Part shown: positions 1 to 61,351 of the stretch, in pieces
Numbering within the stretch: position 1 is the stretch's first letter
Layout: each line of letters begins with the position of its first letter
Assembly (NCBI GenBank): GCA_947259215.1
Contig: CAMYLJ010000024.1
Span: forward strand, 49,005-110,355
Origin: an uncultured delta proteobacterium
GTDB taxonomy: Bacteria > Myxococcota_A > UBA9160 > JAFDET01
Direction: 5' to 3'
Length of the DNA stretch: 61,351 nucleotides
Translations under genes and position numbers: made by a program
The notes under the pieces: generated by a model
Databases searched by the model: none
What the model was told of the DNA's origin: nothing
What the model saw: only the letters and a program-made list of their open reading frames with translations

Positions 1-1
1 G

Positions 2-835
2 CCGCCGCTCGAGCCGCTGCGCAGCACCCTGGAGGCCCACGGCGTCCCGGTGCCGGCGCGTCTCGGCGGCGATCCCGACGCGGGGATCGAGCTGCTCGAG
101 GACGTGGGCGACCTCTCGCTCGAGGAGGCCGTCCGCGACGCGAGCCCGGAGGCGCAGCGCGCGCTCTACCGGGAGGCGGTGGGACTCGTCCCCCGCATCC
201 AATCGCTTCCCCCGGATCCGGCGCTTCCCGCCTTCGCGCGGCGGCTCGATCGCCCCCTGCTGCGCTACAAGGCCGAGCTCTTTGCGCGCTGGAGCCTTCC
301 CGCCGCCCTGGGTCGCGAGCCGCGCGCCGCCGAGACCGGCGCCGTGCAGGCGGCCTTCGAGCGCGTCGCCGACGCCGCCCTCCAGGCGCCCCAGCGCCTG
401 GCGCACCGCGACTACCAGAGCCGGAACCTCCACCTGGGTCCCGGGGGCGGGCTCGTGCTGCTCGACGTGCAGGGCGCGTTCCTGGCGCCCCCGGAGTACG
501 ACCTCGCCTGCCTGCTGCGCGACTCCTACGTCGAGCTGCCCGAGCCCCTGGTGCAGACGCTGCTGGCCGAGGTGCGACCGGCCCTACCCGACGCACCGGA
601 CCCGGAGCGCTTCGCGGCGCGCTTCGATCTGCTGGCTCTCGCGCGCAAGGCGAAGGACCACGCGCGCTTCCTCTACGCCGCGCGGACCCGCGACGACGCC
701 CGCTGGCTCGAGCACGTGCCGGTCACCGTCCGCCACCTGCGCCGCGCCGCCGAGGGAGCAGCCGCGCGCGATCCCGCCTTCGCCGACCTCGCCGCGTTCG
801 TCGCCGGCCTGCCGGAGGATCCGTGCGCGCGATGA
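2..835 (+). CDS. amgK: AmgK-like amino-sugar kinase (5' end outside window)
   Basis: Aminoglycoside-phosphotransferase-fold kinase. In the AmgK/MurU route this enzyme phosphorylates the anomeric carbon of MurNAc/GlcNAc in the cytoplasm. The Brenner-type catalytic loop HRDYQSRN is followed by LLDVQGAF and then YDLACLLRDSYVEL. That is the AmgK arrangement of catalytic Asp, metal-binding Asp and the YDL(x)SLLRD signature. The reading frame is open back to base 2 with homology-like sequence, so the N-terminal lobe is missing only because of the window edge; GTG at 50 is not the true start. The stop overlaps the GTG of the next gene by 13 bases, so the two are probably translationally coupled. AnmK nearby supports a wall-recycling role. 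The sugar substrate itself is inferred. Confidence 0.8.
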   Translation, partial: PPLEPLRSTLEAHGVPVPARLGGDPDAGIELLEDVGDLSLEEAVRDASPEAQRALYREAVGLVPRIQSLPPDPALPAFARRLDRPLLRYKAELFARWSLPAALGREPRAAETGAVQAAFERVADAALQAPQRLAHRDYQSRNLHLGPGGGLVLLDVQGAFLAPPEYDLACLLRDSYVELPEPLVQTLLAEVRPALPDAPDPERFAARFDLLALARKAKDHARFLYAARTRDDARWLEHVPVTVRHLRRAAEGAAARDPAFADLAAFVAGLPEDPCAR

Positions 836-1773
836 TCCTGGCCGCGGGCCTGGGAACCCGCATGCGCCCGCTCTCGGACCTGCGGCCGAAGCCGGCCCTG
901 CCGATCCGCGGGCTCCCGCTGGTGGGCTACACGCTCGCGCTGCTGGCGCACCACGGGATCCACGAGGTCGCGCTCAACCTGCACGCCCAGCCCGACCAGC
1001 TGCGCGCCGCGGCCGAGCGCCACTGCCCCCCGGGCGTCTCGCTGCACTTCTCCCACGAGCCCGAGCTGCTGGGCACGGGCGGCGGCATCCGGGCCCTGCA
1101 AGCCTGGCTGCGGGAGAGCGACCCGTGCCTGATCCTCGGGGGCGACATGCTGCTCGACGCGGACCTCGGCGCCCTGGTGGCGACCCATCGCAGCCGTGAG
1201 GATTCCCTGACCCTGCTGTTGCGCCGCGATCCGCGCGGTGCCACGTTCGGCACGATCGGAGTGGACTCGGAGAGGGGTGTGCGCCGCATCGGGAGCCGAT
1301 TCGATCTGGGCGGAGAGCACCGTGCAGGCGTGTATGCCCACGCGACGGTGATCGCCGCGCGCGCGCTCGCCACCCTGCCCTCAACCCGGGTCTTCGGCCA
1401 CCTGGACGGATGGGCGATGCCCCTCCTGGCCGCCGGGGCCGAGGACATCCGGGCCGAGCTGGCGGAGCCGGAGGCCTGCACCTGGGAGCCCGTGGGGACC
1501 CCCGAGGAGTACCTCGCCGCGAACCTGCGAACGCCCAAGCTGAGCTACCTGGACGCCGATGAGTGGGCACGGGGCCACGGAGTACGCCTGACCCGGGATC
1601 TGGTCGTCGGCGCCGGCGCCACGCTCGCTGCCGGGGCGCGGCTGGAGCGGGCCGTGGTCTGGGAGGACGAGCAGGTGCCGGCGGGCTTCCGGGGCAGCGA
1701 CGGCGTCTTCGCGGGCGGGCGCTTCCATGCCTGCGGCCCGGGCCTGGAGGGAAGGACGACAGGGGATGCCTGA
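823..1773 (+). CDS. murU: MurU-like sugar-1-phosphate nucleotidyltransferase
   Basis: Nucleotidyltransferase of the GT-A-like NTP_transferase family, expected to make UDP-MurNAc (or a related UDP/GDP sugar) from the AmgK product. The N-terminus shows the nucleotide-binding GLGTRMRPL signature (about residues 9-17) and RPKPALP (21-27). LGGDML (about 106-111) carries the metal-binding Asp. The predicted protein is 316 residues. Typical MurU is about 220-240, and the extra C-terminal ~80 residues contain a hexapeptide-like VVGAGATLAAGARLERAVV stretch suggesting a short left-handed beta-helix. GTG at 823 has GGAGG about 5 bases upstream and lies inside the amgK 3' end. The MurU assignment rests on the AmgK neighbour. 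A mannose- or glucose-1-phosphate nucleotidyltransferase is the alternative. Confidence 0.72.
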   Translation: MRAMILAAGLGTRMRPLSDLRPKPALPIRGLPLVGYTLALLAHHGIHEVALNLHAQPDQLRAAAERHCPPGVSLHFSHEPELLGTGGGIRALQAWLRESDPCLILGGDMLLDADLGALVATHRSREDSLTLLLRRDPRGATFGTIGVDSERGVRRIGSRFDLGGEHRAGVYAHATVIAARALATLPSTRVFGHLDGWAMPLLAAGAEDIRAELAEPEACTWEPVGTPEEYLAANLRTPKLSYLDADEWARGHGVRLTRDLVVGAGATLAAGARLERAVVWEDEQVPAGFRGSDGVFAGGRFHACGPGLEGRTTGDA

Positions 1774-2500
1774 GGTGATCTTCATCGGCACGAGCGACGC
1801 CTTCGGCGCCGCCGGCCGGCGCCAGACGGCCATCCTGATCCGCGGCCGCGACGGGACGCTGCTCCTCGACTGCGGTCCCACCACCAACACGGGACTGGCG
1901 GACCTGGGTGTGCCGCGGGATCAGGTGGATGCGATCGTGATCTCCCATTTTCACGGCGACCACTTCGGCGGGATCCCGCTGCTGCTGCTGGGCGCGCGCT
2001 ACGAAGACGACCGACGCAAGCCGATCCAGATCGCGGGTCCGGAGGGCGTCGAGCAGCGGGTGCGGACGCTGGCCGACGCCATGGCGCACCGCATCGAGGA
2101 CGACTGGCCCTTCGCGATCCAGTTCCAGGAGCTCGAGCCGGGCGTCGAGCACGCCGTGGGTCCGGCGACCGTCCGCGTCTTCGGAACCCACCACAACCGG
2201 GACGTGAATCCATACGCCCTCGATGTCGAGATCGACGACAAGCGGATCGTCTTCTCCGGCGACACGGGCTGGTTCGACGAGCTGCCCGAGTTCGTGCGCG
2301 GTGCCGACCTCTTCATCTGCGAGTGCAACTTCTACGACCGCGACTACGAGTTCCACCTGAACTACCAGACGCTCCTCGCACACCGGGATCGCTTCGACGT
2401 CAAGCGCATGATCCTGACCCACTTCTCCGAGGAGATGGCTCCCCTGCGCGGACGCTGCGAGTTCGAGACCGCCGACGACGGGATGAAGATCACGCTCTGA
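1766..2500 (+). CDS. metallo-beta-lactamase-fold hydrolase
   Basis: 244-residue hydrolase of the RNase Z-like branch of the metallo-beta-lactamase superfamily. The zinc motif HFHGDH lies at residues 61-66. Further ligands are likely in GTHHNRD, in FSGDTGW and in the C-terminal LTHFSEE. No RNase Z substrate-recognition arm is obvious, so a small-molecule or phosphodiester substrate is as likely as tRNA. ATG at 1766 follows GGAGGGAAGGA and overlaps the end of the nucleotidyltransferase by 8 bases, so it appears to be third in the amgK-murU operon. Its 3' end overlaps convergent anmK by 11 bases. Substrate unknown; a role in wall-sugar recycling would be inference from location only. Confidence 0.8.
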   Translation: MPEVIFIGTSDAFGAAGRRQTAILIRGRDGTLLLDCGPTTNTGLADLGVPRDQVDAIVISHFHGDHFGGIPLLLLGARYEDDRRKPIQIAGPEGVEQRVRTLADAMAHRIEDDWPFAIQFQELEPGVEHAVGPATVRVFGTHHNRDVNPYALDVEIDDKRIVFSGDTGWFDELPEFVRGADLFICECNFYDRDYEFHLNYQTLLAHRDRFDVKRMILTHFSEEMAPLRGRCEFETADDGMKITL

Positions 2501-3638
2501 AGCCGACCCGGCTGCGGGCGCCCCGCACGATCTCGCCGAGTACCCGCGCCTCCGCCGCACCCGTCGTGCGGGGCAGGTGGTTCGGCAGCCCGAGCAGGGC
2601 GTTCCTCCCCATCAGCGAGAAGGCCATGGCCTCGGTCGCGTCCGCGGGCACGCCCGCTGCCTCCAGCGGCTCGACCGGCGGGCCCGCCAGCGCACGCGCC
2701 AGCTCCTGCATCACGACCGGGTTGCTGCTACCGCCACCCCCGACGAGCACGCGGCCCGGCGGCCCGAGGAAGTCGCGGCAGGCGGCGGCGACGGACTCGG
2801 CGGTGAAGGCCACCAGGGTCGCCAGCAGGTCGTCTTCGCGACCGCGCCACGCGTGCGCCAGGACCTCGGCCTCGCGCAGCCCGTAGTGCTCGCGGCCGGT
2901 GGACTTGGGCGGTGGGCGCCGCAGGTAGTCGTCGTCGAGAAGCTCCGCCAGCAGCGCGGGATCCACCCGGCCCGCGCGGGCCCGGGCGCCGTCGCGGTCG
3001 AAGCGCTCGCGGCCGTCGCTCGCGATCTGCACCACCCCATCCATGAGCGCGTTGGCGGGACCCACGTCGAACGCCACCACCTCCTCGGGACGCGCGCCCG
3101 CCGGAAGCCAGGTCACGTTGGCGATGCCACCCAGGTTGAGGATCACCCGGGCCTCGTCGGGCGCGCCGAGCGCAGCCTGGTGGAAGAAGGGCGCCAACGG
3201 CGCGCCCTCCCCCCCGGCGGCCAGATCGCGGGCGCGGAAGTCCGCCACCGTGTCCAGGCCCGTGCGTTCGGCGATCACGGACGGGTCGCCGATCTGGAGG
3301 CTGGCCCGTACCTCGGGATGGTGGGCCACGGTCTGGCCATGGGATGCGATCGCGTCCACGCGCGCCAGGCCGCCCGCTTCGGCGGCCACCCGCTGCGCCG
3401 CCTCGGCGAAGCGCGCGCCGAGCTCCACGTCCAAGGCCGCCAGCTCCCGCAGTGCGTCGGCGCCGTCCACCCGCGCCGCGGCCAGGCGGTGGATGCGCTC
3501 CTGGAGCGGTGCGGGCAGCGGCTCCTCGCAGTAGGCCAGCAGCTCGAAGGGTCGGGCGTCCGGCCCGTCGGGCCACTCCACGAGCGCCGCGTCGATGCCG
3601 TCCGCCGAGGTGCCCGAGATCAGGCCGATCACCCGCAC
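2490..3638 (-). CDS. anmK: anhydro-N-acetylmuramic acid kinase
   Basis: AnmK hydrolyses and phosphorylates 1,6-anhydro-MurNAc to MurNAc-6-phosphate during peptidoglycan recycling. The ASKHA-fold phosphate loop GLISGTSADGID is at the very N-terminus. It is followed by the family motifs IASHGQTVAHHPE, LQIGDPSVIAERTG, LNLGGIANVTWLP, FDVGPANALMDG and VGGGGSSNPV. The length of 382 residues fits the usual 370-390. GTG at 3638 was chosen because it gives the canonical N-terminus VRVIGLISGT; the upstream in-frame extension is low-quality sequence. It converges on the hydrolase gene. Having both AnmK and AmgK/MurU suggests two entry routes for MurNAc. Confidence 0.93.
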   Translation of the reverse strand: MRVIGLISGTSADGIDAALVEWPDGPDARPFELLAYCEEPLPAPLQERIHRLAAARVDGADALRELAALDVELGARFAEAAQRVAAEAGGLARVDAIASHGQTVAHHPEVRASLQIGDPSVIAERTGLDTVADFRARDLAAGGEGAPLAPFFHQAALGAPDEARVILNLGGIANVTWLPAGARPEEVVAFDVGPANALMDGVVQIASDGRERFDRDGARARAGRVDPALLAELLDDDYLRRPPPKSTGREHYGLREAEVLAHAWRGREDDLLATLVAFTAESVAAACRDFLGPPGRVLVGGGGSSNPVVMQELARALAGPPVEPLEAAGVPADATEAMAFSLMGRNALLGLPNHLPRTTGAAEARVLGEIVRGARSRVGFRA

Positions 3639-3695
3639 GGGGCGGAGCCTAGCAGCCCGACCCGAGACCAAGTCTTGGGTCGGCTTGCGCCGCAC

Positions 3696-3716
3696 ACGGA
3701 GCCCTTCGGGCTCCGT
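3696..3716. terminator. 9-bp hairpin upstream of the glycosyltransferase operon
   Basis: A perfect 9-bp stem (ACGGAGCCC / GGGCTCCGT) with a TTC loop. There is no following T-run, so intrinsic termination is uncertain. It could equally be an operator, since it lies just upstream of the -35 box at 3728. It sits between the divergent anmK and 3803 genes. Confidence 0.3.
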
Positions 3717-3727
3717 CAGCTAGCCCG

Positions 3728-3756
3728 TTGACAGCCCGAAGGGCGGCCCCAATACT
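3728..3756 (+). promoter_or_regulatory. sigma-70-type promoter
   Basis: TTGACA (3728-3733), a 17-base spacer and AATACT (3751-3756). The -35 box is perfect and four of six -10 bases match. It reads toward the membrane protein at 3803 and the glycosyltransferase genes behind it. The spacer begins with GCCCGAAGGGC, the inverted copy of GCCCTTCGGGC at 3701-3711, which could be an operator. Confidence 0.55.
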
Positions 3757-3802
3757 CCGCCACTCCACAGCTTTCCCCCCCCGATGCGCGAGGCCTCCCG
3801 CC

Positions 3803-4066
3803 ATGACCGACGATTCCCGCGCCCAGGGCGGCCTGATCTGCATCGCCGTCGTCGTGCTCGGCGCACTCTTCCTGGTGGGCCTGCTGCAGAAGAGCTACTG
3901 GGCCCTGGCCCTCCCCGTCGCCGCTGTCACGCTCTTCGGACTCGGCCTGGCCTTCTGGGTGGGCTGGACCATCGCCACGGTGCAGGTGGAGCCGGAGGCC
4001 GATTTCGAGCCCGCAGCAGGGGAGCCCGCAGCTCCCGAGTCCGTCGCACCCGAAGGGCCCGCCTGA
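3803..4066 (+). CDS. small two-TM membrane protein
   Basis: 87-residue predicted inner-membrane protein of unknown function. Two hydrophobic segments (about residues 10-28 and 33-56) are followed by an acidic Pro/Ala/Glu tail. ATG at 3803 is preferred because upstream in-frame sequence is arginine/proline-rich and not membrane-like. It is the first gene after the promoter at 3728 and ends 7 bases before the glycosyltransferase GTG, so it is probably cotranscribed. No family recognised. Confidence 0.6.
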   Translation: MTDDSRAQGGLICIAVVVLGALFLVGLLQKSYWALALPVAAVTLFGLGLAFWVGWTIATVQVEPEADFEPAAGEPAAPESVAPEGPA

Positions 4067-4073
4067 GCGGCCC

Positions 4074-5333
4074 GTGCGGATCGCGCTCCTCACCTATCGC
4101 GGGAACATGTACTGCGGCGGCCAGGGCATCTACGCCGCCCACCTGGCCCGCGAATGGCAACGCGCGGGACACGACGTGCACGTGATCGCCGGCCCGCCCC
4201 TGCCCGCCCTCGAGCCCGACATCCCGCTGCACGTGATTTCCAACGAGAACGTGTTCGGGGTCCAGCATCCGGAGTGGGCGCGGCGGCCCGACCCGCTGAA
4301 GCTCCTCCAGCCCCTGAACCTGTGGGAGCTCGGCGTGTCGCGCTTCGGGATGTTCCCCGAGATGCAGACCTTCGGGTTGCGGCTGCTGCTGCGCTGGAAG
4401 CGGCTCCAGCGCGAGCACCGCTTCGACGTGGTGTTCGACAACCAGAGCCTCACCTGGGGACTGCTCGGGATCCAGGCCAGCGGCGTGCCCGTCGTCTCGT
4501 GCATCCACCACCCGCTCCACATCGACCGCGAGGCGGACTACGCCATCGATCCGTCCCTGCCCATGAAGCTGAAGCGCACGCTCTACTTCCCGCTCTTCAT
4601 GCAGGAGGTGGTGGCGCGCCGCCTGGCGAGGATCGTGACGGTCTCCGAGTCGTCGCGCGGCGAGATCGAGCGCTACTTCGGCATCCCGGCCAAGGAAGTA
4701 GCGGTGGTCCACAACGGCACCGACCTCGAGACGTTCCGGCCCATCCCGGACACGCCGCTCGAGACGGACCTGCTCTTCGTGGGACGCAGCGACGACCGCA
4801 AGAAGGGCATCGGCACGCTGCTGGAGGCCATGACCCACCTGCCGGAGCACGTGACCCTGAAGATCGTCGACGGGCGCATCGAACCGCGCAGCCTGGTGCC
4901 GCGGCTGCTGCGCCGGTATCGCCTGGGCGAGCGGGTCGTGCTCAATCGCCGCATGCTGACGATCCCGGAGCTGGTGGCCGAGTACTCCACCGCGCGGATC
5001 GCCGTCGTGCCCTCCTTCTTCGAGGGCTTCGGCTTCCCCGCCAGCGAGGCCATGGCCTGCGGCCGGCCGGTGGTGGCCAACGCGGCGGGCGCCCTGCCCG
5101 AGGTCGTGGGCAGCGACGGCGAGGCGGGCCGGCTGGTGGCGCCGCGCGATGCACCGGGCCTGGCGGCTGCGATCCAGGAGATCCTCGCGGATCCCGGGCG
5201 GGCGGAGCGCATGGGCCGCGCGGCCCGGGCGCGGGTCGCGCGCCTGTTCCGCTGGAGCCACGCGGCCCGCGAGCTGGTGGACGTGTTCGAGGAGGCCCGG
5301 CGTGCTGCTCACCGTCGACCTCGAGCGGCTTAG
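4074..5333 (+). CDS. family 4 glycosyltransferase (GT-B)
   Basis: 419-residue GT-B fold glycosyltransferase. The N-terminal half begins LTYRGNMYCGGQGIY, a glycine-rich acceptor-side loop. The C-terminal half carries the nucleotide-sugar part with VHNGTDLETFRP, LLFVGRSDDRKKG and EGFGFPASEAMACGRPVV, the E-x7-E motif near residue 317. GTG at 4074 directly follows the small membrane protein. The 3' end overlaps the next methyltransferase by 32 bases. It is clearly paralogous to the glycosyltransferase at 6028, sharing the same start motif and the VNGT/ANGL and EGFG blocks. The product is likely a cell-surface glycan or glycolipid; donor and acceptor unknown. Confidence 0.88.
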   Translation: MRIALLTYRGNMYCGGQGIYAAHLAREWQRAGHDVHVIAGPPLPALEPDIPLHVISNENVFGVQHPEWARRPDPLKLLQPLNLWELGVSRFGMFPEMQTFGLRLLLRWKRLQREHRFDVVFDNQSLTWGLLGIQASGVPVVSCIHHPLHIDREADYAIDPSLPMKLKRTLYFPLFMQEVVARRLARIVTVSESSRGEIERYFGIPAKEVAVVHNGTDLETFRPIPDTPLETDLLFVGRSDDRKKGIGTLLEAMTHLPEHVTLKIVDGRIEPRSLVPRLLRRYRLGERVVLNRRMLTIPELVAEYSTARIAVVPSFFEGFGFPASEAMACGRPVVANAAGALPEVVGSDGEAGRLVAPRDAPGLAAAIQEILADPGRAERMGRAARARVARLFRWSHAARELVDVFEEARRAAHRRPRAA

Positions 5334-6027
5334 GCTGCGCCCCGGCGAGCGGATCCTCGACGCCGGCTGCGGCGAGGGCCGCCACTGCTTTGGCGCCCTG
5401 GAGCGCGGCGCGCGCGTGGTGGGCCTCGACCTCGACCGGCCGTCCCTCGCCGCCGGCGCCCGGCCGCTGCGCACGCGCGCCCGCGAGCTCGGGTCCCTCG
5501 GCGAGATGATCCAGGGCAACGCCTTCCAGCTGCCCTTTCCCGACGCGAGCTTCGACAAGGTGATCTGCTCGGAGGTGATGGAGCACGTGCACGACTTCCG
5601 CGGCGCCGCCCGCGAGCTGGCGCGCGTGACCCGGCCGGGGGGCTGGCTGGCGGTGACGATCCCGACCGCCACGAGCGAGCATCTCTACCTCCGCCTGGGC
5701 GACGAGTACTTCGAGAGCCCGGGCGGCCACATCCGCATCTTCCGTCCTCGCGAGCTCGCCCTGGGCCTGGCCGACGCCGGCTTCGCGACCCGCGGCGTCG
5801 GATTCGCCCACGGCCTCCACACGCCCTACTGGGTGCTGCGTTCGCTCGTCGGACTCCCGGACGCCGACGCCTTCGGCCCGGTGCGCGCGTATCGTCGCTT
5901 CCTGATCCGCGCCACCGCCTCCCCCTTGATGGAGCGCGTGGAGCGCGTCCTGAACCGGATCTGCCCCAAGAGCCTGATCCTGTACGCAGAGCGCTGCGCC
6001 GCTCCGGCGCGCGCCGAGGCCGCCTAG
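5302..6027 (+). CDS. class I SAM-dependent methyltransferase
   Basis: 241-residue methyltransferase of the Methyltransf_11 type. Motif I is ILDAGCGEGRHC (about residues 17-28). The acidic motif II GLDLDRP and post-motif VICSEVMEHVHDF follow. GTG at 5302 is chosen because GGAGG lies at 5291-5295; it starts inside the upstream glycosyltransferase gene. The stop codon directly abuts the GTG of the next glycosyltransferase. Its position between two glycosyltransferases suggests methylation of the same glycan or lipid; the substrate is inferred only. Confidence 0.85.
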   Translation: MLLTVDLERLRLRPGERILDAGCGEGRHCFGALERGARVVGLDLDRPSLAAGARPLRTRARELGSLGEMIQGNAFQLPFPDASFDKVICSEVMEHVHDFRGAARELARVTRPGGWLAVTIPTATSEHLYLRLGDEYFESPGGHIRIFRPRELALGLADAGFATRGVGFAHGLHTPYWVLRSLVGLPDADAFGPVRAYRRFLIRATASPLMERVERVLNRICPKSLILYAERCAAPARAEAA

Positions 6028-7356
6028 GTGGAGCACCCGCTGCGCATCGCCTTCACGAGCTACCGGGGCAACATGAAGTGCGGCGGCCAGGGGATCTACC
6101 TCTGGTTCCTGGCGCGCGAGCTGGCGGGCCTGGGCCACCGGGTCGACGTGCTGGTGGGTCCGCCCTACCCCGACCCGATGCCCTTCAGCGAGGACGTCAC
6201 CCCCCTCGAGAACGAGCAGTTCTGGGCCAAGTGGTTCGTGCGCGACTGGGCGCACTTTCTGCCGCAGCCCGATCCGCTGCGCGTCTTCTCGCCGCTCCAC
6301 TTCTTCGAGCTCGCCGCCAGCCGCGTGGGCTTCCTGCCGGAGCCCCTGGCCTTCAGCCTGCGGGCGTTCCGGACCCTGGCCGCGCGCCTGCGCGCGGGCC
6401 AGCGCTACGACGTGGTCCACGACGTGCAGAGCCTGGGCTGGGGGCTGCTCGGAATCCGCGCCCTGGGCCTCCCGGTCGTGACCACCGTGCACCACCCGCT
6501 GTCGGTGGACCGGCTGGCGTCCTTCGTGCGGGACCGCACGCTGCGCGACGCCGTGGGGACCGTCACCTTCCATCCCGTGGGCATGCAGGCCCGGGTCGCG
6601 CGCCGCCTGGATCGCGTCCTCACCTCGTCGCGCGCCAGCGCGGAGCGGATCGCTCGCGACTTCGGCGTGCGTCCCGAGCGGATCGCGAACGTGGCCAACG
6701 GGCTCGACACCGAGCTGTTCCGGCCGGACCCGCAGGTTTCCCGGAGCGCCACGGAGGTGCTGCTGGTGGGCCGCGCGTCGGATCCCACCAAGGGCGTGCG
6801 CATCATGCTCCAGGCCCTCGCCCGCCTGCCCGACGACGTGACCCTCACCCTGGTGGACGACGCGCACCCGGGAAACCCCGCCCGCACGTGGGCCCGCGAG
6901 GCCGGCTGCGCCGAGCGCGTGACCTTCAGCGGCCGCGTGCCCACCGACGAGCTGGTCCGGCTCTACAACCGTGCCGCGCTGGTCGCCGTGCCGTCCTTCT
7001 ACGAGGGCTTCGGACTGCCCGCCGCCGAGGCGATGGCCTGCGGCACTCCGGTGGTCGCGAGCGCGGCCGGCGCGTTGTCCGAGGTGGTGCGCGCCGCGGG
7101 CGGCGGCGTCCTCGTCCCGCCCGGCGATCCCGAGGCCCTGGCCAAGGCGATCGCGGGGCTGCTGGAGCAGCCGGAGCTGCGGGCGCGCCTGGGAGGGAGC
7201 GCCCGGGAGCGCGTGGTGGCGCGTTTCGCTTGGCCGCGGATCGCCCGGGCGACCGTCGACGTCTACCGGGAGGTGCTGGCCGAACGCGGACGCCCGGCGA
7301 GCACCACCACGTCGGCCCAGTCCGGGATCCGACGGGCGCCCGCGTCGAGCGCCTGA
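6028..7356 (+). CDS. family 4 glycosyltransferase, paralog of the 4074 gene
   Basis: 442-residue GT-B glycosyltransferase. It opens with FTSYRGNMKCGGQGIYLWFL, matching the paralog upstream, then VANGLDTELFRPD, VLLVGRASDPTKGV and EGFGLPAAEAMACGTPVV (about residue 325). GTG at 6028 directly follows the methyltransferase stop. The 3' end overlaps the convergent methyltransferase at 7263-8054 by 94 bases. The C-terminal ~30 residues are low-complexity and may have been gained by loss of an earlier stop. It probably adds the next residue on the same glycan as the first paralog. Confidence 0.87.
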   Translation: MEHPLRIAFTSYRGNMKCGGQGIYLWFLARELAGLGHRVDVLVGPPYPDPMPFSEDVTPLENEQFWAKWFVRDWAHFLPQPDPLRVFSPLHFFELAASRVGFLPEPLAFSLRAFRTLAARLRAGQRYDVVHDVQSLGWGLLGIRALGLPVVTTVHHPLSVDRLASFVRDRTLRDAVGTVTFHPVGMQARVARRLDRVLTSSRASAERIARDFGVRPERIANVANGLDTELFRPDPQVSRSATEVLLVGRASDPTKGVRIMLQALARLPDDVTLTLVDDAHPGNPARTWAREAGCAERVTFSGRVPTDELVRLYNRAALVAVPSFYEGFGLPAAEAMACGTPVVASAAGALSEVVRAAGGGVLVPPGDPEALAKAIAGLLEQPELRARLGGSARERVVARFAWPRIARATVDVYREVLAERGRPASTTTSAQSGIRRAPASSA

Positions 7357-8054
7357 ACCGCGCCCCGCGCCAGCGACTTCGGAAGTGCCGCCAGCAGCGC
7401 AGCCCAGCCGGGGAAGCCCCACGCCAGCGAGATCCCCTCGATCTGCTCCAGATGCAGCGCCGCGCCGGCCTGCTGCCGCATGAGGTCGAGGTCGTAGCGC
7501 GTGAAATGATCGCTCGGAACGTCGTACATGCGCCGCCCCGGGCTCACTGCCCGCCCGAGCCAGGTCTCGCGACCGAGGTCCAGGGCTCGCGCCAGCCGGC
7601 AGGCAGCGGACTCGAAGTTCGCGATCGCCAGCACGACGCGCCCTTCGGGCTTGGTCACCCGCGCCATCTCGGCAATCGCCCGCTCGGGGCGATCGAAGTG
7701 ATCGATGGACCCCTTGCAGTAGACGGCGCTGAAGCTCGCGTCGGCGAACGGCAGGCGGTCCGACCAGGCCTGCACGAACGCGGGGGCCGGCCCCTCGCGC
7801 TCCTCGCCCACCAGCTGCGCCAGCCCCAGCATGCGCGACGACGGCTCCACGCCTACCACCAGCGCACCCCGGGCGGCGAGGGTGAACGCGTCGGCACCCG
7901 GGCCGCTGGCCACGTCGAGGACGCGACCGCCCCCACCCGCATCGGCCAGGCCCAGGGTGAGGTCGGTCATGCGCGCGAACAGGTACTCGCTGTCGACGCC
8001 CATCCCGGTCGGGATCACGTGGCTCATGTCGCGGTCGAGGTCGGCAACGCGCAC
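7263..8054 (-). CDS. class I SAM-dependent methyltransferase
   Basis: 263-residue Methyltransf_11-type protein. Motif I RVLDVASGPGADAF, GVEPSSRML, and YCKGSIDHFDRPERAI as motif IV-like sequence are visible. It is transcribed against the glycosyltransferase module and shares 94 bases with its 3' end. Substrate unknown. The arrangement (DLDRDMSHVIPTGMG leader before the SAM domain) resembles UbiE/COQ5-like methyltransferases acting on small lipophilic or sugar acceptors, but no specific family was recognised. Confidence 0.8.
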   Translation of the reverse strand: MRVADLDRDMSHVIPTGMGVDSEYLFARMTDLTLGLADAGGGGRVLDVASGPGADAFTLAARGALVVGVEPSSRMLGLAQLVGEEREGPAPAFVQAWSDRLPFADASFSAVYCKGSIDHFDRPERAIAEMARVTKPEGRVVLAIANFESAACRLARALDLGRETWLGRAVSPGRRMYDVPSDHFTRYDLDLMRQQAGAALHLEQIEGISLAWGFPGWAALLAALPKSLARGAVQALDAGARRIPDWADVVVLAGRPRSASTSR

Positions 8055-8085
8055 GGCCGGACCGTAGCCCGCCCGCTGGATGCAG

Positions 8086-8415
8086 CTACTCGGCCCGACC
8101 GGCCTCCACGAAGTGGGCCAGGAGCTCGGCCAGGCCCGGATCGAGCTCCTCGAACCTCAGGCCCGCGCACGCGGTTGCGTGGTCACTCCACGCCACCACG
8201 CCCGAGACCTCGAGCGGGAGGGAGATGTCGGGGAGCGGGAACTCGCTCACGACCCGGGCGCCAGGCACCAGCGGCCGGGCGGCGGGCCCGATGCCGACCC
8301 CCCCCACCGAGATGTCGCGAAGCGTGCTGCGAACGCGCCGGCCATGCGCCGTGATTTCGACCCAGCCATCCAATGGGGCGCGCGGCAGCTTCCGCTTCTC
8401 GCTCGCTTCCGACAC
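8086..8415 (-). CDS. PilZ-domain protein
   Basis: Single-domain PilZ protein of 109 residues, expected to bind cyclic di-GMP. The N-terminal arginine motif (KRKLPRAP, an RxxxR spacing) and the DISVGGVGIG motif (D/N-x-S-x-x-G) are both present. The rest fits the beta-barrel length. It begins with ATG and diverges from the membrane/coiled-coil gene at 8566. A GGDEF-EAL protein at 32500 could supply or remove the ligand. The target of this PilZ domain cannot be read from sequence. Confidence 0.82.
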   Translation of the reverse strand: MSEASEKRKLPRAPLDGWVEITAHGRRVRSTLRDISVGGVGIGPAARPLVPGARVVSEFPLPDISLPLEVSGVVAWSDHATACAGLRFEELDPGLAELLAHFVEAGRAE

Positions 8416-8565
8416 GGCCCGCTCCGACTCCCGTTCCCGCAGGCTTCATCCGATGCAATAAACGTGCGCCTGGCGGTCACTGTGCGTGGTTTCCGCTTAA
8501 GTGCGCGTGAACGCCGGGCTCTCGGCTGTCGCCCCCCGGGACGGAGCGTTATCTTCGAGCGCCGG

Positions 8566-9822
8566 ATGACGAATTCGTTACCGACGGAGGGAAATTCGTT
8601 TCCCCGGGGCAGCGCGGTTCTCGACCGACTGGCCTTCTTCCGCGGCACCTATATCGCCATCTTCGCGTTGGTGCTGCTCTACGTCATCACGGTGGGGGCG
8701 GTCACTCGGGGCCTGGAGCTGCACTTCTCCCGCAACGTGGCGCGCGCCGTGGACGTGGATGCCGGCGTCGAGTCCGTCGTGGTCCGGATCCACCGCCGGG
8801 TGCGGAAGGCGGTGGAAGGATCCTTCTGGGTGCGCAGCGGGGGAGTCGAGGTGCACGCGATCGTCCTCGGCCAGGACAACTTCCCTATCTACGTACCGGG
8901 TCTCCCCCCGCCGGAGCGTCCGCCGAGCGACCTGGAGGCCATCGAGGCCGAGGCGGAGCGCGTGTTGCCGGTGCGCATCAGTCTTGCGGTGGGCGTCCCG
9001 CACAGCTCCCTCACGGCCAACGTCGTCCTGGTGGGGTACGCAACCCTCATCCTGACGGGTCTCTACTTCCGTCAGCGCAGCCAGGTGCTGCGCCAGGCGG
9101 CCCTGCTGCGCACCGCCACGCAGGAGCGCGAGGAGGCGGCGGAACGCGCGGGCCGGATCGAGGACGAGCTCGAGGGCGTGCGGCGCCGGGTGTTCGACGC
9201 GGCCCTCACCGAGAGCGAGCACGCGCGCGAGATCGACGCCCTGCGCAACGAGCGGGTGAGCCTGCGCGGAAAGCTCGACGAGCTCGAGCATCGCGAGGCG
9301 GATCTACTGGCGCAGCAGGCCTCCAGCACGGGCGACCTGCAGGACGAGCACCAGGCCCTGGAGGAGCTGCTGGACGAGGCACTCGGCGATCTCCAGACCA
9401 AGGACGAAGCGATCCAGAAGCTCCAGACAGAGCTGAAGCGCGCCTCGCGCGACGCATCCGCCAAGGCCAGCTCCCGGGCCCGCGAGGCGGACCATCTGGG
9501 CCGGCGCCTGCGCGCCCTCTACCACAACCTCGAGGTGGACGACCGCGCCCTCACGGACCTGGTGGCCCTGCGCGACGAAGGCATGAAGCTGAAGGCCGAG
9601 GAGGCGCTGAAGAAGCTCTCGGACGACGTGGGCTCGGCCGGTGCGCGGCGCAAGGTGGGCGGGCTGCCGCCGGGGCTTCCGGTCTTCGAGCTGGGCTACG
9701 CCGGCAAGGGGCGGGTCTACTACACCCACGGCGCCCAGCGCCGGCTGCGCATCCTGTGCATCGGCGCCAAGAACACCCAGAAGCCCGATCTCGAGTACCT
9801 GAGCCGGATCGTGAAGGCCTGA
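8566..9822 (+). CDS. two-TM coiled-coil protein with RelE/HigB-like C-terminal domain
   Basis: 418 residues. TM1 is about residues 27-46, followed by a ~100-residue extracytoplasmic domain and TM2 at about 151-169. A long charged coiled coil spans about 172-310. The last ~105 residues contain YHNLEVDDRALTDLV, then VFELGYAGKGRVYYTHGAQ and LRILCIGAKNTQK. That order of basic helix and strands resembles the RelE/HigB toxin fold (E-L-G/R-Y strand, R-V-Y-Y strand, hydrophobic strand, K-x-T-Q-K turn). The fold resemblance is pattern recognition only. No antitoxin-like gene is adjacent. ATG at 8566 precedes the TM; 150 bases separate it from the divergent PilZ gene. Function unknown. Confidence 0.75.
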   Translation: MTNSLPTEGNSFPRGSAVLDRLAFFRGTYIAIFALVLLYVITVGAVTRGLELHFSRNVARAVDVDAGVESVVVRIHRRVRKAVEGSFWVRSGGVEVHAIVLGQDNFPIYVPGLPPPERPPSDLEAIEAEAERVLPVRISLAVGVPHSSLTANVVLVGYATLILTGLYFRQRSQVLRQAALLRTATQEREEAAERAGRIEDELEGVRRRVFDAALTESEHAREIDALRNERVSLRGKLDELEHREADLLAQQASSTGDLQDEHQALEELLDEALGDLQTKDEAIQKLQTELKRASRDASAKASSRAREADHLGRRLRALYHNLEVDDRALTDLVALRDEGMKLKAEEALKKLSDDVGSAGARRKVGGLPPGLPVFELGYAGKGRVYYTHGAQRRLRILCIGAKNTQKPDLEYLSRIVKA

Positions 9823-9832
9823 GCGCCCCGGC

Positions 9833-10201
9833 TCATCCCTCGAGCTGCGCTCGAAGGACGGCCTTCAAGTCTCCGTCGTCCCATGGCTTTGCTACCAGGG
9901 CACTCACGCCGAGCTGCGCCAGCCGCTGCCGCGGCACCTCCTCGGGCCAGCCGGTCAGGAGCACCCGCTGCGCTCCGGGACACAGGCGCGCCACCTCCGC
10001 CAGGAGCTGGAGTCCACTCATCCCCGGCATCTTCTGGTCGCTCACCACCACGTCCACGGGACGCTGGCGCAGCAATGCCAGCGCCTCGTCCGGGGTCTCC
10101 GCCAGCAGGATCTCCCAGCCTTCGCGGCGGAGCGTGCGGCGCAGCGCCGACAGGATGCGCGCCTCGTCGTCGACGAACAGGAAGCTCGGCGGGGCGCTCA
10201 C
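9833..10201 (-). CDS. single-domain response regulator
   Basis: 122-residue receiver protein (CheY-like). The acidic pair is in FLFVDDEARIL, the phosphoacceptor Asp in VVVSDQKMPGMSG, and the conserved Thr and Lys in VLLTGW and LVAKPWDD. There is no output domain, so it signals by protein contact or phosphorelay. GTG at 10201 overlaps the kinase stop (GTGA), so it is translationally coupled to the histidine kinase and is its likely partner. The pattern ALVAKPWDDGDLKAVL is typical of RpfG/HD-GYP-type receivers, but no HD domain follows. Confidence 0.88.
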   Translation of the reverse strand: MSAPPSFLFVDDEARILSALRRTLRREGWEILLAETPDEALALLRQRPVDVVVSDQKMPGMSGLQLLAEVARLCPGAQRVLLTGWPEEVPRQRLAQLGVSALVAKPWDDGDLKAVLRAQLEG

Positions 10202-12210
10202 CCGCGCCTCTCGGCGTCCCCTGCAGCGGGGCTCACGGGCAGCACCACCTCGAAGGTCGCTCCGTGGGGCCGGCGATTGCGGGCGCGCAGGCTGCCACCG
10301 TGCTTGCGCACGATGCTGAAGCAGGTGGAGAGCCCGAGCCCCACGCCGACCCCCACCTCCTTGGTGGTGAAGAAGGGGTCGAAGATCCGGTCGAGCTGCT
10401 CCGGCGCGATCCCCACGCCGCTGTCGCTGACGGCGACGATCACCCGCTCGCCCCGCAGCTCGGTCACCAGCTCGATCTCGCCGCGCTCCCCCGAGTCTGC
10501 CAGGCGCTCCTCGATGGCCTGGTAGGCGTTCACCAGCAGGTTCATGAAGACCTGCTTCAGCTGCATCGGGAACCCGTCCACCGGGGGCAGGTCGGCGTAG
10601 CGCTTCTTCAGCACCACCGAGTGTTTCATCATGCTCCACACGATGTTGGCGGTGGAGTCGAGACATTGGTTCACGTCTGCGGGCACCCGCTCCTCGCCGT
10701 CCGCCCGCGAGAAGTCGCGCAGATCGCGCACGATGTGCCGGATCCGCTCCGAGCCTTCCTGAGACTCGCGGATGGCCTTCTCGAAGTCGTCCAGCACGAA
10801 CTCGGCGTCGAGCTCCCGCGCCAATGCCTCCAGCGCCTCACCCGCGCGGCGGATGCCTTCGACCTGGCCGTCGTCGAGGGTCTTGCGAAGGTCGCCGACC
10901 TGGCTCCAGAGGCGGCGCAGGTCCGACAGGTAGTCGGCCATCTGGAAGAGATTGGCGTGGATGAAGCCCATGGGGTTGTTGATCTCGTGGGCCACGCCGG
11001 CCGCGAGCTGGCCGATCGAGGCCATCTTCTCCGTCTGGAGCACCTGGCGCTGAAGCAGGGTGATCTCCGTCAGGTCCTGGAAGATCGCCACGGCGCCGAG
11101 GCGCGTACCGTCGGCGTCGACCAGGGGTGCGCAGGAGATCCCGACGGGCACGACGGAGCCGTCCGCCCGGGTGAGGATCGTCTCGGCGCCCCGGAAGCGC
11201 TCGCCCCGCTGGAGGCTGCGAGCCAGCAGGGCACCCTGCCCCTGCGCGTTCGAGAACCAGTCCCAGACCGAGCGGCCGCGCGGATCGTCGCCAGCCGCTC
11301 CCAGGATCTGGGAGGCCATGGCGTTGGCGAAGGTGATGACGCCGCGCGTGTCCACCACCAGCAGCGCGCTGTTCAGGTTCTGGATGATGTTCTCGTTGTA
11401 ACGCCTCAGGTCGGCGATCCGTTTCGCGAGGGTCTCGCGCTCGGTCACGTCGGCGAGCAGCAGGAGGGCGCGACCCTCGTCGTCCAGCCGCTGCGCGCGC
11501 ACGTCGTAGAAGATGGGCGAGCCGTCCGGAGCCACGCCGCGCGCCAGGGCCGGCACCGCCGGATGGCCGGCGCGGGCCCGCTCCAGTGCCGCCGGAATCG
11601 CACCGGTCTCGAGCAGCTCCGACGGCAGCACCTCGTCGAGGCGGCGGCCTGGCAGCCGGCCCGACGAGCCCCAGGCAGCCGTGAAGGCCGGGTTCGCCGT
11701 CACCAGCCGGCCGGCATCGTCCACCACGGCGATCGCCGCCGGGATCTCGCTCACGATGGCCGCGTTCAGGGTCTCGAGCCAGGCCAGGCGGTCCGCCACC
11801 CGGCGCCGCTCCCGCTCTCCCCGGGTGCGACGCAGCTGCTCCAGCGCCACCGAGGCCAACGCCTGGCCCGCGTCCACCCCCGCCACCACACAGTCGGCGG
11901 CGCCGCGTCGGAACCACTCCACGGCCGCGGCGTCCGCAGCGTCCGCGGCCACGGCGAGCACCGGCGGTCCGGCTCCGCGCGCCTGGGCCAGGAGCGCTTC
12001 CGCTTCGCCGGGCGAGCCGCCGTCCACCACCACCAGGTCCGCGTCCGCGGAAGCCGCCAGGCCCGCCGCGGCGGAATCGAACACGTCCACGCGAACGCCG
12101 GCCCCGAGCCCCCGCAGCGCGCGCAGCGTGCCGTGGGGATCCGAACCCTCCGGACGGTCGCTGCCCGGTCGCACGATGACGATGTGGGCGGAGGACGTGA
12201 TCTCGCTCAC
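10198..12210 (-). CDS. hybrid-like PAS sensor histidine kinase with N-terminal pseudo-receiver
   Basis: 670 residues, no clear membrane segment, so probably cytoplasmic. Order: receiver-like domain (about 8-125) that lacks the acidic pair (IVIVRPGSD) and the conserved Lys; PAS (about 150-260, VVDDAGRLVTANPAF); PAS (about 270-385, VVDTRGVITFANAMA); HisKA with GVAHEINNPMG (His near 406); and HATPase_c with NLLVNAYQAI, VSDSGVGIAPEQ and GLGLS. It starts with GTG 48 bases after the NtrC-type gene and is followed by a coupled response regulator. This gives a three-gene operon in the order NtrC-type regulator, kinase, receiver. The kinase could phosphorylate either receiver. Confidence 0.9.
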   Translation of the reverse strand: MSEITSSAHIVIVRPGSDRPEGSDPHGTLRALRGLGAGVRVDVFDSAAAGLAASADADLVVVDGGSPGEAEALLAQARGAGPPVLAVAADAADAAAVEWFRRGAADCVVAGVDAGQALASVALEQLRRTRGERERRRVADRLAWLETLNAAIVSEIPAAIAVVDDAGRLVTANPAFTAAWGSSGRLPGRRLDEVLPSELLETGAIPAALERARAGHPAVPALARGVAPDGSPIFYDVRAQRLDDEGRALLLLADVTERETLAKRIADLRRYNENIIQNLNSALLVVDTRGVITFANAMASQILGAAGDDPRGRSVWDWFSNAQGQGALLARSLQRGERFRGAETILTRADGSVVPVGISCAPLVDADGTRLGAVAIFQDLTEITLLQRQVLQTEKMASIGQLAAGVAHEINNPMGFIHANLFQMADYLSDLRRLWSQVGDLRKTLDDGQVEGIRRAGEALEALARELDAEFVLDDFEKAIRESQEGSERIRHIVRDLRDFSRADGEERVPADVNQCLDSTANIVWSMMKHSVVLKKRYADLPPVDGFPMQLKQVFMNLLVNAYQAIEERLADSGERGEIELVTELRGERVIVAVSDSGVGIAPEQLDRIFDPFFTTKEVGVGVGLGLSTCFSIVRKHGGSLRARNRRPHGATFEVVLPVSPAAGDAERRG

Positions 12211-12258
12211 GCGGATCCTCGACAGCAGAAGCGGCGTTCGTGGGGGGGTGGTCGGAAT

Positions 12259-13698
12259 CTATCCGATCGGTCGGACCCGACCAACCCCGACGCCCTTCGG
12301 TGTCAGGCCGTGTTTCGCCAGCTTGCGATAGAGCGTGCTGCGCCCGACGCGCAGCCGACGCGCAGCCTCGCTGGCATCGCCGCCGGTCAGCTGCAGGGCC
12401 CGCTCGAGCGCGCTCTTCTCGTAGGCCTCGAGACAGAGCGGAAGGTCCGTGTCCAGCGGCGTGCGGGCGGCGGCCCGACCGCGTCCGGCGAGCGGCAGGT
12501 CCGCGAGCCGCAGGCGTGGTCCGGGCGCCAGGGCCAGGGCGGACTCCACGGTGTTCTCGAGCTCGCGCACGTTCCCCCGCCATTCGTAGCCGACCAGGGC
12601 TTCGAGCGCGTCGTCCTCGATCCCGGCTACCGACGCCTCGTCACGCCGGTGGCGCGCCAGGAAGTGGTGCGCGAGCAGCGGCACGTCCTCCCGACGCTCC
12701 CGCAGCGGCGGGATGTGCACGCGCACCACGTCGAGGCGATAGAAGAGGTCCTGGCGGAACGCGCCCTCCGCGATCATGCCTTCGAGGTCGCGGTGGGTGG
12801 CCGCGATCACGCGCAGGTCCACCGGCACGGCCTCGGAGGCGCCCACCGGCCGCACCTCGCCTTCCTGCAGCGCGCGCAGGAGCTTGGCCTGCACGTTCAC
12901 GGGCAGCTCGCCGATCTCGTCCAGGAAGAGCGTCCCGCCCTCGGCCCGGCGGAACAGGCCCGGCGAGCCCACGGCCCCGGTGAACGCGCCCGGCTCGTGG
13001 CCGAAGAGCTCGCTCTCGATGATGGACTCGGGCAGCGCCCCGCAGTCCACGGGCACGAAGGGGCCGCCCGCCCGGCGCGAGACGGCGTGGATGGCCCGGG
13101 CCACCAGCTCCTTGCCGGTTCCGCTCTCCCCGTGGATCAGGACCCGGCTCTCGTTGTCGCGGAGCCCCTCGATCCGGCGGGTGAGCGCCCGCATTCCGGG
13201 CGACGCCCCCACCAGCTCGGGGACCGCCTCCCGATCGCGCAGCTGGCGCTCCAGGGCCCGGTTGCGCAGCACGAGGGAACGCCGCTCGAGGGCCTTGCGC
13301 ACGGTGGTGCGGACCCGGTGCACGTCGTCGAAGGGCTTCGCCAGGTAGTCGAAGGCGCCCCGGCGCATGCAGCCGACGGCACTCTCGATGGTGGCATGGC
13401 CCGTCATCATGACCACTTCCACCTCGGGCCGCTCCCGCTTCACGCGCTCGAGCAGGTCGAGGCCGCTGGTCTCCCGCAGCTTCAGGTCCAGCAGGACCAC
13501 GGCCAGGCGCGGGTCGGGCAGCAGGCGCTCCAGCTCGGCGGCGGTCTCGCCCAGGAGCACCGGATGGCCCTCCCCCTCCAGGACGCGCCGCAGGGCGCGC
13601 AGGAGCAGGGGCTCGTCGTCCAGCACCAGCACGGCGGGAGCCGGGTCGCTGCCGAGAGGGGACCCGGGCGGATGGGGGATGTCGCGCGCGGCCTCCAC
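12259..13698 (-). CDS. NtrC-family sigma-54 activator (REC-AAA+-Fis)
   Basis: 479-residue bacterial enhancer-binding protein. Receiver: LVLDDEP, phosphoacceptor in VVLLDLKL, Lys in YLAKPFDD. AAA+ domain: Walker A GESGTGKE, an intact sigma-54-contacting GAFTGA loop, Walker B LFLDEIGELP, and the sensor region FYRLDVVRVHIPPLRERREDV. A C-terminal Fis-type helix-turn-helix is seen (ASEAARRLRVGRSTLYRKL). GTG at 13698 is the first start giving a complete receiver; upstream in-frame sequence is non-protein-like. It is divergent from a second NtrC-type gene across a 138-base region with palindromes, and leads the kinase operon. Its targets are unknown, but a sigma-54 promoter lies at 15510. Confidence 0.9.
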   Translation of the reverse strand: MEAARDIPHPPGSPLGSDPAPAVLVLDDEPLLLRALRRVLEGEGHPVLLGETAAELERLLPDPRLAVVLLDLKLRETSGLDLLERVKRERPEVEVVMMTGHATIESAVGCMRRGAFDYLAKPFDDVHRVRTTVRKALERRSLVLRNRALERQLRDREAVPELVGASPGMRALTRRIEGLRDNESRVLIHGESGTGKELVARAIHAVSRRAGGPFVPVDCGALPESIIESELFGHEPGAFTGAVGSPGLFRRAEGGTLFLDEIGELPVNVQAKLLRALQEGEVRPVGASEAVPVDLRVIAATHRDLEGMIAEGAFRQDLFYRLDVVRVHIPPLRERREDVPLLAHHFLARHRRDEASVAGIEDDALEALVGYEWRGNVRELENTVESALALAPGPRLRLADLPLAGRGRAAARTPLDTDLPLCLEAYEKSALERALQLTGGDASEAARRLRVGRSTLYRKLAKHGLTPKGVGVGRVRPIG

Positions 13699-13711
13699 GC
13701 CCCGCTCATCG

Positions 13712-13750
13712 GTCCCGGGATCGGGACGCTTGAGTGTCCCGGAACCGGGA
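13712..13750. promoter_or_regulatory. paired palindromes between divergent NtrC-family genes
   Basis: Two dyads lie in the 138-base divergent region: GTCCCGGGATCGGGAC (13712-13727) and TCCCGGAACCGGGA (13737-13750). Both contain TCCCGG and a CGGGA half site, and their centres are about 24 bases apart. This is consistent with tandem binding of a dimeric Fis-type regulator to control one or both genes. A further 7-bp stem GGGCGGC/GCCGCCC spans 13765-13785. Binding is inferred. Confidence 0.4.
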
Positions 13751-13836
13751 TTTCCCCCGAGGCCGGGCGGCTTGAAGGGCCGCCCCGGGGTCCGTAGAAT
13801 CCAGATGCCCCCCTCCGCCCCGCGGAGGAGACCCCA

Positions 13837-15231
13837 CTGACGAAGTCCGCCGTTCTCGTCGTCGACGACGAGGAGCTCTATCGCCGCGCCCTCGAGCGCA
13901 TCCTCGCTCGGGGCGGCTACGACGTGACCTGCGCCCGGGACGCCGCCGAGGCCATGGGGATCGTGTCGAGCCAGCATCTCGACCTGGTGCTCTGCGACGT
14001 CAAGATGCCCGGCGTCAACGGCATCGAGCTGGTCCGCCAGATCAAGGACTACGACGCCGACCTGCCCTGCATCGTGATGACCGGGTACGGAACGCCCGAG
14101 AACTCGGTGGAAGCCCTGCGCGCGGGAGCGTTCTGGTACCTGGAGAAACCCTTCGAGCAGGGAAACCTGGACGCGGTCCGGCGCCTGGTGGAGCAGGCCA
14201 TCGAGCACGGCCGCCTGAAGGCCGAGAACCGCCAGCTCCAGAACCAGCTCCGCATGCGGTACCGCTTCGAGAACATCGTTGGCCACAGCCCGGGCCTGCG
14301 GCAGGTGCTGGAGACGGTGGAGAAGATCGCCGACAGCGACAGCACCATCCTGGTCCGGGGCGAGAGCGGCACCGGCAAGGAGCTGATCGCCCGGGCCATC
14401 CACTTCAACAGCGCGCGCAGCGAGCGCATGATGGTCACCGTCAACTGCGGCGCGATCCCCGAGGAGCTGCTGGAGTCCGAGCTCTTCGGGCACCTGCGCG
14501 GCGCCTTCACCAGCGCCATCGCCCATCGCGAGGGGCGCTTCGCCCTGGCCGACGGCGGCACCATCTTCCTGGACGAGATCGGCGACATGAGCCAGACGCT
14601 CCAGGTGAAGCTGCTGCGCGTGCTCCAGGACCGGACCTTCGAGCCGGTGGGCTCGTCCAAGACGGTGAAGGTGGACGTTCGCGTCGTGGCGGCGACCCAC
14701 CAGGACCTGGAGGATGCCATGGCGCGGGGCCGCTTCCGCGAGGACCTCTTCTATCGCCTGAACGTGATCCCCATCGAGGTGCCGCCGCTGCGCGAGCGGC
14801 GTGAGGACATCCCGCTGCTGGTCCACCACTTCCTCGACGTGGTGAACCAGGAGAAGGGCAAGCAGATCGAGGGCGTGAGCCCCGACGCCATGCAGCTGCT
14901 GGTGGACTGGTACTGGCCCGGCAACGTGCGCGAGCTGGAGAACGTGATGGAGCGCATGGTGCTGCTCAAGGGCGAGGGCGAGATCGGAACCGAGGATCTC
15001 CCGGAAGCCGTCCGCGACGGCCGCGACACCCCGCGGGCCCGCGCGCCGCGGATTCCGAGCAGCGGGATCGCCTACAACGAGCTGGTGGGCGACTTCGAGA
15101 CGGATCTGATCCTGCAAGCGCTCGAGCAGACCGGCTGGAACAAGAACCGCGCCGCCCAGCTCCTGGGCCTCAACCGGACCACCCTGCTCGAGAAGATCAA
15201 GAAGAAGAACCTGGAACCCCGGGACGAGTAG
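13837..15231 (+). CDS. NtrC-family regulator with GAFTSA loop, probable CTG start
   Basis: 464-residue REC-AAA+-Fis regulator. Receiver VLVVDDEELYRR, phosphoacceptor in LVLCDVKMPG, Lys in YLEKPFEQG. AAA+: GESGTGKE Walker A, LFGHLRGAFTSA (the usual GAFTGA has Ser for the second Gly), LDEIGDMS Walker B, FYRLNVIPIEVPPLRERRED. The Fis-type helix-turn-helix is NKNRAAQLLGLNRTTLLEKI. The receiver's acidic pair is encoded upstream of the first conventional start (GTG 13924). The only plausible start after the in-frame stop at 13795 is CTG at 13837, with GGAGGAG 6 bases upstream. It lies upstream of the sigma-54 promoter and sigma-factor gene at 15510-16347, which it may control. Confidence 0.88.
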   Translation: MTKSAVLVVDDEELYRRALERILARGGYDVTCARDAAEAMGIVSSQHLDLVLCDVKMPGVNGIELVRQIKDYDADLPCIVMTGYGTPENSVEALRAGAFWYLEKPFEQGNLDAVRRLVEQAIEHGRLKAENRQLQNQLRMRYRFENIVGHSPGLRQVLETVEKIADSDSTILVRGESGTGKELIARAIHFNSARSERMMVTVNCGAIPEELLESELFGHLRGAFTSAIAHREGRFALADGGTIFLDEIGDMSQTLQVKLLRVLQDRTFEPVGSSKTVKVDVRVVAATHQDLEDAMARGRFREDLFYRLNVIPIEVPPLRERREDIPLLVHHFLDVVNQEKGKQIEGVSPDAMQLLVDWYWPGNVRELENVMERMVLLKGEGEIGTEDLPEAVRDGRDTPRARAPRIPSSGIAYNELVGDFETDLILQALEQTGWNKNRAAQLLGLNRTTLLEKIKKKNLEPRDE

Positions 15232-15509
15232 GCGCCCACCCGCGTCCGCCGGGTTCGCAATTCGGCACCCGGGCGACGGATTCGTAACTCCCGCGTCGGG
15301 AATCCGTCGCGCCCGCGGGCCGCTCCGCCCGCCCCGCCCCTGCCTGCCGCACCGGGCGGCAGCCGCGCTCCGCAATCCGCTGCGCCCGGGCGCTGCGGCT
15401 CCGACACCGAAAAGTCCTGTGTAGCTCAGGAGTTGCCGCCGCCGACACCCGCCTGGGGCGGCGTCCCTGCCGGCCGGCTGCCGCCTGGCTGCGGGTCGGG
15501 CGAAACGCT
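15232..15509. other. long intergenic region with stem-loops
   Basis: No gene is supported here. It holds an 11-bp inverted repeat (GCGACGGATTC at 15273-15283 and GAATCCGTCGC at 15300-15310, 16-base loop) that may end the NtrC-type transcript. It also holds a perfect 12-base palindrome GCGCCCGGGCGC at 15382-15393, nested within AGCCGC/GCGGCT arms (15361-15366 and 15405-15410). No T-run follows either structure. The downstream part leads to the sigma-54 promoter and could contain activator sites. Confidence 0.5.
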
Positions 15510-15526
15510 TGGCATGGGCCGTGCTT
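15510..15526 (+). promoter_or_regulatory. sigma-54 promoter for the FliA/WhiG-type sigma gene
   Basis: TGGCATGGGCCGTGCTT matches the RpoN consensus TGGCACG-N4-TTGCW at nearly every position. The invariant GG (15511-15512) and GC (15523-15524) are spaced exactly 12 bases start to start. Transcription would begin near 15536, about 44 bases before the sigma-factor ATG. Two NtrC-family activators are encoded just upstream. Confidence 0.65.
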
Positions 15527-15579
15527 TGTGGAGGCCCAGATCCGGGACGCCGACTGCGTCCTCACTCGAAGGAGGATGG

Positions 15580-16347
15580 ATGGAGACCCTGCTCCGCGCG
15601 GCCAAAGAGAAAGAGAAAGAGATTCCGGCGACGCTCAAGGAGCAGCTCGTTCTCGAGCACACCCCACTGATCCGTTACATCGTGAACCGCATCGCGGTCC
15701 GCTTGCCGTCCCACATCGACCTCGACGATCTGCACAACACCGGTGTCATCGGCCTGATGGACGCCATCGAGAAGTACGACCCCGAGAAGAACTGCAAATT
15801 CAAGACCTACGCCGAGTTCCGGATCAAGGGCGCCATCCTGGACCAGCTGCGCTCCCTCGACTGGGTTCCGCGCAGCGTGCGCCAGAAGAGCCGCAAGCTC
15901 GAGCGCGCCTACGGCGAGGTGGAGCAGCGCCTCGGCCGCCAGGCCAACGAGGACGAGGTGGCGGACTCCCTCGGTCTCCAGATCGAGAAGTTCCACGAGC
16001 TGTTGAACCAGGTGCGAGGGATCTCGCTCGTCAACCTGGAGGAGATCCGAGGCAACGGCGCCGAAGGCGACCGCACCGGAGGCTACGCGGACATTGTCGA
16101 GGACGTGAACTCGGAGAACCCCTTCGCCTCGCTCAAGCTCACCGAGAGCAAGCGGATCATCTCCGACACCATCGGAACCCTGCCGGAGAAGGAGCGCCTG
16201 GTCGTCTCCTTCTACTACTACGAAGATCTGAACATGAAGGAGATCGGCTCGATCCTCGGGATCACCGAATCCCGCGTGTGCCAGATCCACACCAAGGCCA
16301 TGCTGCGCCTGCGGTCGAAGCTCAAGGGGCAGGTGGACCGGGCGTAG
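15580..16347 (+). CDS. fliA: FliA/WhiG-family sigma factor (sigma-28 type)
   Basis: 255-residue group 3 sigma factor. Region 2: LIRYIVNRIAVRLPSHIDLDDL, VIGLMDAIEKYD and FKTYAEFRIKGAILDQLRSLDWVPRSVRQ. The last block is the FliA/WhiG hallmark that includes the DW-x-PRSVR segment. Region 3 and region 4 follow (LPEKERLVVSFYYYEDLNMKEIGSILGITESRVCQIH). ATG at 15580 has GGAGG 4 bases upstream; longer in-frame extensions are non-protein-like. The gene lies behind a near-consensus sigma-54 promoter, giving a possible sigma-54 to sigma-28 cascade. No flagellar genes are in the window, so the regulon could be motility or something else; the name fliA is by family. Confidence 0.88.
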   Translation: METLLRAAKEKEKEIPATLKEQLVLEHTPLIRYIVNRIAVRLPSHIDLDDLHNTGVIGLMDAIEKYDPEKNCKFKTYAEFRIKGAILDQLRSLDWVPRSVRQKSRKLERAYGEVEQRLGRQANEDEVADSLGLQIEKFHELLNQVRGISLVNLEEIRGNGAEGDRTGGYADIVEDVNSENPFASLKLTESKRIISDTIGTLPEKERLVVSFYYYEDLNMKEIGSILGITESRVCQIHTKAMLRLRSKLKGQVDRA

Positions 16348-16452
16348 GCCGCCGACTTCTCGCTGTTCGCGGGGCGCGGAGGTTTGATCTTGCCTCCGCC
16401 TGCGCGGTGACGCGGGCCTCGGCGGGCCGCCGAAGTCTCGGCGTTCGCGTAC

Positions 16453-17181
16453 TTACTCGTCGTCCACCCGAACGAGGAGGACCGTGATGTTGTCCTCCCC
16501 ACCCCGCGCGTTCGCCAGATCCACCAGCCGCTCGCACGCCGCCTCGAGCCCGAGCCCGCTGCCAAGGACCTTTGCGATCTCGTCGTCGTGGACGTGGCTC
16601 GTGAGGCCGTCGCTGCACAGGGCGAACTGGTCGCCCGCTTGGAGTCCCAGCTCTGCCAGGTCGGGCTCCACCCGCGCGCGCACGCCGAGCGCCCGGGTCA
16701 GGACGTGGCGGTGGGGATGCTCCCGCGCGGCGTCGGCGCTGATCTCGTTGCGGCGCACGAGCTCGCCCACCAGCGAGTGATCGTCGGTGAGCTGGCGGAT
16801 CCGGCCGCTCCGCACGCGGTAAGCGCGGCTGTCGCCCACGTGGGCCACGGCAGCGCGATCCCCGGCCACCAGGATGCTGACGACGGTGGTGCCCATCCCC
16901 TGGAGCTCCGGCCGCTTCTGGGCCGTGGTGAAGATCTCGTGGTTGGCGTGCAGCACCGCGGTGCGCAGGCGCTCCGTCAGGCTGCCTCCGGAGGAGGCCG
17001 ACACGTCGACGGCCTTCACCACCGCCTCGCAGGCCAGCTGGCTCGCGATCTGGCCGGCCGCGTGCCCGCCCATGCCATCCGCCACCACGAAGAACTGGTG
17101 GTCCTCCGCCACGGCGTACGAGTCCTCGTTGGCTCGGCGCTGCTGGCCCACGTCGCTTGCGGCAGCCGCCTCGAGCTTCAT
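16453..17181 (-). CDS. PP2C-family Ser/Thr phosphatase
   Basis: 242-residue PPM/PP2C phosphatase (Stp1/PrpC type), which dephosphorylates Ser/Thr on proteins using two metals. Visible motifs in order: SDVGQQRRANEDSY (motif 1), VVADGMGGHAAG (motif 2), AHVGDSRAYR (motif 5/6), LTDDHSLVGELV, LALCSDGLTSHV (motif 8) and EDNITVLLVRVDD (motif 11). ATG at 17181 starts cleanly with MKLEAAAASDVG. No Hanks-type kinase is encoded nearby, so its partner lies elsewhere. It is convergent with the sigma-factor gene, with 105 bases between them. Confidence 0.92.
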   Translation of the reverse strand: MKLEAAAASDVGQQRRANEDSYAVAEDHQFFVVADGMGGHAAGQIASQLACEAVVKAVDVSASSGGSLTERLRTAVLHANHEIFTTAQKRPELQGMGTTVVSILVAGDRAAVAHVGDSRAYRVRSGRIRQLTDDHSLVGELVRRNEISADAAREHPHRHVLTRALGVRARVEPDLAELGLQAGDQFALCSDGLTSHVHDDEIAKVLGSGLGLEAACERLVDLANARGGEDNITVLLVRVDDE

Positions 17182-17316
17182 GCCGTGGCCCCTCCTGGGT
17201 ACCGGGATTCCCTGCGCAGGGGCTTGAGCGCCCTGCCCCGCGGGTGGTATCGGAGCCCCTGCCGGACGACTTGACCCCGCACCCCTGGCGCGCGGGGCGC
17301 GGACGTGCAAAAAGAA

Positions 17317-17346
17317 TTCAATCCGCAGGCCGCCGCCGACGATAAT
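17317..17346 (+). promoter_or_regulatory. possible promoter of the receiver/linker gene
   Basis: GATAAT at 17341-17346 matches five of six -10 bases. A weak TTCAAT -35 lies 18 bases upstream (17317-17322). The site is about 80 bases before the ATG at 17430, leaving a structured 5' leader. Confidence 0.35.
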
Positions 17347-17368
17347 ACGGCCGTCGAGGTAGAGGAAG

Positions 17369-17411
17369 CGCCCGAGGTTCTCGGGCGCCCCGGGGGAGGG
17401 ACACCCTCCCC
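17369..17411 (+). promoter_or_regulatory. two tandem hairpins in the 5' leader
   Basis: CGCCCGAG/CTCGGGCG (17369-17387, GTT loop) and GGGGAGGG/CCCTCCCC (17393-17411, ACA loop) are two perfect 8-bp hairpins. They end about 9 bases before the GGGGGG ribosome-binding region of the downstream gene. They could modulate translation or stability. No alternative pairing between them is evident. Confidence 0.4.
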
Positions 17412-17429
17412 GCCGCGGTGGGGGGAACC

Positions 17430-19043
17430 ATGGCCAGGAAGCTGCTTCTCGCAGACGACTCCGTGACCATCCAGAAGGTCGTGGGGATCAGTTTCGCGAA
17501 CGAGGACATCGAGCTCGTCACCGTCGACAACGGCGACGACGCCGTCGATCGGGTCCAGGACTCTCCGCCGGACATCGTGCTGGCAGACGTCGTGATGCCC
17601 GGCAAGACCGGCTACGAGGTCTGCGAGACGATCAAGACCAACCCGCAGCTCGCGCACATCCCGGTGCTGCTGCTGACCGGCACCTTCGAGGCCTTCGACG
17701 AGGAGCGCGCCCGCCAGGTGCAGGCCGACGGGCACATCACCAAGCCGTTCGAGGCCCAGAGTCTGGTGGACCACGTGAACCGGCTGCTCTCCCGGGCGCG
17801 CCCGGCGGCGCCCGCGGCCCCGGCGCCCGACGTGGACATCGCGCCGGCTCCGACGAGCGTCGAAGCGACCCCGGCCCCGGCCGCCGCCGCCACCCCCGCC
17901 GACGACGACGCCTTCGACTTCTTCGAGGATGACTTCGGCACGGCCCCCGATCTCGAGCCCCCGCCGGCGGACCCCGGACGGGACACGGATCTGGAGCTGC
18001 CGACGCCCCCGGAGAGCACCCAGACTCCGTCCACGACGGCATTCGAGCTGGACGCGGGCGAGAGCGGCTTCGACTTCGCACCGGTGGTGGAAGAGCCGGC
18101 ACCGGGCCCCTCGGACGCGCCCACCGAGCTGGCGCCTCCGCGCCCCGGCGCTGACGCCACGGTGGCCCTGATGGATGCACCGGCGGACGCCGACTGGCCC
18201 TCCAGCGACGACGTCGACTCCGCATTCGACGAGGACAGCCTCGGACGCGGGACCCCCGCCTCGGCGCCGGACGCCCCGCTGGGGGACGCGGCGCCCTCGG
18301 CAGAGCCGCCCCCGCTGGCCCTGGAGCCGCCGCCCGCCCGGGCCGACGAGGCCCCGGCCGCCGGCGACGCGCTGGATTTCGGCTTCGAGGCCGAGGCAGA
18401 GCCCGAGCAGGCCGACCCCCTGGGCGCGTTCGACGCCCCGGACGCGGCCCGCGAGACCCTGCTCGACCCGGACGCCGACGATGCCTTCGCGGTCTCGTCG
18501 TCGGATCTGGGAGAGTCGCTGGAGGCGCCCGCGGCGGTCTCCGCCCCGGAGGAGCCGCCGGCGTCTCCCATGTCCGACTTCTTCGCGGCTCCCGAACCGG
18601 CGCCCGAGCCCGTGGCGCTGCCCGAGCCCATGGCACTGCCCGAGCCCATGGCGCTGCCCGAGCCCGACGCCGAGCCGCCGCGCTCGCTGGAGGAGCCCGA
18701 GCCGCTGGAGCTCACCGAGGTGACGCCGGTTCCTGCGGGCGCGCCCGAGCTGCCCGTCGTCGAGGTCTCCGAGCCCGGGCCGACCGGCCTGCCCGAGCCG
18801 GAGCCTGCGGCAGCGCCGGCCGCCGAGCCGGCCGGGGCCACGCCGGACCTCACGCCGATGATGCGCGAGCGCGTCCACGACTCGCTGGAGAAGATCGCCT
18901 GGGAGGCGTTCGCCGACCTGCCCGAGACCATCGTGCGCCAGGCCATCGCCAAGGTCGAGGAGATCGCCTGGGAGGTGATCCCGCAGATGGCCGAGGCGCT
19001 GGTGCGGGAGGAGATCCGGCGCATGAAGGGGGAGTCCGAGTAG
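17430..19043 (+). CDS. response regulator with long acidic linker and C-terminal helical domain
   Basis: 537 residues. The N-terminal receiver (1-125) is complete: LLLADDSVTIQKVV, phosphoacceptor in DIVLADVVMPG, Thr in LLLTGTFEAFDE, Lys in HITKPFEA. A ~345-residue Pro/Ala/Glu/Asp-rich, probably disordered linker follows, including the short repeat LPEPMA x2 near residues 395-410. The last ~60 residues are helical (MMRERVHDSLEKIAWEAF, then KVEEIAWEVIPQMAEALV) with a duplicated IAWE motif. Similar C-terminal helices occur in deltaproteobacterial receiver proteins such as those related to gliding/polarity factors, though FrzS itself is not claimed. ATG at 17430 is preferred over GTG 17418 because of the GGGGGG upstream. 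Confidence 0.82.
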   Translation: MARKLLLADDSVTIQKVVGISFANEDIELVTVDNGDDAVDRVQDSPPDIVLADVVMPGKTGYEVCETIKTNPQLAHIPVLLLTGTFEAFDEERARQVQADGHITKPFEAQSLVDHVNRLLSRARPAAPAAPAPDVDIAPAPTSVEATPAPAAAATPADDDAFDFFEDDFGTAPDLEPPPADPGRDTDLELPTPPESTQTPSTTAFELDAGESGFDFAPVVEEPAPGPSDAPTELAPPRPGADATVALMDAPADADWPSSDDVDSAFDEDSLGRGTPASAPDAPLGDAAPSAEPPPLALEPPPARADEAPAAGDALDFGFEAEAEPEQADPLGAFDAPDAARETLLDPDADDAFAVSSSDLGESLEAPAAVSAPEEPPASPMSDFFAAPEPAPEPVALPEPMALPEPMALPEPDAEPPRSLEEPEPLELTEVTPVPAGAPELPVVEVSEPGPTGLPEPEPAAAPAAEPAGATPDLTPMMRERVHDSLEKIAWEAFADLPETIVRQAIAKVEEIAWEVIPQMAEALVREEIRRMKGESE

Positions 19044-19052
19044 GCTCCCTCG

Positions 19053-19172
19053 CGCGTCGGGGTGGAGGGGTGGCTGCGCGGCTTCGGTTCGCGCGCGGCC
19101 GAGGCCCAGCCCCGATCCACGTCCGTCAGCGCGCTCACCGGCGCCGCTCCGCCACCCCTCCACCCCGACGCG
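19053..19172. repeat. 22-bp perfect inverted repeat with 76-base spacer
   Basis: Arms at 19053-19074 (beginning CGCGTCGGGG) and 19151-19172 (ending CCCCGACGCG) are exact reverse complements over 22 bases. They lie between the receiver gene (stop 19043) and nadC (start 19218). A shorter GCGTCGGGGAG copy follows at about 19187. It could form a long-loop hairpin that ends transcription or protects the mRNA 3' end; no T-run is present. Confidence 0.8.
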
Positions 19173-19217
19173 GTCGGTAGTCTGCGTCGGGGAGATCTGG
19201 GGTACTCTCCTCCGTCT

Positions 19218-20090
19218 ATGGGCGCTCCGGCGCTGCCGCCCGGTCATTGCTGGCTTCCGCTCGTTCGCATGGCGATCGCGGAAGACGTGCGGGCCGGGGA
19301 CGTGACCTCCCAGCTCGTGCTGTCAGCGGAGGCGCGCGGGCGGGCCGTCGTGGAGTCGCGCCAGTCCCTGGTGGTCTGCGGGCTCGAGGTGGCTGCAGCG
19401 GTCTTCCGCGAGCTGGATGCGTCCCTCGCAGTCACGATCCGCTGCGCGGAGGGGGAGCGGGTCGCGCCGGGGACGCGGCTGGCCGCGGTCGACGGCCGGC
19501 TGCGCGCCATCCTGGCCGCGGAGCGCACCGCCTTGAACTTCCTCGGCCGCCTGTGCGGCGTCGCCACCTGGACCGCGCGCTTCGTCGAGGCCGTGGCGGG
19601 CACCGGCGTGCGCATCCTCGACACCCGCAAGACCCTCCCCGGCTGGCGCGCCCTCGACAAGTACGCGGTGGCGGTCGGCGGCGGGACCAACCATCGCCAC
19701 GCCCTCGACGACGCGATCCTCCTCAAGGACAACCACGTGGCCGCGGCGGGCGGCGTGGCGCTGGCGGTGAAGGCCGCCCGCGCCGGCGCCGCACCCCACC
19801 TGGAGCTCCAGGTGGAGGTGGAATCGCTGGCGGACGCGGAGGCGGCCGTCGAGGCGGGAGCCGACGTGCTGCTGCTCGACAACCGCACGCCGGAAGAGCT
19901 GCGGCAGATCGCGGAGGCGCTCCAGGGCGCGGTCGCGCTGGAGGCCACCGGCGGCATCACGCTCGCGAACGTGCGCGAGGTGGCGGAGACCGGCGTGCAG
20001 CGCATCTCGCTGGGAGCGCTCACCCACTCCGCGCCCGCGGCCGACGTGGCGCTGGAGCTCGAGGGCCTCGCTGGAGCTGTACTGCTGTGA
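19218..20090 (+). CDS. nadC: nicotinate-nucleotide pyrophosphorylase (carboxylating)
   Basis: NadC converts quinolinate and PRPP to nicotinate mononucleotide in de novo NAD synthesis. The 290-residue length is typical. Motifs seen: EDVRAGDVTS, AERTALNFLGRLCGVAT, ILDTRKTLPGWRALDKYAVAVGGGTNHR (catalytic/PRPP region, broken here by many conserved basic residues), LLKDNH and EATGGITLANV. ATG at 19218 gives the usual short N-terminus. It overlaps birA by GTGA, heading a nadC-birA-coaX cofactor operon. Confidence 0.95.
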   Translation: MGAPALPPGHCWLPLVRMAIAEDVRAGDVTSQLVLSAEARGRAVVESRQSLVVCGLEVAAAVFRELDASLAVTIRCAEGERVAPGTRLAAVDGRLRAILAAERTALNFLGRLCGVATWTARFVEAVAGTGVRILDTRKTLPGWRALDKYAVAVGGGTNHRHALDDAILLKDNHVAAAGGVALAVKAARAGAAPHLELQVEVESLADAEAAVEAGADVLLLDNRTPEELRQIAEALQGAVALEATGGITLANVREVAETGVQRISLGALTHSAPAADVALELEGLAGAVLL

Positions 20091-21091
20091 GCGATTCGCC
20101 GGCGCGCGTGCTCGATGCCTTGCGACGCGCCGGCGACGCCTCCCGCTCGGGACAGGACGTCTCGGGACAGCTCGGCGTGAGCCGCGCCCAGGTCTGGAAG
20201 CACGTGGAGGCCCTGCGAGCACGCGGCTACCGCATCGCGGGGGCGCCCGGCGGCGGCTATCGGCTGCTCGACGCCCCGGACCGCCTCTATCCCGAAGAGA
20301 TCCAGAACGGCCTCGCGACGCGCTGGCTGGGGCGGATCGTCCACTGGCTGGAGGAGACGGACTCCACCAACCGCGTGGCCCTGGACCTGGCGCGCTCCGG
20401 CGCGGCCCACGGCACCGCGGTCGTGGCCGAAGGGCAGACGGCGGGGCGCGGGAGGCTCGGGCGCTCGTTCCACTCCCCGCCCTTCTGCAATCTCTACACC
20501 TCGATCGTCCTGCGCCCCACCCTCTCCACCGCCGAGGCGCCGACGGCGATCCTGGCAGCGGCGCTGGCGGTGGCCGACAGCGTGGCGGGTGAGCTGGGCG
20601 ATGGCGAGCGCGTGGCCATCAAGTGGCCGAACGACGTCCTCGTCGACGGTCGCAAGACGAGTGGGATCCTGGTGGAGCTGGGCGCCGAGGCGACCCGGGT
20701 GGCCTTCCTGGTGCTCGGCATCGGTGTCAACCTGAACGTCGACCCGGCGTCCTTCCCCGAGGAGTTCCGCTCCCGCGCCACCAGCCTCGCCGCCGCGACC
20801 GGACGCACGATCGATCGGGCCGCCTTCACCCGTTCGCTCTACGGTACCCTCGAGCGCGTCCTCGATGCCCACGCGCGGGACGGATTCGACGCCATCCGAC
20901 CGGGCTTCGAAGCCCGTTTCCGGATGCGGGGCCAGGCGGTGCGCGTGACGGATCTGGGCGGGGCCGAGATCGACGGACGGGTGAGCGGCATCGACGCCGA
21001 CGGCGCGCTGCTGCTGGAGACCGCCGACGGGCGGCGCGAGCGCGTGGTCGCTGGGGACGTGACCCTCGCGAAGGACGGAGACGCGGCGTGA
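20087..21091 (+). CDS. birA: biotin-protein ligase / biotin operon repressor
   Basis: 334 residues, a bifunctional BirA. The N-terminal winged helix (about 1-65, GVSRAQVWKHVEALRARGYRI) precedes the ligase domain. The ligase domain has EETDSTNRVA, the GRGRLGR biotinyl-AMP loop (near 120), IKWPNDVLVDGRKTSGIL and GIGVNLNV. A C-terminal SH3-like domain is present. It activates biotin as biotinyl-AMP and transfers it to carboxylase carriers, and may repress biotin genes. GTG at 20087 overlaps the nadC stop; its own stop overlaps coaX (GTGA). Confidence 0.95.
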   Translation: MSDSPARVLDALRRAGDASRSGQDVSGQLGVSRAQVWKHVEALRARGYRIAGAPGGGYRLLDAPDRLYPEEIQNGLATRWLGRIVHWLEETDSTNRVALDLARSGAAHGTAVVAEGQTAGRGRLGRSFHSPPFCNLYTSIVLRPTLSTAEAPTAILAAALAVADSVAGELGDGERVAIKWPNDVLVDGRKTSGILVELGAEATRVAFLVLGIGVNLNVDPASFPEEFRSRATSLAAATGRTIDRAAFTRSLYGTLERVLDAHARDGFDAIRPGFEARFRMRGQAVRVTDLGGAEIDGRVSGIDADGALLLETADGRRERVVAGDVTLAKDGDAA

Positions 21092-21894
21092 AGGACCGGG
21101 TGCTCCTCGCCATCGACATCGGCAACACCAACTTGACCCTGGGTGCGTTCGACTGGCGCGCCGAGGAGCGGCTGCGCGAGCACTGGCGCCTGGCGACGCA
21201 CCGGGAGCAGACCTCCGACGAGGTGGCGATCACCCTGCGCGCCCTCTTCGACGCGGCGTCTCTCCCCCCCGACGAGATCACCGACGTGATCATCTCGAGC
21301 GTAGTGCCCCCGCTGCTTCCGATCTGGGAGCGGGTCTGCACGAAGCTCTTCGACCGTCCTCCCCTCGTCGTGGGGCCGGGCATCCGCACGGGAATGCCGG
21401 TCCTCTACGAGAACCCGCGCGAGGTGGGCGCCGACCGGATCGTGAACGCCGTTGCGGCCTACGAGCTGCACGGCGGCCCCATCGTGGCGGTGGACTTCGG
21501 CACGGCCACCACCTTCGACTGCGTGTCCGGGGCGGGCGAGTACCTGGGCGGCGCCATCTTTCCCGGCATCCACATCTCGATGGAGGCCTTGTTCGAGCGG
21601 GCGTCCATGCTGCACCGGGTCGAGATCGCGCGTCCCAAGTCCGTGATCGGCAAGACCACGACCGGCTCGCTCCAGTCCGGCCTGCTCTACGGCTACGCGG
21701 GCATGGTGGATTCCATGGTGACCCGCATCCGGGACGAGCTCGGCGAAGACACCCGCTGCATCGCGACCGGCGGCCTGGCCCAGCGCATCGCGAGCGAGTC
21801 CCGCTGCATCGAGCGCGTGGAGCCCTTCCTCACGTTGGAAGGCCTGCGCATCCTGTTCGAGAAGAACCGCCCCGAGCGCAAGGAGGCGACATGA
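21088..21894 (+). CDS. coaX: type III pantothenate kinase
   Basis: CoaX phosphorylates pantothenate, the first committed step of CoA synthesis. The 268-residue ASKHA protein shows LAIDIGNTNLTLGAF (phosphate 1), ISSVVPPL, NPREVGADRIVNAVAAY, VDFGTATTFDCVS (phosphate 2) and FPGIHISMEALFERASML; CIATGGLAQ closes the adenosine site. GTG at 21088 overlaps birA and the stop overlaps the EF-G-like ATG (ATGA). Type III enzymes are not feedback-inhibited by CoA. The adjacency birA-coaX is common in bacteria. Confidence 0.95.
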   Translation: MKDRVLLAIDIGNTNLTLGAFDWRAEERLREHWRLATHREQTSDEVAITLRALFDAASLPPDEITDVIISSVVPPLLPIWERVCTKLFDRPPLVVGPGIRTGMPVLYENPREVGADRIVNAVAAYELHGGPIVAVDFGTATTFDCVSGAGEYLGGAIFPGIHISMEALFERASMLHRVEIARPKSVIGKTTTGSLQSGLLYGYAGMVDSMVTRIRDELGEDTRCIATGGLAQRIASESRCIERVEPFLTLEGLRILFEKNRPERKEAT

Positions 21895-23963
21895 AGAACG
21901 TGAGCGTCGAGAACACCCGCAACTTCGCCCTGATCGGACACTCGGGCGACGGCAAGACGTCTCTCGGAGAGGCGCTGCTCTTCCGGGCGGGAGCCACCCG
22001 CGAGCTGGGCAAGGTGGACGACGGCTCGTCGGTCCTGAACTTCCTGCCCGAGGAGAAGGACCGGCACACGGCGACCGTCAGCTCCTCCGTCTACGGGTTC
22101 GACTGGAACGACCATCACGCGACCCTCCTCGACACCCCCGGAGATCCCAACTTCAACGCCGACGGTCGCGTCGTGCTGCAGGGCCTCGACGGAGCCGTGC
22201 TGCTGGTCTCGGCCGTCGACGGTCCGAAGGTCGGGACCGAGAAGATGCTGAGGGCGGCGCGCGGGTCCGGCGCCGCGTGCCTGGCCTTCGTGAACGGCCT
22301 CGACCAGGAGCGCGCCGACTTCGCGGCGGCGGTGGAGGCCCTGCGCAAGCTCGACGCCAACCCGGTGCCCCTCTGTCTCCCGATCGGCGCCGGCGAGGGG
22401 CTGTCCGGGGTGGTGGACCTGCTGGCCAACAAGGCGTTCACCGCCGACGGCGAGGCCGAGGTGCCGGCCGAGCTGGCGGACGAGGCCAGCGCCGCCCGCC
22501 AGCGGCTGGTGGAGTCCGTGGCCGAGTGCGACGACACCCTGCTCGAGAAGTACCTGGAGGAAGGCGATCTGTCCGAGGAGGAGGTGCGCCAGGGTCTCGT
22601 GGCCGGGGTCCACGGCGGCCAGCTCCTGCCCGTGCTGTGCGGGGCGGCGACCCGCCTGGTCGGCGTGGACCCGCTGCTGCGCGGCCTGACCGAGCTGCTC
22701 CCGTCCCCGGCCGACCGCCCGCCCTTCCGCACCGTTCCCGAGGGGGAGACCGAGGGTGCCGAGGTGGCCCCGGATCCGACCGGGCCCTTCACGGCCCGGG
22801 TCATCAAGACCATGATCGACCGCTATGCGGGCACCCTCTCCATCTTCCGGGTGGTCTCGGGCACGATCCGTCCCGAAACCCCGATCCTGAACGCGACCAC
22901 GGGCCAGAAGGAGCGGACCGGGAAGCTCCTGGCCATGCGGGGAGGAGACCACGAGGACGTCCCGGAAGCGGGACCGGGGGACGTGGTGGCCGTCGCCAAG
23001 CTCAAGGGCGTCCACACCGGCCAGGCCCTGACCCAGGAGAAGGGCGGGCTCCAGCTGCCGGAAATTCCCATTCCCCAGGGTGTGCTTAGCTACGCCATCT
23101 CGGCGAAATCCAAGGGGGACGAGGATAAAGTCTACGCGTCCCTCGGCCGATTGGTGGAGGAGGATCCGACGCTTCACCTCGGGCGGGAGGCTTCGACGGG
23201 CGAGTTCCTGCTGACGGGCATGGGAGAGCTCCACATCCGTACGACGGCGCACAAGTTGAAGCGCCTGTTCGACGTGGAGGTGGAGCTGAAGACACCCAAG
23301 GTGCCCTACCGCGAGACCATCACCCGCAAGGTCGAGAACGTCGAGGGCAAGCTCAAGAAACAGACTGGCGGCAAGGGAATGTTCGGCGTCTGCTACCTCA
23401 GCCTCGAGCCCCTGCCTCGCGGAACGGGCTACGAGTTCTCCGACGAGATCGTCGGCGGCGCCATCCCGCGCGGCCTGATCCCGGCGGTGGACAAGGGCTG
23501 CCTGGAGGGCATGCAGCACGGCCCGCTGACCGGCTACCCGGTGGTGGACGTCAAGGTGCGCTGCATCGACGGCAAGTTCCACGCGGTGGACTCGAACGAG
23601 ATGGCGTTCAAGCTGGCCGGCTCCTTCGGCTTCAAGGCCGCCATGGAGCAGGCCAGGCCGACCCTGCTCGAGCCGATGATGAACGTGGAGGTGAGCTGCC
23701 CCGACGAGAGCGTGGGCGACATCATGGGCGACCTCTCCAGCCGACGCGGCCGGGTTCAGGCCAGCGAGGCGGCGGGGTCGAACCAGGTGGTCCGCGCCCT
23801 GGTGCCGATGTCGGAGATGCTCGAGTACGCCAGCACGCTCACCAGCCTGACCGGAGGCAAGGGCGACTTTCACATGGAGTTCTCGCACTACGACGAAGTG
23901 CCGTCGGCGGTGCGTGACAAGATCATCGCGGAGGCGAAGGCGGCCGAGGCCCAGGGAAGCTGA
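21891..23963 (+). CDS. elongation factor G-like GTPase (EF-G paralog)
   Basis: 690-residue translational GTPase with EF-G domains I-V. G1 is GHSGDGKT (16-23), G2 region FLPEEKDRHTATVSSS. G3 reads DTPGDPNF, so the catalytic His of DTPGH is replaced by Asp. G4 reads NGLD (135-138) instead of NKxD. Domains II-V are recognisable (MGELHIRTTAHKLKRLFDVEVELKTPKVPYRETI and MEFSHYDEVP at the end). It belongs with the EF-G-like proteins of unknown role rather than the canonical fusA product. ATG overlaps the coaX stop. It probably hydrolyses GTP poorly or has altered nucleotide specificity; this is inferred from the motif changes. Confidence 0.88.
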   Translation: MKNVSVENTRNFALIGHSGDGKTSLGEALLFRAGATRELGKVDDGSSVLNFLPEEKDRHTATVSSSVYGFDWNDHHATLLDTPGDPNFNADGRVVLQGLDGAVLLVSAVDGPKVGTEKMLRAARGSGAACLAFVNGLDQERADFAAAVEALRKLDANPVPLCLPIGAGEGLSGVVDLLANKAFTADGEAEVPAELADEASAARQRLVESVAECDDTLLEKYLEEGDLSEEEVRQGLVAGVHGGQLLPVLCGAATRLVGVDPLLRGLTELLPSPADRPPFRTVPEGETEGAEVAPDPTGPFTARVIKTMIDRYAGTLSIFRVVSGTIRPETPILNATTGQKERTGKLLAMRGGDHEDVPEAGPGDVVAVAKLKGVHTGQALTQEKGGLQLPEIPIPQGVLSYAISAKSKGDEDKVYASLGRLVEEDPTLHLGREASTGEFLLTGMGELHIRTTAHKLKRLFDVEVELKTPKVPYRETITRKVENVEGKLKKQTGGKGMFGVCYLSLEPLPRGTGYEFSDEIVGGAIPRGLIPAVDKGCLEGMQHGPLTGYPVVDVKVRCIDGKFHAVDSNEMAFKLAGSFGFKAAMEQARPTLLEPMMNVEVSCPDESVGDIMGDLSSRRGRVQASEAAGSNQVVRALVPMSEMLEYASTLTSLTGGKGDFHMEFSHYDEVPSAVRDKIIAEAKAAEAQGS

Positions 23964-24036
23964 CGCGTCGGCGCGTCGTCCCAGGCCTGCCGTCCTCCCC
24001 CGCACCGTACGCCCGCCCAGCGGGACGCAGAGGACG

Positions 24037-25128
24037 ATGGCCGAAGCGCAGAAGATCACGCTCAAGCTCTCCCCCCAGGCGCGCAAGTACGCCAGTCGGG
24101 AGGCACCGGTGCAGACGCGGCGCCTGGCGGCCCGCGGGGCGCTTCCGCTTCCGCCGCTGGAGCTGGCGACGGTGCTCTTCGCGCTGATGCACGATCCCGA
24201 CGCCGAGGTGAAGTCCACCGCCCGGGACAGCCTCGAGGGGCTCCCGCGCGACGTGGCCACCACCGTCCTCTCGGCCCCCGGACACCCGGCCCTGCTCTCG
24301 CACCTGGGCCACGTCCACCGCGAGGACAACCAGCTGATGGAGGCGCTGGCCCTGAACCCGGCGGTCAGCGACGAGACCTTCGTGTTCCTGGCCGAGCTGC
24401 CCTTCAAGCGGGTCGTGGACATCGTGGCCAACAACCAGCAGCGCCTGCTGCGCTGTCCCGCGATCGTCGACACCCTGGGCGCCAACCCGATGACGGGCCG
24501 CTCCGTGATCGACCGCATCCTCTCCTTCCTCGGGATCGACCGGCCCGAGGCCGAGGTGGTCGAGGAGACGGACGCCTTCGAGGAGCTGCCGGAGCTCTCC
24601 GAGATCACCGACGAGGCGGCGGCCTCGGCCCTGAGGGCCCTGCTGGGAGACGACGCGACCGGCATGGCACGGGAGCTGTTGGAAGAGGTCGAAGACGAGC
24701 TGGACGAGGATCAGAAGAACAACCTCTTCGCCCTGGTCCAGACCATGACGGTGATGCAGAAGATCAAGCTGGCGCGGATGGGGAACAAGGAGGCCCGGGG
24801 CCTGCTGGTGCGCGACCACAACAAGATCGTCGCCACGGCAGCCATCCGCAGCCCGAAGACCCGCGAGAACGAGGTCGCCCAGTACGCGAAGCTGCGAAAC
24901 GTCTCCGACGAGATCCTGCGCGTGATCGCGTCCAACCGCGAGTGGACCCGGAGCTATACCGTGAAGCTCTCCCTGGCCACGAATCCCAAGACGCCCCAGT
25001 CGTCGGCGATGAAGTTCCTGAACTACCTCCAGGAGCGCGACCTGCGCGCGATCACGAAGAGCAAGGACGTCCCGTCGGCGATCTCCACCCACGCCCGACG
25101 GATTCTCACCAAGAAGGGGAAACTCTGA
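24037..25128 (+). CDS. ARM/HEAT-like helical repeat protein
   Basis: 363-residue all-helical protein with no signal peptide or membrane segment. Repeated helical-hairpin units are visible: ALMHDPDAEVKSTARDSLEGLP, EALALNPAVSDETFVFLAELP, RDHNKIVATAAIRSPKTRE, and SLATNPKTPQSSAMKFLNYL. Several units share an N-P-x(2)-P/S-x-E/D-like turn. An acidic segment lies near residues 165-230. ATG at 24037 follows AGAGGA; upstream sequence is Arg/Pro-rich and not convincing. It is 73 bases behind the EF-G-like gene and coupled (TGATG) to the MglA-like GTPase. A scaffold or GTPase-effector role is inferred from that coupling. Confidence 0.78.
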   Translation: MAEAQKITLKLSPQARKYASREAPVQTRRLAARGALPLPPLELATVLFALMHDPDAEVKSTARDSLEGLPRDVATTVLSAPGHPALLSHLGHVHREDNQLMEALALNPAVSDETFVFLAELPFKRVVDIVANNQQRLLRCPAIVDTLGANPMTGRSVIDRILSFLGIDRPEAEVVEETDAFEELPELSEITDEAAASALRALLGDDATGMARELLEEVEDELDEDQKNNLFALVQTMTVMQKIKLARMGNKEARGLLVRDHNKIVATAAIRSPKTRENEVAQYAKLRNVSDEILRVIASNREWTRSYTVKLSLATNPKTPQSSAMKFLNYLQERDLRAITKSKDVPSAISTHARRILTKKGKL

Positions 25129-26156
25129 TGGCGGAGCTGAGCAGCGAGCGCGCCGAAGTGAACGCCCGCATCCTCTACTGGGGCGCGGAGGGCGCGGGGA
25201 AGTCCGCCAACCTGGCGCACGTCCACCGCAAGCTGCGGACCGACCACCGGGGCGAGCTCCGGCGCACCCCGACGGCCCTCGACCCGACCGTGGAGGTGGA
25301 GAGCCTGCCCATCACCCTGGGTGAGCTGGCCGGCAGGCAGGTGAAGCTCCAGATCGTGGCGGTGCCCGGGGCGCCCGAGCACGCGCCCACCCGCAAGCAG
25401 CTCCTCGACCGCGCCGACGGCGTGGTGCTGGTGGTGGACGCCTCGCCGGATCGCATCGACGCCAACCTGGAGTCGTTCGACGAGCTCCGGCGCGCCCTGT
25501 CGGCGTACGGACGCTCGCTGGACGAGCTGCCGCTGGTGGTGCAGTACAACAAGCGCGACCGCGCCGACGAGCTGATCCTGGAAGAGCTCTACAAGAAGCT
25601 CGACCTGCGGGGAGTCGCCGCCTTCGAGGCCGTGGCCAGCGAGGGCAAGGGCGTGCTCCAGGCGCTGACGACCATCTCGAAGCGCGTCATCAAGGCGCTG
25701 CGCGAGAGCGGCCTCGGGAGCGTGGAGAGCGCCCCCGGCACGCCGCGCGCGCCCGCGCCCGCGCCGCCGCCCCCGCCCCAGCCCCAGCCCTTGCTCGAGC
25801 CGGAGCCGGCGCCCGCGCAGGAGGCCGAGCCCCTGCCCGAGCCGCTGGAGCTCGAGCCCGTGGAGGCCGGGCTGGCCGCCGAGGAGCGCGATCCCGTGGC
25901 CGCCGCCCAGGCCGAGGCCGTGGCCCAACAGACCGAGGGCACGTTCGCCGAGTCGTTCGGCGCGCTGACGGCGCCCATGACGGCTCCCGCAGCCGGTCTC
26001 CCGCCCGGGTTGCGTCTCGACGCCGTCGGCACGCCGCGGCAGGCGGGCGACCGCGCGCTCGTCGTGCCGCTCGTGCTGCGGGACGCCGACGACCGGCCGC
26101 TGCGCGTGGAGCTGGCGATCACCCTCGACCTGCGGCCGGAGCCGGGCGGCGACTGA
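25128..26156 (+). CDS. MglA-like Ras-superfamily GTPase with C-terminal extension
   Basis: 342 residues. The GTPase domain (1-195) has the P-loop GAEGAGKS (19-26), RTPTALDP as switch I (likely Thr contact), a G3-like VAVPGAPEHAP in place of DxxG, VVLVVDASPD, and NKRD (141-144). This order and the YNKRD block match the MglA family of bacterial small GTPases that control polarity in gliding bacteria. A Pro/Ala/Glu linker (200-285) leads to a ~55-residue beta-rich tail. Like MglA it lacks the classical DxxG Asp. No MglB/roadblock gene is adjacent. It is coupled at both ends (TGATG and TGATG) to the helical-repeat and GAF genes. Confidence 0.83.
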   Translation: MAELSSERAEVNARILYWGAEGAGKSANLAHVHRKLRTDHRGELRRTPTALDPTVEVESLPITLGELAGRQVKLQIVAVPGAPEHAPTRKQLLDRADGVVLVVDASPDRIDANLESFDELRRALSAYGRSLDELPLVVQYNKRDRADELILEELYKKLDLRGVAAFEAVASEGKGVLQALTTISKRVIKALRESGLGSVESAPGTPRAPAPAPPPPPQPQPLLEPEPAPAQEAEPLPEPLELEPVEAGLAAEERDPVAAAQAEAVAQQTEGTFAESFGALTAPMTAPAAGLPPGLRLDAVGTPRQAGDRALVVPLVLRDADDRPLRVELAITLDLRPEPGGD

Positions 26157-28444
26157 TGCGCAAGCGGATCGGCATCTACGGGGCGACCGACGAGACGCTG
26201 GCACTGGTGCCGCTGCTCGAGGCCAACCCCGAGGTCGAGGTCCCGGTGATCTACGATCCGGACCCGGCCGCGGCGCGAACGCGCCTCGTCGGCCTGGGAC
26301 CGGACCTCGCCTCCCAGGTGGAGGCGCGCCTCACCGACGACCTCGACAAGCTGGCCGCCACGCCGGCCCTGTACGCGGTGATCGACGCGGGAGCGGAGGA
26401 AGCCTTCGCCCGTGCCGCCCCCGATGCCGCCGCGGCGGTCCAGGTGGTCGCTCCGTTGACGGCGCGGCTGCTCTGGGGCTACGGCGCGAGTGCCCGTGAC
26501 CACAAGCTCGAGCTGCTCCAGGCCCTGCACGAGGTGGTCGAGTCGTACAACCTCACGGTCGATCCCGACGAGCTCTTCACGCGCATGCTGGAGATCGCCG
26601 TTGGCGTGACCGGCGCGGACCGGGGCTCGCTGATGCTGCTGGACCGCGAGCGCCGCGAGCTCACGGTGCGCGTCGCCATGGGGATCGAGCCGGAGCTCTG
26701 GTCCAAGATCCGGGTCCGCCTCGGCGAGGGCATCGCCGGCCGGGCGGTGGAGGAAGGCCGGCCGCTCCACGTGCGCGGCAAGGCCGACCGCGCCAGCTTC
26801 CACGTGCTGCGCGAGCGGCTCGACGTGGAGTCCGCGCTCTGCGTGCCGCTGGTCCACGAGGGGGTGGTGCTCGGCGTCCTCAACGTGCACCACACCACCC
26901 GACCCGACGCCTTCAGCGAGGACGACTTCGAGTTCGTGCAGCAGCTGGCGACCCTGGACGCCCAGATCATCGCGCGCGCCCAGGAACACGAAACGCTGCG
27001 CAGCCAGGCCGCCCGCTACGCGGCGGTGCGCGAGGTGCGCCGCATCCTGGCGGGCAAGAGCCCGCTGATGGAGCGGCTGGGGGAGCTCTGCCACCTGGTC
27101 GCGCGCCGCGCGGGGCGCGGGATCGCCACGGTCTACCTGTACGACCTCGACGAGGACGAGCTGCGGCTGGCCGCCACCTCCCTGGCCGGAGGCGGCTTCG
27201 GGGGCGAGTACCGCATCGCCATGGGCGAGGGCATCGACGGCCGGGCCGCGGCCGAGCGGCGTCCGACCTTCCTTGCCGGTAGCGACGACGCGCTGGCCTA
27301 CGCCGCCCTGCCCCTGTGCGCCGAGGAGCGCCTGATGGGCCTGCTCTCCGTCCAGACCGGGAGCGAGGCGCCACGGGGCCGCACCGCGGAGGAGGGCTTC
27401 CAGGAGATCGCCGCGGCCGCCGCCGACGCCATCTTCCAGTCGGAGCGCGAGACCCGCATGCACACCCGGGCGACCAAGGTGGGCGCCATCAACGAGATGG
27501 GCATCCGCATGCTCTCGGGCAGCGACACCGCCGAGGTCGTCCGCCTCGCCACGTCGAGCGGCGCCATGATCCTGGAGGCAGACCACGCGATCCTGCGCCT
27601 CCAGGACGAGGAGACCGGGCGCTACGTGATCCGTTCGTACTTCGGCTCCGCCTCGGGCCGGGATCAGGAGCGCCTCTTCCGCCTGGACAAGGCCGTCTCG
27701 GTGGACCTGATCAAGCGGCGCGCTCCCGCTCTCGTGCGCGACGTTCCCGCGGACCCGCGGCTCGGACCCCTCGAGGCGGGCGTTCGGTCCCTGTTGGCCT
27801 CCCCCCTGCGCCGTGAGGGTCGCCTGGTGGGGAGCCTCGTCTTCTACGACAAGGTCGCGGCAGACAGCTTCTACGCGTCCGCCTTCAACGAGGACGACTT
27901 CCAGATCTTCGCCAAGTTCGTGACCTACGTGGAGCGGGCCGTCGCCAACGCCACGTTCTACTCCCAGGCACGACGCCACAAGAGCTTCGACGAGGACACG
28001 GGCCTCCCGAACACCAGCTACCTGACCACGCGCGTGGACGAAGAGCTGGCCCGCGCAGGCGGTCGCCGCAATGCCGGGTTCGCCGTCGCGGTGTGCCGGA
28101 TCGAGAACTGGAGCAGCCTGCGCGACGGATCGGATCCGGTCCACCAGCGCCGGGTCATCCAGCGCACCGCCGAGGCCCTGCGCGAGCGCGTGCGCGGCTT
28201 CGACGTGGTGGCGCGCACCGACGAGGCGGAGTTCGTGCTGCTGCTGCCGGATGCCGCCGAGGACGCCGGCGAGCGGGTGTCGGAGCTGGCCCGGGGCGTG
28301 GCGGAAGCCGTGTCCGCCGACGACGCCCTGAACGAGCCCGAGCGCGTGGCACTGGCATTCGGCTACGCCGTGCACCCGGGCGACGGCACGGACGCCGAGG
28401 CGCTGCTCGCCGCGGCGCGCAGTCCGCGCATCCGGATGGTGTAG
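26156..28444 (+). CDS. multi-GAF sensor with Rossmann-like N-terminus and degenerate GGDEF
   Basis: 762 residues, no membrane segment. An N-terminal Rossmann-like domain (1-115: GIYGATDETLALVPLLE, then VIYDPDP and YAVIDAG) may bind a dinucleotide or other metabolite. Three GAF domains follow at roughly 140-280, 300-430 and 445-605. The C-terminal GGDEF-like domain (about 615-762) has DTGLPN and RTDEAEFVLLLPD. The GGDEF signature is therefore TDEAEF, and diguanylate cyclase activity is unlikely. It starts in the stop of the MglA-like gene (TGATG). The combination looks like a cytoplasmic input module for the GTPase; that link is inferred. Confidence 0.83.
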   Translation: MRKRIGIYGATDETLALVPLLEANPEVEVPVIYDPDPAAARTRLVGLGPDLASQVEARLTDDLDKLAATPALYAVIDAGAEEAFARAAPDAAAAVQVVAPLTARLLWGYGASARDHKLELLQALHEVVESYNLTVDPDELFTRMLEIAVGVTGADRGSLMLLDRERRELTVRVAMGIEPELWSKIRVRLGEGIAGRAVEEGRPLHVRGKADRASFHVLRERLDVESALCVPLVHEGVVLGVLNVHHTTRPDAFSEDDFEFVQQLATLDAQIIARAQEHETLRSQAARYAAVREVRRILAGKSPLMERLGELCHLVARRAGRGIATVYLYDLDEDELRLAATSLAGGGFGGEYRIAMGEGIDGRAAAERRPTFLAGSDDALAYAALPLCAEERLMGLLSVQTGSEAPRGRTAEEGFQEIAAAAADAIFQSERETRMHTRATKVGAINEMGIRMLSGSDTAEVVRLATSSGAMILEADHAILRLQDEETGRYVIRSYFGSASGRDQERLFRLDKAVSVDLIKRRAPALVRDVPADPRLGPLEAGVRSLLASPLRREGRLVGSLVFYDKVAADSFYASAFNEDDFQIFAKFVTYVERAVANATFYSQARRHKSFDEDTGLPNTSYLTTRVDEELARAGGRRNAGFAVAVCRIENWSSLRDGSDPVHQRRVIQRTAEALRERVRGFDVVARTDEAEFVLLLPDAAEDAGERVSELARGVAEAVSADDALNEPERVALAFGYAVHPGDGTDAEALLAAARSPRIRMV

Positions 28445-28465
28445 TGCGCGACGGCCCGGGCCCGC

Positions 28466-29578
28466 TCAGGCCAGCAGCTCGGCCAGCGGCCGGAACGCCA
28501 GGCCGAGGGACTCGGCCACGCCCAGGCACGTCACCTCGCCATCCCAGAGGTTCACCCCCAGCGCCAGCGCCGGATCGGCGCTCACCGCATCCTCGATCCC
28601 GCGTTCGGCCATGGCCTGGAGGTACGGCAGGGTCGTGTTGGTGAGCGCAAACGTGGAGGTGCGGGGCACCGCGCCCGGCATGTTCGGAACGCCGTAATGG
28701 ATCACGTCGTGCACGACGTAGGTCGGGTCCGAGTGACTCGTCGGCCGGATCGTCTCGATGCAGCCGCCCTGGTCGACGGCCACGTCGAGGACCACCGCGC
28801 CGGGCTCCATCCGCTTCACCATCGCTTCGCTCACCAGGAGCGGGGCGCGGCGACCGCTCACGTAGACGGCGCCGATCACGAGGTCGCTCTCGACCACCGA
28901 GCGCGCGATGTTGCTCGGGTTGGAGTAGAGCGTGTTGAGCTCGCCCGAGAAGATGTCGTAGAGGTACGCCAGGCGCTTCAGGTCGACGTCCAGCACGTCC
29001 ACCTCCGCCCCCAGGGCGTGGGCCACGCGCACGGCGTTGATGCCTACCGTGCCGGCGCCGAGCACCGTCACCCGCCCCCGCGCCACCCCGGGCACACCGC
29101 CCAGCAGCAGGCCGCTGCCGCCGCGATCCTTCTGCAGCAGGGAGGCTCCGATCTGCACGGCGAGCCGTCCGGCCACCTCGCTCATGGGCGCCAGCACCGG
29201 GAAGGCGCCGTCCGGGCTCTGGATGGTCTCGTAGGCCAGCGCCCGGCAGCCGGTCTCGCACAGGGCATCGGCCAGGTCGGGAGCGCCGGCCAGGTGCAGG
29301 TAGCAGAAGAGCCCCTGGCCCGGGCGCAGGCGCGCCACCTCGCTGCGGTTCGGCTCCTTCACCTTGACCACCAGCTCGGGATCGGACCAGGCCTCGGCGG
29401 TCTCCACCAGCCGCGCGCCCACCGCCGCGTACGCCTCGTCCGAAAACCCGCTGCCGAGGCCTGCGCCGTGCTCGACCCAGAGCTCGTGGCCCGCGGCCAC
29501 GAGCTGCGCCACACCGTCCGGGACGACTCCCACCCGGAACTCGCGGTCCTTGGTCTCCCGGGGAACGCCGATCCTCAT
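28466..29578 (-). CDS. ald: alanine dehydrogenase
   Basis: Reversible NAD-dependent oxidation of L-alanine to pyruvate and ammonia. The length of 370 residues is the family norm. The N-terminus is [18 protein letters not shown], with [24 protein letters not shown] and the nucleotide-binding [33 protein letters not shown] and [21 protein letters not shown] complete the Ald signature. ATG at 29578. It follows the ATP sulfurylase gene by 45 bases on the same strand. No link between the two functions is obvious. Confidence 0.95.
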
Positions 29579-29623
29579 GAACCCCTTCGCCTGCGCCCCG
29601 CCGGGCGCGGGCCCGCGCGAACC

Positions 29624-30898
29624 TCAGGCCTGACGGTACGACTCGATCAGGATGTCCGCGATCTCGGGCCGCATGATGCGGGGATCGGGCCGCTCGCCTG
29701 CGCGCAGCTGCTCGCGCACCTTGGTGCCGCTGATCCCGTAGGGCTTCTCGTCCGGGTGCTGGTCGGTCAGGTCGACCCGGCCGAGCGACTCGTAGAAGGC
29801 GGCGAACCCGATCTTGCAGGGCTGGATGCGCAGCTCCCCGTCCAGCGCGTCGAAGATCTCCTGGGCGTCGAAGTCGCCCCAGATCGGCGAGCCGTCCTCG
29901 TAGGGTGCATCCGCGTGCTTGCGACCGACCACCAGGTCGCTGAAGCCGTAGTTCTGGCGATAGACCGCGTGCATGATCGCCTCGCGAGGACCGCCGTAGA
30001 ACATCTTGATGTCGAGCCCGATCAGCTCGAAGACCTCGCTCAGGTCGTAACCCACCGAGGCCCACAGGGCCTCGTCCTTGTCTCCCTCGCCCAGCAGGTC
30101 GTCGTCGTGGAGCTTCTTGTAGCAGCGCATGCGGGTGGCGGCGGGAACGTCGTCACCCTTCAGCTCGCCGACCAGCGGGTTCAGGACCACACCCGTGAAG
30201 TGGCCCTCGCCGGTCAGACGCTCCGCGCCTGCCACCAGGGCGTACTCGTGGGCGCGGTGCAGCGGATTGCGGGTCTGGAAGGCCAGCGCGCGGCTCCACT
30301 TGCGATCGCGGATGAAGGCGCGGGTCAGCCGCGGCGAGAGCATGTACTCGCCGTACTCCTCGTGGTGGCGCTGGGGCAGGGTGCGGATCGTACCCCCCAG
30401 CAGCTGGGAACGCGGGTCACCCTCCACCATGCGGCCGCCGGGGTGATCGAAGCGCTCGGTGCCGTAGACGCACTTCACGTACTTCGCCTTGTCCCAGGGG
30501 AAGAGCTCGATCCCTTCCACGATGGCCACCGCAGCGCCGCTCTCGTCACGGATCGCCGCCGCACCGCCCGCCGCGAGCGCTCCCGCCTCGTCGTCGGTCA
30601 GCGGCAGGGAGATGGGGATGCCCCAGGCGTAGCGGCGCCCCCGGGACAGGATCACGGCCTCGTCCAGGACCCGGTGCCACGCCTCCTCGCCCATGGGACC
30701 CGCGAGGGGCGACAGGGCGCCGTCTCCCAGCCGGTGCACGCTGGACAGGTCGGCCCGGCTCACGCGCACCGACGGCAGGCCCTCGGCCTCGCGCAGGAAG
30801 TCGGCGCGCGCGCTGAGCGGCACCACCTGGTCCACGAGCTCGGCCAGGCCGCCGTGAATCGGGACCAGATCGGTCGTTTCGTCTCGCTTCGACATCAT
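29624..30898 (-). CDS. sat: sulfate adenylyltransferase (ATP sulfurylase)
   Basis: 424-residue monofunctional ATP sulfurylase making APS from ATP and sulfate. Core motifs are present: AFQTRNPLHRAHEYAL (QxRNPxHxxHE), VLNPLVGELKGDDVPA, FYGGPREAIMHAVYRQNYGFSDLVVGRKHADAPY (GRxHA), and ISGTKVREQLRAGERP. There is no fused APS kinase domain. APS could feed reductive assimilation or, after APS kinase, PAPS for the sulfotransferase at 46963. ATG at 30898, 38 bases after the TolB-like gene. Probable minus-strand operon with the JAMM and TolB-like genes. Confidence 0.95.
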   Translation of the reverse strand: MMSKRDETTDLVPIHGGLAELVDQVVPLSARADFLREAEGLPSVRVSRADLSSVHRLGDGALSPLAGPMGEEAWHRVLDEAVILSRGRRYAWGIPISLPLTDDEAGALAAGGAAAIRDESGAAVAIVEGIELFPWDKAKYVKCVYGTERFDHPGGRMVEGDPRSQLLGGTIRTLPQRHHEEYGEYMLSPRLTRAFIRDRKWSRALAFQTRNPLHRAHEYALVAGAERLTGEGHFTGVVLNPLVGELKGDDVPAATRMRCYKKLHDDDLLGEGDKDEALWASVGYDLSEVFELIGLDIKMFYGGPREAIMHAVYRQNYGFSDLVVGRKHADAPYEDGSPIWGDFDAQEIFDALDGELRIQPCKIGFAAFYESLGRVDLTDQHPDEKPYGISGTKVREQLRAGERPDPRIMRPEIADILIESYRQA

Positions 30899-30936
30899 CC
30901 GCAGTCACTCCTGGAACGGCCGCTGCCGGGCGGCGA

Positions 30937-31938
30937 CTACCATACCGGACTCGAGCCATCTCCACCCTCCAGCAGAGGACGGTCGCCCGAGCCGTCGAAG
31001 CGCCGGATCCGCAGCTTCTCGCGGCCCAGCCGGCGCGCCACGTACGCCACGTAGACGCCATCGGGGGAGACGGCCGGCTGCAGCTCGTCGGGGCCTCCGA
31101 GGACCGAGCCTCTCAGCATCTTCTTCCCGCCGCCGTTGGGCAGCATGCGGTGGAGCCGCCATTCACCCTTCACCCGGCTCGAGTAGATCACCCACTTCCC
31201 GTCCGGCGTGAAGACCGGGTCGCGGCCCCGGGCGATCAGGCGCGGCGGCGCCTCGCCGGCGGGATCCGCCGACCCCAGCGCCAGGGCGCCTCCCGGATCC
31301 AGGGTGATGAAGAGCAGCCGGGCGCCATCCGGCGACCAGACCGGACGGGAGTCCGAGGGGCCGGGGGTGACGGGCCGCGGCTGCCCTCCGGCCGGACGCA
31401 CGAAGATCCGGCTCTTGGCCTCCCTGCCCTTCCCCGTCAGCCGCGCGAAGGCAACCCGGCCGTCGTGCGCCACGCTCGCGGCGGGCTCGGAGTAGCGCGC
31501 CCCCGCCAGCAGGGCGAGCGTTCCACTCTCCACGTCGTACTCGTTGACCCGATAGCGCCCCTGCTCGATGGCCAGGTAGCGCAGCTTGCGGTGATCGGAC
31601 GACCACTCCAGGGGCGACGAGCCCGCCCGGGCGACGCCGAGCGGGGTCACCTCCAGGGTCCGGGGATCCAGCAGGGCCAGACGCCCCACGGTCCTCATCA
31701 GCTCGCTCTGGGGCGTGGCGCCGAACACGTAGTCGCGGGCGTCCCCCACCCGCATGATGCTGGCGTCGGCACGCTTCTGGGGCCGGGCCTCCGGATCGAT
31801 CAGCTCGGCGCGCTGCCGCCCCTCCTCCCCGGTGCGGTAGATGAAGGCCACCGGCTCCGGCGGCAGCTGCCCCAGCTCGAAGCCCGCGCAGCCGACGCCC
31901 GCGAGGGCAGCCAGGCAGAAGCCGGCGGCTCGCCGCAT
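30937..31938 (-). CDS. TolB-like beta-propeller lipoprotein
   Basis: 333 residues. The N-terminus MRRAAGFCLAALAGVGC looks like a lipoprotein signal with Cys at 17, though the lipobox is not canonical. The body is WD40/TolB-like PD40 blades: SRPVWSPDGARLLFITLD, DPVFTPDGKWVIYSSR and QPAVSPDGVYVAYVAR. It ends without a peptidase domain. Such proteins act in the periplasm by binding partners; the ligand is unknown. The ATG overlaps the JAMM gene's stop by one base (TGATG type), so the two are coupled. It is not pal-tolB linked, so TolB proper is unlikely. Confidence 0.82.
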   Translation of the reverse strand: MRRAAGFCLAALAGVGCAGFELGQLPPEPVAFIYRTGEEGRQRAELIDPEARPQKRADASIMRVGDARDYVFGATPQSELMRTVGRLALLDPRTLEVTPLGVARAGSSPLEWSSDHRKLRYLAIEQGRYRVNEYDVESGTLALLAGARYSEPAASVAHDGRVAFARLTGKGREAKSRIFVRPAGGQPRPVTPGPSDSRPVWSPDGARLLFITLDPGGALALGSADPAGEAPPRLIARGRDPVFTPDGKWVIYSSRVKGEWRLHRMLPNGGGKKMLRGSVLGGPDELQPAVSPDGVYVAYVARRLGREKLRIRRFDGSGDRPLLEGGDGSSPVW

Positions 31939-32432
31939 CACGACCCGTCCGCCCGCAGCAGGCGGCCGGCGAAGCCCGGACCCTCCCGCCGGAACACGCC
32001 GGCCTCGAGCTTGCCGTCCACCAGGGACAGCACGATGTGATCCGCCGCCGGAAACGGGAAGAGGCTCTGGGAGGCGTACTCCTGGTCGAGCTCGGAGAAG
32101 TAGACGCCGACGTTGACGTGGGAGTGGTAGACCGCCGTCACCTTGCAGTCCGCGTCCTGCGCCCGGCGCCGGACGTCCATGTAATCGTGCTCGTTCATGT
32201 GGAACGCCTCCCGGCCATCCCGCGGATAGGCTGCGGCATCGCGCTCGTGAAGCGCGCTCATGTCGTTGCGGCAGCGGAAGACCCGCTGATAGCGCTCGTC
32301 GCCCGCCCCCACCACCAGGCCGCAGCACTCCTCGGGAAGCGTGTCGCGTGCATGTGACGCCATCTCGTTCAAGACGAGGGTCGGGACGCGGGTAGGGGGC
32401 AGGCTCCGGTCCACCTCGATCCTGCGGAACAT
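31938..32432 (-). CDS. JAB1/MPN (JAMM) metallopeptidase
   Basis: 164-residue JAMM-fold protein with full zinc motif. The catalytic Glu is at about residue 35 (LPEECCGLVVG), followed by HSHVNVGVYFSELD, i.e. H-x-H-x7-S-x2-D, near 101-114. Bacterial members remove ubiquitin-like sulfur carriers (Mec+/CysO type) or act on small amides. It is followed by the TolB-like gene (coupled) and ATP sulfurylase, making a link to sulfur-carrier processing plausible. No ubiquitin-fold gene is seen in the window. It starts 67 bases after the GGDEF-EAL stop. Confidence 0.87.
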   Translation of the reverse strand: MFRRIEVDRSLPPTRVPTLVLNEMASHARDTLPEECCGLVVGAGDERYQRVFRCRNDMSALHERDAAAYPRDGREAFHMNEHDYMDVRRRAQDADCKVTAVYHSHVNVGVYFSELDQEYASQSLFPFPAADHIVLSLVDGKLEAGVFRREGPGFAGRLLRADGS

Positions 32433-32499
32433 GGCCGGGCCTCGCGCTCCTCCAGGCGAAGCCCGGATTCTACGCGAGTCCGCCTCCCCCCGCGAGGCG

Positions 32500-35328
32500 C
32501 TAGAGCAGGGTTCCGTCGAGGAAGGACTCGGCGAAGCGCTCGGCCGACGCGGGCTTCCCGATCAGGAAGCCCTGGATGGCGTCGCAGCCGTGCTCGCGCA
32601 GGAAGGCCAGCTGCTCGTGGGTCTCGACCCCCTCGGCCACGATCCGCAGCTGGAGGGTCTGCCCCATGGCGATGATCGCCCGGGTGATCGCGGCGTCGTT
32701 CTGCTCCACCGCCACGTCGCGCACGAAGGAGCGGTCGATCTTCAGCGAGTCGACCGGGAAGTTCTTCAGGTAGGCGAGCGACGAGTAGCCCGTGCCGAAG
32801 TCGTCCACGGCCACCCGCACGCCGAGCGCCCGCAGGGCCCGCAGGGTCTCCAGGTTCTGGGCGTCGGCCCGCATCAACATGGTCTCCGTGATCTCGAGCG
32901 AGAGGAGCCCGGGCCGCAGGCCCGACGTGGTGAGGGCCCGGGCCACGCAGTCGACGAGCTTCTCCTCGCGGAACTGGCGGCCCGACAGGTTGACCGACAC
33001 CGGCACCTCGCCCCGGCCGTTCCGCGTCCAGCCCATGGCGGTGCGACAGGCGTCCTCCAGGATCCACTCGCCGAGGGGCACGATCAGCCCCATCTCCTCG
33101 GCGACCCGGATGAAGACGTCGGGCGTCATCAGACCCAGATCCGGGTGGTTCCAGCGCAGGAGCGCCTCGGCCCCGGCGAGGCGACCGTCCTCCAGCTCGA
33201 CGATGGGCTGGTAGTAGAGCTCGAACTGCCGGTCGGAGAGCGCCTTGCGCAGCTGGCCCTCCAGGGTGACCCGCTCGACCGCGGCCTCGTTCATGGACTG
33301 GGTGTAGAACTGGAAGCGGTTCTTCCCCAGCTCCTTGGCGGCGTGCATGGCCGTGTCCGCGTTCTTCATCAGGGTGCCGGCCTCGTCGCCGTCGAACGGG
33401 TACATGGCGATCCCGACGGAGCCCGAGACCACCACCTCGTGGGAGCCCAGGAGAACCGGCTCCACCAGGGTGCGCAGCAGCCGCTCGGCCACGTCGGTGG
33501 CTCCCTCCATGCTCCCCACGTCCGGCACCAGCAGGGTGAACTCGTCGCCGCCGAGCCGCGCCAGCTCGTACTCCACGCCGCCGCCCTCCGAGCGGCCCAC
33601 GTGGTCGCGGACGCGCCGCGCCACCGAGCGCAGCAGCTCGTCGCCGACGCCGTGGCCCATGGTGTCGTTCACCCGCTTGAAGTCGTCCAGGTCGAAGAAG
33701 ACGACCGCCACCGCCGTGTCGCGGCGGCGCGCGCGCTCCAGGGCCTGGGCCAGGTCCTCGGTGAAGCGCCGCCGGTTCGGAAGCTTCGTGAGCGAGTCGT
33801 GGTAGGCCAGGAAGCGCACCCGCTCGAGCATCTGGGCGTTGGAGAACGCCACCGCCACCTGGTCGGCGAGCTGGCTCGCGAGCACCCGGTCCTGCCAGGC
33901 CGTGTCCGCCTCCCGGCGCGCCAGGGCCAGCAGCCCCAGCAGCTGGCCGCCGAAGCGGATGGGAAGCACCAGGGCGGAACGCATGCTCCGGTGGGTCAGC
34001 GGCTTCAAGTAGTCCGCCACGGGCCCGACCAGGTCGCACTCGAGCTCGGCCCCGGACTCGAGCACCCGCACGGCGTCCAGGTCCACCAGCACGTCGTCGC
34101 GCTGGCGGCGCCCGCGCGACTGCGCCTCCGCCAAGTGGCTGCGGGCGCTGGTGGCCGAGGGCCCGTCCAGCACCACCAGGCTCACCGCGTCACAGGGATA
34201 GAGCCCCGGGGTCCGCTCCAACACCGTGTCGATGATCGAGCCCAGGTCCATGCTCGAGAGCACGGCCCGATCCAGCTCGCTGCGGGCCTCCAGGCTTCGG
34301 AACTGGACTCCGAGCTGCGCCGCCATCGTGTTGAAGGTCTCCGCCAGGTCCTGGAACTCGTCCTCGCTCGAGACCCGCACCCGCGTGTCGAAGTGCTGAT
34401 CGGCGATGCGCAGTGCCCCCGCGCGCAGGCGGCGCAGTGGCACCAGGCTGCGGCGGATCTGGCCCATTCCGAGCAGCGCCACCACCAGCAGCGAGCCGGC
34501 GACGATCAGCCCGAACGAGGCGCTGAACTCGCGCAACGAGGCGAAGATCCGGCTCTCGGCCTCGGCCACCACCACCACCCAGCGCGAGGTGTTGAAGCGC
34601 GGCCGCAGGAAGAGCGCCCAGTAGCGCGCGCGGTAGTCCTCGTCCCGCTGGGGCCAGACGAACTCTCCCGACACGCGCCGACTCATCTCGAACGCCAGTG
34701 CATCGTCCAGGGGCAGCGGATCTTCGCTCGAGCACGAGACGGCGGCCAGGTGCTCGTCGAGCACGCAGAAGCCCTGGCCGTCCACGTCCACACTGTCCCG
34801 CGCGACGGCGAACAGGTAGTCCGGGCTCACCTCGGCCATCAGCAGCTGCTTCCCGGAGGCGGTCACCATCGCGACGCGACCCGGACCGTCGCCGGGGATC
34901 GTGGTCACCAGCGTCCCCCCGGAGGCCAGATGCTCCCGGGCCGCGCTGCCGATCTCCGGGTGCCGCACGTCCCCGCCGAAGACCGAGCGTGTCGAACCCC
35001 GGGGGTCCGACAGAGCCATCGCCTCGAAGCGATCCCGCAGATGCGGCACCAGCTCGGGCGGCAGCTCGCCCCGCCCGTCGAGTCGGGCCGCGATGGGCCG
35101 CAGGGACTCCTCCAGCACGATCAAGCGCTCGTGGATCTGGAGCCCGACGGCCTTGCTCACGTCGCGCAGCCGGCGCTGGCTCTCCTGCTCGAGGCGGCCG
35201 CGCACCGTCGTGAACCCGACCACCGCCAGGGCGACCGTCGGCAGCAGCGCGCACGCCACGAACATGCCGAGCAGCCGGCGGCCGAACCGGCTGCGGAGGA
35301 AATCGCCGCTCTGGGGAACGGATTCCAC
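32500..35328 (-). CDS. membrane GGDEF-EAL cyclic di-GMP protein (sensor-HAMP-GAF-GGDEF-EAL)
   Basis: 942 residues. TM1 is about 20-43, with a large periplasmic sensor region (44-270) of dCache-like spacing and TM2 at about 270-292. HAMP (292-345), a GAF domain (about 360-500), GGDEF (about 515-690) and EAL (about 695-940) follow. The GGDEF motif is intact (ARLGGDEFTLLVP). The EAL domain retains AEALLRW and DDFGTGYSSL, so both synthesis and hydrolysis look possible. Environmental or envelope signals probably set the balance. ATG at 35328 lies 3 bases after the pseudopilin stop, so the two are cotranscribed. The PilZ protein at 8086 is a possible receptor. Confidence 0.94.
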   Translation of the reverse strand: MESVPQSGDFLRSRFGRRLLGMFVACALLPTVALAVVGFTTVRGRLEQESQRRLRDVSKAVGLQIHERLIVLEESLRPIAARLDGRGELPPELVPHLRDRFEAMALSDPRGSTRSVFGGDVRHPEIGSAAREHLASGGTLVTTIPGDGPGRVAMVTASGKQLLMAEVSPDYLFAVARDSVDVDGQGFCVLDEHLAAVSCSSEDPLPLDDALAFEMSRRVSGEFVWPQRDEDYRARYWALFLRPRFNTSRWVVVVAEAESRIFASLREFSASFGLIVAGSLLVVALLGMGQIRRSLVPLRRLRAGALRIADQHFDTRVRVSSEDEFQDLAETFNTMAAQLGVQFRSLEARSELDRAVLSSMDLGSIIDTVLERTPGLYPCDAVSLVVLDGPSATSARSHLAEAQSRGRRQRDDVLVDLDAVRVLESGAELECDLVGPVADYLKPLTHRSMRSALVLPIRFGGQLLGLLALARREADTAWQDRVLASQLADQVAVAFSNAQMLERVRFLAYHDSLTKLPNRRRFTEDLAQALERARRRDTAVAVVFFDLDDFKRVNDTMGHGVGDELLRSVARRVRDHVGRSEGGGVEYELARLGGDEFTLLVPDVGSMEGATDVAERLLRTLVEPVLLGSHEVVVSGSVGIAMYPFDGDEAGTLMKNADTAMHAAKELGKNRFQFYTQSMNEAAVERVTLEGQLRKALSDRQFELYYQPIVELEDGRLAGAEALLRWNHPDLGLMTPDVFIRVAEEMGLIVPLGEWILEDACRTAMGWTRNGRGEVPVSVNLSGRQFREEKLVDCVARALTTSGLRPGLLSLEITETMLMRADAQNLETLRALRALGVRVAVDDFGTGYSSLAYLKNFPVDSLKIDRSFVRDVAVEQNDAAITRAIIAMGQTLQLRIVAEGVETHEQLAFLREHGCDAIQGFLIGKPASAERFAESFLDGTLL

Positions 35329-35331
35329 GGC

Positions 35332-35823
35332 TCAGTAGTCCTCGGCGACACCGACGAAGGCTCCGTCGGCCGCTCGGATGATGTCGTCCCGGCTCGCCTT
35401 GGCGGTCAGGGGCATCTTGCTGTCCCCGTCCGGACCCATGCTGTAGAGGTCGAAATCGCTGTTGATCGGAACCAGGTTCTTGTCCTTGCGGAGCTCTCCC
35501 TTCTTCGGGGGGTTCGGTCCGGAGATCCGCAGGTATTGGTACGGGTTGCCCCAGGTGTCGCGCATGCGGTCGGCCCCGACCGCCGAGAGATCCCCCGGAA
35601 GGACCCGGTTCTCCAGCTCGAACGCCGCGACCAGGTCCTCGATCCACCGGATCTGGGCGACCACCCCAGCCATCCGGCTGCGCTCGACGTAGCCCTGGTA
35701 GGCCGGCACCGCGATCATCGCCAGAACGCCCGCGATGGCCACGACGAACATCACCTCGATGAGCGTGAAGGCGCTGCCCCGCCGCCATCGGGATCCCGGC
35801 CCCTGTGCACGGGCTCGCGTCAA
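35332..35823 (-). CDS. GspG-like type II pseudopilin
   Basis: 163-residue prepilin. The type III signal (AFTLIEVMFVVAIAGVLAMIA) has Glu at +5 and Ala rather than Gly at -1. The C-terminal part has DTWGNPYQYL and INSDFDLYSMGPDGD, the GspG-type calcium-binding features. TTG at 35823 is preferred because GGGGAGAG lies just upstream. GTG at 35877 would give a 37-residue leader with no good ribosome-binding site. Processing by a prepilin peptidase and assembly into a type II secretion or type IV pilus-like fibre is expected, but no other pilus/secretion gene is in the window. Confidence 0.85.
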   Translation of the reverse strand: MTRARAQGPGSRWRRGSAFTLIEVMFVVAIAGVLAMIAVPAYQGYVERSRMAGVVAQIRWIEDLVAAFELENRVLPGDLSAVGADRMRDTWGNPYQYLRISGPNPPKKGELRKDKNLVPINSDFDLYSMGPDGDSKMPLTAKASRDDIIRAADGAFVGVAEDY

Positions 35824-36042
35824 TCCACTCTCCCCTGCCCCTCGCTGCGAAAAGGGCGTCTTCGAACCAATCGGCACTCCGCGAGGGTGATGTGACCCCC
35901 TTCCGGCCGCGGCACGCGGGCGCCGGGCCCGAACCGCCGTTGTCTGATGCGGAGTTGCCGACGGGCTGCGGGCGGGCTGCCGCCCGACGAGGCCCCTCGG
36001 GATTCGGGAGCAGAACGGGCTAGGCTTCCGGCGTCGCCGGGC

Positions 36043-36333
36043 CTAGTGCAGGGTCATCGGCCCCTTGCGCAGGCGTCCGTCCAGCAGCTCGAAGTAGAGC
36101 AGCACCAGGACGTACTGGAGCTCGCGGGGCAGTCCGGCGATGAAGTCCCGCCCCTCTCTGGCGTCGGGGAGCTGGAGCAGATGCTGAACCACGCGTTGGA
36201 TCGAGTCGATCTCGCGATCGACCACGGAGCGCAGGCACTGCGCCTCCTGCTCGAAGGCGGCGCGCACGGTCCGGATGTCGAAGAGCAGGTGGAGCCCCCG
36301 CTCGCTCGCGGCCAGCAGCCCCTGAGTGTCCAT
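36043..36333 (-). CDS. small hypothetical protein
   Basis: 96 residues, helical, no signal peptide. It contains an acidic/aliphatic pattern (REIDSIQRVVQHLLQLPDA, LQYVLVLLYFELLDG) suggestive of a short helical bundle. ATG at 36331-36333 with only a weak GAG upstream. It diverges from the aminotransferase gene, with 44 bases between starts. Coding-like composition and a sensible protein favour a real gene, but no family is recognised. Confidence 0.5.
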   Translation of the reverse strand: MDTQGLLAASERGLHLLFDIRTVRAAFEQEAQCLRSVVDREIDSIQRVVQHLLQLPDAREGRDFIAGLPRELQYVLVLLYFELLDGRLRKGPMTLH

Positions 36334-36377
36334 GGGGGTCTCATCGGACGGACGCCGCCCCCGATTGACCGCGTCCG

Positions 36378-37502
36378 ATGAACTGGCAACGCACGCGCAG
36401 CTTCTTCCCGGTGACCCGCGAGCTCGTCTACCTGAACCACGCAGGGGTAGCGCCCATCTCGACGCGGGTGGACGAGGCGCTGCGCCGCTACGCCGACGAG
36501 GCGACCCGCATGGGAGCCTTCCAGTACCCGACCGCCTTCGATGCGGAGGTGGAGCGGGTGCGGGGCCGCGCCGCCGCCCTGCTGCACGCGGAGCCGGACG
36601 AGGTCGCCTTCGTCAAGAACACCACCGAGGGACTGGGCCTCATCGCCGCGGGACTGGACTGGCAGCCGGGCGACCAGGTGCTGACCTGCGACCTCGAGTA
36701 CCCGTCCAACGTCTATCCCTGGTGGAGCCTGCGCGATCGGGGCGTGGAGACCGTGATGCTGCGCAGCCGCGACGGCCGGCTCTCCCTGGAGCACGTGGAC
36801 GAGGCCCTGAAGAATCCCCGCACGCGCCTGCTGGCGCTGTCGTCGGTGGAGTACGGCTCCGGGTTCCGCAACGACCTGGAAGCGCTCGGCGCGCTGTGCC
36901 GCGAGCGCGGGGTGCTCTTCTGCGTCGATGCCATCCAGAGCCTCGGCTGCCTGCCCCTGGATCCCGGCGCCTGGGGCGTGGACTTCCTCGCCGCCGACGG
37001 TCACAAGTGGCTCTGCTCCCTGGAGGGCTGCGGCATCTTCTACTGCGCCCGCAGCATGCTGGACCGGCTGGTGCCGCGGATCGTCGGCTGGCGCAGCGTC
37101 ACCGACAACACCGATTACGACCGCTACCACATGGACCTCCAGCCTTCCGCCGGTCGCTTCGAAGAAGGGACGCCCAACACGGCCGGGATCTTCGGCCTCG
37201 GCGCCGCCATCGACCTGGTGCTGGAGCTCGGCATCGACGCCATCGCGGAGCGGGTGCTGGCGCTCACCGACCAGCTGGTGGCGGGCCTCACGGCCGTCGG
37301 GGCCGACCTCCGCAGCCCGCGCGCGCCGGGCGAAACCTCGGGCATCGTCTCCTTCAGCCTGGGAGACGAGCCGGCGAAGCGCACGGTGACGCGGCTGCGG
37401 CGCGCGAAGGTCTTCACCGTCGCGCGCCGGGACGGCGTGCGCGCATCACCCCACTACTACAACACCGAGGCCGAGCTCGATCGGCTGCTGGAGGCCCTCT
37501 AG
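36378..37502 (+). CDS. class V aminotransferase (cysteine desulfurase-like)
   Basis: 374-residue PLP enzyme of the class V fold. VYLNHAGVAPIS, VAFVKNTTEGLGLIAAGL, DAIQSLGCLPLDP and AADGHKWLCSLEG carry the PLP-binding Asp and Lys (DGHKW). TPNTAGIFGLGAAI follows. The short active-site loop lacks the catalytic Cys-rich loop of IscS. This is typical of isopenicillin-N epimerase/selenocysteine-lyase-like aminotransferases, so the substrate is uncertain. ATG at 36378, 5 bases before the ABC-F gene. Possibly cotranscribed with it by read-through. Confidence 0.85.
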   Translation: MNWQRTRSFFPVTRELVYLNHAGVAPISTRVDEALRRYADEATRMGAFQYPTAFDAEVERVRGRAAALLHAEPDEVAFVKNTTEGLGLIAAGLDWQPGDQVLTCDLEYPSNVYPWWSLRDRGVETVMLRSRDGRLSLEHVDEALKNPRTRLLALSSVEYGSGFRNDLEALGALCRERGVLFCVDAIQSLGCLPLDPGAWGVDFLAADGHKWLCSLEGCGIFYCARSMLDRLVPRIVGWRSVTDNTDYDRYHMDLQPSAGRFEEGTPNTAGIFGLGAAIDLVLELGIDAIAERVLALTDQLVAGLTAVGADLRSPRAPGETSGIVSFSLGDEPAKRTVTRLRRAKVFTVARRDGVRASPHYYNTEAELDRLLEAL

Positions 37503-37507
37503 CGCCG

Positions 37508-39499
<1,992 letters not shown>

Positions 39500-39523
<24 letters not shown>

Positions 39524-41602
39524 GAAGTTGATCCAGGCCTTCACGCGGTCCACCGCGTCCAGCAGCACCCGAAACCGGTCCCCCAGCTGGAAGCGCTCGC
39601 GGCTGCCGCGCACCACGAGGGTGTGGGCGCGCTCGTCGAAGACCGCGTAGCCCGGCATCGTCGACACGTGCACCAGGCCGTCGACGAAGATCTCGTCGAG
39701 GGTCACGTAGAGCCCGTGCTTGGCCACGCTCGTGACGGTGGCGTCGAACTCCTGGCCCACCCGGCTGGCCATGAAGGCGCACTGCTTCAGATCGACCATC
39801 TCGCGCTCGGCCTTCTCGGCCAGGCGCTCGCGCTGGGAGACCCGCGCCGCCACGCCCTCGAGGCCCCCGGCGCGGGCCTCGGCGCGGCGCTGGGCGGCGG
39901 CGTCCCCGGCCAGCACGTCGGCCAGGGCCCGGTGCACCACCAGATCGGCGTAGCGGCGGATGGGCGACGTGAAGTGGGTGTAGTGCTCGAAGCCCAGGGC
40001 GAAGTGCCCCTGGCCCTGCACGGCATAGCGAGCCTGGCGCATGGCGCGCAGCGCCACCAGGTTGACGAGACGCTCCTCGGGTCGCCCCGCCGCCCGCGCC
40101 AGCGCCCGCGCGATGTCGCCCGGCGTGAGCAGCGCGTCCCGGGCGCGGCCTTCGACCAGGTGGAAGCCCCGCAGCACCTCCCGCAGCGTCTCGATGTCGG
40201 CGGGGGTCGGGGGCTCGTGGATGCGGTAGAGGGCCGGGGCGGCCGCCGCCGTCAGCGTCTCCGCCACCGCCCGGTTCGCCGCGAGCATGGCCTCCTCGAT
40301 GGCACGGTGGGCGTCGTTTCGCGGCGCACGCACGATGTCCACCGGGTGCCCGTCGTCGCCCAGCACGATGGAGGCCGAGGGCAGGTCGAAATCGATCGAG
40401 CCCGCGGCGAAGCGCCGCTGGCGCAGGCGGGTCGCGACGCCGCCGAGCGCGCCCACCTGGGCCGTCACGGCTCCCGGGGTCCCGGGCGGCGCGCCCTTCC
40501 CTTCCAGGATGGCAGCCGCCTCTTCGTAGGCGAGCTTCGCGCGGCTGCGGATCGCGGCCGGGTAGGTGCTGCGGCGCCGGACCTCGCCCCGCGGATCGAT
40601 CTCCAGCTCCGCGCAGAAGACGAAGCGGTCCACCTCGGGGCGCAGGGAGCAGAGGTCCCCGGACAGGCGCTCGGGGAGCATGGGAATGGCGCGGTCGGGG
40701 AAGTAGACGCTGTTGCCCCGGCGCAGGGCCTCGCGATCCAGGGCCGAGCCCTCGGGCACGTAGTAGGAGACGTCGGCGATGGCCACCCACAGGCGCGCGT
40801 TCCCATTGGGGAGGGGCTCGACACAGACCGCGTCGTCGTGGTCTCGCGCCGTTTCGGGATCGATGGTCAGGAACGTCCGCTCGCGCAGGTCGACGCGGCG
40901 CGCGAGCTCCGTCGGATCGAGCTCCGGCGAGGCCGCCTCGGCCTCGCGCAGGACGTTCTCCGGGAACGCCACCGGGAGCCGGCGGTGCCACACCACCGCG
41001 CGAAAGTCCGCCTCCGGCGTGCCGGGCGGCCCCAGCACCTCCACCACCCGCCCCGTCGGCTGTCCACCCCGCCGCCGCCCCGCCGCGGCCACCACCACGT
41101 CGCCGTCGCGCGCGTCGCCCAGGTCGTCCCGGGCCACGCGCAGACCCCACTCGACGTCGTCTCGGTAGGGCGTGATGAAGCCGCCCGTGCGCTCGCGGGA
41201 GAGGATGCCCACCCACTCGCGGCGCCGGGTCTCGAGCACGTGCACCACGTCGCCTCGTTGCGGGCCCGGCCCTCCGCGCGGGAGCAGCAGCACGCGGTCG
41301 CCGTCGCGGGCGTCCGCGGGCTCGACCACCGCGTAGAGCTGGTCGTCCTCCGCGATCACCTGGGGCGGCCGCTCGCGGGCGGCGTGGAAGACGCCCTCCA
41401 CCAGGCCGTCGCTGCGGCGCGCGCGCCAGCGCCCGTCGACGCGCTCCACGGCGCCCTCGGCGGCCAGGGACCGCAGCACGCCGCGCAGCTCGCCCAGCTG
41501 GTTGCGGCGCCCGCCGACCTGGCGCAGCAGCACCTTCACCGTGAGCGCAGGCCGCCCCCGGCGCGAGAGCGCGGCCAATACGTCCGCACGCGAGAGCGCC
41601 AT
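39500..41602 (-). CDS. rnr: ribonuclease R (RNB family exoribonuclease)
   Basis: 700 residues. An N-terminal winged-helix/cold-shock region precedes the RNB catalytic domain. The domain includes TIDPETARDHDDAV (metal-binding Asp cluster), VAIADVSYYVP and FPDRAIPMLPERLS, with LYRIHEPPT further on. A C-terminal S1 domain (EFDATVTSVAKHGLYVTL) is present. It degrades structured RNA 3' to 5'. ATG at 41602. It is convergent with the ABC-F gene, sharing 24 bases at their 3' ends. Confidence 0.95.
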
Positions 41603-41638
41603 CCGGGACGGGTGTACCGAACCCGGCGGCCGCGCGCC

Positions 41639-42061
41639 CTAGAGCTTGAAGGGGTTGCCTTCGTGGACCTCGCTGGCGTAGCGCTTGTCCTCGTCCTTCA
41701 CGCGGACGTAGCCGTCGCCCTGCTTCAGGATCACGTGGCAGCGGGTCTTGGCCGTGCCGTCCCAGCGCAAGCAGTGGCGCCCGAGGGGATCCACGAACCA
41801 GATGCCGGTCTGCGCCTCGCCACCGTCGACCCCGCTCATGCGGCCGTCCGGGTGGTAGTACGCCTTCCAGCGCGTCTTCTGGCGACTGCTGCTGAAGACC
41901 AGCTCGCTGTTCCCCGTGTAGAGCTCCCAGACCTCGTCCACCGACAGCTGGCCGGGCGCGAGCTGGAGCTCGGGTGCCGTCGCGTCGTCCGCCCGGGCCG
42001 GGCCGGTTCCGAGCGCCAGCCCCAGGGCCAGCGCGCACGCCATTCCTCGTAAGATCCGCAT
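41639..42061 (-). CDS. exported DUF995-like protein
   Basis: 140 residues with a clear signal peptide (MRILRGMACALALGLALG, cleavage after ARA). The mature part YTGNSELVFSS, YYHPDGRMSGVDGGE, GIWFVDPLGRHCLRWDG and CHVILKQGDGY resembles the DUF995 family of periplasmic proteins. Two Cys could form a disulfide. ATG at 42061 has a very strong GGAGAGGAG site. It is upstream of a 208-base region that ends in the tRNA gene on the other strand. Function unknown. Confidence 0.7.
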   Translation of the reverse strand: MRILRGMACALALGLALGTGPARADDATAPELQLAPGQLSVDEVWELYTGNSELVFSSSRQKTRWKAYYHPDGRMSGVDGGEAQTGIWFVDPLGRHCLRWDGTAKTRCHVILKQGDGYVRVKDEDKRYASEVHEGNPFKL

Positions 42062-42172
42062 CACGGTACTCCTCTCCTTCCCCCCGAAACGACACGGCCG
42101 ACGCGTGAATCTCCGCATCGGCCGCACGCCAGAACGGGTACCACCGCCCCGTGAAGGGTCGCTGAACGCAGC

Positions 42173-42186
42173 TTCCCCGCGGGGAA
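42173..42186. repeat. 14-base perfect palindrome
   Basis: TTCCCCGCGGGGAA, between the divergent DUF995-like gene and the tRNA promoter. Possible operator. A second stem GGCCGA/TCGGCC lies at about 42093-42122. Confidence 0.45.
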
Positions 42187-42221
42187 TTCCGCGTGGAGCA
42201 GGTCCGCAGACCTTCGCGACG

Positions 42222-42250
42222 TTGACGCCGGAGGCAGCGGCTCCTAGGTT
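42222..42250 (+). promoter_or_regulatory. tRNA-Leu promoter
   Basis: TTGACG (42222-42227), 17-base spacer and TAGGTT (42245-42250). The -35 matches five of six, the -10 three of six. It is 19 bases before the tRNA 5' end. Confidence 0.5.
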
Positions 42251-42269
42251 TCAACGCCCGTAACCGCGT

Positions 42270-42356
42270 GCCCGGGTGGCGGAATTGGTAGACGCGCTAG
42301 ACTCAGAATCTAGTCCTCGCAAGGGGGTGCTGGTTCGACTCCAGTCCCGGGCACCA
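42270..42356 (+). tRNA. tRNA-Leu (anticodon CAG)
   Basis: A complete type II tRNA with 3' CCA encoded. Acceptor stem GCCCGGG/CCCGGGC, D-arm GGCGGAATTGGTAGACGC, and anticodon stem CTAGA/TCTAG with loop CTCAGAA, anticodon CAG at 42304-42306. A long variable arm and TTCGACT T-loop follow. CUG is the likely major Leu codon here. Only 16 bases separate it from the convergent sulfatase stop. Confidence 0.95.
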
Positions 42357-42372
42357 CGCCAACCCTTCCCTG

Positions 42373-43848
42373 CTAGATCTCCGGCTCCGGCCGGCCGTAG
42401 CCCTCGCCGATGACGGCCCGGCAGCGGGCCTCGGCTTCCTCGGGGTCCTCGCCGACCTCCCTCACGAGGGAGGCGTGCAGCTCTGCGAGGAGGGCGGCGT
42501 GCTCCGGCCGCCCGGCCCGATTGTGGAACTCGCCGGGATCCGCCGCCAGGTCGTAGAGCTCGCGCTCGGGCGCGTGCCGGGGGCTCGGACGCGTGTGGTA
42601 GACGTACTTCCAGCGCCCGCGGCGCAGCATGGCGAAGCCCGACGCCACGTTGTGTCCGAAGTACTCGGCCGCTGCGCGATCCTTCCAGGAGTGCTGCGGG
42701 TCGTCGAGCCACGGCAGCAGCGAGTCCCCATCCCAGTCGTCCGGCGTCGCCGCGCCGCCGAGGTCGGCGAAGGTCTGCACCAGGTCGAGAAGCGAGCAGG
42801 CGCCGCTGCGCCGCTGGCCGCCCGCCCAGCGCGCGGGCCAGCTCACGACGAGCGGCACCCGCGCAGCGTGCTCGTACATGCAGTTCTTCCACCAGAGGCC
42901 GTGCTCGCCCAGGTTCTCCCCGTGGTCGGCCGCGTAGACCACGACCGTGTCGTCGGCGAAGCGGCTGCGGGCCAGGGCGTCGAGGACCGTGCCCACCTGC
43001 TCGTCCATCCAGGTCACGAGACCGTGGTAGAGCTCCCGGCCGCGCTGCACCACCTCCGCAGGGACGTCGCTCATGCGGAAGCCGAGCCGCAGGTGCTGGT
43101 AGTTCCGGGGCAGTGACGCCAGCTGTCCGTCCGGGATCTCCGGCGCCGGCACCCGCCCCTGATAGGGCGCCCAGTAGGGCTCGGGCACGATCAGCGGGAA
43201 GTGCGGCGCCAGGAAGCCCACCAGCAGGAAGAATGGCGCCTCGCCGCGGCGGCGCTTGCGCAGGAAGTCCAGCGCCGAGGCGGCGACCGTCCGGTCGTGG
43301 CGCAGGACCGGCGAGTCCTTCCCGACGCGGAAGTTCGAGAAGCGCTTGGAGAGCTCCCGGGGCGGCGCCAGGTCGTCGGGGTCGCGCCGGTTCACGATGC
43401 CCGTCTTGTGGTAGCGGTTGCTGCGCAGGTCCGTGATCTCGCGGAAGCCGTAGCGGCGCGTCGCGTCGTAGTGCTGCTTGCCGCAGAGGACGGCGTCGTA
43501 GCCGGCCCCGCGCATCACCCGCGCGATGGACGGCACGTCGTCGCCCGGCAGCCAGCTGCGGTTGCCCCAGGCGCCGACCCGCGAGGCGTACTTCCCCGCC
43601 GTGAGCGACAGGCGCGAGGGCCCGCAGAGCGGCGAGGAGCAGTAGGCGCTCTCGAAGACGACGCCGCGCTCGGCCAGCCCGTCCAGGTGGGGCGTCCGCG
43701 CCAGCGGGCTGCCGTAGGCGCCCATCACACCGGCGTTGTGCTCATCGGAGAAGAGGAAGACGAGGTTCGGCGGCCCCTCGCCGGGCGCACGTCGGCCGCG
43801 AAGCGTCTGCCACGAGCGCTGGATCGCCGCGAGGGCCACGGCCCGCAC
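42373..43848 (-). CDS. type I (formylglycine) sulfatase
   Basis: 491-residue alkaline-phosphatase-fold sulfatase. LFSDEHNAGVMGAYG carries metal-binding Asp and the formylglycine motif is SPLCGPSRLSLTAG (C-x-P-x-R). GKQHYDAT, DRTVAASALDFLRKR and VVVYAADHGENLGEHGLWWK supply further metal ligands. WKYVYH near the C-terminus is family-typical. It needs a formylglycine-generating or anaerobic sulfatase-maturating enzyme, not seen in the window. No signal peptide, so a cytoplasmic choline- or sugar-sulfate substrate is possible. GTG at 43848; a start a few codons later is also possible. Confidence 0.92.
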   Translation of the reverse strand: MRAVALAAIQRSWQTLRGRRAPGEGPPNLVFLFSDEHNAGVMGAYGSPLARTPHLDGLAERGVVFESAYCSSPLCGPSRLSLTAGKYASRVGAWGNRSWLPGDDVPSIARVMRGAGYDAVLCGKQHYDATRRYGFREITDLRSNRYHKTGIVNRRDPDDLAPPRELSKRFSNFRVGKDSPVLRHDRTVAASALDFLRKRRRGEAPFFLLVGFLAPHFPLIVPEPYWAPYQGRVPAPEIPDGQLASLPRNYQHLRLGFRMSDVPAEVVQRGRELYHGLVTWMDEQVGTVLDALARSRFADDTVVVYAADHGENLGEHGLWWKNCMYEHAARVPLVVSWPARWAGGQRRSGACSLLDLVQTFADLGGAATPDDWDGDSLLPWLDDPQHSWKDRAAAEYFGHNVASGFAMLRRGRWKYVYHTRPSPRHAPERELYDLAADPGEFHNRAGRPEHAALLAELHASLVREVGEDPEEAEARCRAVIGEGYGRPEPEI

Positions 43849-43872
43849 CCTACCCGAGGGGTCCAGGGGTTG

Positions 43873-43893
43873 CCACGCGGCCGGGCCGCGTGG
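43873..43893. promoter_or_regulatory. 9-bp palindrome between sulfatase and glycosyltransferase starts
   Basis: CCACGCGGC-CGG-GCCGCGTGG lies 24 bases upstream of the sulfatase GTG and 52 bases before the divergent glycosyltransferase GTG. It is a candidate operator for both. Confidence 0.4.
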
Positions 43894-43945
43894 ACGGCCC
43901 GGGGGGGCTCCCCTACTCTCCGCGCGCCCCCCACCCCGGCCACTC

Positions 43946-44884
43946 GTGAAGACCGTTCTCTTCTACCGCAGCTTCAAGAAGTTCCAGGGCGGCCACCTGA
44001 AGGTCTGGGACTACTTCAACCACGTGGTCGCCTCCCCGGACCACGACGCGCGGATCTGCTTCACGGAGAGCTCGGCCTGGGACGAGCGCAACCCCTGGCG
44101 GAACGCGCGCGAGCGCGTGGTCTTCTCCGACGCCGACGTGAAGCCGGACGTGCTCTTCCTCGCCGGCCGCGACTGGGAGCGGATCCCCGAGGCGCGGCGG
44201 CAGAAGTCTCCGGTGCCCGTCATCAATTTCATCCAGCACGTGCGCCACGGCTATCCGGACAACCCGCGCTTCCCCTTCCTCTCCCACCGCGCCATCCGCA
44301 TCTGCAACAGCGAGGAGACGGCGGAGTCGATCCGCGCCACGGGCCGGGTGGAAGGTCCGATCTACACGATCCCGTACGGGCTCGAGCGGAGCGCCTTTCC
44401 GAAGCCGCTGCCGCCGGACCAGAAGGACCTGGACGTGGTCGTGGTCGCCATCAAGCGGCCGGAGCTGGGGCGGCGCCTGCGCTGGCTGCTGTGGCGCCCG
44501 GGGCGGCGGGTGCACGTGCTGTCGGAGCCGATCCTGCGCCACGACTTCCTGGGGCTCATGAACCGCGCGCGGGTCAGCGTCTTCCTGCCGAACCCGACCG
44601 AGGGCTTCTACATCCCGGCCCTCGAGGCCATGGCGGTGGAGAGCCTGGTGGTGTGCCCCGACGTGGAGGGCAACCGCTCCTTCTGCCGCGACGGCGAGAC
44701 CTGCTTCCGCCCGCCCTTCCGACTGGGCGCCGTGCGAGCCGCCACGGAGCGCACGCTGCGCCTGGCGCCGCAGCCCGCCGACGCGCTGCGCAGCGGCGCC
44801 CGCGCCATGTTCGAGCGCCACGATCTCGCCGGCGAGCGCACGCGCTTCCTGGAGATCCTGAACGATGTCGATCGGCTCTGGTAG
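43946..44884 (+). CDS. glycosyltransferase (GT4-like)
   Basis: 312-residue GT-B-like glycosyltransferase with a shortened N-domain. The start VKTVLFYRSFKKFQGGH and INFIQHVRHGYPDNPR lead to IPYGLERSAFPK and VSVFLPNPTEGFYIPALEAMAVESLVV, the E-x7-E motif region. GTG at 43946 is chosen because the upstream in-frame extension is Pro/Arg-rich. The 3' end overlaps the arylsulfotransferase-like gene by 20 bases. It is divergent from the sulfatase. Acceptor likely a glycan modified by the sulfur enzymes beside it (inference). Confidence 0.82.
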   Translation: MKTVLFYRSFKKFQGGHLKVWDYFNHVVASPDHDARICFTESSAWDERNPWRNARERVVFSDADVKPDVLFLAGRDWERIPEARRQKSPVPVINFIQHVRHGYPDNPRFPFLSHRAIRICNSEETAESIRATGRVEGPIYTIPYGLERSAFPKPLPPDQKDLDVVVVAIKRPELGRRLRWLLWRPGRRVHVLSEPILRHDFLGLMNRARVSVFLPNPTEGFYIPALEAMAVESLVVCPDVEGNRSFCRDGETCFRPPFRLGAVRAATERTLRLAPQPADALRSGARAMFERHDLAGERTRFLEILNDVDRLW

Positions 44885-46166
44885 CCGCAGCACTCCGGGC
44901 CTCGCGCTCGCGGTCGCCCTGGCGCTCGGCCCGGGCTGCGGCGAGGAGCCGTCGCCGCCGGACACCGGCGCCGCAGCGCCCGCCGTCTCCGCCGAGGAGC
45001 TCGAGCGGCTGGCGGGCCTCGGCTACGTGGACTTCGCCGACGCGCCGGCGGGAGACGCCAGAGGAGTCGTCGTCCACGATCCCGCCCTCTCCCACCCGGG
45101 CTACACGCTCGTCGGTCTCAAGGCGCTCCAGCGGGCGATCCTGCTCGATCCCGAGGGCAACGAGACGTGGCGCTGGGAGTACCCGTTCGCCAGCGGGCGG
45201 GTGCGCCTGCTCCCCGACGGCGACCTGCTGGTGGTGGCCTTCGCGAACAAGGAGCGCTCGCTGGCCCGGCTGGACTGGCACGGACGCATCCGCTGGCGCC
45301 AGCCCCACGACGTGCACCACGACGTGGCGCCGGCGCCCGGAGGGCGCCTGCTCGCGCTGGCACGGCGGTTCCGGCGCCACCCGGAGCTCGAGGCCCTGCA
45401 CGAGGACCTGCCGCCGGGCGAGATCCGCGTGCGCGAGGACGGGATCCTCGTCCTCGACGGAGACACCGGCGAGCGCGTCGGCGAGCGCTGGTTCGACGCC
45501 CCCCTGCGGGCGCGGCCGGACCTCGTGCGCATCCGGCGCGCCCCCTCGCCCAAGGCGGTGGACGGCGAGGTGCGGCTCGACATCTTCCACGCCAACTCCG
45601 TCGTTTGGCTCGGGGACTCGCCCCTGACGAAGCGCGACCCGATCTACGCGGCCGGGAACGTGCTGGTCACGCTGCGCAACCAGGACCTGGTGGCGATCCT
45701 CCGCTGGGAGCCATGGGAGCTGCTCTGGGCCTGGGGCCCGGGTGAGCTCCTGATGCCGCACAACGCCACGCTGCTCGAGAACGGCAACATCCTGATCTTC
45801 GACAACCGCCGCGGCGAGGGATTCTCGCGCGTCGTGGAGCTCGACCCGCTGCGCCGGGAGATCGTCTGGGAGTACCGCGCTCCGAACCCCGAGGACTTCT
45901 ACTCCCCGAGCCGGGGCTCCGCCCAGCGGCTGCCGAACGGCAACACCCTGGTGGGCCAGTCCGACGAGGCGCGCGTGTTCGAGATCACGCCCGACGGCAG
46001 CATCGTCTGGGAGTGGCGCCCCACCGACGTGGACCCGAACGGCCGGCCCGCCACCTTCGTGCGCGCGATCCGGCACGAGACCGGAGCCATAGACGCCCTG
46101 CGCGCGCGCTTCGCGCCGGGCGAGTCCTCCGGCGCGCCGCTGGACTCCCCTCGCAGCGGACCCTAG
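44865..46166 (+). CDS. arylsulfotransferase (ASST)-like lipoprotein
   Basis: 433 residues. N-terminal lipoprotein signal (LALAVALALGPGC). The body is a propeller with ILLDPEGNETWRWEYPF, HDVHHDVAPAPGGRLLALAR, MPHNATLLENGNILIFDN and RGSAQRLPNGNTLVGQS. These give the ordered His and Asn/Arg positions seen in PAPS-independent arylsulfate sulfotransferases, whose catalytic His lies in a central channel. It starts within the glycosyltransferase gene with GGAGA upstream, so coupled. It ends 4 bases into the convergent 2OG-oxygenase gene. Lipid-anchored, outside the cytoplasm. Substrate unknown. Confidence 0.8.
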   Translation: MSIGSGSRSTPGLALAVALALGPGCGEEPSPPDTGAAAPAVSAEELERLAGLGYVDFADAPAGDARGVVVHDPALSHPGYTLVGLKALQRAILLDPEGNETWRWEYPFASGRVRLLPDGDLLVVAFANKERSLARLDWHGRIRWRQPHDVHHDVAPAPGGRLLALARRFRRHPELEALHEDLPPGEIRVREDGILVLDGDTGERVGERWFDAPLRARPDLVRIRRAPSPKAVDGEVRLDIFHANSVVWLGDSPLTKRDPIYAAGNVLVTLRNQDLVAILRWEPWELLWAWGPGELLMPHNATLLENGNILIFDNRRGEGFSRVVELDPLRREIVWEYRAPNPEDFYSPSRGSAQRLPNGNTLVGQSDEARVFEITPDGSIVWEWRPTDVDPNGRPATFVRAIRHETGAIDALRARFAPGESSGAPLDSPRSGP

Positions 46167-46963
46167 CCGCGGCGCAGGCGCGCGCGGAGGCGCGCGAGCC
46201 ACGAGCTTCCGTCGCTGTCGCGGGGCGGCAGCTCGGGGCGCATGCCGGGAGTCTGGTAGAGCGTGCTGTGGCGCTCGCTGCGCTCCTGCTCCGGGCGGCC
46301 GGCGGTGTAGTAGTAGAGCGCCAGGGACTTGCGCGCGTTGCCCTCCGGGCACGCCACCGGCTCCGGATGACCGTGGTAGGAGGTGCTGGTGGTGGAGAAG
46401 ATCACGCAGCGGTTCAGCACCGGCGCCAGCCGCTGGACGCAGTGCTGCATCTCCCGGTCCCACAGCTCGAGCTGTCCGCCCCAGGCGTCGGGCCAGGGAT
46501 CGTTCAGGTAGAGCAGCAGGTTCAGGCGGCGGTCGAGCCCCAGCGTCTTGTGCACGTTGAAGTCGGCGTGGATGTTGAGGAAGCCGCCAGGCTCGCTCTG
46601 GTGGATGCCGCCGCCGTGGAAGTACGGATCCGGCAGCAGGCGCTCGATCCCCGTGAGCTCCTCGAGGAAGCCCAGGAAGGCCGCGGAGTGGAGCTTGTAC
46701 AGAAAGGCCTGGATCCTGGGATCCATGCTCGTCTCGTCGGGGTTGCCGCGCTTCCGCGCGGTGTCCCGCTCGCGCCGGATCCAGCGGTCGTCCGGTGGCG
46801 TGATGCCCGCCGCCACCTCGCGCACCAGCGCCTCCGGAAAGAACCCGTCCATCACGATGTGCGGAAAGGGCTCCGCGCCGGTGTACTCCGCCCGCCGCTT
46901 GCGCCCGGCCTCGGCCAGGGGCTCGCTCTGGAAGAACTCCTGAAGCTCGGGTCGGTCCAGCAT
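46163..46963 (-). CDS. 2-oxoglutarate/Fe(II)-dependent oxygenase (prolyl-4-hydroxylase-like)
   Basis: 266 residues. Iron ligands HADFNVH (H-x-D) and distal His in SYHGHPEPVAC, and the 2-oxoglutarate Arg/Lys region ARKSLALYYYT, define the family. LNLLLYLNDPWPDAWGGQLELWD is the core strand pair. ATG at 46963 with GGAGG 7 bases upstream overlaps the stop of the sulfotransferase (TGATG), so the two are coupled. Such enzymes hydroxylate glycan-, peptide- or small-molecule substrates. Substrate unknown. Confidence 0.9.
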   Translation of the reverse strand: MLDRPELQEFFQSEPLAEAGRKRRAEYTGAEPFPHIVMDGFFPEALVREVAAGITPPDDRWIRRERDTARKRGNPDETSMDPRIQAFLYKLHSAAFLGFLEELTGIERLLPDPYFHGGGIHQSEPGGFLNIHADFNVHKTLGLDRRLNLLLYLNDPWPDAWGGQLELWDREMQHCVQRLAPVLNRCVIFSTTSTSYHGHPEPVACPEGNARKSLALYYYTAGRPEQERSERHSTLYQTPGMRPELPPRDSDGSSWLARLRARLRRG

Positions 46964-47817
46964 CACGACACCTCCGTCGGGGTCAGGCCGGCGCGCCAGC
47001 GCTCCACCGGTGCGCCGAAGCGCGCGGCAAGCTGCACCAGGTCGGGCTCGTAGCGCCGCTCGAGCGCCTCCCGCACGCTGGCGGGGCAGGCGGGCCCGGC
47101 GTCGACGGCGCGCGCCATCGGCACGCCGTCCGGGTCGGGGACGATCACCTCGTCGAGGGCGAAGCGGCCCCAGTCCGGATCGGCGTCCACCCCCAGGTGC
47201 GCGAAGACGCGCCGCAGGAGCGCACGGGGCTCCTCGCGGATCTGCTCGAAGAATCCCACCAGCAGCTGCTCCTCCGGAAACACGGCCAGCCAGCGCTCGA
47301 GAATCGCCGTGTAGTCCCCTCGGCGCAGCGCGCGCTCGGAAGACGCGAACGTGACCAGCTCGCCCTCCGGCACCTCCTCCGGCTTCCGCCCTTCGCGCTC
47401 GATCTCCATGGCCAGCTGCGACCAGGCGCGGTCGATCGGGTTGCGCAACAGCAGCACGAGACGCAGGTCCGGCAGCAGGCGGTGGATGAAGCGGATGCGC
47501 TCTTCGGACAGGATGCTGTAGGCTGGCGTGATCTCGCCGCGTACGCGCCCCGCGCCCTCGGCGAAGCGCTCGGCGTAGTAGGCCAGCGGCCGCTCCCACT
47601 TGTTGTCCCAGTAGTGGAGCTCCTTGCGCTCGGGCACGAAGACCTGGGGATGTCGGCGCAGGTTCTCCCACAGCCAGGTGGTGCCCGCCTTCTGGGCCCC
47701 GATGCCGAGGAAGTCCGGCAGCGGCAACGCCGCCGCGCCCCGGGGCCAGAGGCCGTATCGCCAGCGCTCGAAGCGGGTGGGCACGGCGCCGGATTCTAGC
47801 GGTGCGCTCGCGCTCAC
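46963..47817 (-). CDS. PAPS-dependent sulfotransferase
   Basis: 284-residue sulfotransferase. The 5'-phosphosulfate loop is IGAQKAGTTWLWENL and the 3'-phosphate motif LLLRNPIDRAWSQL. LHYWDNKWERPLAYYAERF is typical of heparan/sugar sulfotransferase-like bacterial members. It transfers sulfate from PAPS, which ATP sulfurylase at 29624 could help supply. GTG at 47817 overlaps the CopD-like stop (GTGA) and is preferred, with a nearer GTG at 47784 possible. It is followed by the coupled 2OG oxygenase. Confidence 0.92.
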   Translation of the reverse strand: MSASAPLESGAVPTRFERWRYGLWPRGAAALPLPDFLGIGAQKAGTTWLWENLRRHPQVFVPERKELHYWDNKWERPLAYYAERFAEGAGRVRGEITPAYSILSEERIRFIHRLLPDLRLVLLLRNPIDRAWSQLAMEIEREGRKPEEVPEGELVTFASSERALRRGDYTAILERWLAVFPEEQLLVGFFEQIREEPRALLRRVFAHLGVDADPDWGRFALDEVIVPDPDGVPMARAVDAGPACPASVREALERRYEPDLVQLAARFGAPVERWRAGLTPTEVS

Positions 47818-48317
47818 GGCAGCCCGCGGGTCAGGAGCACGCCGAGGCTGAGCGCCGCCAGCGAGAGCAGGAGCGTCACGCGGCCCATCCAGCCGGCGGC
47901 GCGGCGCAGCCGCAGCGTCTCGGGCGCGTCGGGGCTCGCCTGCATGGCCTGCGCCGCCCGCGGCCCGATCCGGAAGTCGTGTACCGCCGCCAGCCCGAGC
48001 ACGCACACCACGGCCGCGAGCTTCGCCGCCAGCAGCCGGCCCCACCAGCCGCTCCAGAAGGCGGGTTCCGCGAGGGCCGGCGCGCCCACGCGGTAGAGCA
48101 CCTGGAGCGCGCCGGTGACGACGAGCAGCGCCAGCGCGACCCAGGTCACACCGCGCAGGCGGCCGGCCACGTCGGTCAGCAGGCGCGGCGCCAGCGCGCG
48201 GTGCTCGGGTCGCCGCAGCACGGGCACCACGGCCGCCACCAGCACGACCATGGCGCCGATCCACGCGCTCGCAGCCAGCACGTGCAGCATCACGGCCGAG
48301 AGATACAGGCCCCGCAC
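47814..48317 (-). CDS. CopD-like membrane protein
   Basis: 167 residues with four predicted TM segments (MLHVLAASAWIGAMVVLVAAVVPVL, WVALALLVVTGALQVLY, LLAAKLAAVVCVLGLAAVH, LLLSLAALSLGVLL). The first helix His and Trp pattern matches CopD/DUF2269-type proteins associated with copper or haem. It sits between a cytochrome c gene (1-base gap) and the sulfotransferase, to which it is coupled by GTGA. Function uncertain. Confidence 0.75.
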   Translation of the reverse strand: MRGLYLSAVMLHVLAASAWIGAMVVLVAAVVPVLRRPEHRALAPRLLTDVAGRLRGVTWVALALLVVTGALQVLYRVGAPALAEPAFWSGWWGRLLAAKLAAVVCVLGLAAVHDFRIGPRAAQAMQASPDAPETLRLRRAAGWMGRVTLLLSLAALSLGVLLTRGLP

Positions 48318-48318
48318 C

Positions 48319-48771
48319 CTAGCGGCGGAAGCTCCGCACGTGCGCGCGCAGCGCGGCCAGCTCGTCGGGGTCCAGGTCCGGGTGCGCAGGCATCAATCCG
48401 CTCAGCCCGACCGACGGCCCACCCGCAGCGATCACGCGCTCGATGTGCTCGTCGCTGACCGAGTCCTGCCAGGCCGGGTCGCCGAAGTCCCGGGGCGGCG
48501 GCTCGAGCGCCATGCCCGTCGGACCCTTGCCGTCACCCGCCGACCCATGGCAGAGGGCGCAACGGGCGGCGAAGAGTGCCGCGCCGTCCACGGAGGCGTC
48601 CTCGTCTTCGCCGGCCGGGGACGACCCGGGGCCGGGATCGCCTGCCGTGGCGCCGCCAGCCTGGGCGGCCGCCTCCGCGGCCGGCTCGCCCCCAGTGGGC
48701 GGGGAACCCCCCTCCCCGCCACAGGCCAGCAGCGCCGCCACGGCGCAGACCGCGAGCCCCTCTCGTCTCAT
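48319..48771 (-). CDS. cytochrome c lipoprotein
   Basis: 150 residues. Lipoprotein signal MRREGLAVCAVAALLAC with good lipobox. A Gly/Ala/Pro-rich linker is followed by the haem site ARCALCHGSAGDGKGPTG (CxxCH) and the axial Met region GLSGLMPAHPDL. Class I, mono-haem, located on the outer face of the membrane. ATG at 48771 has GGGGGA upstream. It precedes the CopD-like gene by one base. Divergent from lon. Partner reductase or oxidase not in the window. Confidence 0.9.
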   Translation of the reverse strand: MRREGLAVCAVAALLACGGEGGSPPTGGEPAAEAAAQAGGATAGDPGPGSSPAGEDEDASVDGAALFAARCALCHGSAGDGKGPTGMALEPPPRDFGDPAWQDSVSDEHIERVIAAGGPSVGLSGLMPAHPDLDPDELAALRAHVRSFRR

Positions 48772-48860
48772 GGATCCCCCCTTCGGGGAGAGTGTGGATC
48801 GGGCGGCCGCCTCGGGCAAGCGCTTGACCGCCCGGCGGCCGTGCTTAACCTCGCCCCCAC

Positions 48861-51248
<2,388 letters not shown>

Positions 51249-51586
51249 GCCTGTGGCGTCCGCCTCCGGTGTCCCGCGCGGGGCGCGGGAGCTCTTCATT
51301 TATCGTGACTTCGCTCGCCTGCGGCTCGCTGCGCGCGCCGCAGGAGCGGCGCTTGCGACCTCGACCTCCGGTGACGTCTCCGCACACGAGAGGCGAGTGG
51401 CGGTCTTTCTCCGTCGCGCGGAGACGGAGGCGTTCGCGGCCTCGTTCCGCGTCGCGAGGGCGGAGCGGGGGCTCGCGGAGCGACGCCTGTGGAGCGCGCT
51501 GACCGAATTCGGGTCTGGCGCGTGAGGCCGCTGCGCGCGGAACCGGAGGAGCGCAGCGAGCCCCCGCTCCGCCCCCGCCCCGAGGC
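51249..51586. other. convergent intergenic region with 19-bp inverted repeat
   Basis: No gene is supported here. Arms at 51458-51476 (GGGCGGAGCGGGGGCTCGC) and 51556-51574 are exact reverse complements over 19 bases with 79 bases between. The right arm ends 12 bases before the stop of the minus-strand glycosyltransferase. The structure could act as a bidirectional terminator between lon and the polysaccharide locus. A 90-codon open frame at 51253 overlaps it but looks spurious. Confidence 0.6.
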
Positions 51587-53143
51587 CTAGTCGCGGTCGC
51601 GCAGGTCGGGGTGCCAGCGCAGGAGATCGTCGACGACGCCCCAGTCGTCGCCCTCCACGTCCAGGCTTCCGCCCTCGCGGAAGAAGCGCTCGACCCGGCG
51701 GTCGATCTCCTCCGGGTCCTCCACCTGGCCGTGGCGGGCGAAGCGCTTGCGCAGCGCGATGGCCTGGAGGAGCGCGCGGCCCAGGAGCATCTTGGCGGGG
51801 AACTTGACGGACTGCGGGATCAGCCGCTTCAGTCCGTACGCCCGCTCCAACAGACCCGCCCGGCCGTCGTCGTTGGCGAAGGCCACGTCGAAGCTGCGGC
51901 CTTTCACGAAGCGCTCCGAGAGCTCCGCGATCGAGAGCTCCGTCTGCACGCGCAGGCTCCGGTCCAGCAGATCCGACACGTCGTCGGGCAGGAAGTTGCT
52001 GCGCATGCGCTCGCTCTCGCGGGAGTAGCGCGCCACCAGCTTCTCGTAGATGGCGACGTAGCGGGCCACCTGCCGCTCCAGGTCGAACTCCGCCCGTGCG
52101 AAGGCGCCCGCGGCGCGCCCCACGCGCAGGCGCGTCTCGCGATCTCCCAGCGTGCGCAGCGCCGCCGCGATGGCCTTGGGGTCGTGCTCGGGGACGAGGA
52201 TCCCCGTCTCGCCGTCGCGCACCACTTCGACGATGCCGCCGTGACGGGTCGCGACGACCGGAAGGCCGGTCGCCTCGGCCTCCACCACCACGTTGGGGAT
52301 GCCTTCCTTGTCCCCATCCCGTCCCGTGACCGAACAGTGGAGCAGCACGTCGGCGGCCGCCATCCGATCGCGCACGCCGGCGTGGTCCGTGGTGCCGATG
52401 AACTGGATGCGTTCGCGCACGCCCAGCTCGCGCGCCCGCCGGCGCAGGGCGGCGTAGTCCTCGCCCTCCCCCAGCACGCTGAGCTCCAGCGCGCGCCCCT
52501 CGGACGCCAGCTCGGCCAGGGCGGCGAACGCGTCGCGATGGCCCTTCTTTTCGATCAGGCGGCCGACCATCAGCGCGCGCAGCGGCCCGGCGTCGGAGCG
52601 GGTGGTACGGTCCACGAAGGCGAAGCGCGCCAGGTCGGTGCCCCGGCGGATCACCTCCACCCGATCCGGCTCGACGCCCTGGTCGAGCAGTCCCTGCCGG
52701 AGGTCGTCCGACACGCAGACCAGCTGCTCGCAGGCCTGGAACAGCACCCGGTAGAGCGGTTCGAACTCCGGCTGGGGCAGCTGCACCGCCAGGTCGCGTC
52801 CGCCGAAGGTCACCAGCAGGGGAATCCGCAGGTACTGGCGCATGAGCAGCATGCGCAGCCCCGACCAGCCGAAGTGGGCGTGGATCACGTCGGGCCGGTA
52901 GCTGCGCTCCAGGTGCGCCGCCGCCAGCAGCGCCAGGCGCGGCTCCGTCGTGTAACGGACCGGGAAGCGCACCACGCGATCCACGGGAAAGCGGTCCAGG
53001 TTCTCGGTGCGGTTGCAGACGACGACGTTGTCGACGGAGCGGCCGATCCCCTGGACGAGCTGGTGGATGAACGGCTGGCTCCACGACAGCCAGGCCGCGA
53101 ACTTGCATTGCAGGACCGAGAGTCGTGCGCCCCCCGCACGCAT
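51587..53143 (-). CDS. family 4 glycosyltransferase with C-terminal extension
   Basis: 518 residues. N-domain: WSQPFIHQLVQGI, VIHAHFGWSG, LLVTFGGRDLAV. C-domain: IRRGTDLARFAF, RALMVGRLIEKKG, EGIPNVVVEAEATGLPVVATRHGGIVEVV, the E-x7-E site. Normal GT4 would end near residue 390; the extra ~125 residues contain a helical/charged stretch (ELSERFVKGRSFDVAFAN, then RRVERFFREGGSLDV). ATG at 53143. The last gene of the minus-strand polysaccharide cluster and downstream of another GT by 11 bases. Confidence 0.87.
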   Translation of the reverse strand: MRAGGARLSVLQCKFAAWLSWSQPFIHQLVQGIGRSVDNVVVCNRTENLDRFPVDRVVRFPVRYTTEPRLALLAAAHLERSYRPDVIHAHFGWSGLRMLLMRQYLRIPLLVTFGGRDLAVQLPQPEFEPLYRVLFQACEQLVCVSDDLRQGLLDQGVEPDRVEVIRRGTDLARFAFVDRTTRSDAGPLRALMVGRLIEKKGHRDAFAALAELASEGRALELSVLGEGEDYAALRRRARELGVRERIQFIGTTDHAGVRDRMAAADVLLHCSVTGRDGDKEGIPNVVVEAEATGLPVVATRHGGIVEVVRDGETGILVPEHDPKAIAAALRTLGDRETRLRVGRAAGAFARAEFDLERQVARYVAIYEKLVARYSRESERMRSNFLPDDVSDLLDRSLRVQTELSIAELSERFVKGRSFDVAFANDDGRAGLLERAYGLKRLIPQSVKFPAKMLLGRALLQAIALRKRFARHGQVEDPEEIDRRVERFFREGGSLDVEGDDWGVVDDLLRWHPDLRDRD

Positions 53144-53154
53144 GGTCCCGGACC

Positions 53155-54378
53155 CTACCGCACGGCCCCAGGGTCGCCAGGGCGGGCGGCCAGGAGCGTC
53201 GCAAGCTCGTCGATGCGCGCGCACCAGTCGTGGGCGCGGGCGGCGCGCGCCCGCCCCTCGGCCGCATCGGGCCCGTCGGCGAGCGCCGCGTCGAGGGCCC
53301 GCGCGAATCCGTCGGCTCCGCGCGCGACGTGCACCAGACCCTGCTCGGCCAGGGGCTCGAGATTCGGCAGCGCCGTCGCCACCACGGGCACGCCCGCCGC
53401 CAGGTACTCCCACAGCTTGAGCGGCAGGCTGGCCCGGGTGTGGGCGTTGTCGAGGAAGGGGATCAGGGCCACGTCCACGTGCGCCAGCCAGGCGGGCAGC
53501 TCGTCCTGCGGGCGCGGCCCGAACGCCTGCACGTTGGGCTCGGCCGCCAGGGCGCCCCAGCCCGCCGGAGCACCGCGCGGGTCGCCCAGCCCCACCGCGC
53601 CGACGAAGAGCCACTGGATGTCCCTCCGCGCCCGCGCCAGCCCGCTCAGGAGCGGCAGGTCCACGCGGTAGCCGGCCAGGTTCCCCGCGTAGAGCGCACG
53701 CGGTCGCGGCACTCCAGCGAGCTCCGCCGGCTCCGCCAGCGCCCCGCCTCGCGCCCGCGCGAAGAGCTCGACGTCGGCCACGTTCGGGAGCAGCACCACG
53801 TCGGGCCGCGTCTTCCCCAGTCGCTCGGCCAGCACCGGGCTGCTGGCGAACACCCGGTCCGCGCCGCGCAGCATGGCGCGCTCCGCCGCATCCACCCGCG
53901 CCGCGTCCACCCCGGGGTTGCCGGCGTAGTGGTCCACGCAGTGGTAGACCAGCAGCCGCCCGCCGACGGCGCGCGCCACGGCGAGCCAGGTGGGCAGGAA
54001 GGCCCAGACCACCGGCGCCTGCAAGCCGAGCCGCCGCGCCACCCGGACTACCGAGCGTCCGAGCAGCCGGTCGGACAGCGCGCGCAGGCGCGGCGCGGCG
54101 CCCCCGGGCAGCGCCAGCGGCGAGTGCACCCACAGGCGCGGCGCGACCTCGCGCAGCGGTCGCCGGGCCCGCTTCAGGCGCTGCGCCACGCGCCGCCAGT
54201 CGTGTCCGGATCCGAGCGAGGGCGCCCGCAAGCCCGTCGATTCCACGAACAGCACCTGGTGTCCCCGCGCCGCCATCCGGCGCGCGATCTGGTGCACGTT
54301 CACCGGCGCCGGCGTCTCCCAGGGAGCGCTCGCCAGCAGCACCAGGGGGACATCCGGGGAGAGCGCGCTCCCGCTCAC
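53155..54378 (-). CDS. glycosyltransferase (GT4 family)
   Basis: 407-residue GT-B enzyme. N-domain MAARGHQVLFVESTGLRAP, WAFLPTWLAVARA and LLVYHCVDHYAGNPGVD are typical of teichuronic/TuaH-like glycosyltransferases. C-domain LLPNVADVELFARAR, ALYAGNLAGYRVDL, and LPLKLWEYLAAGVPVVAT provides the donor site. GTG at 54378 overlaps the Wzt-like stop (GTGA), giving coupled expression with the exporter. Confidence 0.88.
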   Translation of the reverse strand: MSGSALSPDVPLVLLASAPWETPAPVNVHQIARRMAARGHQVLFVESTGLRAPSLGSGHDWRRVAQRLKRARRPLREVAPRLWVHSPLALPGGAAPRLRALSDRLLGRSVVRVARRLGLQAPVVWAFLPTWLAVARAVGGRLLVYHCVDHYAGNPGVDAARVDAAERAMLRGADRVFASSPVLAERLGKTRPDVVLLPNVADVELFARARGGALAEPAELAGVPRPRALYAGNLAGYRVDLPLLSGLARARRDIQWLFVGAVGLGDPRGAPAGWGALAAEPNVQAFGPRPQDELPAWLAHVDVALIPFLDNAHTRASLPLKLWEYLAAGVPVVATALPNLEPLAEQGLVHVARGADGFARALDAALADGPDAAEGRARAARAHDWCARIDELATLLAARPGDPGAVR

Positions 54379-55166
54379 GTGTCCAGGTGGTCGTCGGGCG
54401 CCGGGCCGCCCATGGCGTCGTCGTAGGCGTCGAGCACGGGCCCCACCTCGCCGAACTGCACCTTGCGTCCCTTCTCCAGCCAGAGGACGTGGGTGCAGAG
54501 GCTGCGCAGGAAGTCGCTCGAGTGCGAGACGATCGCGATCAGGCGACAGCGGGCCATCATGGCCTCGAGCCGCTCGCGGCTCTTGCGACGAAACGACGCA
54601 TCTCCGACGCTGAACACCTCGTCCAGGATCAGGATCTCCGGGTCCAGGGTCGACGCCACCGAGAAGCCGAGGCGCGCGCGCATGCCGCTCGAGTAGTGGC
54701 GCATGGGCTCGTCGATGAACTCGCCCAGCTCCGAGAACGCGATGATGTCTTCCAGCTTCTCCTCGATCTCGGCCCGCGGAATCCCCAGGTACGCTGCGTA
54801 CAGGCGCACGTTGGCGCGCCCGGACAGGTCGTGGTTCAGCCCCGTCGAGAGGCTCACGAGCTGCGAGACCTTGCCCCGCACGACGATCTCGCCCTCGTCG
54901 GGCTGCAGGATCTGGGACAGCATCAGGCAGAGCGTGCTCTTGCCCGCGCCGTTCGGCCCCACGATCCCCAGCACCTGCCCCTCCTGGAGCTCCAGGTCCA
55001 GATGGCGCAGCGCCCACAGCAGCTCGGGGCGCGAGCGCCACTGCCGGCGCAGGAGGGACTGGCGCAAGTTGACCTTGGCGCGCTTGTGCAGGTGGAAGTA
55101 CACGCCCACGTCGCGCAGCTCGATGACGGGCTCCGCGGCCCCCGCCTGCCGGGTTCGGTCGCTCAC
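54375..55166 (-). CDS. wzt: polysaccharide ABC exporter ATPase (Wzt/KpsT-like)
   Basis: 263 residues. VIELRDVGVYFHLHKR leader, Walker A GPNGAGKST, signature HYSSGMRARLGFS, Walker B ILILDEVFSVGD, and the polysaccharide-exporter feature DEPMRHYSSG. No C-terminal carbohydrate-binding domain, so it is KpsT/TagH-like rather than O9a Wzt-like. GTG at 55166 overlaps the permease stop (GTGA). It drives export of the glycan through the adjacent permease. Confidence 0.93.
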   Translation of the reverse strand: MSDRTRQAGAAEPVIELRDVGVYFHLHKRAKVNLRQSLLRRQWRSRPELLWALRHLDLELQEGQVLGIVGPNGAGKSTLCLMLSQILQPDEGEIVVRGKVSQLVSLSTGLNHDLSGRANVRLYAAYLGIPRAEIEEKLEDIIAFSELGEFIDEPMRHYSSGMRARLGFSVASTLDPEILILDEVFSVGDASFRRKSRERLEAMMARCRLIAIVSHSSDFLRSLCTHVLWLEKGRKVQFGEVGPVLDAYDDAMGGPAPDDHLDT

Positions 55167-55987
55167 AGGAACTTGATCACCCGCCGGTCGTAGCGCTGGA
55201 ACGTGCGGTAACCGAACGCGAAGATCGCGACGGAGGTGAAGGTCAGCCAAGCCCAGTGCCGGCCCTCGAGCCAGGTGCCGTAGAAGATGGCGTGGCGGTA
55301 GCCCGTGAAGAGCACCGCCAGCGGATTCAGCATGAACAGGTCCGGCAGGTAGGTGACCAGCCCGGAGCCCGCCAACGCGCCCTTGCCGAAGCGCTCCTGC
55401 ACCAGGTCGATGCCGTAGAGCGTGGGCGACAGGTAGAAGAGGATCCGCTGCGCGTGCCCCATGAAGCCCGAGAGGTCGCGCACCAGCGCACCCCAGGCCG
55501 AGACTGCCAGCGCGACGCCGGCGGCCAGCAGGATCTGCAGGGTCATGAGGGCCGGCAGCTGCGCCAGGGCCGGGGTGATCGGACGGCCCCAGATCCAGGC
55601 GGCGGACAGCAGCACCATCAGCCCGAACAGGAAGTAGCCGAAGCCCGAGAGCACCTGGGACAGCGGCAGGATCATGGTCGGAAACGGCACCGACTTGATC
55701 AGGCCCTCGCGACTGCGCAGCAGCTTGCAGGCCGAGCTCAAGGCGCCGGAGAAATGTTTGAACGGAAGCAGCGCGCACAGGATGAATACCGGATACGGCG
55801 CCCACTGCTGCCCGCGCCCGAGGATGCCAACCACGACGAACCAGTAGATCAGCATCGTGACCAGCGGATCGATCAGCCACCACACCCACCCGAGGCGGCT
55901 CTCGCTGGCCGAGCTGCGCAGCTCCGAGAGCGTGAGCTCGCGCAGCAGGTCGCGTCGCATCACGATGTTGGCGAAGCTCGACGTCAC
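55163..55987 (-). CDS. wzm: polysaccharide ABC exporter permease (Wzm/KpsM-like)
   Basis: 274 residues with six TM segments. LTLSELRSSASESRLGWVWWLIDPLVTMLIYWFVVV is the Wzm-type N-terminal amphipathic helix and TM1 (broken here by length). LPFKHFSGALSSACKLLRSREGLIKSVPFP and ILFYLSPTLYGIDLV are ABC-2 family motifs. GTG at 55987 with GGAG 9 bases upstream is preferred; ATG at 56032 is an alternative. Divergent from the glycosyltransferase at 56056. Pairs with the Wzt-like ATPase. Confidence 0.9.
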   Translation of the reverse strand: MTSSFANIVMRRDLLRELTLSELRSSASESRLGWVWWLIDPLVTMLIYWFVVVGILGRGQQWAPYPVFILCALLPFKHFSGALSSACKLLRSREGLIKSVPFPTMILPLSQVLSGFGYFLFGLMVLLSAAWIWGRPITPALAQLPALMTLQILLAAGVALAVSAWGALVRDLSGFMGHAQRILFYLSPTLYGIDLVQERFGKGALAGSGLVTYLPDLFMLNPLAVLFTGYRHAIFYGTWLEGRHWAWLTFTSVAIFAFGYRTFQRYDRRVIKFL

Positions 55988-56055
55988 GCGCGGATTCTCC
56001 GCCTCGCCCTCGGGCCTGTCAATCGCGCGCATCGCGCCGCCCGCGCGCGACGGGT

Positions 56056-57207
56056 ATGCTGGCGTGCGTGCGCGTGGCCCTGGTTCACGACTGGCTGACG
56101 GGACGCCGCGGCGGCGAGCGCGTGCTCGAGCAGCTGGCGTTGATGCATCCCGACGCCGATCTCTACACCCTGGTGCACGATCCCGGCTCGAGCTTCGAGG
56201 CGATCGAGCGCCTGCGCATCCACACCAGCGCGCTCGACCGCATCCCCGGCGCGCAGCGCCACTACCGCAAGTTCCTGCCGCTGATGCCCGCACTGATCGA
56301 GCGCTTCCGACCGGCGGGCTACGACCTGGTGATCTCGACCAGCCACGCCGTCGCCAAGGGCGTGCGACCGACCGGCGGAACGCCCCACGTCTGCGTCTGC
56401 TTCACGCCCATGCGCTACGTCTGGGACCAGGCCGACGCCTACCTGGGGCGCGGCGGCCGCCGCCTGCTGGCCGCCCCGCTGATCGCCGCCCTGCGCCGCT
56501 GGGACGTGCGCTCCAGCACGCCCGAGCGCGTGACCCGCTTCATCGCGATCTCGCGCACGGTGGCCGATCGCATCCGGCGCCACTACGGCCGCGAGTCGGA
56601 CCTGATCTACCCGGGTGTCGACGTGGAGCGGATCCGACCCTCCGGCGCGCCCGCCGAGGACTTCTACCTGCTGGTGGGCGGCTTCGTGCCCTACAAGCGG
56701 GAAGACCTGGCGATCGAAGCCTTCCGCCGGCTCGACCGCGAGCTGGTCGTGGTGGGCGACGGACCCACCCGGGCCCGGCTCGCGGCGGGCGCGCCGGCGA
56801 ACGTGCGCTTCACGGGCCGCATCGACGACGCCGAGCTGACGGACCTCTACGCGCGATGTCGCGCGCTCGTGTATCCCCAGGACGAGGACTTCGGGATCGT
56901 CGCCGTCGAGGCGCAGGCGGCGGGACGCCCGGTGGTCGCCCTGGGTCGCGGCGGCGCCAGTGAGACCGTGGTGCCCCTGGACGATCCGGCCGGTCGCGCC
57001 GCCACGGGGGTCTGGTTCTACGAACAGACCCCGGACGCGCTCGCAGCCGCCGTGCGCCAGCTCGAGAAGCAGGAGGCCGCCTTCGACCCGCTGGCGATCC
57101 GCCGCCACGCCGAAGGCTTCTCCAACGAGCGATTCCGGCGCGAAATGCGCGAGGCCATCGCGGAGACCCTGCGGTCCGCTTCCCCCCATGCCGATCGGCG
57201 CGCCTAG
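56056..57207 (+). CDS. glycosyltransferase (WbaZ/WcaI-like mannosyltransferase family)
   Basis: 383 residues. N-domain VRVALVHDWLTGRRGGERVLEQLALMHP, then STSHAVAKGVRP, CFTPMRYVWDQADAYL and AISRTVADRIRRHYG. C-domain VYPGVDVERIRP-like, LLVGGFVPYKREDLAIEAF, VYPQDEDFGIVAVEAQAAGRPVVALGRGGASETV. ATG at 56056, or GTG at 56068. It is the only plus-strand gene of the locus. Its stop shares CTAG (57204-57207) with the convergent aminotransferase stop. Confidence 0.88.
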   Translation: MLACVRVALVHDWLTGRRGGERVLEQLALMHPDADLYTLVHDPGSSFEAIERLRIHTSALDRIPGAQRHYRKFLPLMPALIERFRPAGYDLVISTSHAVAKGVRPTGGTPHVCVCFTPMRYVWDQADAYLGRGGRRLLAAPLIAALRRWDVRSSTPERVTRFIAISRTVADRIRRHYGRESDLIYPGVDVERIRPSGAPAEDFYLLVGGFVPYKREDLAIEAFRRLDRELVVVGDGPTRARLAAGAPANVRFTGRIDDAELTDLYARCRALVYPQDEDFGIVAVEAQAAGRPVVALGRGGASETVVPLDDPAGRAATGVWFYEQTPDALAAAVRQLEKQEAAFDPLAIRRHAEGFSNERFRREMREAIAETLRSASPHADRRA

Positions 57208-58325
57208 CGCCCGGCGCCCCGGCGCACGGCGTCGGCCACCCGGTCCAGGTCCGCCGCGGACAGCCGCGGGTGGATGGGCAGGCAGAGCACCTCGCGACAG
57301 GCCCGCTCCGCCTCGGGGCAGGTGCCCTCGGGAAGCCGCTCCGAGCCCAGCGCCGGCTGGCGGTAGATGGGCTGGGGATAGAAGTGACGCCACTCGACCT
57401 CGGCGGCGTCGAGCTCCTTCACCACCGCCGCGCGCAGGGGCTCCGGCCTGCAGCGCACGGCGTACTGGTTCCAGACCAGCCCCTCGTCCTCGCCGGCCGC
57501 CGGGAGCTCGAGCCCCGGCAGATCCGCCAGTCGCTCCGCGTAGCCGCGCGCCAGCTCGCTACGCGCCCGCGTCCACGACTCCAGGTAGGGAAGCTTGGCG
57601 CGCAGCACGGCGGCCTGCAGGGCGTCGAGGCGCGAGTTGGTCCCGATCTGCTCGTGGTGGTCGCGCTGGCGCGACCCGTGGCTGCGCAGCAACCGCAGCG
57701 CCTCCGCGACCTCGGGATCTTCGGTCGTGACTGCCCCGGCGTCGCCCGCCGCCGCCAGGTTCTTGCTCGGGTAGAAGCTGAAGCAGCCCGCCGCGCCCCA
57801 GGCGCCGGCGGCGCGACCGGCCCGCCGGGCGTCGATGGACTGGGCCGCGTCCTCCACCACCGGCACGCCCGCGGCATCGCCCAGCGCGCACAGCGGGGCC
57901 ATGTCGGCGCAGCGCCCGAAGAGGTGGACGGGCAGCAGGGCCGAGGTGCGGGCAGTGACGGCGCGCTCGGCGGACTCCGGGTCGAGGTTGAAGCCGTCGG
58001 GCTCGATGTCGGCGTAGACCGCCCGGGCGCCGACGATGTGGATCGCCTCCACCGTCGCGAAGTAGCTGAAGGGCGAGGTCACGACCTCGCTTCCGGGGCC
58101 GACCCCCACGGCCCGCAGCGCCAGCACCAGCGCGTCGGTGCCCGACGCGACGCCCACCGCGAAGCGGACGCCCACGCGCTCCGCCAGCTCGCGCTCGAAG
58201 GCCTGCGTCTCGGGACCCAGGACGTAGGCGCCCGAACGAAGCACCCGCAGCACCGCCTCCTCGAGGGCGGGACCGATCTCCGCGTACTCGCCGGCCAGGT
58301 CGACGCACGGGACGCGGCGGGCCAT
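57204..58325 (-). CDS. DegT/DnrJ/EryC1/StrS aminotransferase
   Basis: 373-residue PLP sugar aminotransferase. VPCVDLAGEYAEIGP leader, GVASGTDALVLALRAVGVGPGSEVVTSPF, VVEDAAQSIDARR, SFYPSKNLAAAGDAG (PLP Lys), HGSRQRDHHEQIGTNSRLDALQAAVL. It adds an amino group to a nucleotide keto-sugar, giving an amino-deoxy-sugar for the glycan. ATG at 58325 overlaps the stop of the glycosyl-1-phosphate transferase (TGATG), so coupled. Confidence 0.93.
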   Translation of the reverse strand: MARRVPCVDLAGEYAEIGPALEEAVLRVLRSGAYVLGPETQAFERELAERVGVRFAVGVASGTDALVLALRAVGVGPGSEVVTSPFSYFATVEAIHIVGARAVYADIEPDGFNLDPESAERAVTARTSALLPVHLFGRCADMAPLCALGDAAGVPVVEDAAQSIDARRAGRAAGAWGAAGCFSFYPSKNLAAAGDAGAVTTEDPEVAEALRLLRSHGSRQRDHHEQIGTNSRLDALQAAVLRAKLPYLESWTRARSELARGYAERLADLPGLELPAAGEDEGLVWNQYAVRCRPEPLRAAVVKELDAAEVEWRHFYPQPIYRQPALGSERLPEGTCPEAERACREVLCLPIHPRLSAADLDRVADAVRRGAGR

Positions 58326-59725
58326 CAGTAGGCGTTCCCGTGCACGAAGCCGCGCCACAGCGTCATCAGGATGATGCGCACGTCGAGACCCAGGGACCAG
58401 TTCTGGATGTAGTAGATGTCGTGCTCGATGCGCTCGTGGAGCGAGGTGTTGCCGCGCCAGCCGTGCACCTGCGCCCAGCCGGTGCAGCCGGCCTTGACCT
58501 TGTGGCGCAGCATGTAGCCCGGCACGTCGCGCCGGAAGCGCTCGATGAACACGGGCCGCTCCGGCCGCGGCCCCACCAGGCTCATGTCTCCACGCATCAC
58601 GTTCCAGAGCTGGGGCAGCTCGTCCAGGCTGGTCGAGCGCAGGAAGGCACCCAGGCGCGTGCGCCGGGGATCCTTCGCCTGCGTCCAGACGGGACCCGAA
58701 TCGCTCTCGGCGTCCCGCCGCATGGTGCGGAACTTCAGCATGTCGAAGACGCGGCCGTCGAGGCCCATGCGCTGCTGCTTGAAGAGCACCGGGCTGCCCG
58801 ACGTAACCCGGATCGCCAGGGCGATCAGGGCCAACAGCGGCGCCGTGGCCACCAGCACCGTCGACGTCACCGCCACGTCGAAGACCCGCTTCTGGACCGC
58901 GGACCAGCCGACCAGCGGCGTGTCGCGCAGGTTGATGGTCGGCAGTCCGTCCAGGTCCTCGACGGAGCTGCGCAGGGTCATCACGTGCAGGAGATCCGGA
59001 ACCATGCGCAGGCTCACGACCTCGTCCTCGAGCTCCGCCAGGATCTTCTCCAGGTGGTGGCCCTCGTCGCGCGGCAACGCCAGCACCACCTGGTCCAGCT
59101 GGCGCTGGGCCAGCAGCTGCTTCAAGGCGCCGTACTCGCCGAGCACCGGCACGCCCGCCACCCGCTTCCCCACCCGCGAGGCATCGCCCGCCAGGGCTCC
59201 CGCCACGCGCAGGCCCGCCTCCGGGTGGCCGTGGAGACGCGCGATCACCTCTTCGGCCAGGTCTCCCGTGCCCACCACGAGCACGTAGCGAAGGTTGTAC
59301 CCCTTGCGCCGCAGGCGGCGCAGGGTCGAACGCAGGACGCTGCGGAAGCCGATGGTGCCCGCGACCGAGAGCAGTGAGAAGATGCCGATCACGAGCCGCG
59401 AGTAGAAGTAGCCGCGCACGAAGAAGCTCGCCGCCACCAGCACGACCACGCCCATGGCCGTGGCGCCGACGACGGCCCCGGCTTCGCGCAGCGGCGAGCC
59501 CGTGCGCTGGGGCTCGTAGAGCCCGCGGGCCCGGAAGAGCGAGAACCACACCGGCAGGATCACCGGCAGCACCACCAGATAGGCGTTGAAGGGCGGAATC
59601 CCCCGCGGCGCCTCGATCCCGGTGTGGAAGCGCAGCCAGTACGCCCCGAGCCACGCCGCGGACACGATCAGGAGGTCCGCCACCAGCAGCAGCGTGCGGA
59701 ACACTTCGCTGTAGCGGTGAAGCAT
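58325..59725 (-). CDS. undecaprenyl-phosphate sugar-1-phosphate transferase (WbaP/WcaJ-like)
   Basis: 466 residues. Five TM segments: four in the N-terminal region (about 10-110) and one near residue 285 before the catalytic domain. A Rossmann-like cytoplasmic domain (VLVVGTGDLAEEVI) lies between. The catalytic C-terminus has FKQQRMGLDGRVFDMLKFRTM, STSLDELPQLWNVMRGDMSLVGPRPE and VKAGCTGWAQVHGWRGNTS. This is the polyisoprenyl-phosphate hexose-1-phosphate transferase family that initiates repeat-unit synthesis. It overlaps the stop of the upstream GT39-type gene (ATGA). Confidence 0.94.
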   Translation of the reverse strand: MLHRYSEVFRTLLLVADLLIVSAAWLGAYWLRFHTGIEAPRGIPPFNAYLVVLPVILPVWFSLFRARGLYEPQRTGSPLREAGAVVGATAMGVVVLVAASFFVRGYFYSRLVIGIFSLLSVAGTIGFRSVLRSTLRRLRRKGYNLRYVLVVGTGDLAEEVIARLHGHPEAGLRVAGALAGDASRVGKRVAGVPVLGEYGALKQLLAQRQLDQVVLALPRDEGHHLEKILAELEDEVVSLRMVPDLLHVMTLRSSVEDLDGLPTINLRDTPLVGWSAVQKRVFDVAVTSTVLVATAPLLALIALAIRVTSGSPVLFKQQRMGLDGRVFDMLKFRTMRRDAESDSGPVWTQAKDPRRTRLGAFLRSTSLDELPQLWNVMRGDMSLVGPRPERPVFIERFRRDVPGYMLRHKVKAGCTGWAQVHGWRGNTSLHERIEHDIYYIQNWSLGLDVRIILMTLWRGFVHGNAY

Positions 59726-61350
59726 CAGTCCCCCTCCGATGCGCCCAGATCGTAGACCAGCGCGATGGTCCCGTTGGCCTCCACCCGGTGGATCACGCGA
59801 TCGCCGAGCTCGCTCGGATCGGCCAGCTGGGGGTGCCGATCCAGATCGCCCTCGTCCGCGATCACGAACCGCACTCCGTTGGAGCGCAGCAACTCACCCA
59901 CCCGGACCCGATCCGGGACCTTGCGCAGCGGAAACCACGGCGCGCCCGCATAGTAGGCCACGCGGAGCCGGTCCGCGGCCACGGGCCCCGCGGGGCTCAT
60001 GGTCCGTCGAAGCCACTCCGCGGCCTCGCGTTCGGCGACGCCCGCGGGGCTGATGGGCCGCATCTGCTTGCCCAGCGCCAGGGCCACCAGCAGCGCCAGC
60101 CCCAGGGCCGCCGCCGTGCCGGCCTGGACCGGTCCGGCGTTCGAGCGCAGGCGGGCGAACGCGGCCGCGATCCCCCGACCCACCACCGGCACCCCCAGCG
60201 CCGCATAACCCAGGAGGAGGGATGCCGGGGGCAGGACGTGACGCCGGCTGATGTAGCCGTGGGTCGCGGTCAGGGCGAGGAGCGCCGCCGCGTAGACGCC
60301 CAGCACCCCGAGCACGAAGACCCCGCGCAGGCCCGGTCGCAGACCCGCGGCGACGATGCCCACCAGCATGAAGACGAGGACCTCGGGTCTCAGCGCGGAC
60401 GCCGCCGAGTCGAGCACCCGCACCACCGTGCCCCACGCGTAGGAGAGCCGGGACGGCGCCCGGGTCTCGGCCTCGGCGCTGCGGCGCCGGCGCTCCTTGC
60501 GGATCTGGCGGTCCACCGGCGCGGTGAACTCCACCTGGGCGCCCGGCTTGAGGTTCTCGTCCCGCGGCCCGAACATGCCGGGGTCGCGCGTTCCGACCAG
60601 CGCCGTCAGCGATTTCTTCTGGGTCAGGGTCCAGACCCCGGAGTCGCGGTGGAGGGCCAGCACGTAGGGCGCCACCAGCAGCAGGCTGCCCGCGGTGAGC
60701 GCTGCCCCCCATCCGAGCCCGCGCAGCGGCGACCAGCGGCGAGTCAGCACCATCCCCACCCCGACGAGCCCCGCCACGCCGACGACCCCCAGTCCCTCGG
60801 GCCGGGTCAGGTAGGCCAGGCCGCCGGCGACGCCACCCAGGGCCGCACGCCCGGCCGACCCGCGCACGAGCCCGGACCAGAGCAGCGCCACCGCGCCGAG
60901 CAGGAGCGCGTGATAGAGCCCGTCGCTCTGCACGTCGGACGAGAACTCGACGGTGATCGGATGCACCGCCAACAGCGTCGCGCCGATCCAGCCGGTCTCG
61001 GGGCCGAACGCACTGCGCACGAAGAAGTAGAAGGCGACCACGCCACCTGCCCCCGCGACGATCGAGACCGCGGCCGCGGCGTTCTCCCAGTGGGCGGGCT
61101 GCGGCTCGGCCGGCCCGAAGAGCGTCATGGCGCTGGCGGTCGCGAGGGCGTAGAGCGGGTGATAGATGTCGCCGATGCCGGCGGTCCAGTCGCCCCGGAA
61201 GAAGCTCTCCGCCTGGGCCAGGAAGCGCGGCCCGTCGTTGAACATGGCGGGCGTGCGCTCCCAATGGAGCCAGCGCAGCCCGACAGCGAGCAGGGTCAGC
61301 AGCGCCAGGACGCTCCACTCGCGCCGCGCCAGCGGCGGCCGCGCGGCCGC
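59725..61350 (-). CDS. GT39-type membrane glycosyltransferase (5' end outside window)
   Basis: At least 541 residues in frame with no stop to the window edge; no start codon is visible in the added upstream codons, so the gene begins beyond 61351. N-terminal TM (WSVLALLTLLAVGLRWLHWE) is followed by MFNDGPRFLAQAESFF, the acidic first loop of ArnT/PMT-type enzymes. About 10 hydrophobic helices follow. A soluble ~100-residue C-terminal tail ends in VRFVIADEGDLDRH. Uses polyprenyl-linked sugar donors. First in the coupled series GT39, WbaP-like, DegT-like. Confidence 0.85.
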   Translation of the reverse strand, partial: AAARPPLARREWSVLALLTLLAVGLRWLHWERTPAMFNDGPRFLAQAESFFRGDWTAGIGDIYHPLYALATASAMTLFGPAEPQPAHWENAAAAVSIVAGAGGVVAFYFFVRSAFGPETGWIGATLLAVHPITVEFSSDVQSDGLYHALLLGAVALLWSGLVRGSAGRAALGGVAGGLAYLTRPEGLGVVGVAGLVGVGMVLTRRWSPLRGLGWGAALTAGSLLLVAPYVLALHRDSGVWTLTQKKSLTALVGTRDPGMFGPRDENLKPGAQVEFTAPVDRQIRKERRRRSAEAETRAPSRLSYAWGTVVRVLDSAASALRPEVLVFMLVGIVAAGLRPGLRGVFVLGVLGVYAAALLALTATHGYISRRHVLPPASLLLGYAALGVPVVGRGIAAAFARLRSNAGPVQAGTAAALGLALLVALALGKQMRPISPAGVAEREAAEWLRRTMSPAGPVAADRLRVAYYAGAPWFPLRKVPDRVRVGELLRSNGVRFVIADEGDLDRHPQLADPSELGDRVIHRVEANGTIALVYDLGASEGD

Positions 61351-61351
61351 C

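Follow-up and report, generated by a model that had tools for sequence, protein, structure and literature searches.

A conserved sigma-54 promoter ahead of a FliA/WhiG-family sigma factor gene and its probable link to type IV pilus genes in an order of Myxococcota

A sigma-54 promoter in front of a gene for a FliA/WhiG-type sigma factor recalls the cascades that order flagellar expression in many bacteria, and an element of this kind was described from the sequence of a 61,351-nucleotide stretch of DNA (hereafter the window) from an uncultured delta proteobacterium of the Myxococcota. Here we ask whether the promoter is real, which activator would open it, and which genes the sigma factor is likely to serve.

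The sigma-54 promoter and the sigma factor gene

The candidate promoter, TGGCATGGGCCGTGCTT, lies on the forward strand at 15510-15526, and its GG (15511-15512) and GC (15523-15524), within TGGCAY...TGCW, are 12 bases apart; when the sequence was re-read, the element, its position and its exact GG/GC spacing were as the preliminary description had given them. The box is 54 bp from the ATG of the sigma factor gene (15580), and the predicted transcription start, at about 15536, is 44 bases 5' of that codon. The pattern TGGCAYN6TGCW has one exact match in the window vs 0.26 expected (at least one in 22 of 100 shuffles) and 11 sites with at most one mismatch vs 8.1 expected. Because 0.26 exact matches are expected by chance, the site by itself is only mildly surprising.

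Its conservation is far more telling, and the comparison of orthologous upstream regions that had been suggested as a check returned the same element throughout. Scored against the sigma-54 consensus, a box reaches 14-15 of 16 in all 73 distinct orthologous loci (those with a sigma factor identity of 70% or more and no less than 100 bp of upstream DNA, after removal of duplicates, one genome often being present from two collections), vs mean best scores of 11.1-12.1 in shuffles of the same upstream regions, where no locus had more than 3 of 100 shuffles reaching the observed score. The strict pattern is found in 70 of the 73 loci compared and not in L098, L099 and L102; TGGCA and TGC are invariant in all 70, which carry a group-specific form, [GC]TGCTTT, in place of the consensus TTGCW. 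The distance from box to start codon ranges from 45 to 180 bp among the orthologous loci. RpoN is encoded once in the genome (PF04552, 212 bits vs a cut-off of 22.8), and this single copy, together with the box in every locus, supports the proposed sigma-54 control of the sigma factor gene. Because the box is conserved in orthologs, we accept that the element, as judged from its sequence, is a real sigma-54 promoter.

The downstream gene (15580-16347, forward strand) encodes a 255-residue protein with Pfam sigma-70 regions 2, 3 and 4, and its assignment to the FliA/WhiG type holds on the family model TIGR02479 (276 bits, cut-off 190). It also exceeds the cut-off of the FliA subfamily model NF005413 (254 vs 201) and does not reach that of the WhiG equivalog model (295 vs 343). 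By sequence, its closest relatives of solved structure are first Streptomyces WhiG (6pfv and 6pfj chains) and next FliA proteins. The source genome (5.70 Mb, 128 contigs, 95.7% complete) holds seven sigma-70 matches, of which only this one represents the FliA/WhiG family; the other six score 74-111 bits on the FliA/WhiG model (cut-off 190; five of them scored on the matched part only) and are better fitted by RpoD-, RpoS- or RpoH-type models.

Orthologs of the sigma factor (E up to 1e-40) occur in 68 of 79 genomes of the order, mostly at 74-92% identity, and in six of seven genomes of a sister order in the same class, at 65-75% identity, while the best matches elsewhere in the phylum are 39-48% identical. 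The named loci with an ortholog belong to metagenome-assembled Myxococcota and Deltaproteobacteria. Second copies of the sigma factor gene, 74-80% identical, were seen at L087, L089, L093 and L094, where the sigma-54 box is present and the response regulator gene described below is not adjacent; the gene content around these four copies indicated no clear function. Downstream of the sigma factor gene, the window also encodes a response-regulator protein whose long C-terminus carries no annotation (17418-19043), syntenic in many orthologous loci, and an Arf/small-GTPase-like open reading frame (24942-26156).

Candidate activators

The preliminary description placed two NtrC-type activators just upstream and proposed that one of them controls the sigma factor. 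Two such genes are indeed present, and only one of them, here called NtrC2 (13837-15231, forward strand, CTG start, GAFTSA loop), lies directly upstream; the other, NtrC1 (12259-13659, start approximate), is divergent on the minus strand. Next to NtrC1, a PAS-domain histidine kinase gene (10198-12210, minus strand) is, by synteny, a likely partner of NtrC1 and/or NtrC2. The proposal of local control is reasonable for NtrC2, the best candidate activator, whose ortholog precedes the sigma factor gene, in the same orientation, in 62 of 73 loci. NtrC1 orthologs (at least 50% identical) adjoin NtrC2 in 38 of 59 loci and are absent there in 21.

A second line of support is an enhancer-like dyad, CGTCG-N6-TGACG, found with at most one mismatch between NtrC2 and the sigma-54 box in 41 of 60 loci (the subset of the 62 loci with NtrC2 in which 60-480 bp separate the gene from the box), vs 0-3 of 60 in ten shuffles. 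Most copies are 190-205 bp upstream of the box, a position that suits an enhancer-binding protein. In the window, the corresponding putative activator site (15272-15311, forward strand, 200-240 bp upstream of the box) consists of TTCGTAAC and CGTCG-N6-CGTCG in TTCGTAA contexts; this dyad copy is degenerate, with two mismatches, and is outside the 41.

It is possible, although we think it unlikely, that the sigma-54 promoter is opened not by NtrC2 but by NtrC1 or by the PilR-like regulator encoded in the pilBTC operon described below. NtrC2 shares 46.5% identity with the PilR-like protein and 44% with NtrC1, and its loop departs from the GAFTGA that activators usually carry, being GAFTNA in 41 of 59 orthologs. 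One locus, L096, keeps the sigma-54 box with no NtrC2 alongside, and the PilR-like gene could naturally close a feedback loop. NtrC2 is favored as the probable activator by its place in most loci, by the frequent absence of NtrC1 beside it, and by the position of the conserved dyad between NtrC2 and the box.

The start of NtrC2 (window 13792-13839) is apparently CTG, and the aligned position in 57 orthologs reads CTG in 30, TTG in 9, GTG in 8 and ATG in 1. Just ahead of it, a short hairpin (13812-13828, forward strand) holds the NtrC2 ribosome-binding site in its 3' arm, and the motif CCTCCG-N2-9-CGGAG recurs in 35 of 57 orthologs. Such a hairpin, CCTCCG...CGGAGG, would mask the ribosome-binding site, which suggests conserved translational control.

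Candidate targets: pilus, polarity and flagellar genes

FliA-type boxes in these genomes take the form T[AC]AAG-N15-GCCGATA (spacer 16), and the published FliA/WhiG consensus is TAAA / GCCGATAA (PMC8325347). The exact pattern TAAAN{14,16}GCCGATAA was found in 42 of 79 genomes of the order, usually once in each and with a spacer of 16, whereas the reversed control gave few matches over the same genomes. Most of the 30 loci examined with an exact box run into the N-terminus of PilB as the next gene. In the source genome the exact box is on the contig that holds the window, about 14 kb before the start of the window, ahead of pilB, pilT, pilC, a histidine kinase gene and an NtrC-type (PilR-like) regulator gene, in that order. 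PilB and PilT exceed the cut-offs of their family models (810 bits vs 676 and 500 vs 319, respectively); PilC does not reach the cut-off of its model (607 vs 700).

Within 300 bp of pilB the box is present with at most three mismatches in 65 of 67 loci, with none in 31, one in 28, two in 5 and three in 1 (68 regions, with G026 left out as 69 bp without the pilB start; the two misses, G045 C546 and G013, are both truncated). Only 0.15% of 1300 shuffles reach two mismatches, all 20 regions upstream of PilB paralogs have 4-5 mismatches, and a FliA-type box with at most three mismatches precedes the sigma factor gene itself in 4 of 73 regions. A second operon, HTH-pilM(...)pilQ, carries the box TCAAGTCCCCGNAACC...GCCGATA[CG], with some variation, before a small HTH gene followed by pilM; this box is present in all 23 loci that offer 500 bp or more of upstream sequence, drawn from the best 30 loci after leaving out five with unlocated starts and two with short upstream regions. 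PilM and PilQ score over their family cut-offs. Conservation extends into the HTH-pilM box spacer (TCAAGTCCCCGGAACC), part of which is duplicated upstream of pilM in L310, a pattern that would fit the binding of a second protein.

Broader searches were less selective. In the source genome, boxes with a 15-base spacer gave 25 matches vs 18 in the reversed control, with no clear targets, the true spacer being 16; the relaxed pattern with three mismatches gave 323 matches vs 243 in the control and is uninformative alone. A strict search of the loci flanking the sigma factor gene returned scattered matches only. One FliA-type box with a single mismatch (L181, G000:C10:3538-3565, forward strand) was seen 114 bp before a gene for a 427-residue RpoD-like sigma factor, possibly a further sigma of the relay.

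Weaker boxes precede two further candidate targets. The PP2C-type phosphatase gene beside the sigma factor gene (16453-17184, minus strand, PF00481) is, on box conservation, a probable target, with the box TCAAG-N15-TCCGATAC upstream of it (17247-17274, minus strand); the best match has at most three mismatches in 39 of 49 distinct loci, and 11.6% of shuffles do likewise. Ahead of mglBA, 25 regions of 300 bp (from the best 30 loci, with four unlocated starts and one region of 100 bp left out) carry a box with 1-4 mismatches and a spacer that is always 16, and 9.6% of shuffles reach three mismatches or fewer. The name MglB here reflects a weak model match (89 bits, cut-off 200) together with a reading of the protein sequences. 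As the mglBA and PP2C boxes are weak, the argument for them rests on position and fixed spacer.

The distribution of the sigma factor agrees in part with these targets. Across the 79 genomes, 63 have both the sigma factor and pilM, six have neither, and five and five have one only (Fisher p=0.0006; p=0.0025 within the 46 genomes at least 90% complete), an association that is suggestive only, because assembly gaps can create joint absences. The three genomes without any PilB (G067, G071 and G074) also have no sigma factor. To the contrary, 7 of the 11 genomes that have no sigma factor keep the pilB box at zero or one mismatch: G002, G011, G015, G049 and G054 (74-87% complete), G077 (90%) and G075 (96%), the last of which is also without pilM at the threshold used.

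These seven genomes would fit a reading in which another sigma factor recognizes the GCCGATA boxes at the pil and mgl operons, or an ordinary repressor binds them, and the conservation of the pilM spacer beyond the two hexamers likewise allows that another protein binds. We regard this as improbable, since both parts of the box match the published FliA/WhiG consensus (PMC8325347) and keep a fixed 16-base spacer, and the six other sigma-70 matches are better fitted by models of other types. The FliA/WhiG-family sigma factor is the favored reader of the boxes.

The preliminary description had framed the locus by the sigma-54 to sigma-28 cascades of flagellar expression, and that frame did not hold. 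Neither FlhA nor flagellin was found in the source genome (95.7% complete). Within the order, FlhA occurs in 20 of 79 genomes and flagellin in 25; the sigma factor is present with neither in 46 of the 79 (and, among the 46 genomes whose completeness is 90% or more, in 23), and its presence has no association with flagellar markers (Fisher p=1.0). Upstream of relatives' flagellins (L122-L125, L377-L396), a sigma-54 box scoring at least 14.5 of 16 is present in 21 of 24 regions, the others being L394, which is only 45 bp long, and L377 and L389, which have neither kind of box. None of the 24 has a FliA-type box with two mismatches or fewer, the best match having three mismatches in L377 and 4-5 in all others. 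Two flavors of sigma-54 box can be told apart, as those of the flagellins mostly end in TTGCA and that of the sigma factor gene in [GC]TGCTTT.

A classical cascade, in which sigma-54 drives fliA and FliA drives the late flagellar genes, would match the textbook order in its sigma family and sigma-54 promoter, and 22 of the 68 sigma-positive genomes do have a flagellar marker, but it is already largely refuted by the missing markers and we hold it to be very improbable. A flagellar regulon as the output of the sigma factor was rejected on the same missing markers and on the sigma-54 boxes before flagellins.

A putative relay and its relation to known systems

As boxes precede pilus and polarity genes, the relay would be one of type IV pilus motility and polarity and not a flagellar one. 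We propose, with good though not full confidence, that an NtrC-type activator and sigma-54 switch on the FliA/WhiG-family sigma factor, which in turn serves the genes of polarity and type IV pilus motility. What the DNA shows directly is the boxes with their conservation, the identities of the genes and the absence of the two flagellar markers; that sigma-54 and the FliA/WhiG-family sigma factor use these boxes, and which activator acts, is what we infer from them. A signal from the kinase would reach an NtrC-type activator, most likely NtrC2, which, probably bound to the dyad conserved some 200 bp ahead of the box, would open the sigma-54 promoter. The FliA/WhiG-family sigma factor would then take RNA polymerase to the pilB-pilT-pilC-kinase-regulator and HTH-pilM(...)pilQ operons, and the weaker boxes would bring mglBA and the PP2C phosphatase gene under the same sigma factor.

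On a broader view, which we favor with less assurance, motility sigma factors have been swapped within one order of Myxococcota: flagellins would depend directly on sigma-54, and a sigma-54-driven FliA/WhiG-family sigma factor, highly conserved where flagella are lacking, would be dedicated to type IV pilus assembly and MglBA polarity. For a branch of the Myxococcota represented here by metagenome-assembled genomes alone, the relay offers a regulatory circuit, open to testing, for cell polarity and for movement by type IV pili. It also counsels caution, as fliA in a genome does not imply flagella, and sigma-54 plus FliA is not by default a flagellar hierarchy.

The PilS/PilR systems of Myxococcus and Pseudomonas exert sigma-54/NtrC-type control over pilA, the pilin gene being activated directly. 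Control of pili by sigma-54 and an NtrC-type regulator is common to both, whereas here it would pass through a second sigma factor acting on assembly operons. No report of a FliA-type sigma factor with type IV pili in Myxococcota was found in the open-licence literature, and what appears to be new is a link in Myxococcota between this sigma family and type IV pili, conserved across the order, with a sigma-54 promoter before the sigma factor gene and polarity genes among the candidate targets.

RpoN/FliA flagellar hierarchies (PMC3930126) likewise join sigma-54 and a FliA-type sigma factor in one motility program, but their output is flagella, whereas here it would be type IV pili. The same source describes Caulobacter flagellins as RpoN-dependent without FliA (PMC3930126), and the sigma-54 boxes before relatives' flagellins resemble that arrangement. 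In Actinoplanes missouriensis, FliA-family (WhiG-like) sigma factors are reported to direct type IV pilus genes and flagella (cited in PMC8325347); there the sigma factors also serve flagella, and the account as cited includes no sigma-54 layer. A close likeness is to Rubrobacter radiotolerans, whose WhiG is reported to drive type IV pilus genes under RsiG/c-di-GMP (PMC8325347): in both systems the sigma factor is of the FliA/WhiG family and TAAA / GCCGATAA promoters precede genes of type IV pili. Rubrobacter is an actinobacterium in which the anti-sigma factor RsiG holds WhiG with c-di-GMP, whereas in these Myxococcota the sigma factor gene is behind a sigma-54 promoter, the spacer is 16 and the candidate targets include mglBA and the PP2C gene. 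The relay described here would thus add to Rubrobacter a second, distant example in which a sigma factor of the flagellar type serves type IV pili.
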